Assembly (NCBI RefSeq): GCF_000300515.1 | Contig: NZ_AMSI01000002.1 | Coordinates: 62,001 to 126,000 of the forward strand | Length of the DNA: 64,000 nt | From: Nitratireductor indicus C115 | GTDB taxonomy: Bacteria; Pseudomonadota; Alphaproteobacteria; Rhizobiales; Rhizobiaceae | Direction: 5' to 3' | Part shown: piece after piece, positions 1 through 64,000 of the stretch | How positions within the stretch are numbered: position 1 is the first letter of the stretch | How the letters are laid out: each line of letters opens with the position of its first letter | Position numbers and translations under genes: made by a program | The notes under the pieces: model-generated | Databases searched by the model: none | Seen by the model: only the letters and a program-made list of their open reading frames with translations | Told to the model about the DNA's origin: nothing

Positions 1-669
1 CCCGTCGCCATCGACATCGTTTCCGATGTCGTGTGCCCATGGTGTTACCTGGGCCGCGCGCGGCTCAACAAGGCATTGGCGCAAATCCCGCAGACGACCG
101 TAGCCATCAACTGGCGGCCCTATCAGCTCGACCCCAGCATCCCGGCCGGAGGCAAGGACCGGCAGACCTATATGATGGAGAAATTCGGCGATGCCGAGCG
201 CATCCGCACGGCTCACACGCAATTGACGGAGCTTGGCCGCGAGGTCGACATCGATTTCGATTTCGACGCCATCAATGTCGCGCCCAACACGCTCGACGCC
301 CATCGTGTGATCCGCTGGGCGGCAACCGCGGGGCCGGATGTACAGGACCGCGTGGTTGGCCGGCTGTTTGCGCTTTATTTCGAGGAAGGCGCCGATATCG
401 GCAACCCTGCAGTCCTGATTAAAGCAGCAGGCGATGCCGGCATGGATAAAGCCCTTGTCGAGACTCTGCTTGCAACCGAGGCCGACCGCCCGGAGGTCGA
501 ACAGGAAATCGAGACTGCCCGCAAGATGGGTATTACCGGGGTTCCATGCTTCCTGTTCGAAGGCCGCTATGCGGTTATGGGCGCGCAGGATGTGCAAACA
601 CTGGCCGGGGCGATCACCCAGATCGCCGAGGCAAAGGCCAACGGCACGCTGGATCAGCCAGCGGGATAA
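1..669 (+). CDS. DsbA/FrnE-family thiol oxidoreductase (5' end outside window)
   Basis: The reading frame is open from base 1, and a GTG at base 31 is only an internal codon, so the true start lies upstream. The visible N-terminus reads VAIDIVSDVVCPWCYLGRA. This is the CPWC active-site motif on a thioredoxin-fold strand, as in the FrnE/DsbA family (DSBA-like thioredoxin, COG2761). The C-terminal part, around GITGVPCFLFEGRYAVMGAQ, carries the cis-proline loop (VP) typical of these proteins. Family members are usually about 215-225 residues, so only about 10 residues are missing. The likely role is a cytoplasmic disulfide oxidoreductase or isomerase, and the substrate is unknown. The gene converges on mfd across a short hairpin. 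Confidence 0.9.
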   Translation, partial: PVAIDIVSDVVCPWCYLGRARLNKALAQIPQTTVAINWRPYQLDPSIPAGGKDRQTYMMEKFGDAERIRTAHTQLTELGREVDIDFDFDAINVAPNTLDAHRVIRWAATAGPDVQDRVVGRLFALYFEEGADIGNPAVLIKAAGDAGMDKALVETLLATEADRPEVEQEIETARKMGITGVPCFLFEGRYAVMGAQDVQTLAGAITQIAEAKANGTLDQPAG

Positions 670-678
670 TGGCATGAC

Positions 679-700
679 AGCCGGGCAGCCTCGCCCGGCT
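679..700. terminator. Hairpin between convergent genes
   Basis: An 8-bp perfect stem (AGCCGGGC / GCCCGGCT) with a 6-base loop lies between the stop codons of the DsbA-like gene and mfd. There is no long T-run on either side, so it is a plausible but weak bidirectional terminator. Confidence 0.5.
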
Positions 701-722
701 TCTCGATACCCGCCCGAACCTG

Positions 723-3700
723 TCAGGCAACCTTCTTGTCAATCAGCCGAACGAGCTGCGTCATGATGACAGCCGCGCCTGCAAGACGCTTTTCAGGCGT
801 TGGCCAGTCGCGGATGAACACAATCCCCTGATCTGGCCGGATTTTGGCGAGCGAGCCCTGTTCGCCGATGAATTTCACCAGCCCGACAGGATCGGCAAAG
901 CTCTGCCCACGGAAATGCACGACCGCGCCTTTCGGACCGGCGTCGAGCTTCTCGACATTGGCGCGCCGACAGAGCGCCTTGATGTAGACGATCTTGAGCA
1001 GGTGATCGACCTCCTGCGGCAATGGGCCGAAACGGTCGATGAGCTCCGCGCCAAATGCATCGATCTCCTCCGGCGTGTCCAGTTCGGCAAGCCGGCGATA
1101 AAGACCGAGCCGCAGCTGGAGATCGGACACATAACCTTCCGGGATCATCACAGCCGTACCGACCGTGATCTGCGGCGACCAGCCCGTGTCGGAAACCTCG
1201 TCGGATCCCTTCAGTTCGGCGACAGCCTCCTCCAACATCTGCTGATAGAGTTCGTAGCCGACTTCCTTGACATGACCGGATTGCTCCTCGCCGAGCAGAT
1301 TGCCTGCCCCGCGCAAGTCGAGATCGTGGCTCGCCAACTGGAAACCGGCACCGAGCGTATCGAGCGACTGGAGCACCTTGAGCCGGCGTTCCGCCGTGCT
1401 GGTCAGCGTGCGGTTGGCAGGCAGCGTGAAGAGCGCGTAGGCCCGCACCTTGGAGCGCCCCACCCGCCCGCGCAGCTGGTAAAGCTGCGCCAGGCCGAAC
1501 ATATCCGCCCGATGCACGATCAGCGTGTTGGCCGTCGGGATGTCGAGACCCGATTCCACGATGGTCGTCGACAGAAGCACGTCGTACTGGCCATCATAGA
1601 AGGCGTTCATGATGTCGTCGAGTTCACCCGGCGGCAATTGACCATGGGCGGTCGCGACCTTCAGTTCCGGAACCTGTTCGGCAAGGAAATCGCGAATTTC
1701 GGCAAGATCGGAGATGCGCGGCACCACATAGAAGCTCTGACCGCCGCGATAGCGTTCGCGCAACAGCGTCTCGCGGATGACCAGCGGATCGAAGGGCGAA
1801 ATGAAGCTGCGCACCGCCATGCGGTCGACCGGCGCCGTTGTGATGAGCGAAAGCTCGCGCACACCCGTCAGCGCCAGTTGCAGCGTGCGTGGGATCGGCG
1901 TTGCAGAAAGCGTCAGGACATGGACATCGGACTTCAGATCCTTCAGACGCTCCTTGTGCTTGACGCCGAAATGCTGCTCCTCGTCGATGATGAGGAGGCC
2001 CAGATTCTTGAAATGGATCGATCCGCCGAGCAACGCATGCGTTCCCACCACGATATCGACGGAACCGTCGGAAAGCCCTTTCTTGGTCTCGGCAAGTTCT
2101 TTCGTGCCCACCAGGCGCGAAGCCTGCCGCACCGTCAGCGGAAGGCCGGCGAAGCGGTCGCGGAACGTCTTGAAATGCTGGCGCGCCAGAAGCGTGGTCG
2201 GCACCACCACCGCCACCTGCAAGCCCTCCATGGCAGCGATGAAGGCGGCGCGCAGCGCCACTTCCGTCTTGCCGAAACCCACATCGCCGCAGATCAGCCT
2301 GTCCATGGGGCGGCCGGACCCCAGATCCTCGAACACGGCGTCGATGGCATTCTGCTGGTCTTCGGTTTCCTCATAGGGGAAGCGCGCTGCAAATTCGCCG
2401 TAGAGCCCGTCGGGCGGTGAAAGCTTGACGCCCGGTCGCATCTCCCGCTCGGCGGCGATGCGGATCAGATGCCCGGCCATTTCGAGCAGCTTCTTCTTCA
2501 GCTTCGCCTTGCGCGACTGCCATGCGACGCCGCCCAGCTTGTCGAGCATCGTGTCGGGACCGTCAGAACCGTAGCGCGACAGGAGCTCGATATTTTCAAC
2601 CGGCAGGAAAAGCCGGTCGTCACCCGCATAGCGCAGTTCCAGGCAATCATGCGGCGCGCCCGCCGCCTCGATGGTGCGCAGCCCCACGAACCGGCCGATA
2701 CCGTGATCGGCATGGACCACGATGTCCCCGGCGGAAAGGGCTGCGACTTCCGAAATGAAGTCGGAAGCCTTCTTGCGTTTCTTGGCGCGGCGCACGAGCC
2801 GGTCGCCCAGAATGTCCTGCTCGCTGATGATGGCGAGAGACCGTGTCTCGAACCCTGCTTCAAGCGGCAGAATGCCGATACCCGCCTGTTCGGATGGCAG
2901 ATTCTGCAAGGCGTCCAGCGTTTCGACGCGCGCCACATTGCCAAGATTGTGTTCGGCAAGGATTTGCGAAAGCCGCTCTGCCGAGCCTTCCGTCCAGCCA
3001 GCGACGAGGACACGCTTGCCGCCTGCACGCAGCGCGCCGATATGTTTCACCGCATGGTCGAAGACATTGACCTTGGGATCGGCACGCTCCTCGGCGAAAT
3101 TGCGGCCGGTCTGTGCGCCGGCGTGATAAATGCGCGTGCCGCTGGTCTCAGGTGTCGCGAAGGGCGTGAAATGGATCGCGAGCCTGTCCTTGACGACAGT
3201 GCTCACCTCGCCGGGCGAAAGATAGAGCGTGTCGGGCGCAACCGGCTTATAGGGCACGGCGCTGCCCAGTTCGCCACCCGACATCTGTTGGCGGCGAGCC
3301 TCGTAATGATCGACGATCAGCGCGTGACGCTCGCTCAGCGCCTCCTCCGCCAGATGATCGAAGATGACCGGCGCATCGGGAAGATAGTCGAGAACGCTTT
3401 CAAGACGCTCATGAAAGAGCGGCAGCCAGTGTTCCATGCCGGCGAAGCGTCGTCCCTCGCTGACAGCGGCATAAAGCGCATCATCGCGTGAGGGGGCGCC
3501 GAAAGCCTCGATATAATTGCGGCGGAAACGGCTGATTGCTTCCGGCGTCAGCGTCACCTCGCTCATGGCCTGCAAGGCAACCTCGTTGCGCTGGCCGGTG
3601 GTGCGCTGCGTAGCGACGTCGAAGGCGCGGATGGATTCCAGCGTGTCGCCGAAGAAGTCGAGCCTGAGCGCCTCGCTCCAGCCGGGCGCATAGAGATCGA

Positions 3701-4226
3701 GGATACCCCCGCGCACCGCATATTCGCCAATATCACGGACGGTCGACACACGTTCGAAACCACTGGTCTCGAGCCGCGCCGTCAATTTGTTCATATCGAC
3801 CTGATTGCCGGGCCGCGCGAAAAAGCCCTGCGCGCCGATCTGGCCCGCCGGCGGCATTCTCTGCAAAATTGCATTTGCGCTTGCCAGCACGATAGCGCGA
3901 TGCGGTCGTTCCTGAAGTTCAGCCATGGCCGACATGGCCGTCAGACGCCGTGCTGCCGCATCGCCGCCGGGCGATACGCGATCATAGGGAAGGCAGTCCC
4001 AGGCCGGCAGTTCGAGCACCGGCAGCCCCGGATCGACGAAGCGCAAGGCTTCGGCGATTGCCGGCAGGCGCTGACCATCCCGCAGAATGAACAAGACCGG
4101 CCCGTCGGGCGCCACTTCGCGCGCCGCGACCGCAAGTGCAAAGGCTTCATATCCATCCGCCACGCCATCGACGGTGAGAGAACCCCGCCCGCCACGCGGC
4201 AGCTTGATTGCTTCGATCAGGCTCAT
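723..4226 (-). CDS. mfd: Transcription-repair coupling factor Mfd
   Basis: This 1,167-residue protein frees stalled RNA polymerase at DNA lesions and recruits UvrA for nucleotide excision repair. The domain order fits Mfd: an N-terminal UvrB-like module (about residues 1-330), a CarD-like RNA polymerase interaction domain starting near residue 497 (AGDIVVHADHGIGRFVG), then a superfamily 2 helicase/translocase. The helicase has Walker A GDVGFGKTE near residue 648 and the DEEQ box near residue 747 (IIDEEQHFGV). The C-terminal TRCF domain is complete. The start chosen is the ATG giving MSLIEAIKLPRGG; a further 14 in-frame codons upstream would run into sdhE. sdhE lies 10 bases upstream on the same strand, so the two are probably cotranscribed. 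Identity is very secure. Confidence 0.97.
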   Translation of the reverse strand: MSLIEAIKLPRGGRGSLTVDGVADGYEAFALAVAAREVAPDGPVLFILRDGQRLPAIAEALRFVDPGLPVLELPAWDCLPYDRVSPGGDAAARRLTAMSAMAELQERPHRAIVLASANAILQRMPPAGQIGAQGFFARPGNQVDMNKLTARLETSGFERVSTVRDIGEYAVRGGILDLYAPGWSEALRLDFFGDTLESIRAFDVATQRTTGQRNEVALQAMSEVTLTPEAISRFRRNYIEAFGAPSRDDALYAAVSEGRRFAGMEHWLPLFHERLESVLDYLPDAPVIFDHLAEEALSERHALIVDHYEARRQQMSGGELGSAVPYKPVAPDTLYLSPGEVSTVVKDRLAIHFTPFATPETSGTRIYHAGAQTGRNFAEERADPKVNVFDHAVKHIGALRAGGKRVLVAGWTEGSAERLSQILAEHNLGNVARVETLDALQNLPSEQAGIGILPLEAGFETRSLAIISEQDILGDRLVRRAKKRKKASDFISEVAALSAGDIVVHADHGIGRFVGLRTIEAAGAPHDCLELRYAGDDRLFLPVENIELLSRYGSDGPDTMLDKLGGVAWQSRKAKLKKKLLEMAGHLIRIAAEREMRPGVKLSPPDGLYGEFAARFPYEETEDQQNAIDAVFEDLGSGRPMDRLICGDVGFGKTEVALRAAFIAAMEGLQVAVVVPTTLLARQHFKTFRDRFAGLPLTVRQASRLVGTKELAETKKGLSDGSVDIVVGTHALLGGSIHFKNLGLLIIDEEQHFGVKHKERLKDLKSDVHVLTLSATPIPRTLQLALTGVRELSLITTAPVDRMAVRSFISPFDPLVIRETLLRERYRGGQSFYVVPRISDLAEIRDFLAEQVPELKVATAHGQLPPGELDDIMNAFYDGQYDVLLSTTIVESGLDIPTANTLIVHRADMFGLAQLYQLRGRVGRSKVRAYALFTLPANRTLTSTAERRLKVLQSLDTLGAGFQLASHDLDLRGAGNLLGEEQSGHVKEVGYELYQQMLEEAVAELKGSDEVSDTGWSPQITVGTAVMIPEGYVSDLQLRLGLYRRLAELDTPEEIDAFGAELIDRFGPLPQEVDHLLKIVYIKALCRRANVEKLDAGPKGAVVHFRGQSFADPVGLVKFIGEQGSLAKIRPDQGIVFIRDWPTPEKRLAGAAVIMTQLVRLIDKKVA

Positions 4227-4236
4227 CGTCTTCGGC

Positions 4237-4515
4237 TCAGCTTCCCCGCGAAGCCAGAATGCGTGCAAAAAGGGGCGTATCGTATTCCTGAGGGATTTGT
4301 GCCTCGCCTGTCACCCAGCGAAAAAGCTCCGTATCCGAAACCGCCAGGATCGTCTCGTACTCGTCCATCTCGGATTCGGTCAGACGGTCGATCTGCGCAT
4401 CGGCGAATCCACCGAGAACCAGGTCCATTTCACGAGTGCCCCGGCGCCAGGAGCGCACCAGCGCGCGCCGGCGGCGCGGATCGAGATCGTGGCTGGAACG
4501 TGTGGTGCCTGTCAT
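4237..4515 (-). CDS. sdhE: FAD assembly factor SdhE
   Basis: This 92-residue protein belongs to the SdhE/YgfY/Sdh5 family (DUF339), which helps attach FAD covalently to the flavoprotein subunit of succinate dehydrogenase. The family signature RGTREMD (RGxxE) is present near residue 25, followed by the acidic helical stretch ESEMDEYETIL. The start is set at MTGTTRSSHDLDPRRRR, which gives the usual 85-95 residue length; upstream in-frame codons do not look like family sequence. It is directly followed by mfd and is divergent from recG, with about 105 bases between the starts. The sdhE-mfd-recG order is a familiar one in rhizobia. Confidence 0.92.
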   Translation of the reverse strand: MTGTTRSSHDLDPRRRRALVRSWRRGTREMDLVLGGFADAQIDRLTESEMDEYETILAVSDTELFRWVTGEAQIPQEYDTPLFARILASRGS

Positions 4516-4620
4516 GGTCTGGCCTTTGAAGCTGTGAAGATGTCGACGCGCCGGGATATAGCGTGTGCATGAGCATCTGTCAGCCTTGCGTGAAGCATTT
4601 CCGGCTTCCATCATGACACG

Positions 4621-6729
4621 ATGCGCCCTTCGCTTCTCGATCCCCTGTTCGCTCCCGTGACCGCCCTCGACGGCGTGGGCACGAAACTTGCCGACCTTCT
4701 GTCGAATATCGTGCCGGGAGATGTGTCGGGGCGTGACTTGCGTGTGGGCGACCTTCTGTTCGTTTTACCGCATTCATTGGTGGACCGGCGCAACCGGCCG
4801 GGCATCGCCAACGCGCCGGAAGGCGCCATTGTCACGCTGGAGCTGACGGTTGGGCGCCACCATCCCTCCCCGCCCGGACGCAAGAATGTGCCCTATCGCG
4901 TCTTTGCCTTCGACGAAACCGGCGAAATTGCGCTGACCTTCTTTCATGCGCGTTCTTCCTGGCTTGAAAAGCAATTGCCCGAAGGCGGGCGTGTTCTCGT
5001 CAGCGGACGCATGGAATGGTTCAACGGCCGCGCCTCCATGGTGCATCCCGATTTCATCGTTCCGGCGGAAGAGGCCAACACACTGCCGATGCTGGAACCG
5101 GTCTATCCTTTGACCGCCGGGCTTTCGCCAAAGGTCCTGCGGAGGGCGATAGCACAGGCGCTGGAGCGGCTTCCCACGCTGCCGGAGTGGCAGGACCGGG
5201 CCTTCCTCGAGAAAAATCATATGCCGCCTTTCGCCGAGGCGCTCGCGCGGCTGCATGCTCCCGAAGACCCCGAAGATTCGACACCTGAAAACCCCTTCTG
5301 GCGCCGTCTCGCCTATGACGAATTCCTCGCCGGCCAATTGTCGCTTGCGCTTGTGCGAGCAAAGGTCAAGCGCATGTCGGGGCGTCCGCTTGCCGGTGAC
5401 GGGCGATTCGAAACGAAAATCCGTGCCGCACTTCCCTACAGTCTCACCCGCGGCCAGGAAGAGGCCGTGCGCGACATCCACGCCGATCTCGACCGCCCCG
5501 AGCGCATGGTGCGGTTGCTGCAAGGCGATGTGGGTGCCGGCAAGACTGTGGTTGCCCTTCTGGCGATGGCGCGGGCGGCCGAAGCGGGTGCGCAATCGGC
5601 CCTGATGGCCCCCACCGAAATTCTTGCCCGCCAGCATTTCGCGACCATCGCGCCGTTGGCGGAGGCTGCCGGCCTCACGGCGGCGGTTCTGACAGGCCGT
5701 GAAAAGGGCAAGGAGCGCGAACGCATCCTCGCCGAAATCGCATCCGGCAATGTGGATTTCATCATCGGCACCCATGCGCTCTTCCAGGAAAGCGTGAAAT
5801 TCCACGATCTCGGCCTTTCGGTCATCGATGAACAGCATCGCTTCGGCGTCCATCAGCGCCTTGCGATTACGGCCAAGGGCAATGCGCCTGACATGCTGGT
5901 GATGACCGCAACACCCATTCCGCGCACGCTGGTGCTCTCCGCCTTCGGCGATATGGACGTTTCGCGGCTGACCGAAAAGCCCGCCGGACGCCAGCCCATC
6001 CGCACCGTGACATTGCCCATGGAACGGCTCGGCGATCTCGTGGAGCGCATCCGCAAGGCACTGTCGGAGGGCCAGAAAACCTACTGGATCTGCCCGTTGG
6101 TGGAAGAGTCGGAAGAACTGCCCCTAACCTCCGCCGAGGATCGTTTCGAAAGCCTGCATAAGGTTTTCGGCAGCGCCGTGGGCCTCGTTCACGGGCGCAT
6201 GAAGGCAGCTGAGAAAGACGAGGCCATGCGCGCCTTCAAGGCCGGCGAAACCCGTCTTCTTGTCGGAACCACCGTGGTCGAGGTCGGCGTCGACGTGCCG
6301 GATGCAACGATCATCGTCATCGAACATGCGGAGCGGTTCGGCCTTGCCCAGCTGCACCAGTTGCGCGGGCGCGTGGGGCGCGGGGCGCAGGCTTCCTCCT
6401 GCGTTCTGCTTTACAAGGGACCGCTCGGCCAGACCGCCACACGCCGCCTCGAGGTCATGCGCGAGACGGAGGATGGCTTCATCATCGCGGAAGAAGACCT
6501 GAAGCTGCGCGGAGAAGGCGACCTTCTCGGTACCAAGCAGTCGGGAACGCCGGGTTTCCGCGTCGCGCGCATCGAGGTTCATACGGACCTTCTGGAAGCT
6601 GCCCGCGATGACGCAAGGCTCATCCTATCCAAGGATCCCGAGCTTGAAACGCCGCGCGGTGAAGCGCTGCGAACGCTACTTTATCTCTTCGGCAGAGACG
6701 AGGCGGTGCGGCTCTTGCGGGCAGGCTGA
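4621..6729 (+). CDS. recG: ATP-dependent DNA helicase RecG
   Basis: This 702-residue branched-DNA helicase remodels stalled forks and Holliday junctions. It has the N-terminal wedge/OB region (residues about 1-250), Walker A GDVGAGKTVVALL near residue 302, the DEQH box near residue 403 (VIDEQHRFGVHQR), and motif VI with QLRGRVGRG near residue 580. The length agrees with the family. Its 3' end overlaps that of the convergent DUF502 gene by 49 bp, so the last codons of each gene are also coding on the other strand. No strong Shine-Dalgarno sequence is visible before the ATG. Confidence 0.97.
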   Translation: MRPSLLDPLFAPVTALDGVGTKLADLLSNIVPGDVSGRDLRVGDLLFVLPHSLVDRRNRPGIANAPEGAIVTLELTVGRHHPSPPGRKNVPYRVFAFDETGEIALTFFHARSSWLEKQLPEGGRVLVSGRMEWFNGRASMVHPDFIVPAEEANTLPMLEPVYPLTAGLSPKVLRRAIAQALERLPTLPEWQDRAFLEKNHMPPFAEALARLHAPEDPEDSTPENPFWRRLAYDEFLAGQLSLALVRAKVKRMSGRPLAGDGRFETKIRAALPYSLTRGQEEAVRDIHADLDRPERMVRLLQGDVGAGKTVVALLAMARAAEAGAQSALMAPTEILARQHFATIAPLAEAAGLTAAVLTGREKGKERERILAEIASGNVDFIIGTHALFQESVKFHDLGLSVIDEQHRFGVHQRLAITAKGNAPDMLVMTATPIPRTLVLSAFGDMDVSRLTEKPAGRQPIRTVTLPMERLGDLVERIRKALSEGQKTYWICPLVEESEELPLTSAEDRFESLHKVFGSAVGLVHGRMKAAEKDEAMRAFKAGETRLLVGTTVVEVGVDVPDATIIVIEHAERFGLAQLHQLRGRVGRGAQASSCVLLYKGPLGQTATRRLEVMRETEDGFIIAEEDLKLRGEGDLLGTKQSGTPGFRVARIEVHTDLLEAARDDARLILSKDPELETPRGEALRTLLYLFGRDEAVRLLRAG

Positions 6730-7379
6730 CCGTCCTTGTTGGCAAGGGCCTCGGCGGCAAGCGCCTGAGTGGTCTCCTGATATTCAGGCGACACGAGCCC
6801 GGCCGAGATAACGAGTTTCGCTCCCTCTTCCACCGTCATCTTGAGTTCAATCACATCGCGCTTCGGAACAAACAGGAGATAGCCGGAGGTGGGGTTGGGC
6901 GTGGTGGGCAGGAATACGGCAATCGTCTCGTCTTCGAGTTTCGCCTGCACCTCGCCGCGCGTTTCCGTGGCGACGAACACCAGCGCCCAGAGCCCTTTGC
7001 GCGGATACTCGACGAGCCCCACCTTCTTGAAAGTGTCCGAGCGCTCGGAAAGCACGGTTTCAAGTATCTGCTTCAGCCCGCGATACACGCTGCGCACCAG
7101 AGGCATGCGCCCTAGCAGGTTCTCGCCCGTCGATACGATGGTCCGACCGATGAAGTTGGCCGCCAGGAAGCCGATGAGCGTTATAACGACCAGCGCAACG
7201 ATTAGACCGAAGCCCGGCACGGGGAACGGCAGATAATTATCCGGATTGTAGCGGCCCGGAATATAGGGCTTCACCCAGGAATCCACCCATCCGATCATGG
7301 ACCAGGCAAGATAGGCCGTAATCGCGAGGGGAGCGGTGACGATGAAGCCCGTGAGGAAATAATTGCGCAAGCGGGTCAT
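6681..7379 (-). CDS. DUF502 family inner-membrane protein
   Basis: This 232-residue protein matches the DUF502 family (COG2928). The first transmembrane helix is at about residues 8-30 (TGFIVTAPLAITAYLAW) and the second at about residues 58-80 (LIVALVVITLIGFLAANF). They are followed by the family block TGENLLGRMPLVRSVYRGLKQ and a soluble beta-rich domain. The molecular function of the family is not established. The gene is convergent with recG and overlaps it by 49 bp. About 206 bases upstream of it, towards glmS, contain no gene that I can see. Confidence 0.88.
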   Translation of the reverse strand: MTRLRNYFLTGFIVTAPLAITAYLAWSMIGWVDSWVKPYIPGRYNPDNYLPFPVPGFGLIVALVVITLIGFLAANFIGRTIVSTGENLLGRMPLVRSVYRGLKQILETVLSERSDTFKKVGLVEYPRKGLWALVFVATETRGEVQAKLEDETIAVFLPTTPNPTSGYLLFVPKRDVIELKMTVEEGAKLVISAGLVSPEYQETTQALAAEALANKDGQPARKSRTASSLPKR

Positions 7380-7585
7380 GATGCGGAAACGGGCCTCTGG
7401 AATTGTCGGGGGATCGGGACGCCAGACAATGTTAAAGCAAATTAATATCGAGTGAAATGCTTCCTGCCCGCGTCAAATTAGAGCCAGACGCAATTGTGGC
7501 GCCGGGATGTTCCTGAAAACACGCCCCGCGCCACATTCGATAGTATCCAGTGTGAACGGCGATTGGGGCCGCTCTGTGACAAGTG

Positions 7586-9409
7586 CTATTCGACGGTTAC
7601 CGATTTCGCCAGATTGCGTGGCTGGTCGACATCCGTGCCCATGAACACCGCCGTGTGATAGGCGAGCAACTGGATCGGCAGGGCATAGACGATCGGGGAC
7701 AGGAACTCGGGCACATCCGGCATGACAATCGTGTCGAGTGTCTTAATCGTCGCCTTCCGCGCTCCCTTCTCATCCGTGATGAGAATGATCCGGCCGCCGC
7801 GCGCAGCCACTTCCTGCATATTGGAAACGGTTTTCTCGAAGATATGGTCATGCGGGGCGATCACGATGACGGGCATCTGCTCGTCGATCAGCGCAATGGG
7901 GCCGTGCTTCAGTTCGCCCGCAGCATAGCCTTCGGCATGGATGTAGGAGATTTCCTTGAGCTTTAGCGCCCCTTCCATCGCCAGCGGATAGTTGGTGTCG
8001 CGGCCGAGATAGAGCACATGCCGCACATGGGAGAGTTCGCGCGCAACGCTCTCGATCCGTTCGGAGAGTTTCAGAACCTGCGAGGCATAACGCGGGGCCT
8101 CGGAGAGTTGCCGCACGAGATCAACCTCTTCCTCGAATGTGATCCTGCCTCGCGCCTTGGCGGCCTTAAGCGCAAGAGCCGCCAGAACGGAAAGCTGGCA
8201 GGTGAAGGCTTTTGTCGAGGCAACGCCGATTTCAGGTCCTGCAAGGGTCGGGAAAATTCCATCACTCTCACGCGCGATCGTCGATTCGCGGACGTTGACG
8301 ATGGCCGAGATCGGCAGACCCTCGCTGCGGCAATAGCGCAAGGAAGCCAGCGTGTCGGCGGTCTCGCCCGACTGCGAGATGAAAAGTGCCGCACTCTCCT
8401 TCGACAGGGGCATTTCGCGATACCGGAACTCGGAAGCGATATCGATGTCGACCGGCAGCCGCGCATAACGCTCGAACCAGTATTTTCCGATCAGCCCGGC
8501 CAGATAGGCCGTGCCGCAGGCAGAGATCGCCAGCCGGTCGATCTTCGCGAAATCGAACGGTGTTTCGAACGCCCCGACGCGGCTGGTGCTGAAGTCGAGA
8601 TAATTCGCCAGCGTATGCGAGATCACCTCCGGCTGCTCATGGATTTCCTTCTCCATGAAGTGACGGTGGTTGCCCTTGTCGACCAGGAAGCTGGTGCCGA
8701 TGGACTTCTGGCAGGCGCGCTCGACCGGTTGCCCATCCATGTCGAAAATCTGCATGCCGCCGCGGCGCACGATCACCCAGTCCCCATCTTCCAGATAGGT
8801 GATGGAATCGGTGAACGGTGCAAGCGCGATGGCGTCGGACCCCAGATACATTTCCCCTTCGCCATGCCCGACGGCAAGCGGCGGACCATTGCGCGCGCCG
8901 ATGATCATGTCCTCGTCGCCTCGGAACATGATTGCGAGCGCAAACGCGCCCCGCAGACGCTTGAGCGCGTTGAACGCGGCTTCCTGCGGAGCCTTGCCCT
9001 GGCGCAGTTCACGCGCGATCAGATGCGCAACGACCTCCGTATCCGTCTGTGAGGTGAAGACGAAGCCTTCGCTCGACAGCTCGTCGCGCAGCTCCGCGAA
9101 ATTCTCGATGATGCCGTTATGAACGATGGCGACATTTTCGGCGAAATGCGGGTGCGCGTTCGTTTCGTTGGGAACGCCATGGGTTGCCCAGCGTGTGTGG
9201 CCGATGCCGATCGTTCCGCCGAGAGGCTCGGACGCGAGCCTCCGCTCCAGATTGACAAGCTTGCCCTCCGCGCGACGACGCGCAAGGTCACCGTGATCGA
9301 GCGTGGCAACGCCGGCCGAATCGTAGCCCCGATATTCAAGACGCTTCAAAGCATCGACGATCAGCGGAGCGACCGGCGAGTGCCCCACAATGCCTACGAT
9401 TCCACACAT
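7586..9409 (-). CDS. glmS: Glutamine-fructose-6-phosphate aminotransferase
   Basis: This 607-residue enzyme makes glucosamine-6-phosphate from fructose-6-phosphate and glutamine, the first step to UDP-GlcNAc for peptidoglycan and lipid A. The protein must start at MCGIVGIVGHS, because the cysteine after the initiator methionine becomes the N-terminal nucleophile of the glutaminase domain (residues about 2-230). Two SIS sugar-isomerase domains follow (about 290-430 and 460-600), ending in the typical DQPRNLAKSVTVE. A further 38 in-frame codons upstream are not part of the gene. It lies downstream of glmU on the same strand with a 185-base gap, so the two UDP-GlcNAc genes are adjacent and may be co-expressed. 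Confidence 0.97.
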   Translation of the reverse strand: MCGIVGIVGHSPVAPLIVDALKRLEYRGYDSAGVATLDHGDLARRRAEGKLVNLERRLASEPLGGTIGIGHTRWATHGVPNETNAHPHFAENVAIVHNGIIENFAELRDELSSEGFVFTSQTDTEVVAHLIARELRQGKAPQEAAFNALKRLRGAFALAIMFRGDEDMIIGARNGPPLAVGHGEGEMYLGSDAIALAPFTDSITYLEDGDWVIVRRGGMQIFDMDGQPVERACQKSIGTSFLVDKGNHRHFMEKEIHEQPEVISHTLANYLDFSTSRVGAFETPFDFAKIDRLAISACGTAYLAGLIGKYWFERYARLPVDIDIASEFRYREMPLSKESAALFISQSGETADTLASLRYCRSEGLPISAIVNVRESTIARESDGIFPTLAGPEIGVASTKAFTCQLSVLAALALKAAKARGRITFEEEVDLVRQLSEAPRYASQVLKLSERIESVARELSHVRHVLYLGRDTNYPLAMEGALKLKEISYIHAEGYAAGELKHGPIALIDEQMPVIVIAPHDHIFEKTVSNMQEVAARGGRIILITDEKGARKATIKTLDTIVMPDVPEFLSPIVYALPIQLLAYHTAVFMGTDVDQPRNLAKSVTVE

Positions 9410-9594
9410 ATGGCTGTCCCAGCTCCCACCGATTTGCCCAAACCCAGTCTCGCGCGAACTTTTAGAACGCCGGCGAACCGGGTGAAAATCAACAAGTTTT
9501 TCAATCCGTATCAGCGCCGGCAAACAATTATGCCGCGCACATCATATAAACGATCCGCGTTGAGGTTCCGTTACGTACCAAGGACTTGTCGGTC

Positions 9595-10950
9595 TCAGGA
9601 CTTAGCCGCCTTAATTGCTGCCAGTCGGTCGCGTAGGCGTTTTCCCAGGCCCTGGCGCGTCGATTGCCGGGCACGCCCGAAGGCCAGCGCATCTTCCGGA
9701 ACCGAATCGGTAATGACGCTGCCCGAGGCGACGTAGGCCCCGGCACCGATCTTGAGCGGTGCGACCAGCGATGAATTGGTACCAATGAAGGCACCCGGTC
9801 CGATATCGGTGAAATGCTTGGAAAAGCCATCATAATTGCAGGTGATGGTACCCGCACCGAGATTGGCTTTAGCGCCGACACGGGCATCGCCGACATAGGA
9901 GAGATGCGGGATCTTCGCACCCGGCTCCACGGTCGTTTTCTTCACCTCGACGAAATTGCCGATCTTGGCGCCATCCATGATATCCGCCCCTGGCCGCAAC
10001 CGCGCAAACGGACCGACGGAAACGCCGTCTCCCACTCGCGCTCCCTCCAGATGGCAAGAGGTGAGAATGGTGACATTCTCGCCCAACACCACACCCGGGC
10101 CGAAAAAGACATTCGGTTCGAGCAGCGTGTCCCGGCCGATGACCGTATCATGGGAGAGAAACACCGTTTCAGGCGCAATCATCGTCACGCCATCGAGCAT
10201 GATGGCCTTGCGCCGCCGTTCCTGCCAGATCGCTTCGGCGCCGGCCAGTTCTGCGCGGTTGTTGATGCCGAGGGCGCTTTCGAAATCCGCCTCGATGGCG
10301 CGAACATCCAGCCCCTTCTGCGAAGCGATGCCGACGATATCGGTGAGATAATATTCGCCCTTGGCATTGTCGTTTCCGACCGTGTCGAGAAGTTCGAGCG
10401 CACGCGCACCCGAAATGGCCATCGCACCACCATTGCAAAAGGTGATGCGGCGTTCTTCTTCCGAACAATCCTTGTCCTCACGGATCGCAACGAGGCGTTC
10501 GCCGTCGAGTATCAGGCGGCCATAGCCGCTGGGAGATTCCGTGCGGAAGCCCATCACAACCACATCGGCACCGCTGGCAAGCCCGGCCCGCATGGCGCCC
10601 AGTGCCTCCGGCGCGATCAGCGGCGTATCGCCGAACGTGACGAGCACATCGTCATACCCTCGTGCAATCGCAGCGCGTGCGGCCAGCACCGCATGGCCAG
10701 TGCCCAGGCGCTCGCCCTGGATGAAACATTCGATCCCCGGCGCGAAGGCTGCCGATGCCGACTGCACCGCCTCAGCCCCATGGCCGACGACCAGCGCCTT
10801 GTCGCCGGCGCCCGCCGTATCGAGGGCGCGCACCACGTGAGCCAGCATTTCCAGCCCCGCGATCCGGTGAAGAACTTTTGGGGTCGCGCTCTTCATGCGC
10901 GTTCCCTCGCCGGCCGCGAGAATGACGGAAAGACAGCTACGTTCGCTCAT
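9595..10950 (-). CDS. glmU: Bifunctional UDP-GlcNAc pyrophosphorylase / GlcN-1-P acetyltransferase
   Basis: This 451-residue enzyme performs the last two steps to UDP-GlcNAc. The N-terminal nucleotidyltransferase domain carries the signature [11 protein letters not shown] (residues about 11-21). The C-terminal half is a left-handed beta-helix of hexapeptide repeats (from about residue 250), with the acetyltransferase loop [15 protein letters not shown] near residue 370. The length matches the family (about 450-456). It precedes glmS on the minus strand. Confidence 0.97.
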
Positions 10951-11021
10951 GGACTATCGCTCGTTGCGGTTGAGATTCGGCCATTGTTTAGCATCCATCG
11001 AACGCTGCACCAATCGCCAGC

Positions 11022-11783
11022 TCAACCGAGTTTGCTGAGTGCGGGGAAAGTTTCAAGCAGCCAGAAGGCCGTCGCCTGCATCCCACCGGTCAGGAACAGG
11101 ATTCCCGCAAGCACCAGCAGCGCGCCCATAACCTTTTCGACGCGCCCGAGATGCATGCGAAAACGCGCAAGAAAACGCATGAAGGCGCCGGAAAAAAGGG
11201 CAGCGATCAAAAACGGTATGCCAAGCCCGAGCGAATAGACCGCAAGCAGCAACGCCCCCTCGCCCACCGTGTCGCGGCCGCCGGCCAGAGTGAGGATGGG
11301 TCCGAGCACCGGGCCGATGCAGGGCGTCCAGCCGAACGCGAAGGCGAGCCCCATGATATAGGCGCCGAGCTTTGTCGCGGGCTTGCCGCCGGCCTGAAAG
11401 CGCGCCTCGCGAAAGAGAAAGGGGATGCGCAGCACGCCCAGGAAATTCAACCCCATCAGAATGATGACGATGCCGGCCGCGATTGCCAGTTCCTGCTGCC
11501 AGGCCCGCAGGAGGCCGCCAATGGTGGAAGCGCCCGCTCCCAGAAGCACGAAAACCGTGGTGAAGCCCAGAACGAAAGCGAATGAGGCGCTGAAGAGGGC
11601 AAGGCGCGTGCGCCCGGGGGCTGCTCCATGGGCTTTCCCGTCTTCCTTTTCGCCCTGGAATTCCTCGACGGAGACCCCGGCCATATAGCACAGATAGGGA
11701 GGCACCAGCGGCAGGACGCAAGGGGACAGAAACGAAAGGGCCCCGGCCCCCACCGCGCTCAAATAACCGACATCAACCGCCAT
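11022..11783 (-). CDS. ccdA: CcdA-family cytochrome c biogenesis / thiol electron transport protein
   Basis: This 253-residue membrane protein is of the CcdA/DsbD-gamma family, which passes electrons from cytoplasmic thioredoxin to the periplasm for heme attachment to cytochrome c. The first helix contains the hallmark SFLSPCVLPLVPPYL with its redox-active cysteine, and a second conserved cysteine is in GWTPCIGPVLGPIL. About six transmembrane segments can be seen. The loop between the first two helices (residues about 40-55) is charged. The family assignment is firm, but whether the partner is a CcmG-like or another thioredoxin is not shown here. About 290 bases upstream, up to the tRNA, contain only the tRNA promoter. 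Confidence 0.88.
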   Translation of the reverse strand: MAVDVGYLSAVGAGALSFLSPCVLPLVPPYLCYMAGVSVEEFQGEKEDGKAHGAAPGRTRLALFSASFAFVLGFTTVFVLLGAGASTIGGLLRAWQQELAIAAGIVIILMGLNFLGVLRIPFLFREARFQAGGKPATKLGAYIMGLAFAFGWTPCIGPVLGPILTLAGGRDTVGEGALLLAVYSLGLGIPFLIAALFSGAFMRFLARFRMHLGRVEKVMGALLVLAGILFLTGGMQATAFWLLETFPALSKLG

Positions 11784-12010
11784 GCTTCAAAAATCCATTT
11801 CCGCGCAAGATGGTCAGGAACGGCGAGCCGTCCGACTTTAAAACATGACTGCCCTATAGGCTTCCCGCCGGTCGAGTGCCAATCACCTTTGCGTGGCAAA
11901 GCGTCGCCCGGTCTTTTGGAGAAGCTGCCAAGACAATGCTCGAAACGCGCGAGTGAAGGAGCGCACTTCGAGCGCGCGCAAAAAGTCCGCCGAATTCGTC
12001 TTTTTTGCGG

Positions 12011-12039
12011 TTGACCACTGATAACCGCCTCACTATGTT
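12011..12039 (+). promoter_or_regulatory. Promoter of tRNA-Lys
   Basis: A TTGACC -35 box (12011-12016), a 17-base spacer and a TATGTT -10 box (12034-12039) lie 35 bases before the mature tRNA 5' end. The spacing and match are good for a housekeeping sigma-70 promoter. Confidence 0.65.
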
Positions 12040-12073
12040 CCGCCGCACTTTCCCGGCCAAATCAGGCCTTCGG

Positions 12074-12149
12074 GAGCGCGTAGCTCAGTTGGTAGAGCAA
12101 CTGACTTTTAATCAGTAGGTCCAGGGTTCGAGCCCCTGCGCGCTCACCA
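12074..12149 (+). tRNA. tRNA-Lys (anticodon UUU)
   Basis: The 76-base gene folds as a cloverleaf. The acceptor stem pairs GAGCGCG with CGCGCTC, followed by discriminator A and an encoded CCA. The D arm contains AGCTCAGTTGGTAGAGC. The anticodon arm is ACTGA / TCAGT around loop CTTTTAA with anticodon TTT, and the T arm has GGTTCGAGC. It stands alone, with its own promoter, between the ccdA-like gene and glpK. Confidence 0.97.
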
Positions 12150-12176
12150 AAAAAATTAGATCATCAATAGTTTGAG

Positions 12177-12210
12177 TAAGGTGATTCCACTTGGCTGCAA
12201 AATGCTCTAG
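12177..12210 (-). repeat. TAGAGC-type intergenic repeat, copy 1 (glpK 3' end)
   Basis: Read on the minus strand this begins TAGAGCATTTTGCAG and ends with a degenerate hairpin arm. The same opening occurs at 46629, and a one-base variant at 39379. The first three bases are the TAG stop codon of glpK, so the repeat starts exactly at the gene end. Confidence 0.6.
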
Positions 12211-13706
12211 GCGTCCTGCCGGCTCAAGGTGCGCCTGACGGCATCGCGCCAGCCCTTGAGTTTGCTGCGCCGCTCGACCGCCTCCATTTTCGGAAGAAAA
12301 CGGCGGTCTAGGGACCAGCTTTCAGAAAATTCCCGGGCATCCGGCCAGACGCCCGTATGCGAGCCCGCCAGCCATGCTGCGCCAAGGGCTGTGGTTTCAA
12401 GTACGGTCGGCCTGTCGACGGGCGCATCCAGCATGTCGGCGACGCATTGCATGGTCCAGTCGCTGGCCACCATCCCGCCATCCACACGCAGAACCGTTTT
12501 CTCAGCGCCGTCTTTCCAATCCCTGCGCATGGCCGCAAGCAGGTCGTGGGTTTGATAGGCAACCGATTCGAGTGTCGCGCGGGCGAACTCCGCCGGTCCC
12601 GAATTCCGCGTCAGCCCGAAAATCGCACCGCGCGCATCCGCATCCCAATAGGGAGCGCCAAGCCCCACAAACGCCGGAACGAGATAAAGATGCTGGTTCG
12701 GATCGGCCTTGTCGGCGAGTTCCCCAGAATGGGCAGCCTTGCCGATCACTTTGAGCCCGTCGCGCAGCCACTGCACGGCCGCCCCTGCCACGAAAATCGA
12801 TCCCTCCAGGGCATAGGTCGTTTTTCCGTTCAGCCGATAGGCGATGGTGGTGAGCAGCCTGTTCTTCGACCGCACAAGGGCCTCGCCCGTGTTGAGAACC
12901 GCAAAGCAGCCCGTGCCATAGGTCGCTTTCAGCATGCCTGGCTCGAAACAGGCCTGGCCGATCACCGCCGCCTGCTGATCGCCCGCCACGCCACGGATCG
13001 GGATCGCCTGACCGAAAAGTCTGGAAACCGTTGCGCCGTAGTCGTCGGCGCTGTCCCTGACCTCGGGCAGCATCGCGCGCGGTACGTCGAGAAGCTTGAG
13101 CAACTCCTCATCCCACTCACTGGTCTTGATGTTGTAGAGCAATGTGCGCGAAGCATTGGTGGCATCGGTCGCATGCACGGCTCCGCCCGTCAGCCTCCAG
13201 ATCAGGAAGCTGTCAATGGTTCCGGCAAGAATCTCCCCCTTCTCGGCCCGGCGGCGCGCGCCTTTCACATGGTCAAGAATCCAGGCAAGCTTGGTGCCCG
13301 AGAAATAGGGATCGAGAAGCAGGCCGGTCTTCCTGGAAAAAAGTGCCTCCAGCCCCTTTTTCTTCAGCTTCTCGCAAAGCGGCGCTGTCCGCCGGTCCTG
13401 CCACACAATGGCATTGTGGATTGGCTTGCCGGTTTCCTTCTCCCACACCACGATGGTTTCGCGCTGGTTCGTGATGCCGAGCGCAGCGACATCGCCGGCG
13501 CCGATCTTCGCCTTGCGCAGGGCAGAACGGACAGTCGAGACAACGCTTTTCCAGATGTCCTCCGGATCGTGCTCGACCCAGCCGGAATCGGGATAATGTT
13601 GCGGGAATTCCTTCTGTCCGGTCGCAATGGCCTTCATCCCGCCATCGAAAACAATGGCACGGCTGGATGTCGTGCCCTGATCGATTGCCAGAATGAACCC
13701 GCTCAT
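12207..13706 (-). CDS. glpK: Glycerol kinase
   Basis: This 499-residue FGGY-family kinase phosphorylates glycerol to sn-glycerol-3-phosphate. It begins [21 protein letters not shown], with the ATP-binding DQGTTSSR. It contains the FGGY signatures around [16 protein letters not shown] and [18 protein letters not shown], and the length matches E. coli GlpK (502). It is the last gene of the minus-strand glpR-glpD-glpK series, 62 bases behind glpD. No glycerol facilitator or glycerol-3-phosphate transporter is next to it. The stop codon is the first triplet of an intergenic repeat. Confidence 0.97.
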
Positions 13707-13768
13707 GTCACCTCCCGTTGCGACCGGCCTCGAAGACGGCGCGCATTGTCACGCAAAATTCCCGGTTT

Positions 13769-15298
13769 TCAATGGGAGGCGACGGCAAGCTCCCGCATGA
13801 AGGCGTCGACGGCAGCCGTTTCCTCAGCATTCAGATGCAAACCGCGCTTCGTGCGCCGCCATAGAACGTCTGCGCCGGTGACGGCCCATTCCTGCGCCAC
13901 GAGGTAACGCAACTCGGCCTCATAGAGATCCTTGCCGAAATGCCGTCCCAAATCCTCGATGGAAAGCGCGTTTCCGAGGATCTTGCGCGCCCGCGTCCCA
14001 TAAAGGCGGACCAGCCGCGCGGCAAAACCTGCTTCAAGGAATGGATAGTCTTGCCCGAGGTCTGTCACCTCCCCCTCATAGGCATCGAAGGGAAAATCTC
14101 CGCCGGGCAAAGCCCCTTCGTGCGTCCAGGGCCCACCTTTCGCACCGAGCGCATCCTCGATCTTTGCAAGCGCGGATTCGGCCAGCTTGCGATACGTCGT
14201 GATCTTCCCGCCGAAGACGTGGAGCATCGGCGCCTCGCCATCCGCCTCTTCCGTCTTCAGAACATAATCGCGCGTGGCTTCCTGCGCCTTGGATGCCCCG
14301 TCGTCGAAAAGCGGGCGCACACCGGAATAGCTCCAAACAATGTCTTCACGCCGTACCGGCTCTGCGAAATACTCGCTCGCCGAGGCACACAGATAATCGG
14401 TCTCCTCATCCGTGATGGCGACATCCTTGGGATCGTCTTTGTAATCGCGGTCGGTGGTGCCGATCAGCGTAAAGTCATCCTCATAGGGAATAGCAAAGAT
14501 GATCCGTCCATCAGCGTTCTGGAAAAAATACGCGCGCGGATCGTCGAACTTGCGGCGTATGACGATATGGCTCCCCTGAACCAGGCGCACATTGTGCACA
14601 TCGTTGCGACCAAGAACGCCTGAGATCACGTGATCGACCCAGGGGCCGGCCGCATTGACCAGATAGCGGGCGCGCACGGTTTCGACCGTACCGCTGCGCA
14701 GGTCTTCGAGATCGATCAACCAGGAAGTGCCCTCGCGGCGGGCGGCGGTAACGCGTGTACGCGTGCGAATGGAAGCGCCGCGCTCGGCGGCATCGCGCGC
14801 GTTCAGAACCACGAACCGGGCATCGTTCACCCAGCAATCGGAATACTCGAAAGCCCGGCGATAATTGCCCTTCAGCGGCTTTCCGGCAGGGTCGCTGCGC
14901 ATGTCGAGCGTGCGCGTCTTGGGAAGAAGCTTGCGACCTCCGATATGGTCGTAGAGAAACAGGCCAAGCCGCACCAGCCACGCCGGACGCAGCCCCTTGT
15001 TGATGGGCAGGACAAAGCGCATTGGCCAGATGATGTGCGGTGCATTGCGCCAAAGAACCTCGCGCTCCATGAGCGCCTCGCGCACGAGCCTGAACTCGTA
15101 ATGCTCCAGATAGCGCAACCCACCATGAATGAGCTTGGTGGAACCCGACGAGGTGCCGCTTGCCAGATCGTTCATCTCTGCAAGACCGACCGAATAGCCC
15201 CGCCCCACCGCATCGCGCGCAATGCCGCAACCGTTGATGCCGCCACCGATAATGAAGATGTCGAAGTCTCGCGCAGCGCGCGCGCCCGTTTCCGGCAC
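13769..15298 (-). CDS. glpD: Aerobic glycerol-3-phosphate dehydrogenase
   Basis: This 509-residue FAD-dependent membrane-associated enzyme oxidises glycerol-3-phosphate to dihydroxyacetone phosphate and feeds electrons to the quinone pool. The FAD-binding motif IIGGGINGCGIARDA is near residues 16-30, and the conserved TKLIHGGLRYLEHYEF follows. I place the start at a GTG (VPETGARAARDFD) because AGGGAG lies six bases before it; the frame stays open for 55 more codons upstream but overlaps the promoter. It sits between glpR and glpK, and its promoter carries GlpR-like sites. Confidence 0.95.
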   Translation of the reverse strand: MPETGARAARDFDIFIIGGGINGCGIARDAVGRGYSVGLAEMNDLASGTSSGSTKLIHGGLRYLEHYEFRLVREALMEREVLWRNAPHIIWPMRFVLPINKGLRPAWLVRLGLFLYDHIGGRKLLPKTRTLDMRSDPAGKPLKGNYRRAFEYSDCWVNDARFVVLNARDAAERGASIRTRTRVTAARREGTSWLIDLEDLRSGTVETVRARYLVNAAGPWVDHVISGVLGRNDVHNVRLVQGSHIVIRRKFDDPRAYFFQNADGRIIFAIPYEDDFTLIGTTDRDYKDDPKDVAITDEETDYLCASASEYFAEPVRREDIVWSYSGVRPLFDDGASKAQEATRDYVLKTEEADGEAPMLHVFGGKITTYRKLAESALAKIEDALGAKGGPWTHEGALPGGDFPFDAYEGEVTDLGQDYPFLEAGFAARLVRLYGTRARKILGNALSIEDLGRHFGKDLYEAELRYLVAQEWAVTGADVLWRRTKRGLHLNAEETAAVDAFMRELAVASH

Positions 15299-15359
15299 TT
15301 TAAGCTCCCTGGCCTGCGTTATGAATCGCGCCTGGCGCGCGAGCGCGGAGGCAAAAGGA

Positions 15360-15392
15360 ATTATTTTGAAACCATAACGAATGTCAAACGAA
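15360..15392 (-). promoter_or_regulatory. glpD promoter with GlpR-like half-sites
   Basis: On the minus strand a perfect TTGACA -35 box (15387-15382), a 16-base spacer and an AATAAT -10 box (15365-15360) precede glpD. Two TTCGTT hexamers at 15392-15387 and 15381-15376 lie on either side of, and touching, the -35 box. TTCG/CGAA half-sites are typical of DeoR-family GlpR operators, so repression of glpD by the adjacent glpR product is a reasonable inference. Confidence 0.6.
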
Positions 15393-15425
15393 AATCCCTT
15401 TGCGTACCAATGGAGGATGAAGCCT

Positions 15426-16202
15426 CTACCGTACTGACGTCTCCAGAAGGCGAACGCCGGCATCCCGGCAGAGTGTGCGTACAGACGGCAAAGGACAGCG
15501 ATCGGTTATGAATGTCCCGACCTGCGACAGATGGCCGATGCGTACCGGCGCACTGCGCTCGAATTTCGTCGAATCCGAAACGAGAATGACATGCCGTGCA
15601 TTGGCGATGATCGCCTGCGCAACCTTCACTTCGCGGAAATCAAAATCATAAAGCGCCCCATCCTCATCAATGGCCGAAACACCGATAACCGCGAAATCCA
15701 CCTTGAACTGGCGGATAAAATCAACGGCCGCCTCGCCGACGATGCCGCCATCGGAACCGCGCACCACGCCGCTGGCAATGATGACCTCGAATGAGGGATA
15801 TATTCGCATCCTGTTGGCAACATTGATGTTGTTGGTGATGACGAGCAAGCCGTCATGGCCAAGAAGCGCGTCACTGACAGCTTCCGTGGTGGTGCCTATA
15901 TTCACGAACAAGGAGGCCTTGTCTGGAATCAGCCCCGCAGCAGCCTTTCCGATGGCGTGTTTTTGCTCCGCCGCAATCTTTCGGCGCGCCTCATACTCCA
16001 TGTTCTCGGTGCCCGAGGGCATCAATGCCCCGCCATGGGTGCGCGCAAGAAGCCGTTGCTCGCAAAGCTCGTTGAGGTCGCGCCGGATCGTTTGGGGCGT
16101 AACGTTGAAATGCCGCGCAAGATCCTCCACCAGAACCCGGCCCTGCTCTCGGGCAAGTTCCAGGATGTCGTTATGGCGTGGTGTAAGAAGATGCGCGGTC
16201 AT
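15426..16202 (-). CDS. glpR: DeoR-family transcriptional repressor, glycerol-3-phosphate type
   Basis: This 258-residue regulator has the DeoR winged helix-turn-helix at residues 5-60 (VTPQTIRRDLNELCEQRLLARTHGG in outline) and the C-terminal DeoRC sugar-phosphate sensor domain, with FVNIGTTTEAVSDAL near residue 100. Its place immediately before glpD and glpK, together with matching operator-like sites in front of both glpR and glpD, supports the GlpR assignment with glycerol-3-phosphate as inducer. DeoR paralogues are many in rhizobia, so the symbol depends partly on context. Confidence 0.88.
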   Translation of the reverse strand: MTAHLLTPRHNDILELAREQGRVLVEDLARHFNVTPQTIRRDLNELCEQRLLARTHGGALMPSGTENMEYEARRKIAAEQKHAIGKAAAGLIPDKASLFVNIGTTTEAVSDALLGHDGLLVITNNINVANRMRIYPSFEVIIASGVVRGSDGGIVGEAAVDFIRQFKVDFAVIGVSAIDEDGALYDFDFREVKVAQAIIANARHVILVSDSTKFERSAPVRIGHLSQVGTFITDRCPLPSVRTLCRDAGVRLLETSVR

Positions 16203-16213
16203 GCGGCAGGCCC

Positions 16214-16257
16214 ATGTTCGTTTTCACAATTATTTCGCAAAAACGAACATCGAACAA
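16214..16257 (-). promoter_or_regulatory. glpR promoter and 11-bp inverted-repeat operator
   Basis: Two exact arms, ATGTTCGTTTT (16214-16224) and AAAACGAACAT (16240-16250), form an inverted repeat with a 15-base centre. On the minus strand a TTGTTC -35 box (16257-16252), a 17-base spacer and an AATAAT -10 box (16234-16229) can be placed so that the -10 box sits between the arms. The arms share TTCGTT with the glpD promoter sites. Autorepression by GlpR is inferred. Confidence 0.6.
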
Positions 16258-16296
16258 GTGCCTTTGGAAAGCCGCCGATGCGAAATATCCAGGCGC

Positions 16297-17025
16297 TCAG
16301 CGCGTGAAATCGGGAAGGCTCTTGAAGGCCGATTTGAGTGCGCTCGACCAGCCTTCGGAAATGGTGCGGAAATAGGGATCGTCGCCTTCGATCCGGCGCT
16401 GATAGCCGATCCGGAAACTGTCGCGCTCATAAAAGAGCACATCGAGGGGCAGCCCCACCGAAAGGTTCGATTTAAGCGTAGAATCGAATGAAACGAGCAG
16501 AAGCTTCACCGTTTCCTCGAAACTCATGTCCGGCTCGTAGGCGCGCACAAGGATCGGCTTGCCGTATTTCGTCTCGCCGATCTGGAAGAAAGGCGTATCG
16601 TCGCTCGCCTCGATGAAGTTGCCCTCCGGATAGACCATGAAGAGCCGCGGCTCCATGCCCCTTATCTGGCCGCCCAGAATGAAGGAGGCGCCGAATGCAT
16701 CCGCGCTTTGCCCGACTGGTGCCGACTGGCGGATCACTTCCTTGACCGTGTCGCCCACAAGCCGCGCCGCCTGATACATGGACGGAACTTCAAGCATGGA
16801 GACGGTTCGCTCGTCCGGAGCCTTGGTTCTTTCGTCGAGCAGGCTGACGACGGCCTGCGTCGTCGCCAGATTACCGGCCGCAAGCAACACCATCACGCGC
16901 TCGTCAGGCAGCGACCAGCTATACATCTTGCGAAAGGTCGAAATGTTGTCGACACCGGCGTTTGTCCGGGTGTCCGACATGAAGACCAGTCCCTTGTTGA
17001 GTTTCAGCCCGACACAATAGGTCAT
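16297..17025 (-). CDS. Anbu (bacterial proteasome-related peptidase, HslV/beta-subunit fold)
   Basis: This 242-residue protein is of the Anbu / proteasome-type protease family (COG3484). The start is MTYCVGLKLNKGLVF, so removal of Met exposes Thr2 as the N-terminal nucleophile. The rest of the Ntn-hydrolase triad fits: Asp18 in SDTRTNAG and Lys33 in STFRKMYSW. The middle contains GQIRGMEPRLFMVYPEGNF, typical of Anbu. The upstream extension of 74 in-frame codons is rejected because it would bury the nucleophile and overlap the transglutaminase gene. It is the last gene of a four-gene operon, 35 bases after the transglutaminase gene. Anbu forms open ring assemblies in known structures and lacks an unfoldase partner, and its substrate is not known. 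Confidence 0.93.
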   Translation of the reverse strand: MTYCVGLKLNKGLVFMSDTRTNAGVDNISTFRKMYSWSLPDERVMVLLAAGNLATTQAVVSLLDERTKAPDERTVSMLEVPSMYQAARLVGDTVKEVIRQSAPVGQSADAFGASFILGGQIRGMEPRLFMVYPEGNFIEASDDTPFFQIGETKYGKPILVRAYEPDMSFEETVKLLLVSFDSTLKSNLSVGLPLDVLFYERDSFRIGYQRRIEGDDPYFRTISEGWSSALKSAFKSLPDFTR

Positions 17026-17060
17026 GCGGACAGCGCCTTTCGCAGATTCGTCACCGGAAA

Positions 17061-17855
17061 TTACTGCTCGACCGTGATCTGAACCGCAAGTTCTTCCTGC
17101 GCCTGGCCGAGCCTGATCCCCATCACTGGCATGGCATCGCGGTAATCGCGCCCCGTGGCGACACGCACATAGCGCTGATCGGCCGAAATCCCGTTGGCGC
17201 AATCGAACGCGACCCAGCCCAGCCCTTCCACGTGCGCTTCGGCCCATGCGTGGCTCGCCGTCTGCTCATCGCGATCGTCCATGCGCAGATATCCGCTGAC
17301 ATAGCGTGCGGGGTAACCGAGAAGGCGAGCAGCCGTAAGGAAGACATGCGCATGGTCCTGGCAGACCCCCTCACCATGCGCCAGCGCCTCTTCGGCGGTG
17401 GTTTCAGAATGGGTGGTGCCGATGCGGTAATCGATGCGGTCGCGCACCGCATGCATCAGCTGGTGCAGTTGTTCCACGGCATCGTCGCCCTTGATGGATC
17501 GGGCAAGCGAGGCAATGCCCTTGCCCGCCGTACAGAGCGGCGTCGCTCCCTGAAAAAGCCAAAGCGGCGCCAGTCCTTCATGTTTTCCGACAACACCGGA
17601 ATTATCGGTCGTCTCCACCACGCCGCGCGCCTCTATAAGGATCGCATGCGGCGCACCGTCTATGCTGATGAGGCGCGTATCGTTGCCAAAACCATCGATG
17701 AAATGAACCTCATCATGCGCACCATTGGCGGTCAGCGACCATTCGACGACGGTCTGCGTCGCACCGCTGCGCGGGACGAGCCGCAGCCTCTGCAGCGCGT
17801 AGGATACCGGCGCGTCGTAGCGGTACTCCGTACGGTGCAAGATTTTCAGGCGCAT
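17061..17855 (-). CDS. Transglutaminase-like cysteine peptidase (Anbu operon)
   Basis: This 264-residue protein has an N-terminal bacterial transglutaminase-like domain (MRLKILHRTEYRYDAPVSY) and a transglutaminase core. The catalytic triad is visible: Cys165 in GEGVCQDHAH, His202 in TASHAWAEAH, and Asp218 in WVAFDCANG. The start is an ATG preceded by GAGGA at eight bases; a TTG two codons upstream is less likely. It begins 11 bases after the alpha-E stop and is followed by Anbu. In this cluster the protein is predicted to cleave or transfer amide bonds made by the ATP-grasp partner, which is inference. Confidence 0.92.
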   Translation of the reverse strand: MRLKILHRTEYRYDAPVSYALQRLRLVPRSGATQTVVEWSLTANGAHDEVHFIDGFGNDTRLISIDGAPHAILIEARGVVETTDNSGVVGKHEGLAPLWLFQGATPLCTAGKGIASLARSIKGDDAVEQLHQLMHAVRDRIDYRIGTTHSETTAEEALAHGEGVCQDHAHVFLTAARLLGYPARYVSGYLRMDDRDEQTASHAWAEAHVEGLGWVAFDCANGISADQRYVRVATGRDYRDAMPVMGIRLGQAQEELAVQITVEQ

Positions 17856-17866
17856 GGCCAAATTCC

Positions 17867-18808
17867 TCAGTAGAAGCGGAAGTCCGCTGCGATCCTATCG
17901 CCTAGAGCGCCGGTGTCGCGGATAAAATCCTTCAAAAACTCGTGCAATCCCTCATCGAACACATCCGTGATCGAGGCGGAGCGCAGCTTTTCGAGCTTGG
18001 CTGAGGCCATTTCATGGCAGGCATGGCGCACGCCATATTCATCGGCGAGATAACCGAGGGATTCGTTGATGCCCTGATAGCAGAAGATCAGCGAACGCGG
18101 CATGCGCCGGTTGAGGATCAGATAATGCGCGATATTGGTGGGCTGATAGTCCCCCTCATAGGTCCAGCGGTAAGAGCGCAGGGCCGAGACTGAACGCAGG
18201 ATCGTCTGCCATTGATGATTGTCGAGAGACGACCCAACCCAGGCGACGGAAGGCAGAAGCACGTAATATTTCACGTCCAGAATTCGCGCCGTATTGTCGG
18301 CACGCTCGATCATGGTGCCGATCTGCGCAAAATCGAAAATCTCGTTGCGCAGCATCGTTCCATGAAAAGCGCCACGAATAAGGGCGGTCTCGCGCTTGAT
18401 GGCATCGAGAACCAGCGGCAAATCCTGCTCGCCCACCGGCCTTCTGAGCATTCGGGTGAGCGCCATCCAGGCTTCGTTTACGCTTTCCCAGGTCTCGCGT
18501 GTCAGCGCCGTACGAACCATGCGGGCGTTCATGCGCGCCGTTTCCATGGATGACATGACACTGGAAGGATTCTTCAGGTCACGCAGCAGAAAATTTGTCA
18601 CGGTCGCCGTATCGAACGTGTCGTGATCCTGCTCGAAAAGATTGCGCACACCTGCACTCGTCAGGACGGACGCCCATTCGTCCGCGGCCATTCCGGTCTG
18701 CGTCAGGGCAAGGCGCAAGCCCGTATCCACAAGGCGCGCCATGTTTTCCGCGCGCTCGATATAGCGATGCATCCAGTAGAGACCGTTTGCGGAACGTCCA
18801 AGAAGCAT
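17867..18808 (-). CDS. Alpha-E domain protein (COG2307 / DUF403)
   Basis: This 313-residue all-helical protein belongs to the alpha-E family. The N-terminal signature LYWMHRYIERAENMARLVD is present near residue 10, with the conserved helix NEIFDFAQIGTMIERADNTAR in the middle. The biochemical role is unknown. It is nearly always encoded next to a circularly permuted ATP-grasp enzyme and a transglutaminase, as here, and a role in a peptide-ligation system has been predicted from context. The gap to the ATP-grasp gene is 111 bases and to the transglutaminase gene 11 bases. Confidence 0.92.
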   Translation of the reverse strand: MLLGRSANGLYWMHRYIERAENMARLVDTGLRLALTQTGMAADEWASVLTSAGVRNLFEQDHDTFDTATVTNFLLRDLKNPSSVMSSMETARMNARMVRTALTRETWESVNEAWMALTRMLRRPVGEQDLPLVLDAIKRETALIRGAFHGTMLRNEIFDFAQIGTMIERADNTARILDVKYYVLLPSVAWVGSSLDNHQWQTILRSVSALRSYRWTYEGDYQPTNIAHYLILNRRMPRSLIFCYQGINESLGYLADEYGVRHACHEMASAKLEKLRSASITDVFDEGLHEFLKDFIRDTGALGDRIAADFRFY

Positions 18809-18919
18809 GTCAGACGCGCTCCCCCTCAGCCATTCGGTTCCCCTTCATCCCTCATCCGGGGCCTTTCCGGCAGCAAGACTGCGGACGCCCTCTTCTGCGC
18901 GCCTCGAAGGCGCCCGTTC

Positions 18920-20329
18920 TCAATCGTCCAGAACCCAGGTGTCCTTCGTTCCGCCCCCTTGCGAGGAATTCACCACCAGAGATCCCTTCTTCAGCGCCAC
19001 CCGTGTCAGTCCACCCGGCACGATCCGAATACGGTCGGAGACGAGCACGAAGGGACGCAGGTCCACATGGCGCGGCGCCAGTCCCTTGCTGGTGAAAATC
19101 GGGCAGGTGGACAGCGCGAGTGTGGGTTGGGCAATGTAATTGGCGGGCTTTGCCGCGAGCTTCTTGGCAAAGGCCGCGCGTTCCTTCTTCGAAGCGGCCG
19201 GCCCCACAAGCATGCCGTAACCGCCGGAGCCATGAACCTCCTTGACCACCAGTTCCTCCAGGTGATCCAGCACGTAGGCCAGACTGTCGGGCTCCGAACA
19301 ACGCCATGTCGGCACGTTCTGGAGGATGGCCTTGCGACCCGTATAGAACTCGACGATCTCGGGCATATAGGAATAGATCGCCTTGTCATCGGCAATTCCC
19401 GTTCCCGGTGCATTGGCAATCGCAATCTTGCCGGCGCGATAGACATCCATGATGCCCGGCACACCCAGAACCGAATCCGGCCGGAATGTCAGCGGGTCCA
19501 GATAGTCGTCATCCACGCGGCGGTAGAGGACGTCGATTTTCTTAAAACCCTGCGTGGTACGCATGGCCACATGACCGTCAACGACGCGCAAATCGCTGCC
19601 CTCGACAAGTTCAACGCCCATCTGGTCGGCCAGGAAGGCATGTTCGAAGAATGCGGAATTGAAGCTGCCCGGCGTCAGGACGGCAATCGTCGGCGTTCCT
19701 TCGCAGCCTTGCGGCTTTACCGCCTTGAGGGATTCCCGCAGAAGCTGCGGATAGTTCTCCACCGGCAGAACCTTCACCTGCTGGAAAAGCTCCGGGAAGA
19801 GCTGCATCATCGTTTCCCGGTTTTCCAGCATGTATGACACGCCCGACGGTGTCCGGGCATTATCCTCCAGCACAAAGAAATCATTCTCTCCAGTGCGCAC
19901 GATGTCGACGCCGATAATGTGGGTGTAGACGCCGCCCGGCGGTCTGACACCAATCATCTCCGGCAGAAAGGCCGCATTGTTGGCGATGATCTCCTTCGGA
20001 ATGCGTCCAGCTCGCAGGATTTCCTGCCGGTGGTAGATATCGTCGAGAAAAGCATTCAACGCCTGCACGCGCTGTTCGATGCCCTGCACGAGCCGCCGCC
20101 ATTCCTTGCCCGAAATGATGCGTGGGACGATATCGAAGGGGATGAGCCGCTCGGCGGCTTCCGCATCGCCATAGACGGCGAAGGTGATGCCGGTTCTGCG
20201 AAACACGCGCTCCGCGTCTCCCGCTTTCTGGTTCAGGCGTTTGGGATCCTGCTGCTCGAACCAGCTCGAATAGCCTTCATAGGGTGGTCTGGCCTGGCCC
20301 CCCAGGCGCATCTCGTCAAATGTGGTCAC
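18920..20329 (-). CDS. Circularly permuted ATP-grasp type 2 protein (COG2308)
   Basis: This 469-residue protein matches the circularly permuted ATP-grasp family, which is predicted to form amide bonds between amino acids or onto peptides. Recognisable blocks are YSSWFEQQDPKRLNQK near the N-terminus, FVLEDNARTPSGVSYMLENR in the middle and, near the C-terminus, VPGGLTRVAL and NSSQGGGTKDTWVL. I set the start at a GTG (MTTFDEMRLGG) because GAGAGGAG lies six bases before it; an ATG seven codons upstream contains that Shine-Dalgarno sequence in its own coding part. It heads the operon with alpha-E, transglutaminase and Anbu. Its substrate is unknown. Confidence 0.9.
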   Translation of the reverse strand: MTTFDEMRLGGQARPPYEGYSSWFEQQDPKRLNQKAGDAERVFRRTGITFAVYGDAEAAERLIPFDIVPRIISGKEWRRLVQGIEQRVQALNAFLDDIYHRQEILRAGRIPKEIIANNAAFLPEMIGVRPPGGVYTHIIGVDIVRTGENDFFVLEDNARTPSGVSYMLENRETMMQLFPELFQQVKVLPVENYPQLLRESLKAVKPQGCEGTPTIAVLTPGSFNSAFFEHAFLADQMGVELVEGSDLRVVDGHVAMRTTQGFKKIDVLYRRVDDDYLDPLTFRPDSVLGVPGIMDVYRAGKIAIANAPGTGIADDKAIYSYMPEIVEFYTGRKAILQNVPTWRCSEPDSLAYVLDHLEELVVKEVHGSGGYGMLVGPAASKKERAAFAKKLAAKPANYIAQPTLALSTCPIFTSKGLAPRHVDLRPFVLVSDRIRIVPGGLTRVALKKGSLVVNSSQGGGTKDTWVLDD

Positions 20330-20378
20330 GAAACGCTCCTCTCGAAACACATTCTCAACGAGGAAGTTTCAGAAACGC

Positions 20379-20396
20379 AAGCTATTTCTATAGCTT
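20379..20396. promoter_or_regulatory. Palindrome upstream of the ATP-grasp/Anbu operon
   Basis: AAGCTAT-TTCT-ATAGCTT is a perfect 7-bp inverted repeat with a 4-base centre, about 50 bases before the operon start codon and inside an AT-rich patch. It looks like an operator or promoter-proximal hairpin; no regulator is encoded nearby. Confidence 0.35.
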
Positions 20397-20551
20397 ATCG
20401 AAAAATCGCAAAGACATCGCCTTTCCTGCCCAAAGTTTGAACAGGGTGGAACGGCAATCCTGCCGCTTGTTTGGGCATGCGCGTGCGAAGGCATTTTGCG
20501 TGCCAGATCAAGGACGTCCGCCCTGCACCTAAAGGTGGAATCGGATGGTGT

Positions 20552-21682
20552 TCAAAGCGCGGGAATGTCGCCGCGTTCCCAGCCTTGCGCGATCTCCCCA
20601 GCCCGCTCGCCAAAGCGTCCGGCCTCGATGGCATTGCGGATATCCTGCATCAGCGACTGGTAGTAGGCGAGATTGTTCCACGTCAACAGCATCCCGCCGA
20701 GCGATTCACCGGATTTCACCAGATGGTGCAGATAGGCGCGTGAATAATCGCGCGAAGCGGGACAATCGCTCTCTTCATCGAGCGGACGCATGTCTTCGGC
20801 ATGACGTGCATTCTTCAGATTGATCTTGCCGTGCCTGGTGTAGGCGAGACCATGGCGCCCTGCCCGTGTCGGCATGACGCAATCGAACATGTCGATACCG
20901 CGCGCCACCGATTTCAGGATATCGTCGGGCGTTCCCACCCCCATCAGATAGCGCGGCTTTTCGAAAGGCAGCACGGGACAGGTCGCATCGAGCATTTCGA
21001 GCATGACAGCCTGAGGTTCGCCCACGGCAAGCCCCCCCACCGCATAGCCCTTGAGGCCCATATCGGCGAGAGCGTGCGCCGAGCGTTCGCGCAGATGCGC
21101 CTTGTCGCCGCCCTGCACGATGCCGAACATGGCTTTTCCGGGCTGGTCGCCGAACGCCGTCTTGCAGCGTTCGGCCCAGCGTAGCGAAAGCTCCATGGCG
21201 CGTTCGATCTCGGCCTCCTCCGCCGGCAGCGCCACGCACTCATCAAGCTGCATCTGGATATCGGAATCGAGCAGCCCCTGAATTTCGATTGAACGCTCCG
21301 GCGGCATTTCGAACACCTGACCATCCACATGCGAGCGGAAGGTCACGCCTTTTTCCGTGATCTTGCGCAGGTCGGCGAGCGACATGACCTGAAACCCGCC
21401 CGAATCCGTAAGTATCGGATAAGGCCAGCGCGCGAATTCATGCAAGCCGCCAAGCCGGGCAACGCGTTCTGCACCAGGGCGCAGCATCAGATGATAGGTG
21501 TTGCCGAGAATGATGTCGCTGCCAAGTTCCCGCACCTGGTCGAGATACATCGCCTTGACCGTCCCCGCCGTTCCGACAGGCATGAAGGCCGGTGTGCGGA
21601 TCGTGCCGCGCGGCATGGAAATCTCGCCGCGGCGCGCTTGGCCGTCGGTTGCCAGAAGGCGGAAAGTGAAGGTGGCGCTCAC
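20552..21682 (-). CDS. tgt: tRNA-guanine transglycosylase
   Basis: This 376-residue enzyme exchanges guanine-34 for preQ1 in GUN-anticodon tRNAs in queuosine synthesis. It contains the substrate block [17 protein letters not shown] with the catalytic Asp of TDSGGFQ, and [15 protein letters not shown] near residue 190. Near the C-terminus is [16 protein letters not shown], which has the second catalytic Asp. It starts at a GTG that overlaps the queA stop codon (GTGA), so the two are translationally coupled. Confidence 0.97.
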
Positions 21683-22755
21683 GCGTTGTCGTCCCTGAAG
21701 AGCAGGCTCGAATCCCCGTAGGAATAGAAGCGGTAGCCATTGTTGATGGCATGGGCATAGGCATTCTTCATGCGCTCCATGCCGCTGAAGGCGGAGACGA
21801 GCATGAACAGCGTTGAACGCGGCAAATGAAAATTCGTCATCAGAATGTCAGCCGTGCGAAAACGGTAGCCGGGTGTAATGAAGATGTCGGTCGCACCAGA
21901 CCAGCCTTGCAGGCGGCCAGTCTCGCGCGCAGCGCTTTCAAGCAGCCGAAGCGAGGTGGTCCCGACCGAGACGATGCGCCCACCCCGCGCCTGTACGGCG
22001 TTGAGTGCCGCTGCGGTCTCCGGCGTGACCACGCCCCATTCCGAATGCATCCGATGCTGTTCGGTATCCTCTGCCTTGACCGGCAGGAAGGTTCCGGCGC
22101 CGACATGCAGTGTCACGAAATGGCGCTCGATGCCTGCCGAATCCAGCGCCGAAAGCAGGTCCGGTGTAAAATGAAGACCGGCCGTAGGGGCCGCGACGGC
22201 TCCTTCTTCACGCGCGTAGATTGTCTGATAATCGGCATTGTCGCGCTCGTCTTCCTCGCGCTTGCCGGCGATATAGGGCGGCAGCGGCATATGGCCGACT
22301 GTCGCAATCGCCTCATCAAGCACAGGGCCGCTGAAATCAAAGTTGAGCAGAACCTCGCCGCCATCGCCCTTTTCAGCAACGGTGGCCACCAAAGTTCCAA
22401 GCAGACAGATCCGCCCCTCATGGCCGAAGCTGATGCGATCGCCCACAGCCACACGCTTGGCCGGCTTGATGAAAGCCTTCCAGCTGTCAGGGCTCATGCG
22501 CATATGCAGCGTGGCCTCGATGCGCGCCTGGTTCTCGCCGCGCTGGCGCAGACCATTCAGCCGCGCCGGGATAACTTTGGTGTCGTTGAAGACGAGCGCA
22601 TCGCCCGCCCTCAAGAGCGCAGGCAGGTCACTGACGGTCCGGTCGCCGAAACCTTCTCCCTCCACGACGAGAAGTCGCGCGGAATCGCGCGGGCTCGCAG
22701 GACGAAGCGCGATCCGCTCTTCCGGAAGATCGAAATCGAACAGGTCAACGCGCAT
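21679..22755 (-). CDS. queA: S-adenosylmethionine:tRNA ribosyltransferase-isomerase
   Basis: This 358-residue enzyme adds the epoxycyclopentane part from SAM to preQ1-tRNA, the step after Tgt. The protein starts [20 protein letters not shown] and contains [25 protein letters not shown] and the C-terminal [19 protein letters not shown], all family signatures. Fifteen in-frame codons upstream are rejected because they run through a 12-bp hairpin. It overlaps tgt by four bases. Confidence 0.97.
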
Positions 22756-22778
22756 GACAACCGGGAAGAAAGAGCATT

Positions 22779-22815
22779 TTCGCCCCCTGCCGGTCCGCAA
22801 ACCGCAGGGGGCGAA
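22779..22815 (-). terminator. 12-bp GC-rich hairpin between the cyclophilin gene and queA
   Basis: Perfect arms TTCGCCCCCTGC (22779-22790) and GCAGGGGGCGAA (22804-22815) enclose a 13-base loop. It lies just downstream of the cyclophilin stop codon on the minus strand, but lacks a clean T-tract (AAAATGCTCTTTCTT follows). It may end the cyclophilin transcript or shape the queA leader. Confidence 0.5.
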
Positions 22816-22837
22816 GGTTACAAAGGGTCAAGCCCGC

Positions 22838-23314
22838 TTAAGCGACGTCGGCTGCAACGCGCATGCTGACGATGGAATCCGGGTTGGACACCGGTTCGCC
22901 GCGCTTGATCTTGTCGACATTATCCATGCCCTCGATCACCTGTCCCCAGACCGAATACTGACGGTCGAGCCAGGGGGATTTGGCAAAGCAGATGAAGAAC
23001 TGCGAATTGGCCGAATTCGGGTTCTGCGAACGGGCCATCGAGCATGTGCCGCGCTCATGCGACATGTTGGAGAACTCGGCCTTGAGGTCCGGCTTGTCGG
23101 AACCGCCCATGCCCGTGCCCGTCGGATCGCCGGTCTGAGCCATGAAATCGTCGATCACGCGATGGAAGACGATGCCGTCATAGAAATTCTCGCGGGCGAG
23201 TTCCTTGATGCGGCTCACATGTCCGGGCGCCACATCCGGGAAAAGCTGGATGACGACCTTGCCCTTGGTCGTTTCCATGATGATCGTGTTTTCCGGATCC
23301 TTGATCTCAGCCAT
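22838..23314 (-). CDS. ppiB: Cytoplasmic cyclophilin-type peptidyl-prolyl isomerase
   Basis: This 158-residue cyclophilin has no signal peptide (MAEIKDPENTIIMETTKG). It carries the core motifs FHRVIDDFMAQTGDPTGTG and NSANSQFFICF plus the catalytic Arg in FHRVI. It lies 15 bases after a second cyclophilin with a signal peptide, so the pair probably serves cytoplasm and periplasm from one operon. The symbol follows common usage for the cytoplasmic form. Confidence 0.93.
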   Translation of the reverse strand: MAEIKDPENTIIMETTKGKVVIQLFPDVAPGHVSRIKELARENFYDGIVFHRVIDDFMAQTGDPTGTGMGGSDKPDLKAEFSNMSHERGTCSMARSQNPNSANSQFFICFAKSPWLDRQYSVWGQVIEGMDNVDKIKRGEPVSNPDSIVSMRVAADVA

Positions 23315-23329
23315 GAGCCGTTCCTTTCA

Positions 23330-23917
23330 TTATTTGGGGTCGGACGCCATACGAACGTCCAGCATCCTGTCGGGGTTCTGCACCATGCCGTTGGCGGATG
23401 CATCCCCTTTCTTGATCTGATCGACGAGTTCCATGCCTTTTTCGACCTCCCCGACGACCGTATACTGGCCGTTGAGGTGAGATGCCGGCGCAAACATGAT
23501 GAAAAACTGCGAATTGGCCGAATTCGGATCCGCCGAACGCGCCATGCCCACGGTACCGCGCTCGAACGACGCGCTGGTGAATTCCGCCGGCAGGTCGGGC
23601 TTGCTGGAGCCACCCGTGCCCACACGCCGGGCATCGAAGCCATCCTCCACATCGCCGAACTGCACATCACCCGTCTGGGCCATGAAACCATCGATCACCC
23701 GGTGGAACGCGACATTCTTGTAGGCGCCCTCCTTCACGAGCGCCTTGATCTGCGCCACATGCTTGGGCGCAAGGTCCGGGCGCAACGCAACCGTGACGTC
23801 ACCGCCCTTGAGCTTGATGATCATGGTGTCTTCCGGCTCAGCCGCGAGCACTGGGCCGAGGCTGGTCAATAAAGCGCCCGCCACGATCAGCGACGAGGCA
23901 AGCTTACGAAGCTGCAT
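23330..23917 (-). CDS. ppiA: Periplasmic cyclophilin-type peptidyl-prolyl isomerase
   Basis: This 195-residue cyclophilin starts with a signal peptide (MQLRKLASSLIVAGALLTSL, cleavage likely after VLA near residue 25). The mature part has FHRVIDGFMAQTGDVQFGD and NSANSQFFIMFAPASHL. It is longer than the neighbouring cytoplasmic copy by the signal peptide and a short insertion around DGFDARRVGTGG. coaD lies 16 bases upstream on the same strand, so coaD-ppiA-ppiB is probably one transcript. Confidence 0.92.
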   Translation of the reverse strand: MQLRKLASSLIVAGALLTSLGPVLAAEPEDTMIIKLKGGDVTVALRPDLAPKHVAQIKALVKEGAYKNVAFHRVIDGFMAQTGDVQFGDVEDGFDARRVGTGGSSKPDLPAEFTSASFERGTVGMARSADPNSANSQFFIMFAPASHLNGQYTVVGEVEKGMELVDQIKKGDASANGMVQNPDRMLDVRMASDPK

Positions 23918-23933
23918 GAAACTCTCCTTTGGT

Positions 23934-24434
23934 TCAGGCCGGAAACTTGTTCTTGAGCGCTTTGAGCACCACGCCGGGCACGAAGGGTGCGATGTCTCCG
24001 CCCATGGAGGCGATCTGCCTTACAAGTGTGGCGGTAATGGTGCGCACCGAGGGGCTGGCCGGCAAAAAAACCGTCTGCAGGTCCGGCGCCATGGTTTCGT
24101 TCATGCCCGCCATCTGCATCTCGTAATCGAGGTCGGTGCCGTCACGCAGGCCGCGAATCATGATCGAGGCGCCGTGTTTGCGCGCCGCATCGACGACGAG
24201 CTTGTCGAACGCCGCCACCTTTATGCGGGCATGATCCGCGCCGAGCTCGTCCCTGGCGGACTGCTCGATGAGCGCAACGCGTTCCTCATAGGAAAATAGC
24301 GGTTTCTTGCCGGGGTGAACCCCGATGCCCACCACCACCACGTCCGCGACGGTCAATGCGCCCTTGAGCACATCGAGATGGCCGTTGGTGAGCGGGTCGA
24401 ACGACCCGGCATAAAAGGCTGTTCGCTCAGTCAT
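23934..24434 (-). CDS. coaD: Phosphopantetheine adenylyltransferase
   Basis: This 166-residue enzyme makes dephospho-CoA from 4'-phosphopantetheine and ATP. The nucleotidyltransferase motif [18 protein letters not shown] (T/HxGH) is near residue 11, and the adenylate loop [20 protein letters not shown] is near residue 95. The length is standard. It is the first gene of a probable operon with the two cyclophilins. Confidence 0.97.
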
Positions 24435-24471
24435 CGCGTGCTTCTATCCGTCTTGCGTATGGAAGGCAATT

Positions 24472-24501
24472 CATGCCGGAGGGCATCTGCCACCCGGCAT
24501 G
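24472..24501 (-). terminator. Hairpin downstream of the LysE-type gene
   Basis: Arms CATGCCGG (24472-24479) and CCGGCATG (24494-24501) pair perfectly, with a further inner GGCA/TGCC pairing. It lies 22 bases after the exporter's stop codon on the minus strand. No strong T-run follows. Confidence 0.4.
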
Positions 24502-24523
24502 ATCGATTGAAGAATTCGCTCAT

Positions 24524-25141
24524 TCAGCGGCGCGCAAACGCCAGCCACAAACCGCCGCCAATGAGGAATGTCCCAGAAATACGTTCGGTCAGGCGAATGC
24601 GGCTCTTTGAAAGCCGTGCGCCGGCTCCCCCCGCCAGAACGGCATAAAGTCCGTCGCCAAGCGCGGCAACCGCCATGAAGATAAGGCCAAACAGCACCGT
24701 CTGTAAGGCCGGAGCGCCAAGCGAGGGGTCGACAAACTGAGGAATGAACGCTCCGAAAAACAGGAGGGCCTTCGGGTTCGACCAGATCACGATCAGCCCC
24801 TGAAGAACGAAGGAGCCACCGGGCCTTGCCGCGCGCGTACCCATGTCCAGCGAGCCATCGGACCGCCACAACTTGATTCCGAGCCAGATGAGATAAGCAG
24901 CCCCCAGAAGGCGAAGGATTTCAAAGAAATTGCCCATCACATTGACCACCGCCGAAAGGCCGAACGCGAGGATCATCATCATGGTGAATAGACCGATCTG
25001 CGTGCCGAGAACGTTCAGAAGCCCGGCCCGCATGCCATGCTTGATGGAATTGGCAATGATCACGGTAACCGTCGGGCCCGGCACCACGACGATCAGGAAG
25101 GAAGCGGCAGCGTAAGATAAAAGCACGGCAAGATCAGGCAT
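24524..25141 (-). CDS. LysE/RhtB-family amino acid exporter
   Basis: This 205-residue protein has about six transmembrane segments and the family hallmark VVVPGPTVTVIIANSIKHG near residue 20, with GAAYLIWLGIKLWRS near residue 75. RhtB-type proteins export homoserine, threonine, lysine or similar amino acids; the substrate cannot be read from sequence. It reads away from the small membrane-protein gene that follows, and a LexA-type box lies between them, 124 bases from this start codon. Confidence 0.88.
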   Translation of the reverse strand: MPDLAVLLSYAAASFLIVVVPGPTVTVIIANSIKHGMRAGLLNVLGTQIGLFTMMMILAFGLSAVVNVMGNFFEILRLLGAAYLIWLGIKLWRSDGSLDMGTRAARPGGSFVLQGLIVIWSNPKALLFFGAFIPQFVDPSLGAPALQTVLFGLIFMAVAALGDGLYAVLAGGAGARLSKSRIRLTERISGTFLIGGGLWLAFARR

Positions 25142-25264
25142 CGATCAGTCTCCCCAAAAGCGAACCGGTAGCGATCAAGCTCACAAGTCGCCCCGGCACG
25201 CAACCCCGCTTTTAACGGTAGATATGCAAGGGCGCGCACCGTGTGAACGCACGATGAATAAGGC

Positions 25265-25279
25265 GTTCAAAAAATGTTC
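25265..25279. promoter_or_regulatory. LexA (SOS) box, GTTC-N7-GTTC
   Basis: GTTC-AAAAAAT-GTTC is a perfect match to the direct-repeat LexA site of alphaproteobacteria. It lies in the gap between the LysE-type gene (minus) and the 44-codon small gene (plus), 107 bases before the small gene's ATG. A comparable perfect box is found in front of lexA in this same window (reverse orientation, GAAC-N7-GAAC). Which of the two flanking genes it controls is not settled by position alone, and I could not assign clear -35/-10 boxes. Confidence 0.65.
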
Positions 25280-25386
25280 GAACCAGAACCGCTAGTGAAG
25301 ACACACATAAATGTGAAACGGGTGCAAACAGGCAGGAAGCAACCAAATGGCACCCTTCTTCGTTATGTTGTCAAAGGAGATAAGCC

Positions 25387-25521
25387 ATGCTGATCTTTAC
25401 GCTTGCGGCCGCAATGACCCTGGCCATGCTGATCGCGACGGCGGTCGGCCTGCATGAGGAAGCCAACCGCGTCAAGCTTGAGAACCGTGTCCGCCCGCGC
25501 GCCCGTCAGCGCCACTTCTGA
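25387..25521 (+). CDS. Small single-span membrane protein, putatively SOS-controlled
   Basis: This is a 44-codon gene with the Shine-Dalgarno sequence AGGAG seven bases before an ATG. The product begins MLIFTLAAAMTLAMLIATAV, a single hydrophobic helix at residues 2-21. A charged tail of about 22 residues follows (HEEANRVK..., then an Arg-rich end RVRPRARQRHF). The positive-inside rule places the tail in the cytoplasm. A perfect LexA box lies 107 bases upstream. It is convergent with gyrA, whose stop codon is 45 bases on. I do not recognise a named family. Small SOS-induced inner-membrane division inhibitors such as Caulobacter SidA are a precedent for function, but that is analogy only. Confidence 0.7.
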   Translation: MLIFTLAAAMTLAMLIATAVGLHEEANRVKLENRVRPRARQRHF

Positions 25522-25565
25522 TCGGGAAGCAAAGCTTAGGAGAAAGACGGAACGGGCGAAAACGG

Positions 25566-28391
25566 CTATTGGCCGCCCTCGCCTCCGGTTTCGCCATTGC
25601 CTTCGGGTGAATTTATCCCTGCAGGCGCTTCCGGGTTCGTCCCGGTATTGATTTCGCCATCGGCTTCGCCTTCCGCGTCGTCGGCCTGCGTGTCCGAAAT
25701 GCGATCCACGGAGACGACCTTCTCACCCTTTGCGGTATTGAAGATCGTAACGCCCTTGGTGGCCCGGCTTGCGATACGAATGCCCCCGACAGGTACGCGG
25801 ATCACCTGCCCTGAATTGGAAACCAGCATGATCTGGTCTTCCTGCTCCACGGGGAAAGCGGCAATAAGCCGCCCGATTTCATCCGTCTTGGAGACATCCG
25901 TTGCGCGGATACCCTTGCCGCCGCGGCCGGTGACGCGGAAATCATAGCTGGAAGAGCGTTTTCCGTAGCCGAACTCGCTGACGGTCAGAACCATCTGCTC
26001 GCGCGCCTTCAGTTCCTCATAAAGGTCCTGCGACAGCACTGCTTCCTCACCGATCTCCTCATTGGTCAGGACGACTTCCTCTTCCTCACCGGTCGCAAGG
26101 CGCCGCTCGGTGGCTGCTTGCTTCAGATAGGCGGCGCGTTGAGCCGGCGAGGCATCCACATGGCCCAGTATGGCCATGGAAATGATGCGGTCGCCTTCGG
26201 CAAGATTTATGCCGCGGACACCGATGGAATTGCGGCCGGCGAAGACACGCACATCCCCCACGCAGAAACGGATACACTGTCCCGATGCCGCCGTAAGCAG
26301 AACGTCGTCATTCTCGGTGCAGGTATCGACCCCGAGAATCTCGTCGCCCTCGTCATCCAGCTTCATGGCGATCTTGCCATTGCGGTTGACCTGGACGAAA
26401 TCCGACAATTTGTTACGTCGGACCGTGCCGCGCGTGGTCGCGAACATGACGTCGAGCGCGCCCCAGCTGTCCTCGTCTTCCGGCAAGGGCATGATCGTGG
26501 TGATGCGCTCGCCTTCTTCCAGCGGCAGCATGTTTCTCAGGAACTTGCCGACCGATTGCGGCGTCCCCACCGGCAACCGCCAGACCTTTTCCTTGTAGAC
26601 GATGCCGCGCGAGGAGAAGAACAGGATCGGTGTATGCGTGTTGGCTACGAAAAGCCGCGTCACCACATCCTCGTCCTTGGTCGACATGCCCGAACGACCC
26701 TTGCCGCCACGCGCCTGCGCCCGATAGATCGAAAGCGGCACCCGCTTGATGTACCCCTTGTGGGTAACCGTGACGACCATATCCTCACGCTGAATCAGGT
26801 CCTCGTCGTCAAGATCGGCCCCACCCTCGGTGATTTCGCTGCGGCGCGGCGTGCCGAACTCGTCGCGAACAGCGATCAGTTCGTCCTTGACGATTTGCTG
26901 GATGCGGGCCCGCGACGAAAGGATTTCCAGATATTCGCTGATTTCAGCACCAATCTGGTTCAGTTCATCGGCAATCTCGTCGCGTCCGAGCGCCGTCAGG
27001 CGCTGCAGGCGCAGTTCGAGAATGGCCCGGGCCTGCTCCTCGGAAAGATTATAGGTGCCGTCTTCGTTGATCCGGTGACGCGGATCGTCGATCAGAAGAA
27101 TGAGCGCCTCGACATCGGCTGCCGGCCAGCGGCGTTCCATCAGTTGCTCGCGCGCCGTCTGCGGATCCGGCGCATGGCGAATAAGCTTGATGATCTCGTC
27201 GATATTGGCGACGGCAATGGCAAGGCCAACCAGGACATGCGCCCGGTCACGCGCCTTGCGCAGAAGATATTTGGTGCGCCGGCTGACGACTTCCTCGCGG
27301 AAGGTCGCAAAGGCCTTGAGCATGTCGAGCAGGTTCATCTGCTCCGGCTTTCCGCCGTTCAGCGCCACCATATTGGCACCGAACGAGGTCTGCAGCGGGG
27401 TGAAGCGGTAGAGCTGGTTCAGCACCACATCGGCCACGGCGTCGCGCTTCAGCTCGACGACGACGCGGTAGCCCTGGCGGTCGCTTTCGTCGCGAATATC
27501 GGAAATGCCCTCGATGCGCTTGTCGCGCACCAGCTCGGCCATCTTCTCGATCATCGACGCCTTGTTCACCTGATAGGGAATCTCGGTGATGATGATCGCT
27601 TCGCGATCATTGCGCGCCGGCTCGATCGACACCCTGCCGCGCATGAGGATCGAGCCGCGCCCGGTCTCATAGGCGCTGCGAATGCCCGAGCGGCCGAGAA
27701 TGAGGCCACCGGTCGGAAAATCCGGCCCTGGAATGATCTGCTGCATGTCAGCGAGCGAAATCGCCGGATTGTCGATCAGCGCGACACAGCCATTGACCAC
27801 CTCGATGAGATTGTGCGGCGGAATATTCGTCGCCATACCCACCGCAATACCGCCCGACCCGTTGACGAGAAGGTTCGGATAGCGGGCAGGAAGAACCTTC
27901 GGCTCCGACCCGGACGCATCGTATGTGTCCTGGAAGTCGACCGTTTCCTTGTCGATATCCTCCAGAAGCTCGTGAGCTCCCTTCGTCAGGCGCGATTCGG
28001 TATAACGCATCGCCGCAGGCGGATCGCCGTCGATGGAACCGAAATTGCCCTGCCCGTCGATGAGCGGCAGGCGCATGGACCAATCCTGCGCCATACGCAC
28101 AAGGGCGTCGTAGATCGCGGCATCGCCATGCGGATGGTATTTACCCATCACGTCGGCGACAGGGCGCGCCGACTTCACATATTTGCGGTTCCAGTGATAG
28201 CCGCTCTCATGCGAGGCGTAGAGAATGCGCCGGTGCACCGGCTTAAGGCCATCGCGCGCATCGGGCAGCGCTCGCGACACGATTACGCTCATGGCGTAAT
28301 CGAGATATGAGCGCTGCATCTCCTCGATAATGGAAATCGGTTCGATGTCGTCGGGCTCACCGGGCCCGTGCGGCGTCGTCTGGTCGGTCAA
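25566..28391 (-). CDS. gyrA: DNA gyrase subunit A
   Basis: This 941-residue subunit breaks and rejoins DNA. The N-terminal domain carries [20 protein letters not shown] and the catalytic Tyr130 in [10 protein letters not shown]. The quinolone-resistance region reads [17 protein letters not shown]: the position equivalent to E. coli Ser83 is Ala91, and the Asp87 equivalent is Asp95. The C-terminal DNA-wrapping domain has the GyrA box ([11 protein letters not shown] near residue 570), and the protein ends in an acidic Glu/Gly-rich tail of about 40 residues. The start giving [15 protein letters not shown] is a TTG with no strong Shine-Dalgarno sequence; no ATG fits better before the conserved [17 protein letters not shown]. 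Confidence 0.97.
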
Positions 28392-28612
28392 ATCATGTCA
28401 CATTCGAATAAGGAATCACTGACTTCTTATATAGGAACCGCCAGAGATTCTCCAATTGAGCAGCCTTCGGATTGTACTTAATCCAAGGGGTTTTCGCTGC
28501 CTGCGGGTGCCCCTTCTGCCCGTGCACGGCTATAGTGTGCAAAGCCATGGAAACGAGAGGCATGCAAAGGGCTCCAAACCCTCGCATAGCCTGGGACGCG
28601 CAGGAGAGTGCG

Positions 28613-29239
28613 ATGCCAGGACCGGACGCGGTTTTCAATGCCTTCGTGACGCTCCTCGTCACGGTCGATCCGCCGGGACTGGCACCGTTGTTCCTCGCGC
28701 TCACCACGGGCATGAACCGCTCCGAACGCAACCAGGTGGGTGTCCGCGCCGCCATTATCGGCTTCGGAGTCCTTGCGCTGTTTGGCGTGGCCGGGGCCGC
28801 GATCCTCTCGGTTTTCGGCATAACACTGCCCGCCTTCCGCGTAGCCGGTGGCCTGCTTCTGTTCTTCATCGCCTTCGAAATGATTTTCGAGCGGCGCCAG
28901 GAGCGCCACGAACGCAGCGCGGAACGCGCCATCACCCGCGACATGATACACAACATCGCGGCCTTCCCGCTGGCCATTCCGCTCATTGCCGGGCCCGGTG
29001 CGATTTCGGCAACGGTGCTTCTGTCCGGTTCTTTCAAGGGTATTGCCGGGACTGCCACCCTGCTCGCGATCCTGCTTTCCACCATCGTCCTGACCTATGC
29101 CGTCTTCGTGCTTGCCGAGCGTATCGACCGGTTTCTCGGGGAAACAGGCAGGTCCATTCTCACCCGTCTGCTCGGCGTGATACTGGCCGCGCTTGCAGTC
29201 CAGTTCGTGGCGGATGGCGTCAAGGCGCTGTTCTCGTAA
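28613..29239 (+). CDS. MarC/UPF0056 family integral membrane protein
   Basis: This 208-residue protein belongs to the MarC family (COG2095), with about six transmembrane helices and the conserved VTVDPPGLAPLFLALT near residue 17. The start MPGPDAVFNAFVTLL is supported by AGGAGAG seven bases before the ATG; 47 in-frame codons upstream do not look coding. The function of the family is unknown despite the historical link to multiple antibiotic resistance. The 221 bases between it and gyrA contain no gene that I can support. Confidence 0.88.
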   Translation: MPGPDAVFNAFVTLLVTVDPPGLAPLFLALTTGMNRSERNQVGVRAAIIGFGVLALFGVAGAAILSVFGITLPAFRVAGGLLLFFIAFEMIFERRQERHERSAERAITRDMIHNIAAFPLAIPLIAGPGAISATVLLSGSFKGIAGTATLLAILLSTIVLTYAVFVLAERIDRFLGETGRSILTRLLGVILAALAVQFVADGVKALFS

Positions 29240-29258
29240 GGTTCGCACAAGCCGGCAG

Positions 29259-29304
29259 TTGCAGAACACAACTGGAACATATAGAGTATGTTCTGGTTTT
29301 GTTT
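29259..29304 (+). promoter_or_regulatory. lexA promoter with two LexA boxes
   Basis: A TTGCAG -35 box (29259-29264), a 17-base spacer and a TAGAGT -10 box (29282-29287) can be placed. GAAC-ACAACTG-GAAC (29264-29278), a perfect GAAC-N7-GAAC box, fills the spacer. A second, imperfect box GTTC-N7-GTTT (29290-29304) covers the likely transcription start. This is the arrangement expected for LexA autorepression. Confidence 0.75.
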
Positions 29305-29326
29305 TTAACTGATTCCGGGGAAGCCC

Positions 29327-30043
29327 ATGCTGACGCGCAAGCAGCACGAACTCCTGCTGTTCATCCATGAGCGGCTGAAGGAGACCGGCATACCGCCCTC
29401 CTTCGATGAAATGAAGGAAGCGCTGGATCTAGCCTCCAAGTCGGGCATCCACCGGCTCATCACCGCCCTGGAGGAGCGCGGCTTCATCCGCCGACTGCCC
29501 AACCGGGCGCGTGCGCTTGAGGTGTTGCGCCTTCCCGATTCGATCGCTCCGGGCCTGAACCCGGCGCGCAAATTCTCGCCAAGCGTGATCGAGGGCAGCC
29601 TGGGACGCACGCCGCCGCCTGCTTCCAAGCAACCTGCCACCGTCAATGACGATCTGGCAGGCGTGGTGTCCGTGCCGGTGATGGGCCGCATCGCAGCCGG
29701 CGTTCCGATCGATGCGATCCAGCATCAGACACATTCCATCGCAGTTCCTCCGGACATGTTGTCGGGTGGAGAACATTATGCGCTGGAGGTCAGGGGCGAT
29801 TCCATGATCGATGCCGGCATTTTCGACGGCGACACGGTCATTATCCGCGAGACCACTATCGCCAATCCCGGTGAAATCGTCGTGGCCCTTGTCGATGAGG
29901 AAGAAGCAACACTCAAGCGCTTCCGCCGCAAAGGGGCCTCCATTGCGCTTGAAGCTGCAAACCCGGCCTACGAGACGCGTATTTTCGGTCCTGATCGGGT
30001 GAAAGTGCAGGGTCGCCTTGTGGGCCTGATGCGCCGCTACTAA
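29327..30043 (+). CDS. lexA: LexA repressor, SOS regulator
   Basis: This 238-residue repressor has the N-terminal winged helix ([19 protein letters not shown], recognition helix around [16 protein letters not shown]) and the S24 latent protease domain. The cleavage site is Ala124-Gly125 in GRIAAGVPI, and the catalytic dyad is Ser159 (RGDSMIDAG) and Lys197 (EATLKRF). The length of about 240 is usual for rhizobia; the linker is longer than in E. coli. It controls the GTTC-N7-GTTC regulon, including very probably itself and perhaps the small gene at 25387. A strong terminator follows about 110 bases downstream. Confidence 0.97.
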
Positions 30044-30099
30044 CGTAGCGGCCCGAAAATCGGGTTTGATTTTCGGCAATCGGAATGCGCGGCGCTACG
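30044..30099. repeat. Nested palindromic element after lexA
   Basis: Outer arms CGTAGCG (30044-30050) and CGCTACG (30093-30099) enclose an inner stem CCGAAAATC (30053-30061) / GATTTTCGG (30068-30076). The element starts at the first base after the lexA stop codon. It resembles other short palindromic intergenic repeats of rhizobia. Confidence 0.5.
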
Positions 30100-30150
30100 A
30101 AGCAATCTGCGATCAAGTGGGATCGCCTAACGTCCGTACAGATAGTCAGG

Positions 30151-30189
30151 CGGCGCGCATCCAGGAGGAAGAAGCGCGCCGTTTTTTTT
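30151..30189 (+). terminator. Rho-independent terminator of lexA
   Basis: CGGCGCGC pairs with GCGCGCCG around a 15-base loop and is followed by eight T residues (30182-30189). This is a textbook intrinsic terminator on the plus strand. Confidence 0.85.
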
Positions 30190-30220
30190 GCCGAGTGATC
30201 TAAAAGCAATCAGCTGTCCC

Positions 30221-30670
30221 TCATCCCCACCGCATCCGGATCAGTTCGAATGGCCGCCCGTCATCGTCTTGCGGCCGTCTTTCGACCTCTTCGAAGCCGA
30301 GATGACGATAGAAGCCTGGAGCGACGGGGTTGGCCGCATAGACTTCCAGTTCGAGAAATGGCTTCAGCCGGAAAGCATGCTCCACGAGCGTACGGGCATG
30401 GCCGCCGCCATGTCGTTGCGGATCAACGAACAGCCCGCCAATGAAGGTATCGAGCAACCCGATAAAGCCAACGACCTGCCCAGCCTGCTCCGCAACCCAG
30501 ATTTCCGCTTGATCCAGGTAGAGTTCTTCCACAATCTGGCGCTGCCGAAGCAGAACCTCGTCCCCGAGGAACGGGTGACCTACACGCGAGGCGGCAAGCC
30601 ATATGTCGAGAATGCGCTTGCTGTCGCCGCGTTCATAGGCCCGGATTACCGGGTCGAATTGCATTTTCAT
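30221..30670 (-). CDS. GNAT-family N-acetyltransferase
   Basis: This 149-residue protein has a GNAT fold. Strand 4 and the acetyl-CoA loop appear as FIGGLFVDPQRHGGGHARTLVEHA in outline, where the usual (Q/R)xxGxG/A loop is QRHGGGHA. It is followed by ELEVYAANPVAPGFYRHLGFE, the end of the domain. It resembles the YjaB-like putative acetyltransferases. The start is MKMQFDPVIRAYERGD; 30 in-frame codons upstream are not family-like. The substrate is unknown. It is convergent with lexA. Confidence 0.82.
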   Translation of the reverse strand: MKMQFDPVIRAYERGDSKRILDIWLAASRVGHPFLGDEVLLRQRQIVEELYLDQAEIWVAEQAGQVVGFIGLLDTFIGGLFVDPQRHGGGHARTLVEHAFRLKPFLELEVYAANPVAPGFYRHLGFEEVERRPQDDDGRPFELIRMRWG

Positions 30671-30826
30671 GATTGTATCCGTTCGGAAATTCAAGTTCGC
30701 GCAAGATAAAAGGCCGCACGGGCATCGCCCTGGGCGCCTCCGTGCCTGTTCAGCCGCCACCGATTTTCAGGTGTCGATTAGAGGCATCACGATGTCGGTT
30801 TCCTGCGCATAAATCTCCGTGTTGGA

Positions 30827-30848
30827 ATGCCTTCGCTTAGCAAGGCAT
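30827..30848 (-). terminator. Hairpin downstream of comEC
   Basis: ATGCCTT (30827-30833) and AAGGCAT (30842-30848) pair around an 8-base loop, 20 bases after the comEC stop codon on the minus strand. No T-run follows. The stretch from here to the acetyltransferase gene (about 180 bases) has nothing else I can identify. Confidence 0.35.
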
Positions 30849-30867
30849 CCATTCCCTTGCAAGCGTT

Positions 30868-33297
30868 TCAGCGCGCCGCAGATCGTCTTGGAGCAAGCCC
30901 CCGCGCCTCGCGTGAGAATTGCCGCTGCGCATGCCATGGTCTGTAGGGTTCATGCACCGCGAAATCGATCAGAACCTTTACCGGGTCATCCGGTCCTTCG
31001 GACGAGAACCAAACAGCAGCACTTCCATGCCGTGCCAGATCGCGCCCGGTCACCACTGTGACCTTGCGCTCCGGGCAGGGATTTCTTCGGGAGGCATCCT
31101 CGATCACAAGAAGCTGCGCTATCGCACACAATCTATTCCAGTTCGGCCCACTTCCGACACCCTTCAACGTGCCCGCAACATGAGCGATCACGCCACCGCT
31201 TGGATCGCGTGCAAGGCAGACGGGCCCCTCACATATAAATCCGGCACCTGCTTCCGGCAGGGCTGGCAGCCCCTTCGACACACGATCGGGTTTCCTGACG
31301 GTCTGACTTCGCAAGGCACGCAGCCAATTTTGTGTCGTGAATCCGCTCGGTCGGTCTCGGTTGACCCCGAGCATACCGTCCGCGACGCGCACCCCCACAA
31401 GCCGCGCATCTTCGGATATCAGCGCATCCGGCAAATCGCGAACGACCAGCAGAAGAACGCCGCTCGCCAGAAGCGGCAGGGCCAGAAGGCGAAGCCGGCT
31501 TGTCACCATGGTGGCAAGCACCAGGGCACCTGTCAGAAGCAGCGTTGCGGGCAAAGGCAACAATCCGGTGGCATCGAAAGGCGTGCGCGCGGAAAACCAA
31601 TCGGCAACGGCAATAACCTGCGCTATCCCCCATCCCATGACGGCGAGCGGCAGCGCATCGAGGTTGAACGGCATCGCCAGCACAGAAACCACCGCAGAAG
31701 GCATCACAACCAGTGAAACGAGAGGCATTGCCGCGAGATTGGCAGCGAGCGCCAGTGGCGAGGCGCGTTGAAAATGCCATGCCCCGTAAAGCGCCGTCGC
31801 CGTTCCGGCGATCAAAGAGGTAAGCAGAAGCCCCGCCACATAGAACAGTACCGTTTGGACGATCTTCATCGGCAGTGTTTGCGCCCCATTCACTGGCTTG
31901 CGGCTCAGCGCACTTTGCCGTCGCGCATTCCACATTGCATAGCCGGCGATCAATGCAGCCGTTGCAGCAAACGACATCTGAAATCCCGGCCCGACAATCT
32001 CATGCGGCGCGACCGCGAGAACCACGAGCGCAGCAAGTGCCAGATTGCGCATGGTCAGCGCTGCCCGGTCGAAAAGAAGAGCCACAAGCATGATCGCAAG
32101 CATGATAAAGCTGCGTTGGGCTGCCACGGCGGCACCCGAGACGAAGAGGTAAAGGAAGCTGACCGCCAATGCGGATGCGGCCGCATATTTCTTGACCGGG
32201 TGACGGGCGCAGAAACCGGGAAAGAACGCAAAGCCGAGACGGATTGACCCCATCACCGTCACGGCCACCAGCGCCATATGCAGCCCCGATATGGCCAGAA
32301 CATGCGCGAGGCCGGAGCGTCGCAAGGCTTCCTGCACCGTTTCCGGTATCCCGCCGCGCATTCCCGTGATGAGCGCAGCCGCCACCTCGCCTTCCGCACC
32401 CGTGACGCGGGTTTTCAGCCGTGTGGCAAACATTTCCCGGAAACCTTGCAGCCACACGGCCATTCGTTCCCGCAATGACGGCGGTGTGGCGAGTTCGGTT
32501 TGCTGAGGACCGCGCAGGAAGAACCCCACAGCCCCGATACCGTCAAAATAGCTCTCAAAGGAAAAATCATAAGCCTGCGGTCGGACAGGACCGGAGGGCG
32601 GCATCAGGCGAACGGTACCGCTCACCCCGTCTCCTGCCCGCAACCTGTCAGGAATGGTCCGGGCACTCAATCGGACGCGCTTTGGCGGATAACGCAAGGT
32701 CGGGCGCGCCGTCGTTTCAAGGGTAATTGTCAACCGCACACGTCCATCCGCGCGCGGCTCTATGGCAACCACCCTTCCCGTGATCTGGGTGGACACCGCC
32801 GAACCGAGCATCGGCGTACTGAACCGCCACGTTTCGACCTTGCCGGCGACAACACCCAGAAGAAACACAATCCCGGCAAGAAGAATGGCGGCTACCAAGG
32901 GGTGCCTTCCTGCCGCAAATCGCGCAGCCACCAGCACCGCAAGCCCTGACGAGAGCGCATAAAAAGGCGGCTCGACTGGTAATGAAAAATAGCAAAGCGC
33001 CCCCGCCCCGATCAGCACCGGAATCCAGAGAAATCCCGTGCCGCGCGCCGCTTCGCGCTCCACATTCCGCCGCAGGACTGCAAGTGCTCGTGCACCGTAT
33101 CGTCCGGGCACGAGGTGTGATGAACGGTCGTCGCTGTGTGCAACAGCGATGGCGGCATTATCCGCAAACGTTTCCGGCACGCCGGATTTTTCATCCGCCG
33201 CAAATTGGGCGCGCTCGTCGCGCACGACCGTTTCCGACACGCCCCCGATGATCGCCCCCAAGCTCCATCCATCGGCGCAAACCATTCCGGGTGACAC
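30868..33297 (-). CDS. comEC: ComEC/Rec2 family membrane protein
   Basis: This protein of up to 809 residues has an N-terminal DUF4131 region after two transmembrane helices (about residues 90-140) and then the multi-spanning Competence domain, with [20 protein letters not shown] and [24 protein letters not shown] as hallmarks. In competent bacteria ComEC forms the inner-membrane channel for DNA uptake. The roughly 180-residue C-terminal part lacks the HxHxDH metal motif of the beta-lactamase-like domain of full-length ComEC. The start is uncertain: the outermost is a GTG at 33297, and ATG 33285 or GTG 33240 are possible. It is divergent from gltX, with 129 bases or more between starts. Confidence 0.88.
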
Positions 33298-33426
33298 GGT
33301 CTTCCCGCGGAATGCTTGCGCCCCGATTGTTCTATGCTACATGACAGCCGACCGAATTCCACCCGCGGTTTCGCGCTCCGCAGCCGATGCCGCGCAAGAT
33401 ACCTGGAAACCTTCCTGGGAAACTCC

Positions 33427-34848
33427 ATGACCAAACCCGTTGTCACTCGCTTCGCCCCCTCGCCGACCGGCTTCCTGCATATCGGCGGGGCTCGCACGGC
33501 GCTCTTCAATTGGCTCTACGCATGCCACACGGGCGGTAAGATGCTGCTGCGGATCGAAGACACCGACCGCCAGCGCTCCACGGATGCCGCTACTGCTGCC
33601 ATTTTGGACGGCCTCACCTGGCTCGGCCTCAACTGGGATGGCGAGCCCGTCTCGCAGTTCGCCCGCGCCGAAAGGCATCGGGAAGTGGCTGAGGAACTCG
33701 TGGCGAAAGGCGAAGCCTATTATTGCTACGCCTCTCCGGAGGAACTGGACGCCATGCGTGAAAAGGCCCGCGCCGAAGGCCGGCCACCGCGTTACGATGG
33801 CCGCTGGCGCGACCGTGATCCCTCCGAGGCGCCAGCCGGCGTAAAGCCAGTCATTCGCATCAAGGCGCCGCAGGATGGCGAAACCGTGGTCGAAGACAAG
33901 GTGCAGGGCACCGTGCGTTTTCCCAACAAGGATCTCGACGATTTCATTATCCTGCGTTCCGATGGCACGCCTACCTATATGCATGCGGTGGTGGTCGACG
34001 ATCACGACATGGGCGTGACCCATATCATTCGCGGCGACGACCATCTGACCAACGCCGCGCGCCAGACCATCATCTACAAGGCGATGTGCTGGGATGTACC
34101 GGTGATGGGGCATATTCCGCTCATTCACGGAGCCGATGGCGCCAAGCTTTCCAAACGCCACGGTGCGCTCGGCGTGGAGGCCTATCGCGCGATGGGCTAT
34201 CTGCCGTCAGCGCTAAGAAATTATCTGGCCCGTCTCGGCTGGAGCCATGGTGACGACGAGGTCATGTCGGACGAGGACATGATTCGCTGGTTCGATATCT
34301 CCGACGTGAACAAGGGCGCTGCACGCTTCGATTTCCAGAAGCTGGAAGCCCTGAATGGCGTACATATGCGTCAGATGGCCGATGACAGGCTGTTCGCGGC
34401 CATTCTGGATACCTTGCCCTATCTGGAAGGCGGAAATGACCTTCTCACAAAACTCGACGATAGGCGTAGAGCGCAGTTTCTGGCCGCTTTGCCCGGTCTC
34501 AAGGAGCGGGCGAAAACGCTGGTGGAACTCGTTGATGGTGCAAGCTTTCTCTTTGCCGAGCGTCCCCTTCCGCTGGATGAGAGGTCTGGAGAACTTCTCA
34601 ACACGGATGCACGCCAGCTTCTTGCGGAAATCGCGCCCGTATTGCAGAATGTCTCCGATTGGACCCTTGTGAACATCGAAGAAGCCGTTCGCGAATTTGC
34701 GGAACGCACGGATCGCAAGCTCGGAAAAGTTGCCCAGCCATTGCGTGCAGCACTCACCGGGCGCACCACATCCCCGGGCATCTTCGACGTTCTTTCCGTA
34801 CTCGGGCGAGAGGAAAGTTTGGCGCGTATCCGCGATCAGGCTGCCTAA
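33427..34848 (+). CDS. gltX: Glutamyl-tRNA synthetase
   Basis: This 473-residue class I synthetase charges tRNA-Glu and, in organisms lacking GlnRS, possibly tRNA-Gln. It begins [20 protein letters not shown], with the HIGG signature at residues 18-21, and has KLSKR at residues 240-244. The start is the ATG after ATTCCACC...GGAAACTCC; 37 in-frame codons upstream belong to the divergent promoter region. Many alphaproteobacteria carry two gltX genes, and this copy, beside gltA and comEC, is the one usually found at this locus. Confidence 0.96.
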
Positions 34849-35114
34849 GCTGCACTTTCAAAAAGTGTTCGGGCTGCACCTGAAAATGGATGCTGCCCGG
34901 CCTGTCCGCCTCAAAACAAGGCCCGCCAGTCGCGACCGCCGGCGCGCCGGATCGGTCCAGAGACGCCAGGGTGTTGTTGCATCGCAATATTGGATGCTGC
35001 TCATGCTTGGCACCACGGGGCAAATGCGCTAGCAAAGTGCGCGCGCGACGCCCTGATATCCTGTGGCGGCAGAGCACCGGCGCCAGGTTCTTAATAGTTT
35101 GAGAGGTGATTGCG

Positions 35115-36410
35115 ATGACCAAACCGACAGCGAAACTGGAGATCGGCGGCCAGAGTCCGGAGCACGAGTTCGATATCCTGAAGGGCAGCGTCGGCCCGGA
35201 TGTCATCAACATCGCCTCGCTCTACAAAGACACGGGCATGTTCACCTACGATCCGGGTTTCACCTCCACGGCGAGCTGTGAATCCAAGATCACCTATATC
35301 GACGGTGACGAGGGTATCCTCCTTCATCGCGGCTATCCCATTGAACAGCTTGCCGAACACGGCGATTTCCTCGAGGCCTGCTACCTCCTCCTGTACGGAG
35401 AGTTGCCCACCAAGGCACAGAAAGAAGACTTCGACTACCGCGTTACGCACCACACCATGGTGCACGAGCAGATGACGCGCTTCTTCACCGGTTTCCGCCG
35501 CGACGCCCATCCGATGGCAGTCATGTGTGGCGTTGTCGGCGCCATGTCGGCCTTCTATCACGACTCCACCGATATTTCCGATCCGCATCAGCGCATGGTC
35601 GCCAGCCTGCGGATGATCGCCAAAATGCCGACGATCGCGGCCATGGCGTATAAGTATCACGTTGGCCAGCCCTTCGTTTATCCGAAGAACGAGCTCAGCT
35701 ACGCCGCCAACTTCCTGCACATGTGCTTCGCGGTACCCTGCGAGGACTACAAGGTGAACCCGGTCCTGGCGCGCGCCATGGAACGGATTTTCATCCTGCA
35801 TGCCGATCACGAGCAGAACGCATCCACCTCGACGGTGCGCCTGGCTGGTTCATCCGGCGCCAATCCCTTCGCATGTATCGCGGCCGGCATCGCCTGCCTC
35901 TGGGGTCCCGCCCATGGCGGTGCCAATGAAGCAGCGCTCAACATGCTGTCGGAGATCGGTTCGGTGGACCGCATTCCCGAATTCATCGACCGCGCGAAGG
36001 ACAAGAACGATCCGTTCCGCCTGATGGGCTTTGGACACCGCGTCTACAAGAATTACGACCCGCGCGCCAAGATCATGCAGAAGACCTGCCACGAGGTATT
36101 AGGCGAACTGGGCATCAAGGACGATCCGCAGCTCGACATCGCCATGGAGCTGGAGCGCATCGCCCTGACGGATGAGTACTTCATCGAGAAAAAGCTTTAT
36201 CCGAACATCGATTTCTATTCCGGCATCACGCTCAAGGCGCTGGGCTTCCCCACCACCATGTTCACGGTGCTCTTCGCGCTCGCGCGCACCGTCGGCTGGA
36301 TCGCGCAGTGGAAAGAGATGATCGAAGATCCAAAGCAGAAGATCGGCCGTCCGCGGCAGCTCTATACGGGCGCGACCCATCGCGATTATGTGCCGATCGC
36401 CAAGCGCTGA
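35115..36410 (+). CDS. gltA: Citrate synthase
   Basis: This 431-residue type II citrate synthase condenses oxaloacetate and acetyl-CoA at the entry to the TCA cycle. The catalytic residues can be located by the motifs [12 protein letters not shown] (His near 266), [12 protein letters not shown] (His near 306) and NIDFYSGI (Asp near 363). The start is an ATG ([13 protein letters not shown]) with GAGAGGTGAT upstream. The 266 bases after gltX contain no gene that I can support, and serve as its leader. It ends in a strong terminator shared with convergent lpxB. Confidence 0.97.
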
Positions 36411-36431
36411 TCGATACGGCAACGCCTTATG

Positions 36432-36469
36432 AAAAACCCCGGAGCCGCAAGGTTCCGGGGTTTTTCTTT
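36432..36469. terminator. Bidirectional rho-independent terminator, gltA / lpxB
   Basis: A 15-bp stem built of AAAAACCCCGGAGCC and GGTTCCGGGGTTTTT (one G-T pair) has a GCAA tetraloop and T/A runs on both sides. It can end both gltA on the plus strand and the lpx cluster on the minus strand. Confidence 0.92.
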
Positions 36470-36492
36470 GCCTTTGGCTCCGATGGAAGAAT

Positions 36493-37668
36493 TCAGTCGC
36501 CTTTTGCGATATGCCTCAGGACCACGCCGGCGGCGATCTCACCTGCGGGTTCATCGGTTTCAAGCCCACGTGCAACCTCGGCAAACCCGGCCATCTGTGC
36601 GGCTCTCAGGGGCGTATCGCACCACAACTGGTTGATAAGCCGCGCCAGATAGCCAGGCCGCACGAACTGGTTGAAATGCTCCGGGACCACGGGCCAATCG
36701 GCGATCAGGTTCGGCAGAGCTGCCGACCACACGGAGATCAGCGGAATGAGGGCCGTGGCAATGAAGTCGGTCTTGTAGCAGATGGCCGAGGGGATGCGTG
36801 CCAGAGCCAATTCCAGTGCCACCGTCCCCGAACAGGCGAGCGCTGCATCGGCTTCTGCGAAGGCCTGCCATTTGCGATCCTTGTCCAGGATGATTTCCGG
36901 CCGCACCGGCCAGGTGGCGACGGCCGCTTCCACCATGGGTGCCACGTGCGGAACCGTAGGCAGGAGAATGCGAAAATCGCGTCCCATGGCGGCCAGATGG
37001 CCAGCCGTTTCCCCAAAAGGCTCGATCAGCCGCTTCACCTCGCCTCGGCGCGATCCCGGCAACATCAAAAGCGTGCGCGACCCCTCGTCCGTGGATTGCG
37101 GGTATTCGAGATGTGCGGCAGCAGCCCTCAGGATGTTCGGCTCGCTTGAAAGCCTGTGGCCCACGAAGGTCCCAGACGGGCCATCGAGCTTTTGCAGCGC
37201 TTCCGGTTCAAATGGCAGAAGACAAAGGATTTCGTCCACATAGGGCCGCATTGCCTTGGCTCGCGACGGCCGCCAGGCCCAAACGCTTGGGCAGACATAA
37301 TGGATGATGGGTATCCCTGGTGCGAGCGCCCTCACCTTCCTGGCAACACGGAGGCTGAATTCTGGGCTGTCGATCGTTACCAGACAATCGGGCCGGGCAG
37401 CGACGATGGCCCGCGCCGTCTCGCCGATCCGGCGAATGAGTTTCGGCAGATCCTTCAAAATTGCCGAGACGCCCATCAGGGCGATTTCTTCCCCCGAAAA
37501 CAGGGAGTGTAGCCCCTCCGCTTCCAGATGATGGCCGCCGACGCCGGTCAATTCGACCGCACGACCGGATTTCCTCTTCAGCGCTGAAACCAGATCGGCG
37601 CCCAGAAGATCACCCGACTCTTCGCCCGCAATGACAGCAAGCTTGATCGGCCCCGCGCGCAACGTCAT
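36493..37668 (-). CDS. lpxB: Lipid-A-disaccharide synthase
   Basis: This 391-residue glycosyltransferase joins UDP-2,3-diacylglucosamine and lipid X to form the lipid A disaccharide. The N-terminal block LAVIAGEESGDLLGADLVSAL and the conserved SPEFSLRVARKVRALAPGIP and VCPSVWAWRPSRAKAM are present, with GSRRGEV in the C-terminal half. Its ATG overlaps the lpxI stop (ATGA), giving translational coupling. It is the last gene of the rpsB-to-lpxB cluster. Confidence 0.97.
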   Translation of the reverse strand: MTLRAGPIKLAVIAGEESGDLLGADLVSALKRKSGRAVELTGVGGHHLEAEGLHSLFSGEEIALMGVSAILKDLPKLIRRIGETARAIVAARPDCLVTIDSPEFSLRVARKVRALAPGIPIIHYVCPSVWAWRPSRAKAMRPYVDEILCLLPFEPEALQKLDGPSGTFVGHRLSSEPNILRAAAAHLEYPQSTDEGSRTLLMLPGSRRGEVKRLIEPFGETAGHLAAMGRDFRILLPTVPHVAPMVEAAVATWPVRPEIILDKDRKWQAFAEADAALACSGTVALELALARIPSAICYKTDFIATALIPLISVWSAALPNLIADWPVVPEHFNQFVRPGYLARLINQLWCDTPLRAAQMAGFAEVARGLETDEPAGEIAAGVVLRHIAKGD

Positions 37669-38549
37669 TCGGGCCGCTCCAGGCCGACAACGAATATGCC
37701 GAGCTTGTCAGCCCTTTTCAGGGTTTCGTCATGATCCATGATCAAGGAGCGTCCGGCCTCCACCGCAATCCCCACGAGCCCTGCGGCATGCACGGCATCG
37801 ACCGTCTCCGGCCCGATCGTCGGCAAGTCGGCGCGCAACTCCTGTTTCGGCTTGACGCATTTCACGAGAACCCCGCGCTTTCGGCCCGCAAGGCGACCAT
37901 GATCGCGCATATCGCGCATGCGAGCCAGAAGCCCCGCCGTCCCTTCTATTCCCTCCAGCGCAACCGCGCGACCGCCAACAGCGATTGCCGCCTGCCCGAT
38001 ATCGAGAGCACCGATGGTGCGCGCGGCCTCGAATGCCGCAGCGATATCGGCTTCATCGGCTTTCGTGGGCTTCGAACGCGTGATCACGCCGGCCGGAGCC
38101 AACAGATCCGGCGCGATCTCATGGGCACCGACAACCTTGATACCGTTTTCCTCGATATAAGCGATAACCGCCCGCAACAGGCCATCATCGCCACGCGCAT
38201 AGGCCGCAATGAGCCTTGGCAGGACCTTCAATATATCGAGGCCGAAACGCACCTTCAGGATCGGAGGCCTCTGGCTCACCCCGCCGGCGAGAACCAGATG
38301 CGTGACCCCTGCACGCTTGAGCTTGGGCAGAACGAGACCGAGCCGCTCCACGGGTGTCGGCCAGACATCGAAATCCTTGGCACTTACCGGGAAATGATCA
38401 GCATCCTGCTCGATTGCAACGACGAGAGGCCTGTACCCCGCGCGCACAAGCGCTGAAACCACGTCGCGCGGAAGGCTGCCGCTTCCGGCAACCACCGCAA
38501 TGCGCGCGCCCTGAGGCAACGCGCAAGCCGACCTCTCAGTCTTCGTCAT
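37665..38549 (-). CDS. lpxI: UDP-2,3-diacylglucosamine pyrophosphatase LpxI
   Basis: This 294-residue protein is of the LpxI family (formerly DUF1009, COG3494), the alternative to LpxH that hydrolyses UDP-2,3-diacylglucosamine to lipid X in alphaproteobacteria. Family blocks are IAVVAGSGSLPRDVVSAL near the N-terminus and, towards the C-terminus, DLPTIGPETVDAVHAAGLVG and EAGRSLIMDHDETLKRAD. The start MTKTERSACALPQG overlaps the lpxA end by 14 bases; 42 further upstream codons lie inside lpxA and are rejected. It sits between lpxA and lpxB, exactly where the pathway step belongs. Confidence 0.95.
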   Translation of the reverse strand: MTKTERSACALPQGARIAVVAGSGSLPRDVVSALVRAGYRPLVVAIEQDADHFPVSAKDFDVWPTPVERLGLVLPKLKRAGVTHLVLAGGVSQRPPILKVRFGLDILKVLPRLIAAYARGDDGLLRAVIAYIEENGIKVVGAHEIAPDLLAPAGVITRSKPTKADEADIAAAFEAARTIGALDIGQAAIAVGGRAVALEGIEGTAGLLARMRDMRDHGRLAGRKRGVLVKCVKPKQELRADLPTIGPETVDAVHAAGLVGIAVEAGRSLIMDHDETLKRADKLGIFVVGLERPE

Positions 38550-39366
38550 CGTCCTGCGCTGCAGCTTTGCCGCGCAAAGGCAGCGTGAAATGCCGTCTGT
38601 CGCGGCCACGCACGAATTCAACGAGATCGGCGACAAGCGCGGAAGAGGGAAAGGCCTTCTCCACGGCCGCCGCATTGTCTTCCAGCGAACTTCCTTCTGC
38701 GAAGATCATCCGATAAGCCTTGCGCAGGGCCATGATGTCGTCACGGGCCATGCCCGAGCGCTTGAGACCAACAATGTTCAGGCCGCGCAGACAGGCGCGG
38801 TCGCCAACGGCCATGCCGTAGGGAATGACGTCGCCGACCACGGCCGCAAACCCGCCAAGAAATGCGTGATGGCCGACCCGCACGAACTGATGAACCGCCG
38901 AATAGCCGGACATGATGACATGATCGCCGATTTCGGCATGACCGCCAAGCCCGGCATAATTGGCCATGGTGACGTGATTGCCCACGGCACTGTCATGAGC
39001 CACGTGCGAATAGGCCATGAAAAGACCGTGGGAACCTACCGTCGTCTTGCCGCGGCTCGTATCCGTTCCCGCGTGAAAAGTGACGCCTTCTCGGATGACG
39101 CAGCTCTCGCCGACTTCAAGCGTGCTATGGCCGCCCTTGTGCTTGAAGTTCTGCGGCGGCGCTCCGAGCACCGCCTGCGGAAAGACCTGGCAGCCCTTGC
39201 CGAGCGTGGTATCGCCCATGATGGTGACATGCCCGATCAACTCCACATCGTCATGCAGCTTGGCAGCGCTCGAGACATGGCAAAACGGCCCAATCTTCAC
39301 ACCAGCGCCGAGTTCGGCGCCCGGTTCGATGATGGCCGATGGGTGAATAAAGGTCTCGCGCGCCAT
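38536..39366 (-). CDS. lpxA: UDP-N-acetylglucosamine O-acyltransferase
   Basis: This 276-residue enzyme performs the first step of lipid A synthesis. It is a left-handed parallel beta-helix of hexapeptide repeats (FIHPSAIIEPGAELGAGVKI onward). The catalytic His lies in the conserved YSHVAHDSAVGNHV near residue 120, followed by the C-terminal helical domain. Its last 14 bases overlap lpxI. Upstream, towards fabZ, lies a 114-base gap holding a TAGAGC-type repeat. Confidence 0.96.
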   Translation of the reverse strand: MARETFIHPSAIIEPGAELGAGVKIGPFCHVSSAAKLHDDVELIGHVTIMGDTTLGKGCQVFPQAVLGAPPQNFKHKGGHSTLEVGESCVIREGVTFHAGTDTSRGKTTVGSHGLFMAYSHVAHDSAVGNHVTMANYAGLGGHAEIGDHVIMSGYSAVHQFVRVGHHAFLGGFAAVVGDVIPYGMAVGDRACLRGLNIVGLKRSGMARDDIMALRKAYRMIFAEGSSLEDNAAAVEKAFPSSALVADLVEFVRGRDRRHFTLPLRGKAAAQDDDED

Positions 39367-39378
39367 GATATTCCTGAC

Positions 39379-39411
39379 TAGAGCATCTTGCGGTCAGGTG
39401 AGTTCACCTGA
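39379..39411 (+). repeat. TAGAGC-type intergenic repeat, copy 2 (fabZ-lpxA gap)
   Basis: It begins TAGAGCATCTTGCGG and continues into a perfect palindrome, TCAGGTGA-GT-TCACCTGA (39394-39411). It shares its opening with the copies at 12177 and 46629. The rest of the 114-base gap shows nothing else. Confidence 0.65.
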
Positions 39412-39480
39412 GATGGCATAAATGCAGATAAAACGATTGGCAGCATCGCTTCGTCGCATCCCGCGAAAGGATGAAACGAA

Positions 39481-39954
39481 CTAACTTGCCTGTTCGACCG
39501 ACATCATCGCCGAAATTGTTGCCTCGGCAACCTTGCCGCCGTCGACCTTGGCCTCGCATTCGAATTTCCAGATGCTGCCGCGCTGCTTGATCTTCTTGAC
39601 GTGAATTTCAAGCCGGTCGCCCGGTATCACGGGCTTGCGGAATTTCGCACCATCAATTGTCATGAAATAGACGAGAGCAGGACTGTCATCGCCTGCATTG
39701 TTGATGCAGATCGCACCCGCCGTCTGCGCCATGGCTTCGACGATCAGAACACCCGGCATCACCGGTTGCGTAGGAAAGTGTCCGGTGAAATGCGGTTCGT
39801 TGACCGTCACATTCTTGATACCGACGGCGGAACGGTCACCATCGATCTCGATGATCTTGTCCACGAGCAGAAACGGATAGCGGTGCGGCAGAAGACGCAT
39901 CAGATCCAGAATTTCCAGGCTTTCCAGTTGTTGGGTCGCAGACGTTTCGCTCAT
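39481..39954 (-). CDS. fabZ: 3-hydroxyacyl-[ACP] dehydratase
   Basis: This 157-residue hot-dog-fold enzyme dehydrates beta-hydroxyacyl-ACP in fatty acid synthesis and draws on the same hydroxyacyl-ACP pool as LpxA and LpxD. The motif [13 protein letters not shown] (catalytic His) and [17 protein letters not shown] (catalytic Glu) are present. Its ATG overlaps the lpxD stop by four bases. Confidence 0.97.
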
Positions 39955-41009
39955 CCCCGTTCCTCTTTCTTTCTTCGCTTCCCATCCACGAGGCCGCGCA
40001 AAGCCGCAAGCTCGCGGAAGGCTTCCCGCATCGGCTGAGCCGGCGAGCCTGCCCAGCGTTCGCCCGCCGGAACATCCGTCATGACGCCACTGGAAGCGGC
40101 AAGCTGCGCACCGCTACCGATCTTGATGTGATCGGCAATGCCGACGCGACCGCCAAGCATCACGAAATCCCCGAGTGTCACCGATCCTGAAAGCCCGCAA
40201 TGCCCCGCGATCACGCAGCTGCGGCCGATCTTCACATTGTGAGCGACCTGCACGAGATTATCGATCTTGGTACCTTGCCCGATGATCGTGTCCGTAAGCG
40301 CTCCCCGGTCGACGGTCGTATTCGCGCCGATTTCGACATCGTCCTGAACGACGACACGCCCGATCTGGGGAATCTTTTCCAGCCCCTTGGGGCCTGGCAG
40401 ATAGCCGAACCCGTCCTGCCCGATGCGTACGCCGGCGTGGATGATCACCCGGTCACCGATCATGGCGCATTGCACGCTCGCCCCGGGGCCGACATAGCCG
40501 TCACGGCCGATACGCGTCCCCTCGCCGATCACCGCATTCGGTGCAATCACCGTGCCGCGCCCGATCATGGCCTTAGCACCGATCACGGCGCCGGCCTCCA
40601 CGATGACGCCCTCCTCCAGAACAGCATCGTCTGCGATTGCCGCCCGCGGCGAAATACCGGTTTGACCGGTTACCGACCCAAGCCTGATGGCAGTCGGAAA
40701 CAGGAGGCGGGCCACCGTGTTGAACGCAGCCTGCGCCCGGCCCGCGCTGAGTGCGGCCACGCCTTCGGGAACGAGCGAGACAAGGTCCTGCGGACACAGG
40801 ACGGCTGACGCGGACGTGTTTTGAAGGAGATGCGCGTTGCGCTTGCCATCGATGAAAATCAGCGCACCAGCCGCGCCCTCGAAGGCGGCGGCGACGTGAT
40901 CGATAACGATGTCGGCATGGTCTGGGTTGGCGAGCGTCGCGCCGGTAAGCGAAGCGACCTCACCTGCCGTAATGGCGCGTGCCGGTGCAAAAAAATCCGG
41001 GTCCTTCAT
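39951..41009 (-). CDS. lpxD: UDP-3-O-acylglucosamine N-acyltransferase
   Basis: This 352-residue enzyme adds the second acyl chain in lipid A synthesis. The N-terminal uridine-binding domain covers residues 1-100, and hexapeptide repeats follow (from about residue 110). [20 protein letters not shown] holds the catalytic His near residue 255. The ATG is preceded by GGAAGG. A double hairpin separates it from bamA upstream; the skp/ompH gene often found between them is missing here. Confidence 0.96.
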
Positions 41010-41020
41010 GAAAACCTTCC

Positions 41021-41072
41021 GTCCGGGCCCAAGGGGCCCGGACCACTAGGAGCGCCCGAAAACGGTCGGGCG
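41021..41072 (-). terminator. Two tandem hairpins between bamA and lpxD
   Basis: GTCCGGGCCC / GGGCCCGGAC (41021-41043, 3-base loop) and CGCCCGA / TCGGGCG (41053-41072 region, 6-base loop) stand side by side directly after the bamA stop codon. Neither has a T-tract, so they could be partial terminators, mRNA-stabilising ends or processing sites inside the cluster. Confidence 0.5.
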
Positions 41073-41073
41073 A

Positions 41074-43425
41074 CTAGAACCGCGTGGAGATGCCGAAGTT
41101 GAAGTTCTGCACCTCGTCCTTGTCTTCCTTCATGACCGGCACGGCGTAGTCGATACGCAGCGGACCGAAGGGCGAAGCCCACAGGAGACCGGCACCCACG
41201 GAAGCGCGCCATTTCAGATCCGTGCCGATGGCACCGGCGACATCGCTGCCGTAAAGCGTCGCTGCGTCGGCAAAGACTGCACCGCGCAGGCCAAGGCTCT
41301 CAGGCAGCATCGGAAGCGGGAACTGCGCCTCGACCGAAGCGTTGAAATAGGTCTTGCCGCCCAGATGATCTCCGGTCGCAGAATCGTAGGGCCCGATACC
41401 ATTGTAGTCGAAGCCGCGAATGATGCGATCATTGCTGGAGAAGTGATCGAACACCCGCAGATCACCCGAAATGGCCTGGATATGACCGGCTCCCACACTC
41501 AACAGACCAACCAGATCAAGCTCGTCGGAGAGCGTCTGGTAATAGGTGCTGCGTGCAGTGGCCTTGATGAACTTGGCGTCACCGCCAAGACCCGCGACCT
41601 CAAGCGTAAGGTTGGCATAAAGACCCGAATGCGGGTTCTTCATGTCATCGATCGTATTGTAGATCAGCGATCCGCTGACGGAGGATTTCTTCCAGGTACC
41701 CTCGCCGATCGCATCCTTAAGCGCAGTGGCAAGGTCACAGCTGGCAGCAGTTATGTCCGCACATTCATCCGTGCCCGTATATTCTTCCTGCGTGTAGTTA
41801 TACGCGATCTGGGTCGACAGAGCTTCGGTGATCGGCAGGCCGAAACGGATAGTGCCACCGGTAATGTCGCGATCATACTTGTCGAAGCTGCGCGTACGCT
41901 TGAAGATGTCGAAACCGGCTGCAATGCGGCGACCGAGGAAATATGGCTCCGTGAAGGACAGCGAATAGTCGCGCGAATCCTGACCGCCACCGGCCGAAAC
42001 GCGGATGAACTGACCACGGCCCAGGAAGTTGCGCTCGGTAATCGAACCTTCGACAGAGAAACCGGCACCGCTGGAATCGGATGCGCCCGTCGAATAACCC
42101 GCGCCGATGGAGAATTCGCCGGTGGACTTTTCCATCACATCCACGACCAGCACCACCTGATCGGGCTGCGATCCCGGCACGGTCGTGATGTTGACGGTCT
42201 GGAAGAAGTTCAGGGCTTCAAGGCGGCGCTTGGCGCGCTGCACGAGCACCTGATTGAAGGCGTCGCCTTCGGAAAGGTCGAATTCACGGCGGGTGACATA
42301 GTCGCGCGTACGCTGATTGCCGCGGATTTCGATGCGCTGGATATAGGCGCGCGGCCCTTCGTCGATCGAATAGACGACGTCGATCTCATGCGTCTCGAAA
42401 TTACGGTCGCCACGCGGCGTAACCTGCGCAAAAGCGTAGCCCTGGCCGGCAACGGTCTCGGTGAGGCCGATGATCGAATCCTCGACATCCTTGGCGCTGT
42501 AGGTGCGGCCCTGACGGGTCTGCAGCTCGGAGCGAAGGGATTCGGAATCGACGCCGGAGATCGTGCTTTCGATGCCGATATTGCCGAAGCGATAGCGCTC
42601 GCCTTCCTCCACGGTGAAGGTCACCGTATAGGCGTTCTCGGCCTCATCCAGATCGGCGGAGGAAGAGATGACGCGGAAATCGGCATAGCCGCGATTATAG
42701 TAGAAGCGACGCAGCGTCTCTTCATCAGCGCGCAGACGATTCTCGTCATAAATGTCGTTGCGCATCAGGAAGGAGAGGAAATTCGACTGCTTCGTGGTGA
42801 TCACGTCGCGCAGGCGACCTGCCCCGAAGGCGCTGTTACCGACGAAGTTGATCGACTTGATCTTGGTGCGGCCGCCTTCCTGAATGTCGTAGATGACATT
42901 CACGCGGCCATCGGCCAGCTCCTGCACCCGGCCTGTCACGGTCGCGTCATCGCGCCCGATGCGGCGGTAGGATTCGCGAATCGTCTCCTCGTCGGCCTGC
43001 ATGATCTGGTTCGAGAAGGACTTGCGCGGCTGAAGCTGCACAGCAGCGGACAGGTTACGGTCCTTGATCTTCTTGTTGCCCTGGAAGATCACCTGATTGA
43101 CGACCGAATATTCCTCGACCGACACGACGAGCGCTCCACCCGACTGGGTGATCGAGACATCCGAGAACAGCCCGGTGCCGAACAGGCGCTTTACTGCCTC
43201 GTTGACATCGTCATTCGAGAACGAGCGGCCCGGACGGATCGCAATGTAGTTGCGAATGGTGTCAGCGTCGACGCGGCGATTGCCTCGAACCTCGATGCGG
43301 CTGACCGTAGCAGCCGTCGCCACCTGCGTGGCGGCGAGTTCAATGGCGATAGCCCCCGTCATCGCCACGCCCGCCGAAAGAGCCACAGCCGAAACGGCGT
43401 TCATAAACCTGGACGTTGCCTTCAT
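41074..43425 (-). CDS. bamA: Outer membrane protein assembly factor BamA
   Basis: This 783-residue Omp85 protein inserts beta-barrel proteins into the outer membrane. A long signal peptide (residues 1 to about 39, ending ATQVATAA) is followed by five POTRA domains (about 43-370; the first begins VSRIEVRGNRRVDADTIRNY). The 16-strand barrel ends in the aromatic signature FNFGISTRF. The length is normal. It lies after rseP with a 215-base gap that may carry its own promoter, and before lpxD. Confidence 0.97.
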   Translation of the reverse strand: MKATSRFMNAVSAVALSAGVAMTGAIAIELAATQVATAATVSRIEVRGNRRVDADTIRNYIAIRPGRSFSNDDVNEAVKRLFGTGLFSDVSITQSGGALVVSVEEYSVVNQVIFQGNKKIKDRNLSAAVQLQPRKSFSNQIMQADEETIRESYRRIGRDDATVTGRVQELADGRVNVIYDIQEGGRTKIKSINFVGNSAFGAGRLRDVITTKQSNFLSFLMRNDIYDENRLRADEETLRRFYYNRGYADFRVISSSADLDEAENAYTVTFTVEEGERYRFGNIGIESTISGVDSESLRSELQTRQGRTYSAKDVEDSIIGLTETVAGQGYAFAQVTPRGDRNFETHEIDVVYSIDEGPRAYIQRIEIRGNQRTRDYVTRREFDLSEGDAFNQVLVQRAKRRLEALNFFQTVNITTVPGSQPDQVVLVVDVMEKSTGEFSIGAGYSTGASDSSGAGFSVEGSITERNFLGRGQFIRVSAGGGQDSRDYSLSFTEPYFLGRRIAAGFDIFKRTRSFDKYDRDITGGTIRFGLPITEALSTQIAYNYTQEEYTGTDECADITAASCDLATALKDAIGEGTWKKSSVSGSLIYNTIDDMKNPHSGLYANLTLEVAGLGGDAKFIKATARSTYYQTLSDELDLVGLLSVGAGHIQAISGDLRVFDHFSSNDRIIRGFDYNGIGPYDSATGDHLGGKTYFNASVEAQFPLPMLPESLGLRGAVFADAATLYGSDVAGAIGTDLKWRASVGAGLLWASPFGPLRIDYAVPVMKEDKDEVQNFNFGISTRF

Positions 43426-43495
43426 TGGGTTTAAAAACCTCTATTCTCTTTTGTCCCCGCGGCGGAAAATCGGCGCATACTGATAGACAGCTACC

Positions 43496-43523
43496 CTAAT
43501 AGCCAGATTTCCCCTACACGCAA
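43496..43523 (-). promoter_or_regulatory. Possible bamA promoter
   Basis: On the minus strand TTGCGT (43523-43518), a 16-base spacer and TATTAG (43501-43496) fit a weak sigma-70 promoter about 70 bases before the bamA ATG. The 215-base rseP-bamA gap contains no other gene. Confidence 0.35.
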
Positions 43524-43640
43524 GCCTTCCGGTTAATTTGCGTTTACGAACCCACACACCGTGGCATTCGGGTCACGCCAAATTCGAAGCCATGGTAAAT
43601 ATCGTCTCAATTTTTACCCATTTCGCCTTTCCCACGTCCT

Positions 43641-44780
43641 TCAGCAGCCAAACAGGTCGTTCCAGAAAACGAATCCCATGAACCCCAGGACCGCCAGGAA
43701 ACCGACGCGGTAAACCGCTTCCGCCAGTTTCTCGGACACAGGACGGCGCATCACAGCTTCTAAGGCGTAGAACAGCAGATGCCCGCCATCAAGGGGGGGG
43801 ATGGGCAAAAGATTAAGAACACCAATGCCGACCGACAATAAAGCCACCAACTGAATCAGCCATTCAAAGCCCTTCTGCGCCGCCTTTCCGGCCATGTCCG
43901 CGATTTTCACGGGGCCGCCCAGCTGGCAGCGATCCTCGCGCCCTGCGACAAAGCGCTTCAGAAATTGACCCGTGCGCGCGATCACATAGCCGGTCTCGCG
44001 GACGGCCTCGCCCACGGCCTCAAGAGGGCCGTATTCGACAACCCGCGGCTCTCCCACGGTCTGGTCGTTGACGACGCCGATCACGCCCATGCGCACCGTA
44101 TTGCCCAGCGCGTCCGTCTGTTCCCTCAGAGCAGGAACAACGCTCAGAGGCACTTCCTCGCCATTCCTGTTGACGATGATGGTCAGTTTGTCCCCGGCCC
44201 TGCCGGAAACCAGCCGCTGCACATCGCCGAAGGTCCGAACCTTGGTACCGTCCACAGAAACGAAACGGTCGCCTTTCTCGAAACCGGCACTTGCAGCAGG
44301 ACTGTCCACCTGCACGTCCGCAACCATCGGCTCCATGACGAAGCGGCCGAAAACGCCGAACATCACCGCAAAAACGGCAATGGTAAGCAGAAAATTGGCA
44401 AAGGGCCCGGCCACCACCGTGGCTGCGCGCTTCCACACCGGTTGGGTATGGAACGCGACCTTGCGCTCCTCATCCGACAGGCTTTCGTCCGCCGCAGCAT
44501 CGGGGCTGCTCGTAACGGACATGTCACCCGTGAATTTCACGTAGCCGCCGAGGGGGATGGCCGAGAGCTTCCAGCGTGTGCCGTGCCGGTCGTTGAAACC
44601 GAAAAGCTCGGGCCCGAAGCCGATGGAAAAAGCCTTCACACCGATTCCGCACCAGCGGCCGACCAGATAATGCCCCATCTCGTGAACGAAAACGACAACC
44701 ATCAGCACGAACAGAAACGGAATGATCGTCCCCACGAGCAGGCTTTCCGTGCTGAAGAAGGAAGTCAGGATTTCTGTCAC
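43641..44780 (-). CDS. rseP: RIP metalloprotease RseP (site-2 protease)
   Basis: This 379-residue intramembrane zinc protease cleaves anti-sigma factors and remnant signal peptides. The zinc motif HEMGH is at residues 33-37 within the first helix. One clear PDZ domain spans about 140-215 (ASAGFEKGDRFVSVDGTKV), and the third zinc ligand is in LLPIPPLDGGHLL near residue 325. The start MTEILTSFFSTESLLVG is family-like. It lies after cdsA, with a 229-base gap containing a 24-bp tandem repeat. Confidence 0.95.
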   Translation of the reverse strand: MTEILTSFFSTESLLVGTIIPFLFVLMVVVFVHEMGHYLVGRWCGIGVKAFSIGFGPELFGFNDRHGTRWKLSAIPLGGYVKFTGDMSVTSSPDAAADESLSDEERKVAFHTQPVWKRAATVVAGPFANFLLTIAVFAVMFGVFGRFVMEPMVADVQVDSPAASAGFEKGDRFVSVDGTKVRTFGDVQRLVSGRAGDKLTIIVNRNGEEVPLSVVPALREQTDALGNTVRMGVIGVVNDQTVGEPRVVEYGPLEAVGEAVRETGYVIARTGQFLKRFVAGREDRCQLGGPVKIADMAGKAAQKGFEWLIQLVALLSVGIGVLNLLPIPPLDGGHLLFYALEAVMRRPVSEKLAEAVYRVGFLAVLGFMGFVFWNDLFGC

Positions 44781-44878
44781 GTCTGCTTTGCTCGCTCGTT
44801 TCTGGTTCCGCCGGCCGGGTCGAAGCAGCGATTCCGAGCTTTGACCGGCAGCATGCTTATATTCAACAAGGTGTTCTC

Positions 44879-44926
44879 TTGCACCCTGTGCAACTCACAA
44901 AATTGCACCCTGTGCAACTCACAAAA
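44879..44926. repeat. Perfect 24-bp tandem duplication with nested palindrome
   Basis: Two identical 24-base units lie head to tail (44879-44902 and 44903-44926). Each contains the inverted repeat TTGCAC-CCT-GTGCAA. The pair lies about 100 bases upstream of rseP on the minus strand, in the place where many bacteria carry dxr. It could be a double operator or a recent slippage duplication. Confidence 0.9.
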
Positions 44927-45009
44927 TCCCGCGTTTCACGAATTTACCCGCTGTCCCTTTTGCCAGAACTCCACGCCATCGCGGCAAATCCAAGGCAGTT
45001 CAAGGCTTA

Positions 45010-45863
45010 TCAAAAGCGGAAGAATGCGTGTGCAGGCGTATCAGGCCCAGCGATAAGTGCAGCAATTACATAAAAGACGAGAGCCGCGACCATCAGCCCG
45101 TCGACCCGGTCCATGACGCCACCATGACCGGGGATGAGATTGCTGGAATCCTTCACTCCCTGCCGCCGCTTCAGGGCCGATTCGAAAAGGTCCCCAACCT
45201 CAGAAACAACGGCCAGCAACAGCGCAACGCCCCCCACGATCAGCGCGCCGTAAACCGCTTTGTCATGAAAAGCGAAAGCCACGCCCGCCAGAAGAGCAAA
45301 AAGTGCGCCGCCAATTGCCCCGCTCCAGGTCTTGCCCGGTGAAATTGAGGGAGCAAGCTTGGCCCCTCCGATCGCGCGCCCCGTGAAATAGGCCATTGTA
45401 TCCGTGGTCCAGACGACCGCGAACAGGAAAAGAATGGCCAGAAGCCCCGCGGCATCGCCGCCGCGCAGATAGGCAAGCGCAAGCGCTGGTCCCGCCGCAT
45501 AGGCAAGTCCCGCCGTTGAAGCGAGCCCCGCCCCCGACACCAGCCCATGGGCAGCCAGAAGGACAAGGCCCCCCAAAAGCAGGAGGATGACGGTCGTCGC
45601 TGCTTGCCCAAGCACCATGGCCAACAGGATCACCGCGAGAAGAACCACGGCAATGGCGAGATGCACCGGTGGAACCCGGTCCTGCCGCATGGCCGTCCAC
45701 TCGTAGAAGATCGCAGCAGCGATTGCAGCCGAGAGAATTCGAAAGGCGACCCCACCGAAATACGTGACGATAAGAACCAGCGCCCCGAGAACAAGCGCTG
45801 ACATGATTCGAAGCTGCAGATTGCTGCGCGCAGGCTTTGCGCCCTTGCCTTGCTGCGCCCCGC

Positions 45864-45867
<4 letters not shown>
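45010..45867 (-). CDS. cdsA: Phosphatidate cytidylyltransferase
   Basis: This 285-residue membrane enzyme makes CDP-diacylglycerol, the precursor of membrane phospholipids. It has about eight transmembrane helices, and the C-terminal family signature is complete: [13 protein letters not shown] followed by [16 protein letters not shown] (near residues 225-255). It overlaps the uppS stop codon by four bases. Confidence 0.96.
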
Positions 45868-46580
<713 letters not shown>

Positions 46581-46628
46581 CGAACCGCCTCCATTGTAGC
46601 AGTGCTGCGACTTCCTGTCGGACGCCGC

Positions 46629-46662
46629 TAGAGCATTTTGCAGTCAGGGGGAAATACCTGAC
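46629..46662 (+). repeat. TAGAGC-type intergenic repeat, copy 3 (frr-uppS gap)
   Basis: It begins TAGAGCATTTTGCAG and continues into a hairpin GTCAGG / CCTGAC with an 8-base loop. Together with the inverted GCTCTA at 46727-46732 it forms a 104-base unit bounded by TAGAGC and GCTCTA. Confidence 0.65.
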
Positions 46663-46678
46663 ATCCGCAAAAATGCGG

Positions 46679-46730
46679 AAAACAAAAAGATCGAGCGCCC
46701 TTTGCGCGACCGAGAGGACGCACGGCGCTC
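46679..46730 (-). terminator. Rho-independent terminator of frr
   Basis: On the minus strand GAGCGCC (46730-46724) pairs with GGCGCTC (46699-46693). The T-rich run GATCTTTTTGTTTT follows. The stem begins inside the TAG stop codon of frr. The loop is long (24 bases) but can fold further. Confidence 0.65.
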
Positions 46731-47290
46731 TAGACCTGCATGATCTCTGCTTCCTTGTCCGTAAGAAGCTTGTCGATGGCGGAAATGGTCTCATCCGTCA
46801 TCTTCTGCACGCGATCCGACTGCGAACGCGCGTCGTCCTGACTGATGTCGCCATCCTTTTCGGCCTTTTTGAGATGCTCCATGCCGTCGCGGCGCACATG
46901 CCTAGCGGCAACACGGGCATTCTCGGCATATTGATGCGCGATCTTCACCAGTTCCTTGCGGCGCTCCTCATTGAGCTCCGGCAGCGGGATGCGCAGTGTC
47001 GAACCGTCGACAATCGGATTGAAACCGAGATTGCTTTCACGGATAGCCTTGTCCACGGCCTGGACCATGCTCTGATCCCATACGGCGACGGAAATCATGC
47101 GCGGCTCGGGAACGGACACGGTTGCCACCTGGCTGACCGGCATGCTGGCGCCATAGGCCTCCACATGGATCGGATCGAGCAGGTTGGCCGACGCACGGCC
47201 TGTCCGCAGCGAAGCCAGATCATGCTGGAATGCCGACGCGGCACCGTCCATTCGCCGCTTCAGATCCTTGAAATCAATGCCTTCGGCCAT
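46730..47290 (-). CDS. frr: Ribosome recycling factor
   Basis: This 186-residue protein splits post-termination ribosomes with EF-G. Family blocks are [39 protein letters not shown] and the C-terminal DKEAEIMQV. The start is [16 protein letters not shown]; twelve in-frame codons upstream lie in the pyrH gap. Its TAG stop is the first triplet of TAGAGCGCCGT, a sequence that recurs at the azlD end. Confidence 0.97.
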
Positions 47291-47322
47291 ATCAGATCTC
47301 CTTACGCACCCACACGCTGTTC

Positions 47323-48051
47323 TCAATCGGCGTCATCAGCCACGATCGTGCAATGGCCGCCGCCCTTCAGGATGGCGTTGAAACCACCCTCCTCATGAAT
47401 CGAAAAGACGATTATCGGAATGTGGTTCTCGCGCGCAAGGGCAATTGCCGCCGTATCCATAATCGCCAGATTGTCACGGATAACCTGCGCGTGGCTGACC
47501 CGCTCATAACGCTTGGCATCGGGTTCGCGGCGCGGATCGGCCGTATAGACCCCGTCGACCTGCGTTCCCTTGAACAGCGCATCGGCGCCGATCTCGGCTG
47601 CCCTCAGCGCTGCTGCCGAATCCGTGGTGAAGAACGGATTGCCTGTCCCGCCGGCGAAGATCACCACCTTGCCGGCATTCATATAGGCCATCGCCTGGCG
47701 CTGCGAAAAACTCTCGCAAAGTTCAGGCATGGCAATGGCGGAAAGAACGACCGCATCCACACCGAGCTTTGTCAGGGAGGTGCGCAATGCGAGCGAATTG
47801 ATGACGGTGGCAAGCATGCCCATATGGTCGCCCGTCACCCGGTCGCCGCCTTTCGAGGCAACGGCCACGCCGCGGAAAATATTGCCGCCGCCGATGACGA
47901 CCCCCACCTCGACGCCGAATTTGCGCGCCTCTGCAATGTCAGCCGCGATGCGGTCAACCACGGAAACATCGATCCCGAACCCCTGCTCGCCCATGAGGGC
48001 CTCGCCGGATGCCTTCAACACAACGCGCCGGAAGCGGGGGGTATCGTTCAT
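47323..48051 (-). CDS. pyrH: UMP kinase
   Basis: This 242-residue amino-acid-kinase-fold enzyme phosphorylates UMP to UDP. Motifs are [20 protein letters not shown] at the N-terminus, [10 protein letters not shown] near residue 60, and [20 protein letters not shown] near residue 137. The start is [13 protein letters not shown]; 18 codons upstream are rejected because they run into a long hairpin. It sits between tsf and frr, the conserved order. Confidence 0.97.
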
Positions 48052-48083
48052 TGCAAAGTCTCCAATATGCGCACTTGCGTTAC

Positions 48084-48119
48084 ACGAAGGGCGTCGCGTT
48101 GTCACGCGACGCCCTTCGT
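48084..48119. terminator. 16-bp perfect hairpin in the tsf-pyrH gap
   Basis: Arms ACGAAGGGCGTCGCGT (48084-48099) and ACGCGACGCCCTTCGT (48104-48119) pair without mismatch around the tetraloop TGTC. On the minus strand only TGTAACG follows, not a T-tract. It is more likely a processing, stability or partial termination site than a classical terminator. Confidence 0.7.
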
Positions 48120-48143
48120 TATCAACGGCGATACGAATACCGC

Positions 48144-49067
48144 TTATTTCTTGACGGCAGCAGCCACTTCGGCAGCGAAATCCGACTCTTCGCGCTCCAC
48201 GCCCTCACCGAGAGCAAGGCGCACAAAGCCGGTGATCTTCGCCGGAGCGCCGATTTCCTTCTCCGCCTCGGCCAGAGCCTTCTCGACCGTCAGGTCGGGA
48301 TTGATGACGAAAGCCTGCTTCAGGAGAACGACCTCCTCGAAGAACTTGCGCATGCGGCCTTCGACCATCTTCTCGATGATGTTCTCGGGCTTGCCGGACT
48401 GGCGCGCCTGATCGGAGAAAATCTCCTTCTCGCGGGTAACGGCGGAAGCGTCCACCTCGGCTTCGCTCAAGGCCATCGGGTTCGTAGCTGCAACATGCAT
48501 CGCCACCTGACGGGCGAAAGCGCGAGCGGCATCGGCATTACCCGTGGTCTCGATCGCCACCAGAACGCCAAGCTTGCCCAAGCCATCCGTCACCGCATTG
48601 TGGATATAGGTTGCCACGGCGCCGTTGGAGACCGAGAGCTTCGCCGCACGGCGCAGCGTCAGGTTCTCGCCGATCGTGCCGATAGCGTCCTTCACGGTGT
48701 CGGCAACGGACTTGCCGCCGGTAGGATAGGCAGCGGCGGCAACCGCATCGAGGCTACCGTCGGTGCCAAGCGCCACGGTGGCGATATTGCTCACCAATGC
48801 CTGGAACGCGTCATTGCGCGCAACGAAGTCGGTCTCCGAGTTCACCTCGACCACAACGGCGCTGTTGGCATCCGAAGCTGCGCCGATCAGGCCTTCAGCC
48901 GCCGTACGGCCAGCCTTCTTGTCAGCCTTGGCAATGCCCTTCTTGCGCAGCCAGTCAATGGCTGCTTCGATATCGCCATTGGTTTCGGTCAGGGCTGTCT
49001 TACAGTCCATCATGCCTGCGCCGCTCTTCTCGCGCAGTTCCTTGACCATTGCTGCTGAAATGCTCAT
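48144..49067 (-). CDS. tsf: Elongation factor Ts
   Basis: This 307-residue factor recycles EF-Tu by nucleotide exchange. It begins [20 protein letters not shown], the conserved ubiquitin-associated-like N-terminal domain with [17 protein letters not shown]. The core has [15 protein letters not shown] near residue 76. The start is supported by GAAGAGGCG just upstream; 17 earlier codons are rejected. rpsB lies upstream beyond a 207-base gap with a terminator. Confidence 0.97.
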
Positions 49068-49154
49068 CGTCGCCTCTTCATCGTTCAACTGGAGCATTTC
49101 CCGACCGAGGCCGCACAAATGCTCATCTCATCGTCACTACGCAATTTCGCGAGC

Positions 49155-49188
49155 GTGAAAGTCTGCAACTTTCACTGAAATCGCTCTA
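49155..49188 (-). repeat. TAGAGC-type intergenic repeat, copy 4 (rpsB-tsf gap)
   Basis: Read on the minus strand it begins TAGAGCGATTTCAGTG and forms the hairpin GTGAAAGT / ACTTTCAC with loop CTGCA (plus-strand arms 49155-49162 and 49168-49175). It is a diverged relative of copies 1-3 with the same start and layout. Confidence 0.55.
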
Positions 49189-49228
49189 AACAAAACGGCC
49201 GCGAAGCCTGTGGTCTGCCGCGCGGCCG
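49188..49228 (-). terminator. Rho-independent terminator downstream of rpsB
   Basis: CGGCCGCG pairs with CGCGGCCG around a 17-base loop, and TTTTGTTT follows on the minus strand. A second hairpin, CGGAGCG / CGCTCCG (49232-49250), precedes it. Together they should uncouple rpsB partly from tsf. Confidence 0.7.
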
Positions 49229-49274
49229 CCACGGAGCGTTTAGCGCTCCGCACTCTCATACGGAACAGCGCTTC

Positions 49275-50054
49275 CTAGGCGTCCTTGCCCTCGCTGGAAC
49301 CCTCGTCGAGGGCCGGCTCCGACGGTGCCTCAGCGGATGCGCCGATATCGATGCCCATGGAACCCTGCTGACGCTCGATGCCGTCAATGGCAGCACGCGA
49401 GATCAGGTCGCAATAAAGAGCCAGCGCGCGCGCGGCATCGTCATTGCCCGGGATCGGGTAATCGACCACATCCGGGTCGCAGTTCGAATCGACGATTGCA
49501 ACCACCGGAATGCCGAGGCGCTTGGCCTCCTGCACGGCAATGGCTTCCTTGTTGGTGTCGATCACGAACATCAGGTCAGGCGTGGAGCCCATGTCACGGA
49601 TGCCGCCCAGCGCGCGGTCGAGCTTCTCGCGCTCGCGCTCGAGGTTCAGGCGCTCCTTCTTCGTGAAGCCCTGGGCATCCGAAGCGAGCAGCTCGTCGAG
49701 CTTGCGCAGGCGCTGGATGGAATTGGAGATCGTCTTCCAGTTGGTCAGCATGCCGCCAAGCCAGCGCGCATTCACGTAATACTGGGCCGAACGCTTGGCT
49801 GCATCAGCAACGATGTCCGAAGCCTGGCGCTTGGTGCCCACGAAGAGAATGCGGCCGCCCTTGGCAACTGTGTCAGACACAACCTTCAGAGCCTGGTGCA
49901 TCAGGGGCACCGTCTGGCTGAGGTCGATGATGTGGACGTTGTTGCGCGCGCCGAAGATGTAATTCGCCATCTTCGGGTTCCAGCGGTGCGTCTGGTGACC
50001 AAAGTGAACACCAGCCTCAAGAAGCTGGCGCATGCTGATATCGGGCAGAGCCAT
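49275..50054 (-). CDS. rpsB: 30S ribosomal protein S2
   Basis: This 259-residue protein begins [20 protein letters not shown] and has [17 protein letters not shown] and [20 protein letters not shown], all S2 signatures. A short acidic C-terminal extension ([18 protein letters not shown]) goes beyond the E. coli length, as in other alphaproteobacteria. The ATG is preceded by GGAAAGGAA. The roughly 267-base leader has pairing GC-rich stretches (for example GGCGG...CCGCC near 50090-50105) that could be a regulatory leader, but I cannot name a known RNA family. Confidence 0.97.
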
Positions 50055-50321
50055 TCTAGTTTCCTTTCCGGTTGAACCTCCACGGACCTTCAGGCGGAAA
50101 CCCGCCACCGGAGGCGCCGACCGGATGTCTCCCGACCGAAACCAATGATCCGTGTGTGGAATGGGCGCGCATATAGAGGCTTATGGCGCACAATGCAAGG
50201 CTTGCCGTATTTTGCGGCCAGTTGAAATCGCAATAATGCCGCATGAGCGCGCCAAGCGGGAACAGGAAAAGCACCCTTTGGGTCGCAGACGAGGCGAAGC
50301 ACTGCAGCGACACAGGCAGCC

Positions 50322-51152
50322 CTACTCGGTGCAGGACACCCCGTCTTTCTGGTCGAAAAGGGTCAGATCCACGAGCTTCCCGTTGATGGAAAACTCGCCG
50401 TAATTCATGTTCAGGTCGCGCGTCACGCCGCTCTCATGCATCAGGAAGCTGATGTCGTACTCGGGCGTTTCCTCACCCCGATCCTTGGTCGGATCGAAAT
50501 AGGCAATGGTAACCGGCCAATAGGTTCCGTCCTTGAGGACGGCCGCCGCTTCCCGCTCGGGATCGTCTTTTGCCACACCACGTGCCTTGCCGATCGTTAC
50601 GGCGGTCAGCATCACGCGGTCAGCATCCTCCGAACTGTCATAGAGTGTGGTCTGGTAGAACCCACCGCCATCCTTGGCCTTGGCGATGGCTTCCTTCATG
50701 TGGGTGACCGGAAACTGGGTGGGCTCCAGCTTGAAACTGCGTTTCTCAGGCTTGGAGACATCAACATCCGTGCCGTCCTTGCCTGTCCTGGCGACACCCC
50801 TCACCTCCCGGTCGAGCGTGTTGTCGAGGTAGGTCTTGTTGACGAACTGGAACGTCTCGCCCTTGGCATCCTCGAAAGTGGTGGTCTGCTGGTCGGAAAG
50901 GCGCGTCGCCTCATCGGTCTCGATCCGCATGACGAAACGGAACGTCGTGGAATAGCCCTCGCAAGCTGATCCCGTGAACTCATAGACCATGCGACCGGAG
51001 ATACCGTTTATGCCGGACCGGTCGCTCGCATCGCCAAGCGACAGATCATAGACCGCCCGGTGCGCCAAAAGCCCGGGTCCTGCGAAAGAAAGGGAACCGA
51101 AGGGGCCGCAAAGCGCGGCAAGGGACAAGAACGACAAGCGCAAAACGCGCAT
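50322..51152 (-). CDS. EipB-like periplasmic cell-envelope protein (DUF1849)
   Basis: This 276-residue secreted protein resembles Brucella EipB (DUF1849), a periplasmic beta-spiral protein needed for envelope integrity. The signal peptide is MRVLRLSFLSLAALCGPFGS (cleavage near residue 24). The mature protein opens LLAHRAVYDLSLGDASDRSG. It has only two cysteines, Cys64 in TGSACEGYS and Cys274 three residues from the end (VSCTE). This matches the N- to C-terminal disulfide of EipB. The ATG is preceded by GGAGGTG at six bases. It is divergent from the RidA-like gene across 220 bases. Confidence 0.85.
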   Translation of the reverse strand: MRVLRLSFLSLAALCGPFGSLSFAGPGLLAHRAVYDLSLGDASDRSGINGISGRMVYEFTGSACEGYSTTFRFVMRIETDEATRLSDQQTTTFEDAKGETFQFVNKTYLDNTLDREVRGVARTGKDGTDVDVSKPEKRSFKLEPTQFPVTHMKEAIAKAKDGGGFYQTTLYDSSEDADRVMLTAVTIGKARGVAKDDPEREAAAVLKDGTYWPVTIAYFDPTKDRGEETPEYDISFLMHESGVTRDLNMNYGEFSINGKLVDLTLFDQKDGVSCTE

Positions 51153-51372
51153 GAAACACCTCCGGTAGGATTGCATACGGCCAGAAAGCACGCGGCCGAT
51201 GCAGGAATGCAACTCATTGAAGCAGAGTCGTGGCGGAAGCGAGGCAAATATGCAACCTCCTCCATCAAGACGCTCGACATCATCACCATGGGATTCGATA
51301 GTCGCCCCGAATGCAAGGCCCGTCCGCTGCCGTTGCGCCGATGAGCCCGTCGTCCCCGAACAGGAGTAGATC

Positions 51373-51837
51373 ATGGCTGACACGATTGAGAAAAAGCTGC
51401 TGGAACTTGGCGTGGAACTGCCGGAGGCCGCAGCCCCCGTAGCCAATTATGTCCCCTTTGCCCAGACAGGCTCTCTTATCATGACGTCAGGACAGCTGCC
51501 CGTGAAGGACGGCAAGCTCATGGCCATGGGGCTTCTGGGGCGGGAGCTCGGTGTTGAAGCCGGCAAACTCGCGGCCAAATGGTGCTCGGTCAACATTCTG
51601 GCCCAGGCCAAGGCCGCACTCGGCGATCTGGAGCGCATCAAGCGTGTGGTCAAGATCACCGTTTTCGTGGCATCCACGCCGGATTTCACCGACCATCATC
51701 TGGTTGCCAACGGGGCTTCGGATTTCCTCGTCGCAGCGCTCGGCGAGCGTGGCCGGCACGTTCGTTCTGCAGTGGGTGTTGCCGCCCTCCCGATGAACGC
51801 ACCGGTCGAAATCGAGGCCATTATCGAGATCGCATGA
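51373..51837 (+). CDS. RidA/YjgF-family protein
   Basis: This 154-residue protein belongs to the Rid superfamily, whose archetype deaminates reactive 2-aminoacrylate and related enamines/imines. It is of the longer subgroup with an N-terminal KLLELGVELPEAAAPVANYVP and the C-terminal GRHVRSAVGVAALPMNAPVE that carries the conserved Arg. The ATG has AGGAG eight bases upstream. The next gene, a glycerophosphodiesterase, starts inside its stop codon. The serine dehydratase at the end of the window would be a source of 2-aminoacrylate, but a functional link is only a suggestion. Confidence 0.88.
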   Translation: MADTIEKKLLELGVELPEAAAPVANYVPFAQTGSLIMTSGQLPVKDGKLMAMGLLGRELGVEAGKLAAKWCSVNILAQAKAALGDLERIKRVVKITVFVASTPDFTDHHLVANGASDFLVAALGERGRHVRSAVGVAALPMNAPVEIEAIIEIA

Positions 51838-52550
51838 AGATGAGCGATCTTTCCTGGCTGACGGCACGCCCGATTGCCCATCGCGGCCTGCACGACATGA
51901 ACCGGTCGTGCTGGGAGAACACGCTCTGCGCCTTCTCGGACGCGATTGAGAACGGTTACGCAATCGAGTGCGATGTCCACCTTTCGGCAGACGGGGTGCC
52001 GATGGTCTTTCACGATGACGCTTTGAAGCGCCTGACCGGCGAGGAAGGGTTTATCCATGGGAGGAGCGCCGATCAGCTCGCGAATCTCCCCATCGGCGGC
52101 ACGAGGGACCACGTTCCGACCCTCCGCGAGGCACTGGCGCTCGTGGATGGCCGGGTGCCGCTCGTCATCGAACTGAAGGGATCGGAAGGACATGACGGGG
52201 CGCTTGTCGCGGAGGTGGCGAAAACCCTTGAAGCCTATCGCGGCAAGGCTGCGATAATGTCTTTCGAGCATCGGCTCCTGCGAGACATGGCACGCCTTGC
52301 CCCCAGCCTGCCCCGCGGTCTCACGGCCGAGGGGCATAAAGGCGATGCCATCGAGGCACATTTTTCAATGCTTGCCACGGGCATCTCCTTCGTCTCCTAT
52401 CACGTCATGGAATTACCCAATCCATTTGTAACCTTTGTCCGCGAGCGCCTGTCCATGCCCGTCATCACATGGACCGTCAGGACCCCGGAGGCTGTTACGC
52501 TCACCCGGGAGCAGGCCGATCAGATGACCTTTGAAGGGTTTCGCCCCTGA
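51834..52550 (+). CDS. Glycerophosphodiester phosphodiesterase family protein
   Basis: This 238-residue TIM-barrel enzyme hydrolyses glycerophosphodiesters to glycerol-3-phosphate and an alcohol. Catalytic and metal residues are visible: His16-Arg17 in PIAHRGLHD, Glu45 and Asp47 in IECDVHLSADG, and His60 in VFHDDAL; VIELKG follows. It starts MKMSDLSWLTARPIAHRG with an ATGA overlap with the RidA-like gene. There is no signal peptide, so it acts in the cytoplasm. Confidence 0.9.
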   Translation: MKMSDLSWLTARPIAHRGLHDMNRSCWENTLCAFSDAIENGYAIECDVHLSADGVPMVFHDDALKRLTGEEGFIHGRSADQLANLPIGGTRDHVPTLREALALVDGRVPLVIELKGSEGHDGALVAEVAKTLEAYRGKAAIMSFEHRLLRDMARLAPSLPRGLTAEGHKGDAIEAHFSMLATGISFVSYHVMELPNPFVTFVRERLSMPVITWTVRTPEAVTLTREQADQMTFEGFRP

Positions 52551-52551
52551 C

Positions 52552-53760
52552 ATGAGTTCAGACGCGCCCGAAGGGAACGATGCCCCCGCCTCCGGCGACA
52601 TCACGCTGACCGTCTCGGCGCAGTTCTCCGACACCCCAAAAGCCGATTGGGACACGCTGTCGGGCGCTTCGCGAAATATCTCTGAAACACCTTATAACCC
52701 ATTTGTTTCGCATGCTTTTTTGTCGTCTGTCGAAGATAGCGGCTGCGCCATTCGTGAAACGGGTTGGCTTGGCCAGCACATGACGTTGCGGGCCGGAGAC
52801 GGAACGTTGCTCGGGGCCGTTCCCGCCTATCTGAAGTCCCACAGCCAGGGCGAATACGTCTTCGACCACGGTTGGGCCGATGCCTTCGAACGTGCCGGCG
52901 GACGGTATTATCCAAAGCTCCAGATTTCCGTCCCCTTCACGCCGGCGCGTGGACCGCGCCTCTTGGTCCGCACAGACGTGGAACCCCATGCCGTCCGGCA
53001 GGCGCTTGCCGAAGGCATCAAGACGCTGACGGGTCGTCTGGGCATTTCCTCCGCCCATGTCACATTCGCCGCCGACAAGGATATTGCGGCTCTTCGCGAA
53101 GCCGGCTTTCTGATGCGGGTGGACCAGCAGTTCCATTTCTTCAACCGTGGCTACGAAAACTACGAGGATTTCTTAGGAACGCTCGCCTCGCGCAAGCGAA
53201 AGGCGCTGAGAAAGGAGCGGCGCACCGCGCTCGAAAACGGAATAGAGATCGATTGGCTGACGGGTAGCGACATCTCCGAAGCCGTGTGGGACGATTTCTT
53301 CGCCTTCTACATGGACACCGGCAGCCGCAAATGGGGCCGCCCCTATCTGAACCGGCGCTTTTTCTCCCTGATCGGCGAGCGCATGCCCGATGACATCCTG
53401 CTCGTCATGGCCAGGCGCAACGGGCGCTATATCGCGGGCGCCATCAATTTCATCGGCTCCGACACTCTATATGGCCGCAACTGGGGCTGTATCGAGGACC
53501 ATCCATTTCTGCATTTCGAGGTGTGCTATCATCAGGCCATAGAATTTGCCATCGCCCGCGGCCTTTCGACCGTGGAGGCCGGCGCGCAGGGAGAACACAA
53601 GCTCGCGCGGGGATATGAACCGGTGATCACACGTTCGGCCCATCACATTCCGCATCCCGGCCTTCGCCGTGCGGTCGCTGAATATCTGGAAAGTGAGCGC
53701 GAGGACGTTGCGGAATTCAACCGCATCCTCGCCGACCACACACCTTTTCGCAAAGGCTGA
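52552..53760 (+). CDS. GNAT/FemAB-like protein, DUF482 (peptidogalycan-type)
   Basis: This 402-residue protein fits the DUF482 family (COG3146), which has a FemAB/GNAT-like double domain. Recognisable stretches are NPFVSHAFLSSVEDSGC near residue 50, YPKLQISVPFTPARGPRLLV near residue 120, and CYHQAIEFAIARGLSTVEAG near residue 320. The function is not established; an aminoacyl or acyl transfer role is inferred from the fold. The start MSSDAPEGNDAPAS lies one base after the phosphodiesterase stop; an ATG seven codons earlier is possible. Confidence 0.85.
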   Translation: MSSDAPEGNDAPASGDITLTVSAQFSDTPKADWDTLSGASRNISETPYNPFVSHAFLSSVEDSGCAIRETGWLGQHMTLRAGDGTLLGAVPAYLKSHSQGEYVFDHGWADAFERAGGRYYPKLQISVPFTPARGPRLLVRTDVEPHAVRQALAEGIKTLTGRLGISSAHVTFAADKDIAALREAGFLMRVDQQFHFFNRGYENYEDFLGTLASRKRKALRKERRTALENGIEIDWLTGSDISEAVWDDFFAFYMDTGSRKWGRPYLNRRFFSLIGERMPDDILLVMARRNGRYIAGAINFIGSDTLYGRNWGCIEDHPFLHFEVCYHQAIEFAIARGLSTVEAGAQGEHKLARGYEPVITRSAHHIPHPGLRRAVAEYLESEREDVAEFNRILADHTPFRKG

Positions 53761-53831
53761 GGGCTCCACCGCATCGAATGGCAGACGATGCCCTCCCATG
53801 TCATCGGACGCCGTAGATCTATGAATCTGCG

Positions 53832-54161
53832 CTAATGCGGCGTTGCCTTCGAAAAGAGATTGATGACGCCCACACCGGCAACGATCAGCCCCATGCCGAT
53901 CACGGCCGGCGCGTCCAGAGCCTGCCGGAACCATATCCAGCCTATGGCCGATATGAACACGATTCCCGCCCCCGACCAGATCGCGTAGACGACGCCGACA
54001 GGCAGTGCCCGCAAGGTGAGCGACAGGAAAAAGAAAGCGGCCCCATAGCCCGCCAACGTCATGATCGAAGGCAGAAGACGGGTAAAACTCTGCGTCTCCT
54101 TCAACAGGCTCGTTGCAAGAACCTCGAATGCGATAGCCATGATGAGATAAAGATAGGTCAC
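53832..54161 (-). CDS. Small multidrug resistance (EmrE-like) transporter
   Basis: This 109-residue protein has four transmembrane helices and closely follows EmrE. It has the membrane-embedded glutamate Glu13 in IMAIAFEVLATSLLK, the YAIWSGAGIVFISAIGW signature and the C-terminal GMGLIVAGVGVINLFS. I set the start at the second of two GTG codons because GAAGGGG lies five bases upstream, giving the usual length; a TTG seven codons earlier is also open. It probably exports cationic compounds as an antiparallel dimer. Confidence 0.9.
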   Translation of the reverse strand: MTYLYLIMAIAFEVLATSLLKETQSFTRLLPSIMTLAGYGAAFFFLSLTLRALPVGVVYAIWSGAGIVFISAIGWIWFRQALDAPAVIGMGLIVAGVGVINLFSKATPH

Positions 54162-54271
54162 CACCGCCCCTTCGTGATGCAAACGGCGCGAATCGCCGAT
54201 ATGGATGACATTGACGGCGGCAAGCTATCCCAGAATTATGTCGCTGCAACTGCGTGAGACAAGAGGTTTCC

Positions 54272-54697
54272 ATGAGCACCACCGCCTATGACAACGACAA
54301 TATTTTTGCCAAGATTCTGCGCGGTGAACTGCCGTCCCACAAGCTCTACGAGGACGATGAGACCTTCGCCTTCATGGATATCATGCCCCGTGGCGACGGC
54401 CATTTTCTGGTGATTCCCAAGAAACCTTCACGCAACATTCTCGACGTCGCGCCCGACAGCCTGGCCGCCGTCATGCGCACCGTGCAGAAACTCGGACGTG
54501 CCGCCAAGGAAGCCTTCGATGCCGACGGGCTGACGGTACAGCAGTTCAACGAAGCCGCCGGCGGCCAGGTGGTCTTTCATCTGCACGTCCATGTCATCCC
54601 CCGTTTCGAGGGCATAGCGCTGCGCCCGCACACAGGCGAAATGGCGGACCAGAGCGTTCTCGCGCAGCAGGCCGAGAAAATCCGCGCTGCCCTGTAG
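54272..54697 (+). CDS. HIT-family (Hint-like) nucleotide hydrolase
   Basis: This 141-residue protein has the histidine triad HLHVHV with His103, His105 and His107, and the N-terminal NIFAKILRGELPSHKLYEDD typical of the Hint branch. These enzymes hydrolyse AMP-amidates and dinucleotides. The start MSTTAYDNDNIFAK follows AAGAGG; six codons upstream are rejected. It is convergent with azlD and shares a hairpin with it. Confidence 0.93.
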   Translation: MSTTAYDNDNIFAKILRGELPSHKLYEDDETFAFMDIMPRGDGHFLVIPKKPSRNILDVAPDSLAAVMRTVQKLGRAAKEAFDADGLTVQQFNEAAGGQVVFHLHVHVIPRFEGIALRPHTGEMADQSVLAQQAEKIRAAL

Positions 54698-54726
54698 CCT
54701 CCGGCAACGCTGAATAAATCAAGATG

Positions 54727-54759
54727 GAGCGCCGTGTTCCGGTGCGGCGAACGGCGCTC
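54727..54759. terminator. Hairpin between convergent HIT and azlD genes
   Basis: GAGCGCCGT (54727-54735) pairs with ACGGCGCTC (54751-54759) around a 15-base loop. On the minus strand the stem starts within the TAG stop of azlD (TAGAGCGCCGT), the same arrangement as at the frr end. Confidence 0.6.
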
Positions 54760-55106
54760 TACAGCAGGAAAAGGCCCGAAAGAAGCACGGCTTCCCCGGC
54801 CAGAATTCCAAGAAGAATGTTCTTCCTGGTCAGGAGGTAGGCGGAAAAGGCGATGATTGCCGCCACGATCCTGAGAAGCAGCGGCGAATCGGCAAGCGCC
54901 CCGCCCGGAAACACCACCAGATTGGCGATAACCGCCGCCACGAGCGCCGTCGCGACACAGCGCACGAAGACCAGAAGGTCCGATTCCTCAGACAGTTTGC
55001 CGCCAAGATAGACACCGAGGAAACGCCACCCATCCGTCGCGGCCCAGCCCGCAATCAGGATGAACACGAATGGCCACCACCATGTGTCGATGGCATCGAA
55101 GCTCAT
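54759..55106 (-). CDS. AzlD-family branched-chain amino acid exporter subunit
   Basis: This 115-residue protein has about four transmembrane helices and fits the AzlD family. AzlD is the small partner of AzlC in the bacterial branched-chain amino acid efflux pair (LIV-E family, BrnE type). It begins MSFDAIDTWWWPFVFILIAG. Its ATG overlaps the AzlC stop by four bases, supporting a two-subunit transporter. Confidence 0.85.
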   Translation of the reverse strand: MSFDAIDTWWWPFVFILIAGWAATDGWRFLGVYLGGKLSEESDLLVFVRCVATALVAAVIANLVVFPGGALADSPLLLRIVAAIIAFSAYLLTRKNILLGILAGEAVLLSGLFLL

Positions 55107-55867
55107 CCGACGACCTCCTTGCGGCGTTGCGCCCTGTGCCAGGCATAAGCCGCGCCGCCGGCGATCAATCCCGCAGCAAGCAGTTCAAAGCCCGGCATCA
55201 GCAGGCGAAAGAGCGGACCGCTGGCAAGGCCGAGTATCATCGCCACATGCCCTGCCCGCTCACGCGCCGAGCCCCAAAGCGAGGTCAGGAAGTAAATCGG
55301 CGTCAGGAAGAACAGGGCCGCTGAAACCTGCGGCGGCAGATGCGAGGCGAGAAGAAAGACAAGCGCCACGACGATCATATTCGCCAGGACAAGTGTCGAC
55401 CCCAGCCCCGCATAATAGGTGGTCCGCATCTCACGCGGCACCGAACGCAGGCTCTCCATGGCAAGCACCCACGAAGTGATCGCCACGAAATGCGACAGGA
55501 GATAGAGCACCCAGGGCCTGGTCCGCGGCGTCCGCATCTCGGGCATCAGCGCAACCACCATTGGAGCAAGCCGAACCGAGGAAAGCGCCACCGCAAGTGC
55601 TGTGGCCGGCAGGCTGCTGCCTGCCAGGATGGCGCCAACGAGAACAACCTTGGCCGGCAGTGCCCAGATCATTCCCGTCATGAAAACAGTCTGCACAAGC
55701 GATAGCCCGGCATCGCGTGCCAGGCTGGCAAACCCTATGAAAGCGCTGGTCAACACAAGTCCGGGAACGGAAAAACTGCGCAGAACGCCGCGCAGATACC
55801 AATAGGCCCGTCCTTCGCCTTGCTGATGTTCGGCGCGCTGCGGTTCGGATTTTGCGTTATCACTCAT
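55103..55867 (-). CDS. AzlC-family branched-chain amino acid exporter subunit
   Basis: This 254-residue protein has about seven transmembrane helices and the AzlC features SAFIGFASLARDAGLSLVQT and SSVRLAPMVVALMPEMR. With the overlapping AzlD gene it forms a likely BrnFE-type exporter for branched-chain or hydrophobic amino acids. The first 30 residues are hydrophilic (MSDNAKSEPQRAEHQQGEG). The substrate is not shown by the sequence. Confidence 0.87.
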   Translation of the reverse strand: MSDNAKSEPQRAEHQQGEGRAYWYLRGVLRSFSVPGLVLTSAFIGFASLARDAGLSLVQTVFMTGMIWALPAKVVLVGAILAGSSLPATALAVALSSVRLAPMVVALMPEMRTPRTRPWVLYLLSHFVAITSWVLAMESLRSVPREMRTTYYAGLGSTLVLANMIVVALVFLLASHLPPQVSAALFFLTPIYFLTSLWGSARERAGHVAMILGLASGPLFRLLMPGFELLAAGLIAGGAAYAWHRAQRRKEVVG

Positions 55868-55910
55868 CGAACCACGGACCTAGCACAGCCCGGGGCCTTG
55901 CGCGATATGA

Positions 55911-55945
55911 CGAAGGTGCAGGGCCTTGGGGCACCTGCACCTTCG
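55911..55945. terminator. 12-bp hairpin downstream of clpA
   Basis: CGAAGGTGCAGG (55911-55922) and CCTGCACCTTCG (55934-55945) pair perfectly around an 11-base loop in the 104-base gap between clpA's stop and azlC's start. There is no T-tract. Confidence 0.5.
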
Positions 55946-55971
55946 AAATTGGGCCAAACCTGAAATCCGGA

Positions 55972-58446
55972 TCAGCTTTTTCGCGGCAATTGCGGCACAA
56001 GGCTGCGCTTGGGTGGTTCCTTTGGCTTCGGCTTTGGCTTGGCAGCCGTCGTCTTCGGTTTTGAGGCTTTCTTGGCGGCCGGTTTCGCCTTGGCTTTCGG
56101 CTTCTTCTTCTCCGAAACCTCGTCACGTGGCGCAATGAGAGCATCGTCCGGAACCGCTTCGAGTTTCAGCTTGCTCTCGCCCGTTTCACCGGTTTCCACC
56201 GTTACCCGTACCGTGCCGCCTTTCTTGAGGCGTCCAAAGAGCACTTCATCAGCCAGGGGCTTCTTGATGTATTCCTGAATGACGCGGCCGAGCGGACGCG
56301 CACCCATGCGCTCGTCATAGCCCTTGTCCGCAAGCCATGCGATGGCCTGATCGGAAAGGTCGAAGGTGACACCCCGCTCGGCGAGCTGCGCCTCAAGCTG
56401 CATGACGAACTTCTGCACGACCTGATGGATGATCGGAACCGGAAGCGCCCCGAATGGAATAATCGCATCGAGGCGGTTGCGGAACTCCGGCGTGAACAGC
56501 CGGTTGATCGCCTCCATATCGTCGCCCTCACGCCTTGAGGTCGCAAAGCCGATAGCGGGTTTCGCAAGGTCGGAGGCTCCCGCATTCGTGGTCATGATGA
56601 GAATCACGTTGCGGAAGTCGATCTTCTTGCCGTTGTGGTCGGTCAGCTGGCCGTGATCCATGACCTGCAACAGGATGTTGAACAGATCGGGATGCGCCTT
56701 TTCGATCTCGTCGAGCAAAAGCACGCAATGCGGATGCTGATCGACGCCATCGGTCAGAAGACCGCCCTGGTCGAAGCCCACATAGCCCGGAGGCGCACCG
56801 ATCAGGCGCGACACGGTGTGGCGCTCCATATATTCCGACATGTCGAAGCGCAGGAGCTCGACACCGAGCGAGGCGGCAAGCTGCTTGGCGACTTCGGTCT
56901 TGCCGACGCCGGTCGGCCCGGAGAAGAGGTAGGAACCGATGGGCTTTTCCGGCTCGCGCAGGCCGGCCCGCGCCAGCTTGATCGCCGAGGCGAGCGCATC
57001 GATGGCCGCTTCCTGCCCGTAGACGACCCGCTTCAGCTCGGTTTCGAGGCCGGCAAGCACCTTCTCGTCGTCTGCCGAGACGGTTTTTGGCGGGATGCGC
57101 GCCATGGTGGCGATGGTCGCTTCGATCTCCCTGAGACCAATGGTCTTGCGGCGCTGCGCTTCCGGCAAAAGCTTTTGCGAAGCGCCCGATTCGTCGATCA
57201 CGTCGATGGCTTTATCAGGCAGTTTGCGATCGCTGATATAGCGGGCTGAAAGCTCGACCGCCGCCTTCACGGCTTCATTCGTGTAGCGAACCTTGTGGAA
57301 GTCCTCGAAATAAGGCTTCAGCCCCTTCATGATTTCGATGGCGTCCTCGACGGTCGGCTCGTTCACGTCGATCTTCTGGAATCGGCGCACCAGCGCCCGA
57401 TCCTTTTCGAAGAACTGGCGGAATTCCTTATAGGTGGTCGAGCCGATGCAGCGGATGGCCCCTGAAGACAAGGCAGGCTTCAGGAGGTTGGAGGCGTCCA
57501 TCGCCCCTCCGGACGTCGCTCCCGCACCGATCACCGTGTGGATTTCGTCGATGAAGAGTACGGCACCCGGATAATCCTCGAGTTCCTTGACCACCTGTTT
57601 CAGACGCTCTTCGAAGTCACCGCGATACCGCGTGCCCGCGAGCAACGACCCCATGTCCAGCGCAAAAATGGTGGCGTCTGACAGAACCTCCGGCACGTCG
57701 CCGTCCACAATGCGCTTGGCCAGCCCCTCGGCAATCGCCGTCTTGCCAACGCCGGGATCGCCCACATAGAGCGGATTGTTCTTCGAACGGCGGCAGAGCA
57801 CCTGGATCGTACGGTTGATCTCGTCGGTGCGCCCGATCAGCGGGTCGATGCGGCCGGAGCGCGCCTTTTCGTTGAGATTGACGCAATAGGCGGACAGGGC
57901 ATCCTGCGCCTGCTTCTTCTTGGATGTGTCTTCGACCTCGGGACCCGAAGCACCTCCCTGCTCGTCCTCATCGGCGCCGCGCGGAGCGCGCGCTTCGGAG
58001 CTGCCGGGGCGCTTGGCAATGCCGTGGCTGATATAATTGACCGCGTCGTAACGGGTCATCTGCTGTTCCTGCAGGAAGAAAGCGGCATGGCTCTCGCGCT
58101 CGGCGAAAATCGCCACGAGCACATTGGCCCCCGACACCTCTTCCCGGCCAGAGGATTGCACATGGATAACCGCGCGCTGGATGACGCGCTGGAAGCCTGC
58201 GGTTGGCTTCGAATCATCGTCATAACCGGTCACGAGATTATCGAGCTCGCTATCGATATATTTGACAACGGTGTTGCGCAGAGCATCGAGATCGACGTTG
58301 CAGGCCCGCATGACGGCGGCCGCATCCGTGTCGTCGATCAGCGCCAGCAGGAGATGCTCGAGCGTTGCATACTCGTGATGGCGCTCATTGGCGAATGTAA
58401 GCGCCTGATGCAGTGCCCGCTCTAAGCCTTGCGAAAAAGCCGGCAT
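55972..58446 (-). CDS. clpA: ATP-dependent Clp protease ATP-binding subunit ClpA
   Basis: This 824-residue Hsp100 unfoldase feeds ClpP. The N-domain (residues 1-145) starts [20 protein letters not shown]. Two AAA+ modules have Walker [14 protein letters not shown] near residue 230 and [13 protein letters not shown] near residue 510. The ClpP-docking loop IGF lies near residues 631-633 (KPAIGFATS). The last 50 residues (775-824) are an unusual Lys/Pro/Ala tail with 16 lysines, absent from E. coli ClpA. clpS lies eight bases upstream on the same strand, so substrate adaptor and unfoldase are coexpressed. Confidence 0.97.
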
Positions 58447-58454
58447 TCAATACC

Positions 58455-58835
58455 TCATTTCTTTTCCATCACGCATTGTAGCGGATGTTGGTGCTGGCGC
58501 GCAAAATCCATGACTTGCGCAACCTTGGTTTCGGCCACCTCGAAAGTGAAAACGCCGCACTCCCCCACGCCGTGATTGTGCACATGCAACATGATCCGTG
58601 TCGCCGCCTCACGATCCTTACGGAAGAACCGCTCGAGAACGTGAATCACAAATTCCATTGGCGTATAGTCGTCATTCAGAAGCAGCACGCGATAAAGGCT
58701 CGGCTTCTTGGTCTTGGGCTTCGTACGCGTGATGACGGCGGTCCCCCGATTGGAGCCGTCACCATTGTCTTCGCCGTCCTGCATACGCAGTCCATACCGG
58801 CTCGTGGATTTAACCAAAGAATTCAAGAATGCCAT
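58455..58835 (-). CDS. clpS: Clp protease adaptor ClpS
   Basis: This protein of up to 126 residues binds the ClpA N-domain and delivers N-end-rule substrates. The core [24 protein letters not shown] has the NDD/E motif of the N-degron pocket, and [17 protein letters not shown] follows. The start is uncertain: the first ATG ([15 protein letters not shown]) has its AAGG very close, and a second ATG 17 codons on ([14 protein letters not shown], giving 109 residues) is equally possible. The 289 bases upstream to the carboxypeptidase gene contain no gene that I can see. Confidence 0.95.
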
Positions 58836-59124
58836 TTCCTTGCCAAGCCCTAGCCACTGTCATGTAGGGATCCACTTTATAATTTTAAGACCTTCTCCGC
58901 CGCTGACAATATGGCAGCACGGCTTTTGCCGCGAATTTGATGAACGGATGAAAATGCGCAGCGCCATCCGTCCCGCTGGCCGGCGCCTGTCTAAAATTAG
59001 AATAAAAATTAACGATACGCCGAAGTCCTGCGCTTACCATAAACGGATTGGTAACACCGTGCCGACTAAGTTCACTTGAAAGGGCGCGCCGGCGAAATTC
59101 GGGCGCCGCAAAATATCGGTGTAA

Positions 59125-60483
59125 ATGGGTGCGGTTGTGCGTCACGGCTTAGTTGCTACTGCGAATCTTGAGCGCTTCTCGATCAAGATTCTGACAACAC
59201 TCTTCCTGTGTGGCCTGATGATGGCCAGCGGCATTGCCCCCTCATCGGCCAACTCGAAATATGCTGGTCTGGTGATGGATGCAAAAACCGGCGAGGTTCT
59301 TTATGAATCGAGCGCAGATGATCTGCGTTATCCTGCCTCGCTGACCAAGATGATGACGCTCTACCTCACCTTCGAAGCGCTCAAGGCAGGTCGCATATCG
59401 ACCAACAGCCGCGTTCCTGTTTCGCGCAATGCAGCTGCCGAACCGCCGACCAACCTTGCCCTTAAGCCCGGCCAGACCCTGACCGTGGAAGAGGCAATCC
59501 GGGGGCTGGTGACACGCTCTGCAAACGATGCAGCAACCGCTCTGGCCGAATTCCTGGGTGGTTCCGAATCCCGCTTTGCATCCATGATGACTGGCAAGGC
59601 CCGCCAGCTCGGCATGTCGCGCACCACCTTCAAGAATGCCCATGGACTGCCCAACAGCGCCCAGAAGACCACAGCGCGCGACATGGCACGGCTCGGTATC
59701 GCACTGCGTGAGCATTTCCCACAATACTACGACTATTTTTCTACGCGCTCCTTCACCTACAACAAGCGCCGCTACGGCAATCACAACAACCTCCTCGGCC
59801 GCGTGAAGGGCGTTGACGGTATCAAGACCGGCTATACGCGAGCTTCCGGCTTCAATCTCGTCAGCTCCGTGCAGGCCAATGGCCGCAGCATTGTTGCCGT
59901 GGTGATGGGTGGGCGCACGGCCCGCACCCGCGATGCCCAGATGGTCGAGCTCATCAATCGCTATCTGCCGAAAGCCTCGACGGGTCGCGACCGCATGCTG
60001 ATCGCCAGGGCCCCCGGCGGCGCGCGCACGGCCTTCGCTTCGATGGTTCCAGGAAGCCGCGTTCCGGTTCCGACAGATCGTCCCGAAATCGAAACCCTGA
60101 CCGCCTACGCTTCGGAAGAAGAGCCTCGTTCCGTTGCTGCAGCCGTTGCGGCGGCAGCACCTGCCCCGCGTCCAAAGGAGGTCGTCGCACGCGTCGATCC
60201 GATGCCCACCGCATCCACAGCAAGCGCCTCGAAGGGCAGCGGCTGGAGCATTCAGGTCGCCTCGCTCGGAAGCGAAGACGAAGCAATTGTCTTCCTTGCA
60301 GAGACTGAAAAGAAGGCCCCGCAGGTTCTGGCCAGCGCCGTACCGATCACGGAGACCTTCGACAAAGGCGGCACGCGCTATTACCGCGCCCGTTTCGTTG
60401 GATTTGCCAGCAAGTCCGCAGCCTGGGGAGCCTGCGCTTCACTGAAGAAGAAGAACATCGCCTGCTATGCCACGCAGCAGTAA
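59125..60483 (+). CDS. D-alanyl-D-alanine carboxypeptidase with SPOR domain
   Basis: This 452-residue penicillin-binding protein of the DacA/S11 type trims peptidoglycan side chains. A signal peptide or anchor is at residues 20-43 (ILTTLFLCGLMMASGIAPSS). The active-site motifs are Ser72-x-x-Lys75 in YPASLTKMM, SAN at 132-134 (TRSANDAA), and KTG at 234-236 (GIKTGYT). A Pro/Ala-rich linker of about 100 residues leads to a C-terminal SPOR domain (about 372-452, WSIQVASLGSEDEA), which binds denuded glycan and points to septal action. The start ATG lacks a strong Shine-Dalgarno sequence. Confidence 0.93.
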   Translation: MGAVVRHGLVATANLERFSIKILTTLFLCGLMMASGIAPSSANSKYAGLVMDAKTGEVLYESSADDLRYPASLTKMMTLYLTFEALKAGRISTNSRVPVSRNAAAEPPTNLALKPGQTLTVEEAIRGLVTRSANDAATALAEFLGGSESRFASMMTGKARQLGMSRTTFKNAHGLPNSAQKTTARDMARLGIALREHFPQYYDYFSTRSFTYNKRRYGNHNNLLGRVKGVDGIKTGYTRASGFNLVSSVQANGRSIVAVVMGGRTARTRDAQMVELINRYLPKASTGRDRMLIARAPGGARTAFASMVPGSRVPVPTDRPEIETLTAYASEEEPRSVAAAVAAAAPAPRPKEVVARVDPMPTASTASASKGSGWSIQVASLGSEDEAIVFLAETEKKAPQVLASAVPITETFDKGGTRYYRARFVGFASKSAAWGACASLKKKNIACYATQQ

Positions 60484-60525
60484 TCCGCAATTTCAGCTCT
60501 TGAGAGTGTAATGCGTCCGGGAGAA

Positions 60526-61221
60526 TTAGTGATGATTGGCGAGCAGAACGTCGCGCGCCTGGTTGATGCGAGCAGCCAGAAACGAGTTTCCTCCCATGTC
60601 GGGATGAACGCGCTGCATCAGGCGGCGGTGAGCCTTTCGGATCTGCGCAACGGTCGCTCCACGTTCAAGACCAAGGATCTCATAGGCCTCCTCCTCGGTC
60701 ATGGGGCCAGAGCCCGCCGCAGCTCCCTGCCCCCGGTCAGCATCCGCCTTCGAGCCGTCGCGCCAGACGGGAAACTCGCCGTCAAGATAAGCCTCAAGTA
60801 GGCGCAGACTTTCCTCATCCGTGGCGAGTTCCGCATGAAGATCGAGCAGCTCGGCGAGAGACATTTCGCCGAGCTGTTTTCCTTCATGCCTCCCGGCAAG
60901 AACCAATCCGGAAAGACGACCGCTGTCGTGATCGAGCATCATTTCAAGCGCGGCTGAACGAACCTGCGATTTCTGGCCCCGGCTGCGCCCTGCATGTCGG
61001 CGCATACGGCCCGATCCAAACCACGCCACTGCCGCCGACAGAAGCATGCCGCCCAGGCCCGCCCGCCCCGCAATCATCATCACAACCCCGACCGCACCGA
61101 CGATCAAAGGCCCGATCAACCTCAATGACCCGGCAAGCGCGCGGGCATCCGCCTTCAGAAACCCCATCGCCGCAATCAGCAGCAGAAGGACGATCGCAAA
61201 GAAGACGAAGGGATAGATCAT
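60526..61221 (-). CDS. Membrane-anchored J-domain protein
   Basis: This 231-residue protein has N-terminal transmembrane helices (residues 1-20 and about 35-68) and a middle region with the helical LSLAELLDLHAELATDEESLRLLEAYLD in outline. Its C-terminal J-domain (about 172-231, EEAYEILGLERGATVAQIR) has the HPD motif in QRVHPDMGGN. The architecture, with the J-domain at the C-terminus behind membrane helices, recalls TIM14/DjlA-like proteins that recruit DnaK to the membrane. Its start overlaps the VWA gene stop (ATGA), so the two are coupled. Confidence 0.87.
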   Translation of the reverse strand: MIYPFVFFAIVLLLLIAAMGFLKADARALAGSLRLIGPLIVGAVGVVMMIAGRAGLGGMLLSAAVAWFGSGRMRRHAGRSRGQKSQVRSAALEMMLDHDSGRLSGLVLAGRHEGKQLGEMSLAELLDLHAELATDEESLRLLEAYLDGEFPVWRDGSKADADRGQGAAAGSGPMTEEEAYEILGLERGATVAQIRKAHRRLMQRVHPDMGGNSFLAARINQARDVLLANHH

Positions 61222-61952
61222 CGCTTGCCGCCAAGGTGCTCGATGAGAATCCGGTCTTCTGGCCTGTCACGTGCGCTCAGCGCTTTCAGGCCGCCGGTGG
61301 CATAAACGGCAATGGCTGACAATAGCCGGCCAAGCTCGCTAGCCGAGTTGCGGTCAAAGCGGAACCATGCCCCACGCGACAGGCGCGCGATTTCCCGAAA
61401 GGCGGTTTCAGCCGAGGAGTCCCGACCTTCCTGGAAAACGAAGACCGGCGTTCCGGCGAGGCCAAGCCGCCCTGCCTTGTCGGCAAGAAGATCGACATTT
61501 TCCTCCATGGCGTCGCCGATATAGACCAGCGCCTGCACCTTCTCACGCCCCGTTTCCTTGAGAGCGTGCGAAAGAACCTTGCCGATCTGCGTCTGCCCGC
61601 CCCTGCAATCGATCTTCGTCATCAACGTCTTGAGTGCATCGGTATCGCGCACGAAGCGCGACGCCCGGCACTCGCCGTAACCGCGAAAATAGACGAGCTG
61701 GACGTTCAGCGTGCCAGCCTTTCCGACCGCATCGAACATTTCTGCCTGCAACCGGCAGGCCATGTCCCATGTGGGCTGCCGGCTCATTGTGGCATCGAGC
61801 GCAAGCACCAGCCGCCCGCTACCCTCCCCGCTCGCAGGCGCCATGGCGCGTGCCTGCCGGACGAATGCCTCGATGGCATCGGAGGTGGATTTCTGCCGTT
61901 CCACGCCTCGCGCGGCGTCCGGCCGGGATATGGGTGTCTTGTGATCGCTCAT
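61218..61952 (-). CDS. von Willebrand factor A-domain protein
   Basis: This 244-residue cytoplasmic protein has a VWA fold: strand 1 with a modified metal site LVLALDATMSRQPTW (Asp53, Ser57 of DxxxS) near residue 50, GGQTQIGKVLSHALKE near residue 130, and VYIGDAMEENVDLLA near residue 155. I do not know its partner. Its stop codon overlaps the start of the membrane J-domain gene, which suggests a shared role in chaperone recruitment or complex assembly. The start MSDHKTPISRPDAARG is preferred over one 19 codons upstream; neither has a clear Shine-Dalgarno sequence. Confidence 0.82.
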   Translation of the reverse strand: MSDHKTPISRPDAARGVERQKSTSDAIEAFVRQARAMAPASGEGSGRLVLALDATMSRQPTWDMACRLQAEMFDAVGKAGTLNVQLVYFRGYGECRASRFVRDTDALKTLMTKIDCRGGQTQIGKVLSHALKETGREKVQALVYIGDAMEENVDLLADKAGRLGLAGTPVFVFQEGRDSSAETAFREIARLSRGAWFRFDRNSASELGRLLSAIAVYATGGLKALSARDRPEDRILIEHLGGKR

Positions 61953-62018
61953 GACACGAAGATGTGGCGCAGCACGGAAGCTTGCAAGCCCCACGGCGCG
62001 CACCCGCATTCCCGGTCT

Positions 62019-62453
62019 TTATAAAAGTCCCAGTTCAGCGAGTTCCCGCCGCAGTTCGGGAGGCATTTCCGCCGATGAAGAATCCGTTCCGAGATCGGCG
62101 GGCGCCTCCTTCGCATCCAGATAGCGCCAGCCCTGGAACGCGCGGCGCGGCTGATACTGGGTGCGGACGACCTTCGGTTCAAGAACCAGATAGCATCGCG
62201 AAATACCCTCACCGTCCCGGAACGGCCTGATATCTAGAATGCGCTGCCGGCATTGCACCGTTCCCTTGATGACCCAGTAGAGAGAACCACCGTCGGTCAG
62301 TTCCTCAACACGCTTGGGCACCATCCGGGTGGTGTGGAATTGCTCCGCCGGCTCGCCACGCGCCGCCTTGTCACGCAAGCGCAGTGTGATCCATCCTTCC
62401 AGATCCTCGACGCTCTCGCAGCCGACGCACAGTTTTATGAGATTGAGAGACAT
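62019..62453 (-). CDS. DUF1489 family protein
   Basis: This 144-residue protein fits the alphaproteobacterial DUF1489 family (COG5458). It begins MSLNLIKLCVGCESVEDLEGW and has a conserved middle SLYWVIKGTVQCRQRILDIR and YLVLEPKVVRTQYQPRRAFQ. The function is unknown. There is no signal peptide. It lies 66 bases upstream of the VWA gene on the same strand and 45 bases after the serine dehydratase gene. Confidence 0.85.
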   Translation of the reverse strand: MSLNLIKLCVGCESVEDLEGWITLRLRDKAARGEPAEQFHTTRMVPKRVEELTDGGSLYWVIKGTVQCRQRILDIRPFRDGEGISRCYLVLEPKVVRTQYQPRRAFQGWRYLDAKEAPADLGTDSSSAEMPPELRRELAELGLL

Positions 62454-62498
62454 GGTTGGAATGTCGGCCCTCGACACGGCAAGGTCAAGCCGCCTCGA

Positions 62499-63899
<1,401 letters not shown>

Positions 63900-64000
63900 T
63901 GGCGGGCTTCCGGGATGGATCGAAAGAACGAGCCAAAGGCATACAGCATTTTCCCGTCGGGTGGAAACACCATGCCTGCGCATGAAATCCCAAACAGCGT

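Follow-up and report, generated by a model that had tools for sequence, protein, structure and literature searches.

FeuP is a PhoP-like response regulator associated with envelope and osmotic stress, and ndvA is its classical and best-known target. Earlier studies name TTCA-N7-TTCA as a candidate FeuP site that is present at feuN (Schluter et al. 2013, PMC3616915), and report that FeuN acts on FeuQ and that over-active FeuPQ signalling costs viability (PMC12486126). Two further papers describe MgrB as tuning the PhoQ kinase (PMC8404706) and give GGAAC-N16-CGTT as the consensus of Rhizobium etli EcfG1 (PMC3892343). We compare with these systems a small gene beside gyrA in a stretch of 64,000 nucleotides of Nitratireductor DNA (the window, i.e. 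the whole stretch analysed), which the original prediction had read as an SOS-controlled gene behind a perfect LexA box.

A small membrane-protein gene beside gyrA

The 424-bp gap between a LysE-type gene (start at 25141) and gyrA (stop at 25566) contains a 44-codon ORF whose ATG at 25387 lies 107 bases past the supposed LexA box and seven bases past a ribosome-binding site, all as originally described (Table 1). Its translation, MLIFTLAAAMTLAMLIATAVGLHEEANRVKLENRVRPRARQRHF, contains a hydrophobic stretch with a Kyte-Doolittle mean of 2.3 over the best 19 residues and, past residue 21, a C-terminal tail with a net charge of +4, in agreement with the helix and basic tail that had been claimed. 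The check proposed for the reading frame, its conservation in relatives, came out in favour of a gene: in a search of 61 genomes (the window's own and relatives) the ORF was matched in all 11 genus genomes, one copy being frameshifted, and the median dN/dS was 0.06 (45 pairs of ten Nitratireductor copies, first 34 codons). Column entropies were 0.96, 0.59 and 1.40 for codon positions 1, 2 and 3, the third being the most variable, and residues L6, A9, M10, A17, and T18 are invariant in 17 sequences. The frameshift (genome G004, locus L016) falls after about residue 21 of the small gene, is the only one among the genus copies, and represents either an assembly error or decay.

A profile search (E up to 0.1, a cut-off loose enough to leave the weakest matches uncertain) matched the gene in 139 of the family's 247 genomes, and among its 109 genera in 71. 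An order-wide search gave matches at E 0.01 in four of 199 genomes, all from the same family. By its named relatives the window belongs in Nitratireductor or very close to it, Chelativorans, Aquamicrobium, and Mesorhizobium being more distant. The small gene is adjoined by gyrA in 79 of 80 and 72 of 77 loci of two partly overlapping sets. The set of 80 was kept from 117 loci encoding a relative; a set of 75 non-redundant loci was picked by ORF match from 168 overlapping loci and includes the frameshifted copy. Shinella has a 41-aa gene beside gyrA that is a copy of the small gene by sequence and carries both arms of the upstream element described below; in S. meliloti Ak57 no copy could be recognised next to gyrA. 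All matches of the 44-aa ORF in Pfam and NCBIfam fell below threshold. The gene is not described in the literature titles and abstract openings searched, and neither gyrA nor RpoE2 appears in the main text of an S. meliloti small-proteome paper (PMC10117765). By these sequence comparisons, the 44-codon ORF is a true gene under strong purifying selection at the protein level, and it encodes a conserved small inner-membrane protein of the Rhizobiaceae with a predicted N-terminal helix and a basic tail predicted to be cytoplasmic.

Table 1. Positions, strands, and supporting evidence of features of the small-gene locus and of the lexA comparison site in the window.
Feature	Position	Strand	Basis
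Left arm TGAA-N7-TGAA, candidate FeuP site	25243-25260	+	20.8 bits against a matrix built without the window row
Right arm TTCA-N7-TTCG, includes supposed LexA box (25265-25279)	25265-25281	-	Ungapped register, 48 non-redundant loci
Possible -10 of FeuP-activated promoter, CTAGTG	25292-25297	+	Block partly conserved in genus alignment; putative
ECF-sigma (EcfG-like) promoter GCAAC-N17-CGTT	25339-25364	+	GNAAC-N15-17-CGTT pattern
Ribosome-binding site AAAGGAG	25373-25379	+	Present in all 11 aligned genus copies
Gene of 44-aa single-pass inner-membrane protein	25387-25521	+	dN/dS 0.06, family matches, gyrA adjacency
Genuine LexA box of lexA, comparison site, GAACACAACTGGAAC	29264-29278	-	Conserved in seven relatives with lexA in range

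The symmetric upstream element and FeuP

Upstream of the gene we identified a conserved element, TGAA-N7-TGAA-N7-TTCA-N7-TTCA (25243-25281), which consists of two facing 11-bp direct repeats; in the window the left arm is exact and the right arm has one change. The supposed LexA box (GTTCAAAAAATGTTC), an exact GTTCN7GTTC present at 25265 as described, is the right arm of this element in the alignment register. The element corresponds to an ungapped block, ATGAACG-N4-ATGAACG-N6-TCA(G/C)-N6-GTTCAA, of about 40 bits, derived from the 48 of 75 non-redundant loci that have TGAAY-N6-TGAAY in range (the remaining 27 did not enter the matrix). TGAACN6TGAAY occurs in 42 of the 75 loci, compared with 0.04 in shuffles. 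Among the 80 loci, the left arm is present in 60 of 63 without LysE and in 13 of 17 with LysE, and the element thus accompanies the small gene. What was upheld is the broader prediction of a gene for a small inner-membrane protein that is preceded by a regulatory site and conserved together with it, this element being the site. In a Rhizobium-like group (L221, L223, L227, and L228 among them) the gene and a GGAAC promoter are kept and the element is absent.

Run over the 11 genus genomes, a model of the element (R1) placed it at two to five sites per genome (E up to 0.01, these values being rough), and the 30 loci returned were read. They comprised the small-gene locus (n = 10), a transmembrane protein (n = 11), secreted proteins (n = 4), and a heat-shock locus (n = 5), so that 25 of 30 precede genes of small transmembrane or secreted proteins. 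The small-gene locus carries the element in all 11 genomes, the frameshifted one at E 0.059. Likewise, a gene for a 54-56-aa transmembrane protein (e.g. MLMRRFTIVCL.. in L248) follows the element in 11 of 11 genomes, its start codon about 80 bp past the element start. This protein has two cysteines in its predicted periplasmic part, and its layout is, in our estimation, reminiscent of PhoQ inhibitors such as MgrB; one copy (L255) had no match in Pfam or NCBIfam. Two families of secreted proteins, of 117-137 aa (L262, L264) and 87-101 aa (L031, L271, L272), are encoded directly downstream of the element, and one copy of each gave nothing above the Pfam and NCBIfam cut-offs. At a further locus (L266-L269, L273, L032) the element lies between divergent small heat-shock-like and lysophospholipase-like genes, which were named by eye; in the copies inspected, hairpin-like CACCGG..CCGGTG and GCCGGAAGCG..CGCTTCCGGC stand between the element and the lysophospholipase gene and are possibly a small RNA or a terminator.

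A search for the OmpR-type DNA-binding domain found 15 matches in the window's genome. Of these 15 response-regulator loci, L287 is the only one where the repeat occurs within a flank of about 1.5 kb to either side, and it occurs there twice; a hand estimate puts the chance expectation over the 15 loci at about 1.5, against this total of two. The regulator encoded at L287 has 80.5% identity to the annotated FeuP of S. meliloti (strain Ak57, from a 3.7-Mb record labelled pSymB), and the gene order feuN-feuP-feuQ is the same as in S. meliloti (FeuN-like protein 39.5%, FeuQ 49% identity). The best-scoring models for FeuP and FeuQ of the window's genome were those of PhoP and PhoQ, with scores under the cut-offs. 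A left-arm matrix built from small-gene loci, with no feuN data entered, had its best site in the feuN promoter, or in that of the equivalent gene, at five of five FeuP loci examined, with 21.1 bits each in S. meliloti, Sinorhizobium C101, and Shinella, 15.6 bits in the window's genome (L287), and 13.7 bits in Methylobacterium, where the gene upstream, an ORF of 128 codons, is unannotated. These five loci are not independent, since FeuN is identical in S. meliloti and Sinorhizobium C101. Scores of 13.7-21.1 bits are reached at one of 127,964 window positions, the small gene's own left arm. As controls, the next of the 15 response-regulator loci scored 8.5 bits, and recA, nepR, and tolQ at most 7.1 bits. 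A model of ndvA/chvA found no match at E 1e-100 in any of the 11 genus genomes. From the matching sites at feuN we infer that FeuP control is the best-supported replacement for SOS control.

The second promoter and alternative readings

Between the element and the gene lies an ECF-type promoter, about 50 bp ahead of the start codon. Its pattern, GNAAC-N15-17-CGTT, was found ahead of 61 of the 75 non-redundant copies, compared with 0.77 in shuffles. The second base of the -35 in these 61 copies is A in 43, C in 10, G in eight, and T in none; the window has GCAAC, as against the EcfG-type GGAAC of those eight copies. NepR is encoded in 11 of 11 genus genomes, and GGAAC-N16-CGTT was found in 22 of 22 genus promoters of nepR and its divergent neighbour, presumably phyR by gene order. 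The simplest reader of the second promoter would be an EcfG-type sigma factor; as the -35 departs from GGAAC, another ECF sigma factor could also read it. A short upstream ORF starting at ATGAAACC was rejected, as its frame is not kept between genera, the promoter spacing differing by one base between them.

For the LexA comparison a genus matrix was built from four site classes, lexA (n = 8), uvrA (n = 9), and two classes of recA (n = 11 each). The uvrA sites came from nine of 11 genomes (one locus was cut short and one had no site), and the recA sites were hand-picked, conserved sites with one mismatch. With the own site class left out, genuine LexA boxes score 7.8-23.5 bits. The original prediction had lexA 4 kb away with its own perfect box. 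The distance was confirmed; the exact string at 29230, GTTCTCGTAAGGTTC, overlaps the stop codon of a MarC-type ORF and is not conserved, no counterpart being seen ahead of the other seven lexA genes, and the conserved box is that at 29264. A second strong LexA-type site of lexA (23.3 bits) occupies window positions 29286-29308. In all 11 genus genomes the recA match is preceded, at distances of 116 and 182 bp, by two LexA boxes that are imperfect but conserved; one half-site base is changed in each, and searches for exact GTTCN7GTTC therefore miss recA.

In the SOS reading, GTTCAAAAAATGTTC would be the site from which LexA represses the 44-aa gene, whose product would be a SidA-like division inhibitor made after DNA damage. 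The exact GTTCN7GTTC with an A/T-rich spacer and the nearby lexA are in line with this reading, as is SidA itself, a 29-aa SOS-induced inner-membrane protein (PMC4211646). GTTCN7GTTC is no rare string here: the window contains five in 64 kb compared with 1.98 expected, and seven of 100 shuffles reach five. On its own strand the stretch scores 1.1 bits (rank 110 of 127,954 positions) against the 7.8 bits or more of genuine boxes; in the opposite orientation it scores 9.5 bits (rank 4), at the low end of the genuine range, through a run of T and without the GTTC cores. Among the 80 relatives, the best LexA score per 200-bp upstream region has a median of 3.3, as against -1.4 (95th percentile 5.9) in 400 random 200-bp windows, and two Chelativorans regions reach 16.4 and 19.3. 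GAACN7GAAC is contained in 59 of the 80 upstream regions, but it is part of TGAAC-N6-TGAAC, and the conserved letters reach further and match the feuN promoters. That gene and box are conserved together was not borne out, with the exact box kept in three of 11 genus copies and in five of 75 non-redundant loci (0.11 in shuffles); other sets had it in four of 80 and three of 77 loci. Seven of ten occurrences in the 168 loci, and two of five in the non-redundant set, are in the right-arm register. The exact box is thus above chance, but to judge from the alignments its occurrence largely follows from the larger conserved element. Within the roughly 5-kb downstream flank (five flanks were shorter), lexA was found in seven of 80 loci, all Nitratireductor. 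On these comparisons LexA control of the gene is improbable; the SOS interpretation is probably wrong, and the proximity of lexA is local to Nitratireductor.

CenR was the first candidate regulator weighed, because its motif, proposed across alphaproteobacteria (PMC9275681), is TGA-N8-TGA. The left arm contains TGA-N8-TGA and the right arm TCA-N8-TCA, as a site of the CenKR envelope system would, but in all 11 genus genomes the 260 bp ahead of the match to the predicted target tolQ lack such a motif in both orientations, and the longer consensus matches feuN instead; we give little credence to CenR as the regulator. It is unlikely, if slightly less so, that the gene belongs mainly to an EcfG general-stress regulon, with the element bound by another OmpR-family regulator such as a FeuP paralogue. 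No element is in fact kept more widely than the ECF promoter (61 of 75), S. meliloti has a FeuP-like paralogue, SMc02366 (PMC5539429), and L295 encodes another PhoP-like regulator in the window's genome; against this, feuNPQ alone among the 15 response-regulator loci has a matching site. Lastly, the original prediction had allowed that the box might serve the divergent exporter. A palindromic element could act both ways and the LysE-type start is only about 100 bp away, so that element and promoters might drive the exporter or a non-coding RNA, the ORF being incidental. Yet the left arm persists in 60 of the 63 loci that lack LysE, the ECF promoter faces the ORF and in most copies lies 21-25 bp from its ATG, and the ORF is under strong purifying selection, which together make this reading highly improbable. 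As a separate observation, a conserved block, TTAATTAACCATAACGG.TCATGAAGAAA..CATGAAAT, with a TGAA repeat of period 12, lies about 200-250 bp before the tolQ match in the tolQ loci (L274-L284).

Proposed function and comparison with known systems

We consider it fairly probable, on the sequence evidence, that the gene encodes a stress-induced small inner-membrane protein controlled by FeuP and an ECF sigma factor, outside the SOS response, which probably modulates a putative membrane partner. Phosphorylated FeuP would bind the element and activate a promoter just downstream (-10 near 25292); the second promoter would depend on a general-stress sigma factor of the EcfG type. With two promoters the protein could be made in envelope, osmotic, and general stress. 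In the inner membrane it would modulate its putative partner, which may be a sensor kinase, a transporter, or an envelope enzyme. The invariance of L6, A9, M10, A17, and T18 suggests contact with a membrane partner, and such residues may mediate it by helix-helix packing. By analogy, partner modulation would probably resemble that by other small proteins of PhoP-type circuits. A more specific reading, which we regard as speculative and rather doubtful, places the 44-aa protein in the FeuPQ circuit as a new small transmembrane modulator that is controlled by both FeuP and an EcfG-type sigma factor and adjusts FeuQ or another envelope sensor. If true, general stress and a PhoPQ-like envelope system would be connected through it, and the protein would act alongside a second one, the 54-56-aa transmembrane protein encoded after the same element.

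A plausible but probably wrong SOS call has turned into a regulon that is open to testing. GTTCN7GTTC can sit within an OmpR-family site of the same 11-bp period, and SOS predictions from the core string in Rhizobiaceae can therefore include look-alikes. Gained are an 18-bp FeuP-type site, checked against the feuN promoters of five species that had no part in its construction, an architecture of two inverted sites, and a handful of small envelope proteins of Nitratireductor as candidates.

The 44-aa protein resembles SidA and DidA, the division inhibitors of Caulobacter, in being a very small single-pass inner-membrane protein that is putatively made under stress. This likeness is one of description, and SidA is LexA-controlled, whereas LexA control of the 44-aa gene is without support. 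Genes of the EcfG (RpoE2) regulon share with it GNAAC-N15-17-CGTT about 50 bp before the start and a genome that encodes NepR, but the second base of the small gene's -35 is mostly A or C, not G, and an activator-like element lies upstream. MgrB, a PhoP-induced 47-aa inhibitor of PhoQ, is likewise a small transmembrane protein, and the 44-aa gene would here be under a PhoP-type regulator. The 44-aa protein differs in having no convincing Pfam or NCBIfam family match, and in that a kinase target is for it putative. The layout of MgrB is moreover opposite to that of the 44-aa protein, whose basic tail is C-terminal. With FeuN and FeuPQ of S. meliloti the locus shares upstream TTCA/TGAA repeats of 11-bp period and a genome that contains feuNPQ, and the other element-bearing Nitratireductor genes also encode small envelope proteins. 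FeuN, however, is periplasmic and encoded inside the feuPQ operon, whereas the 44-aa protein is a predicted membrane protein encoded beside gyrA, and its gene has a doubled inverted site together with an ECF promoter.
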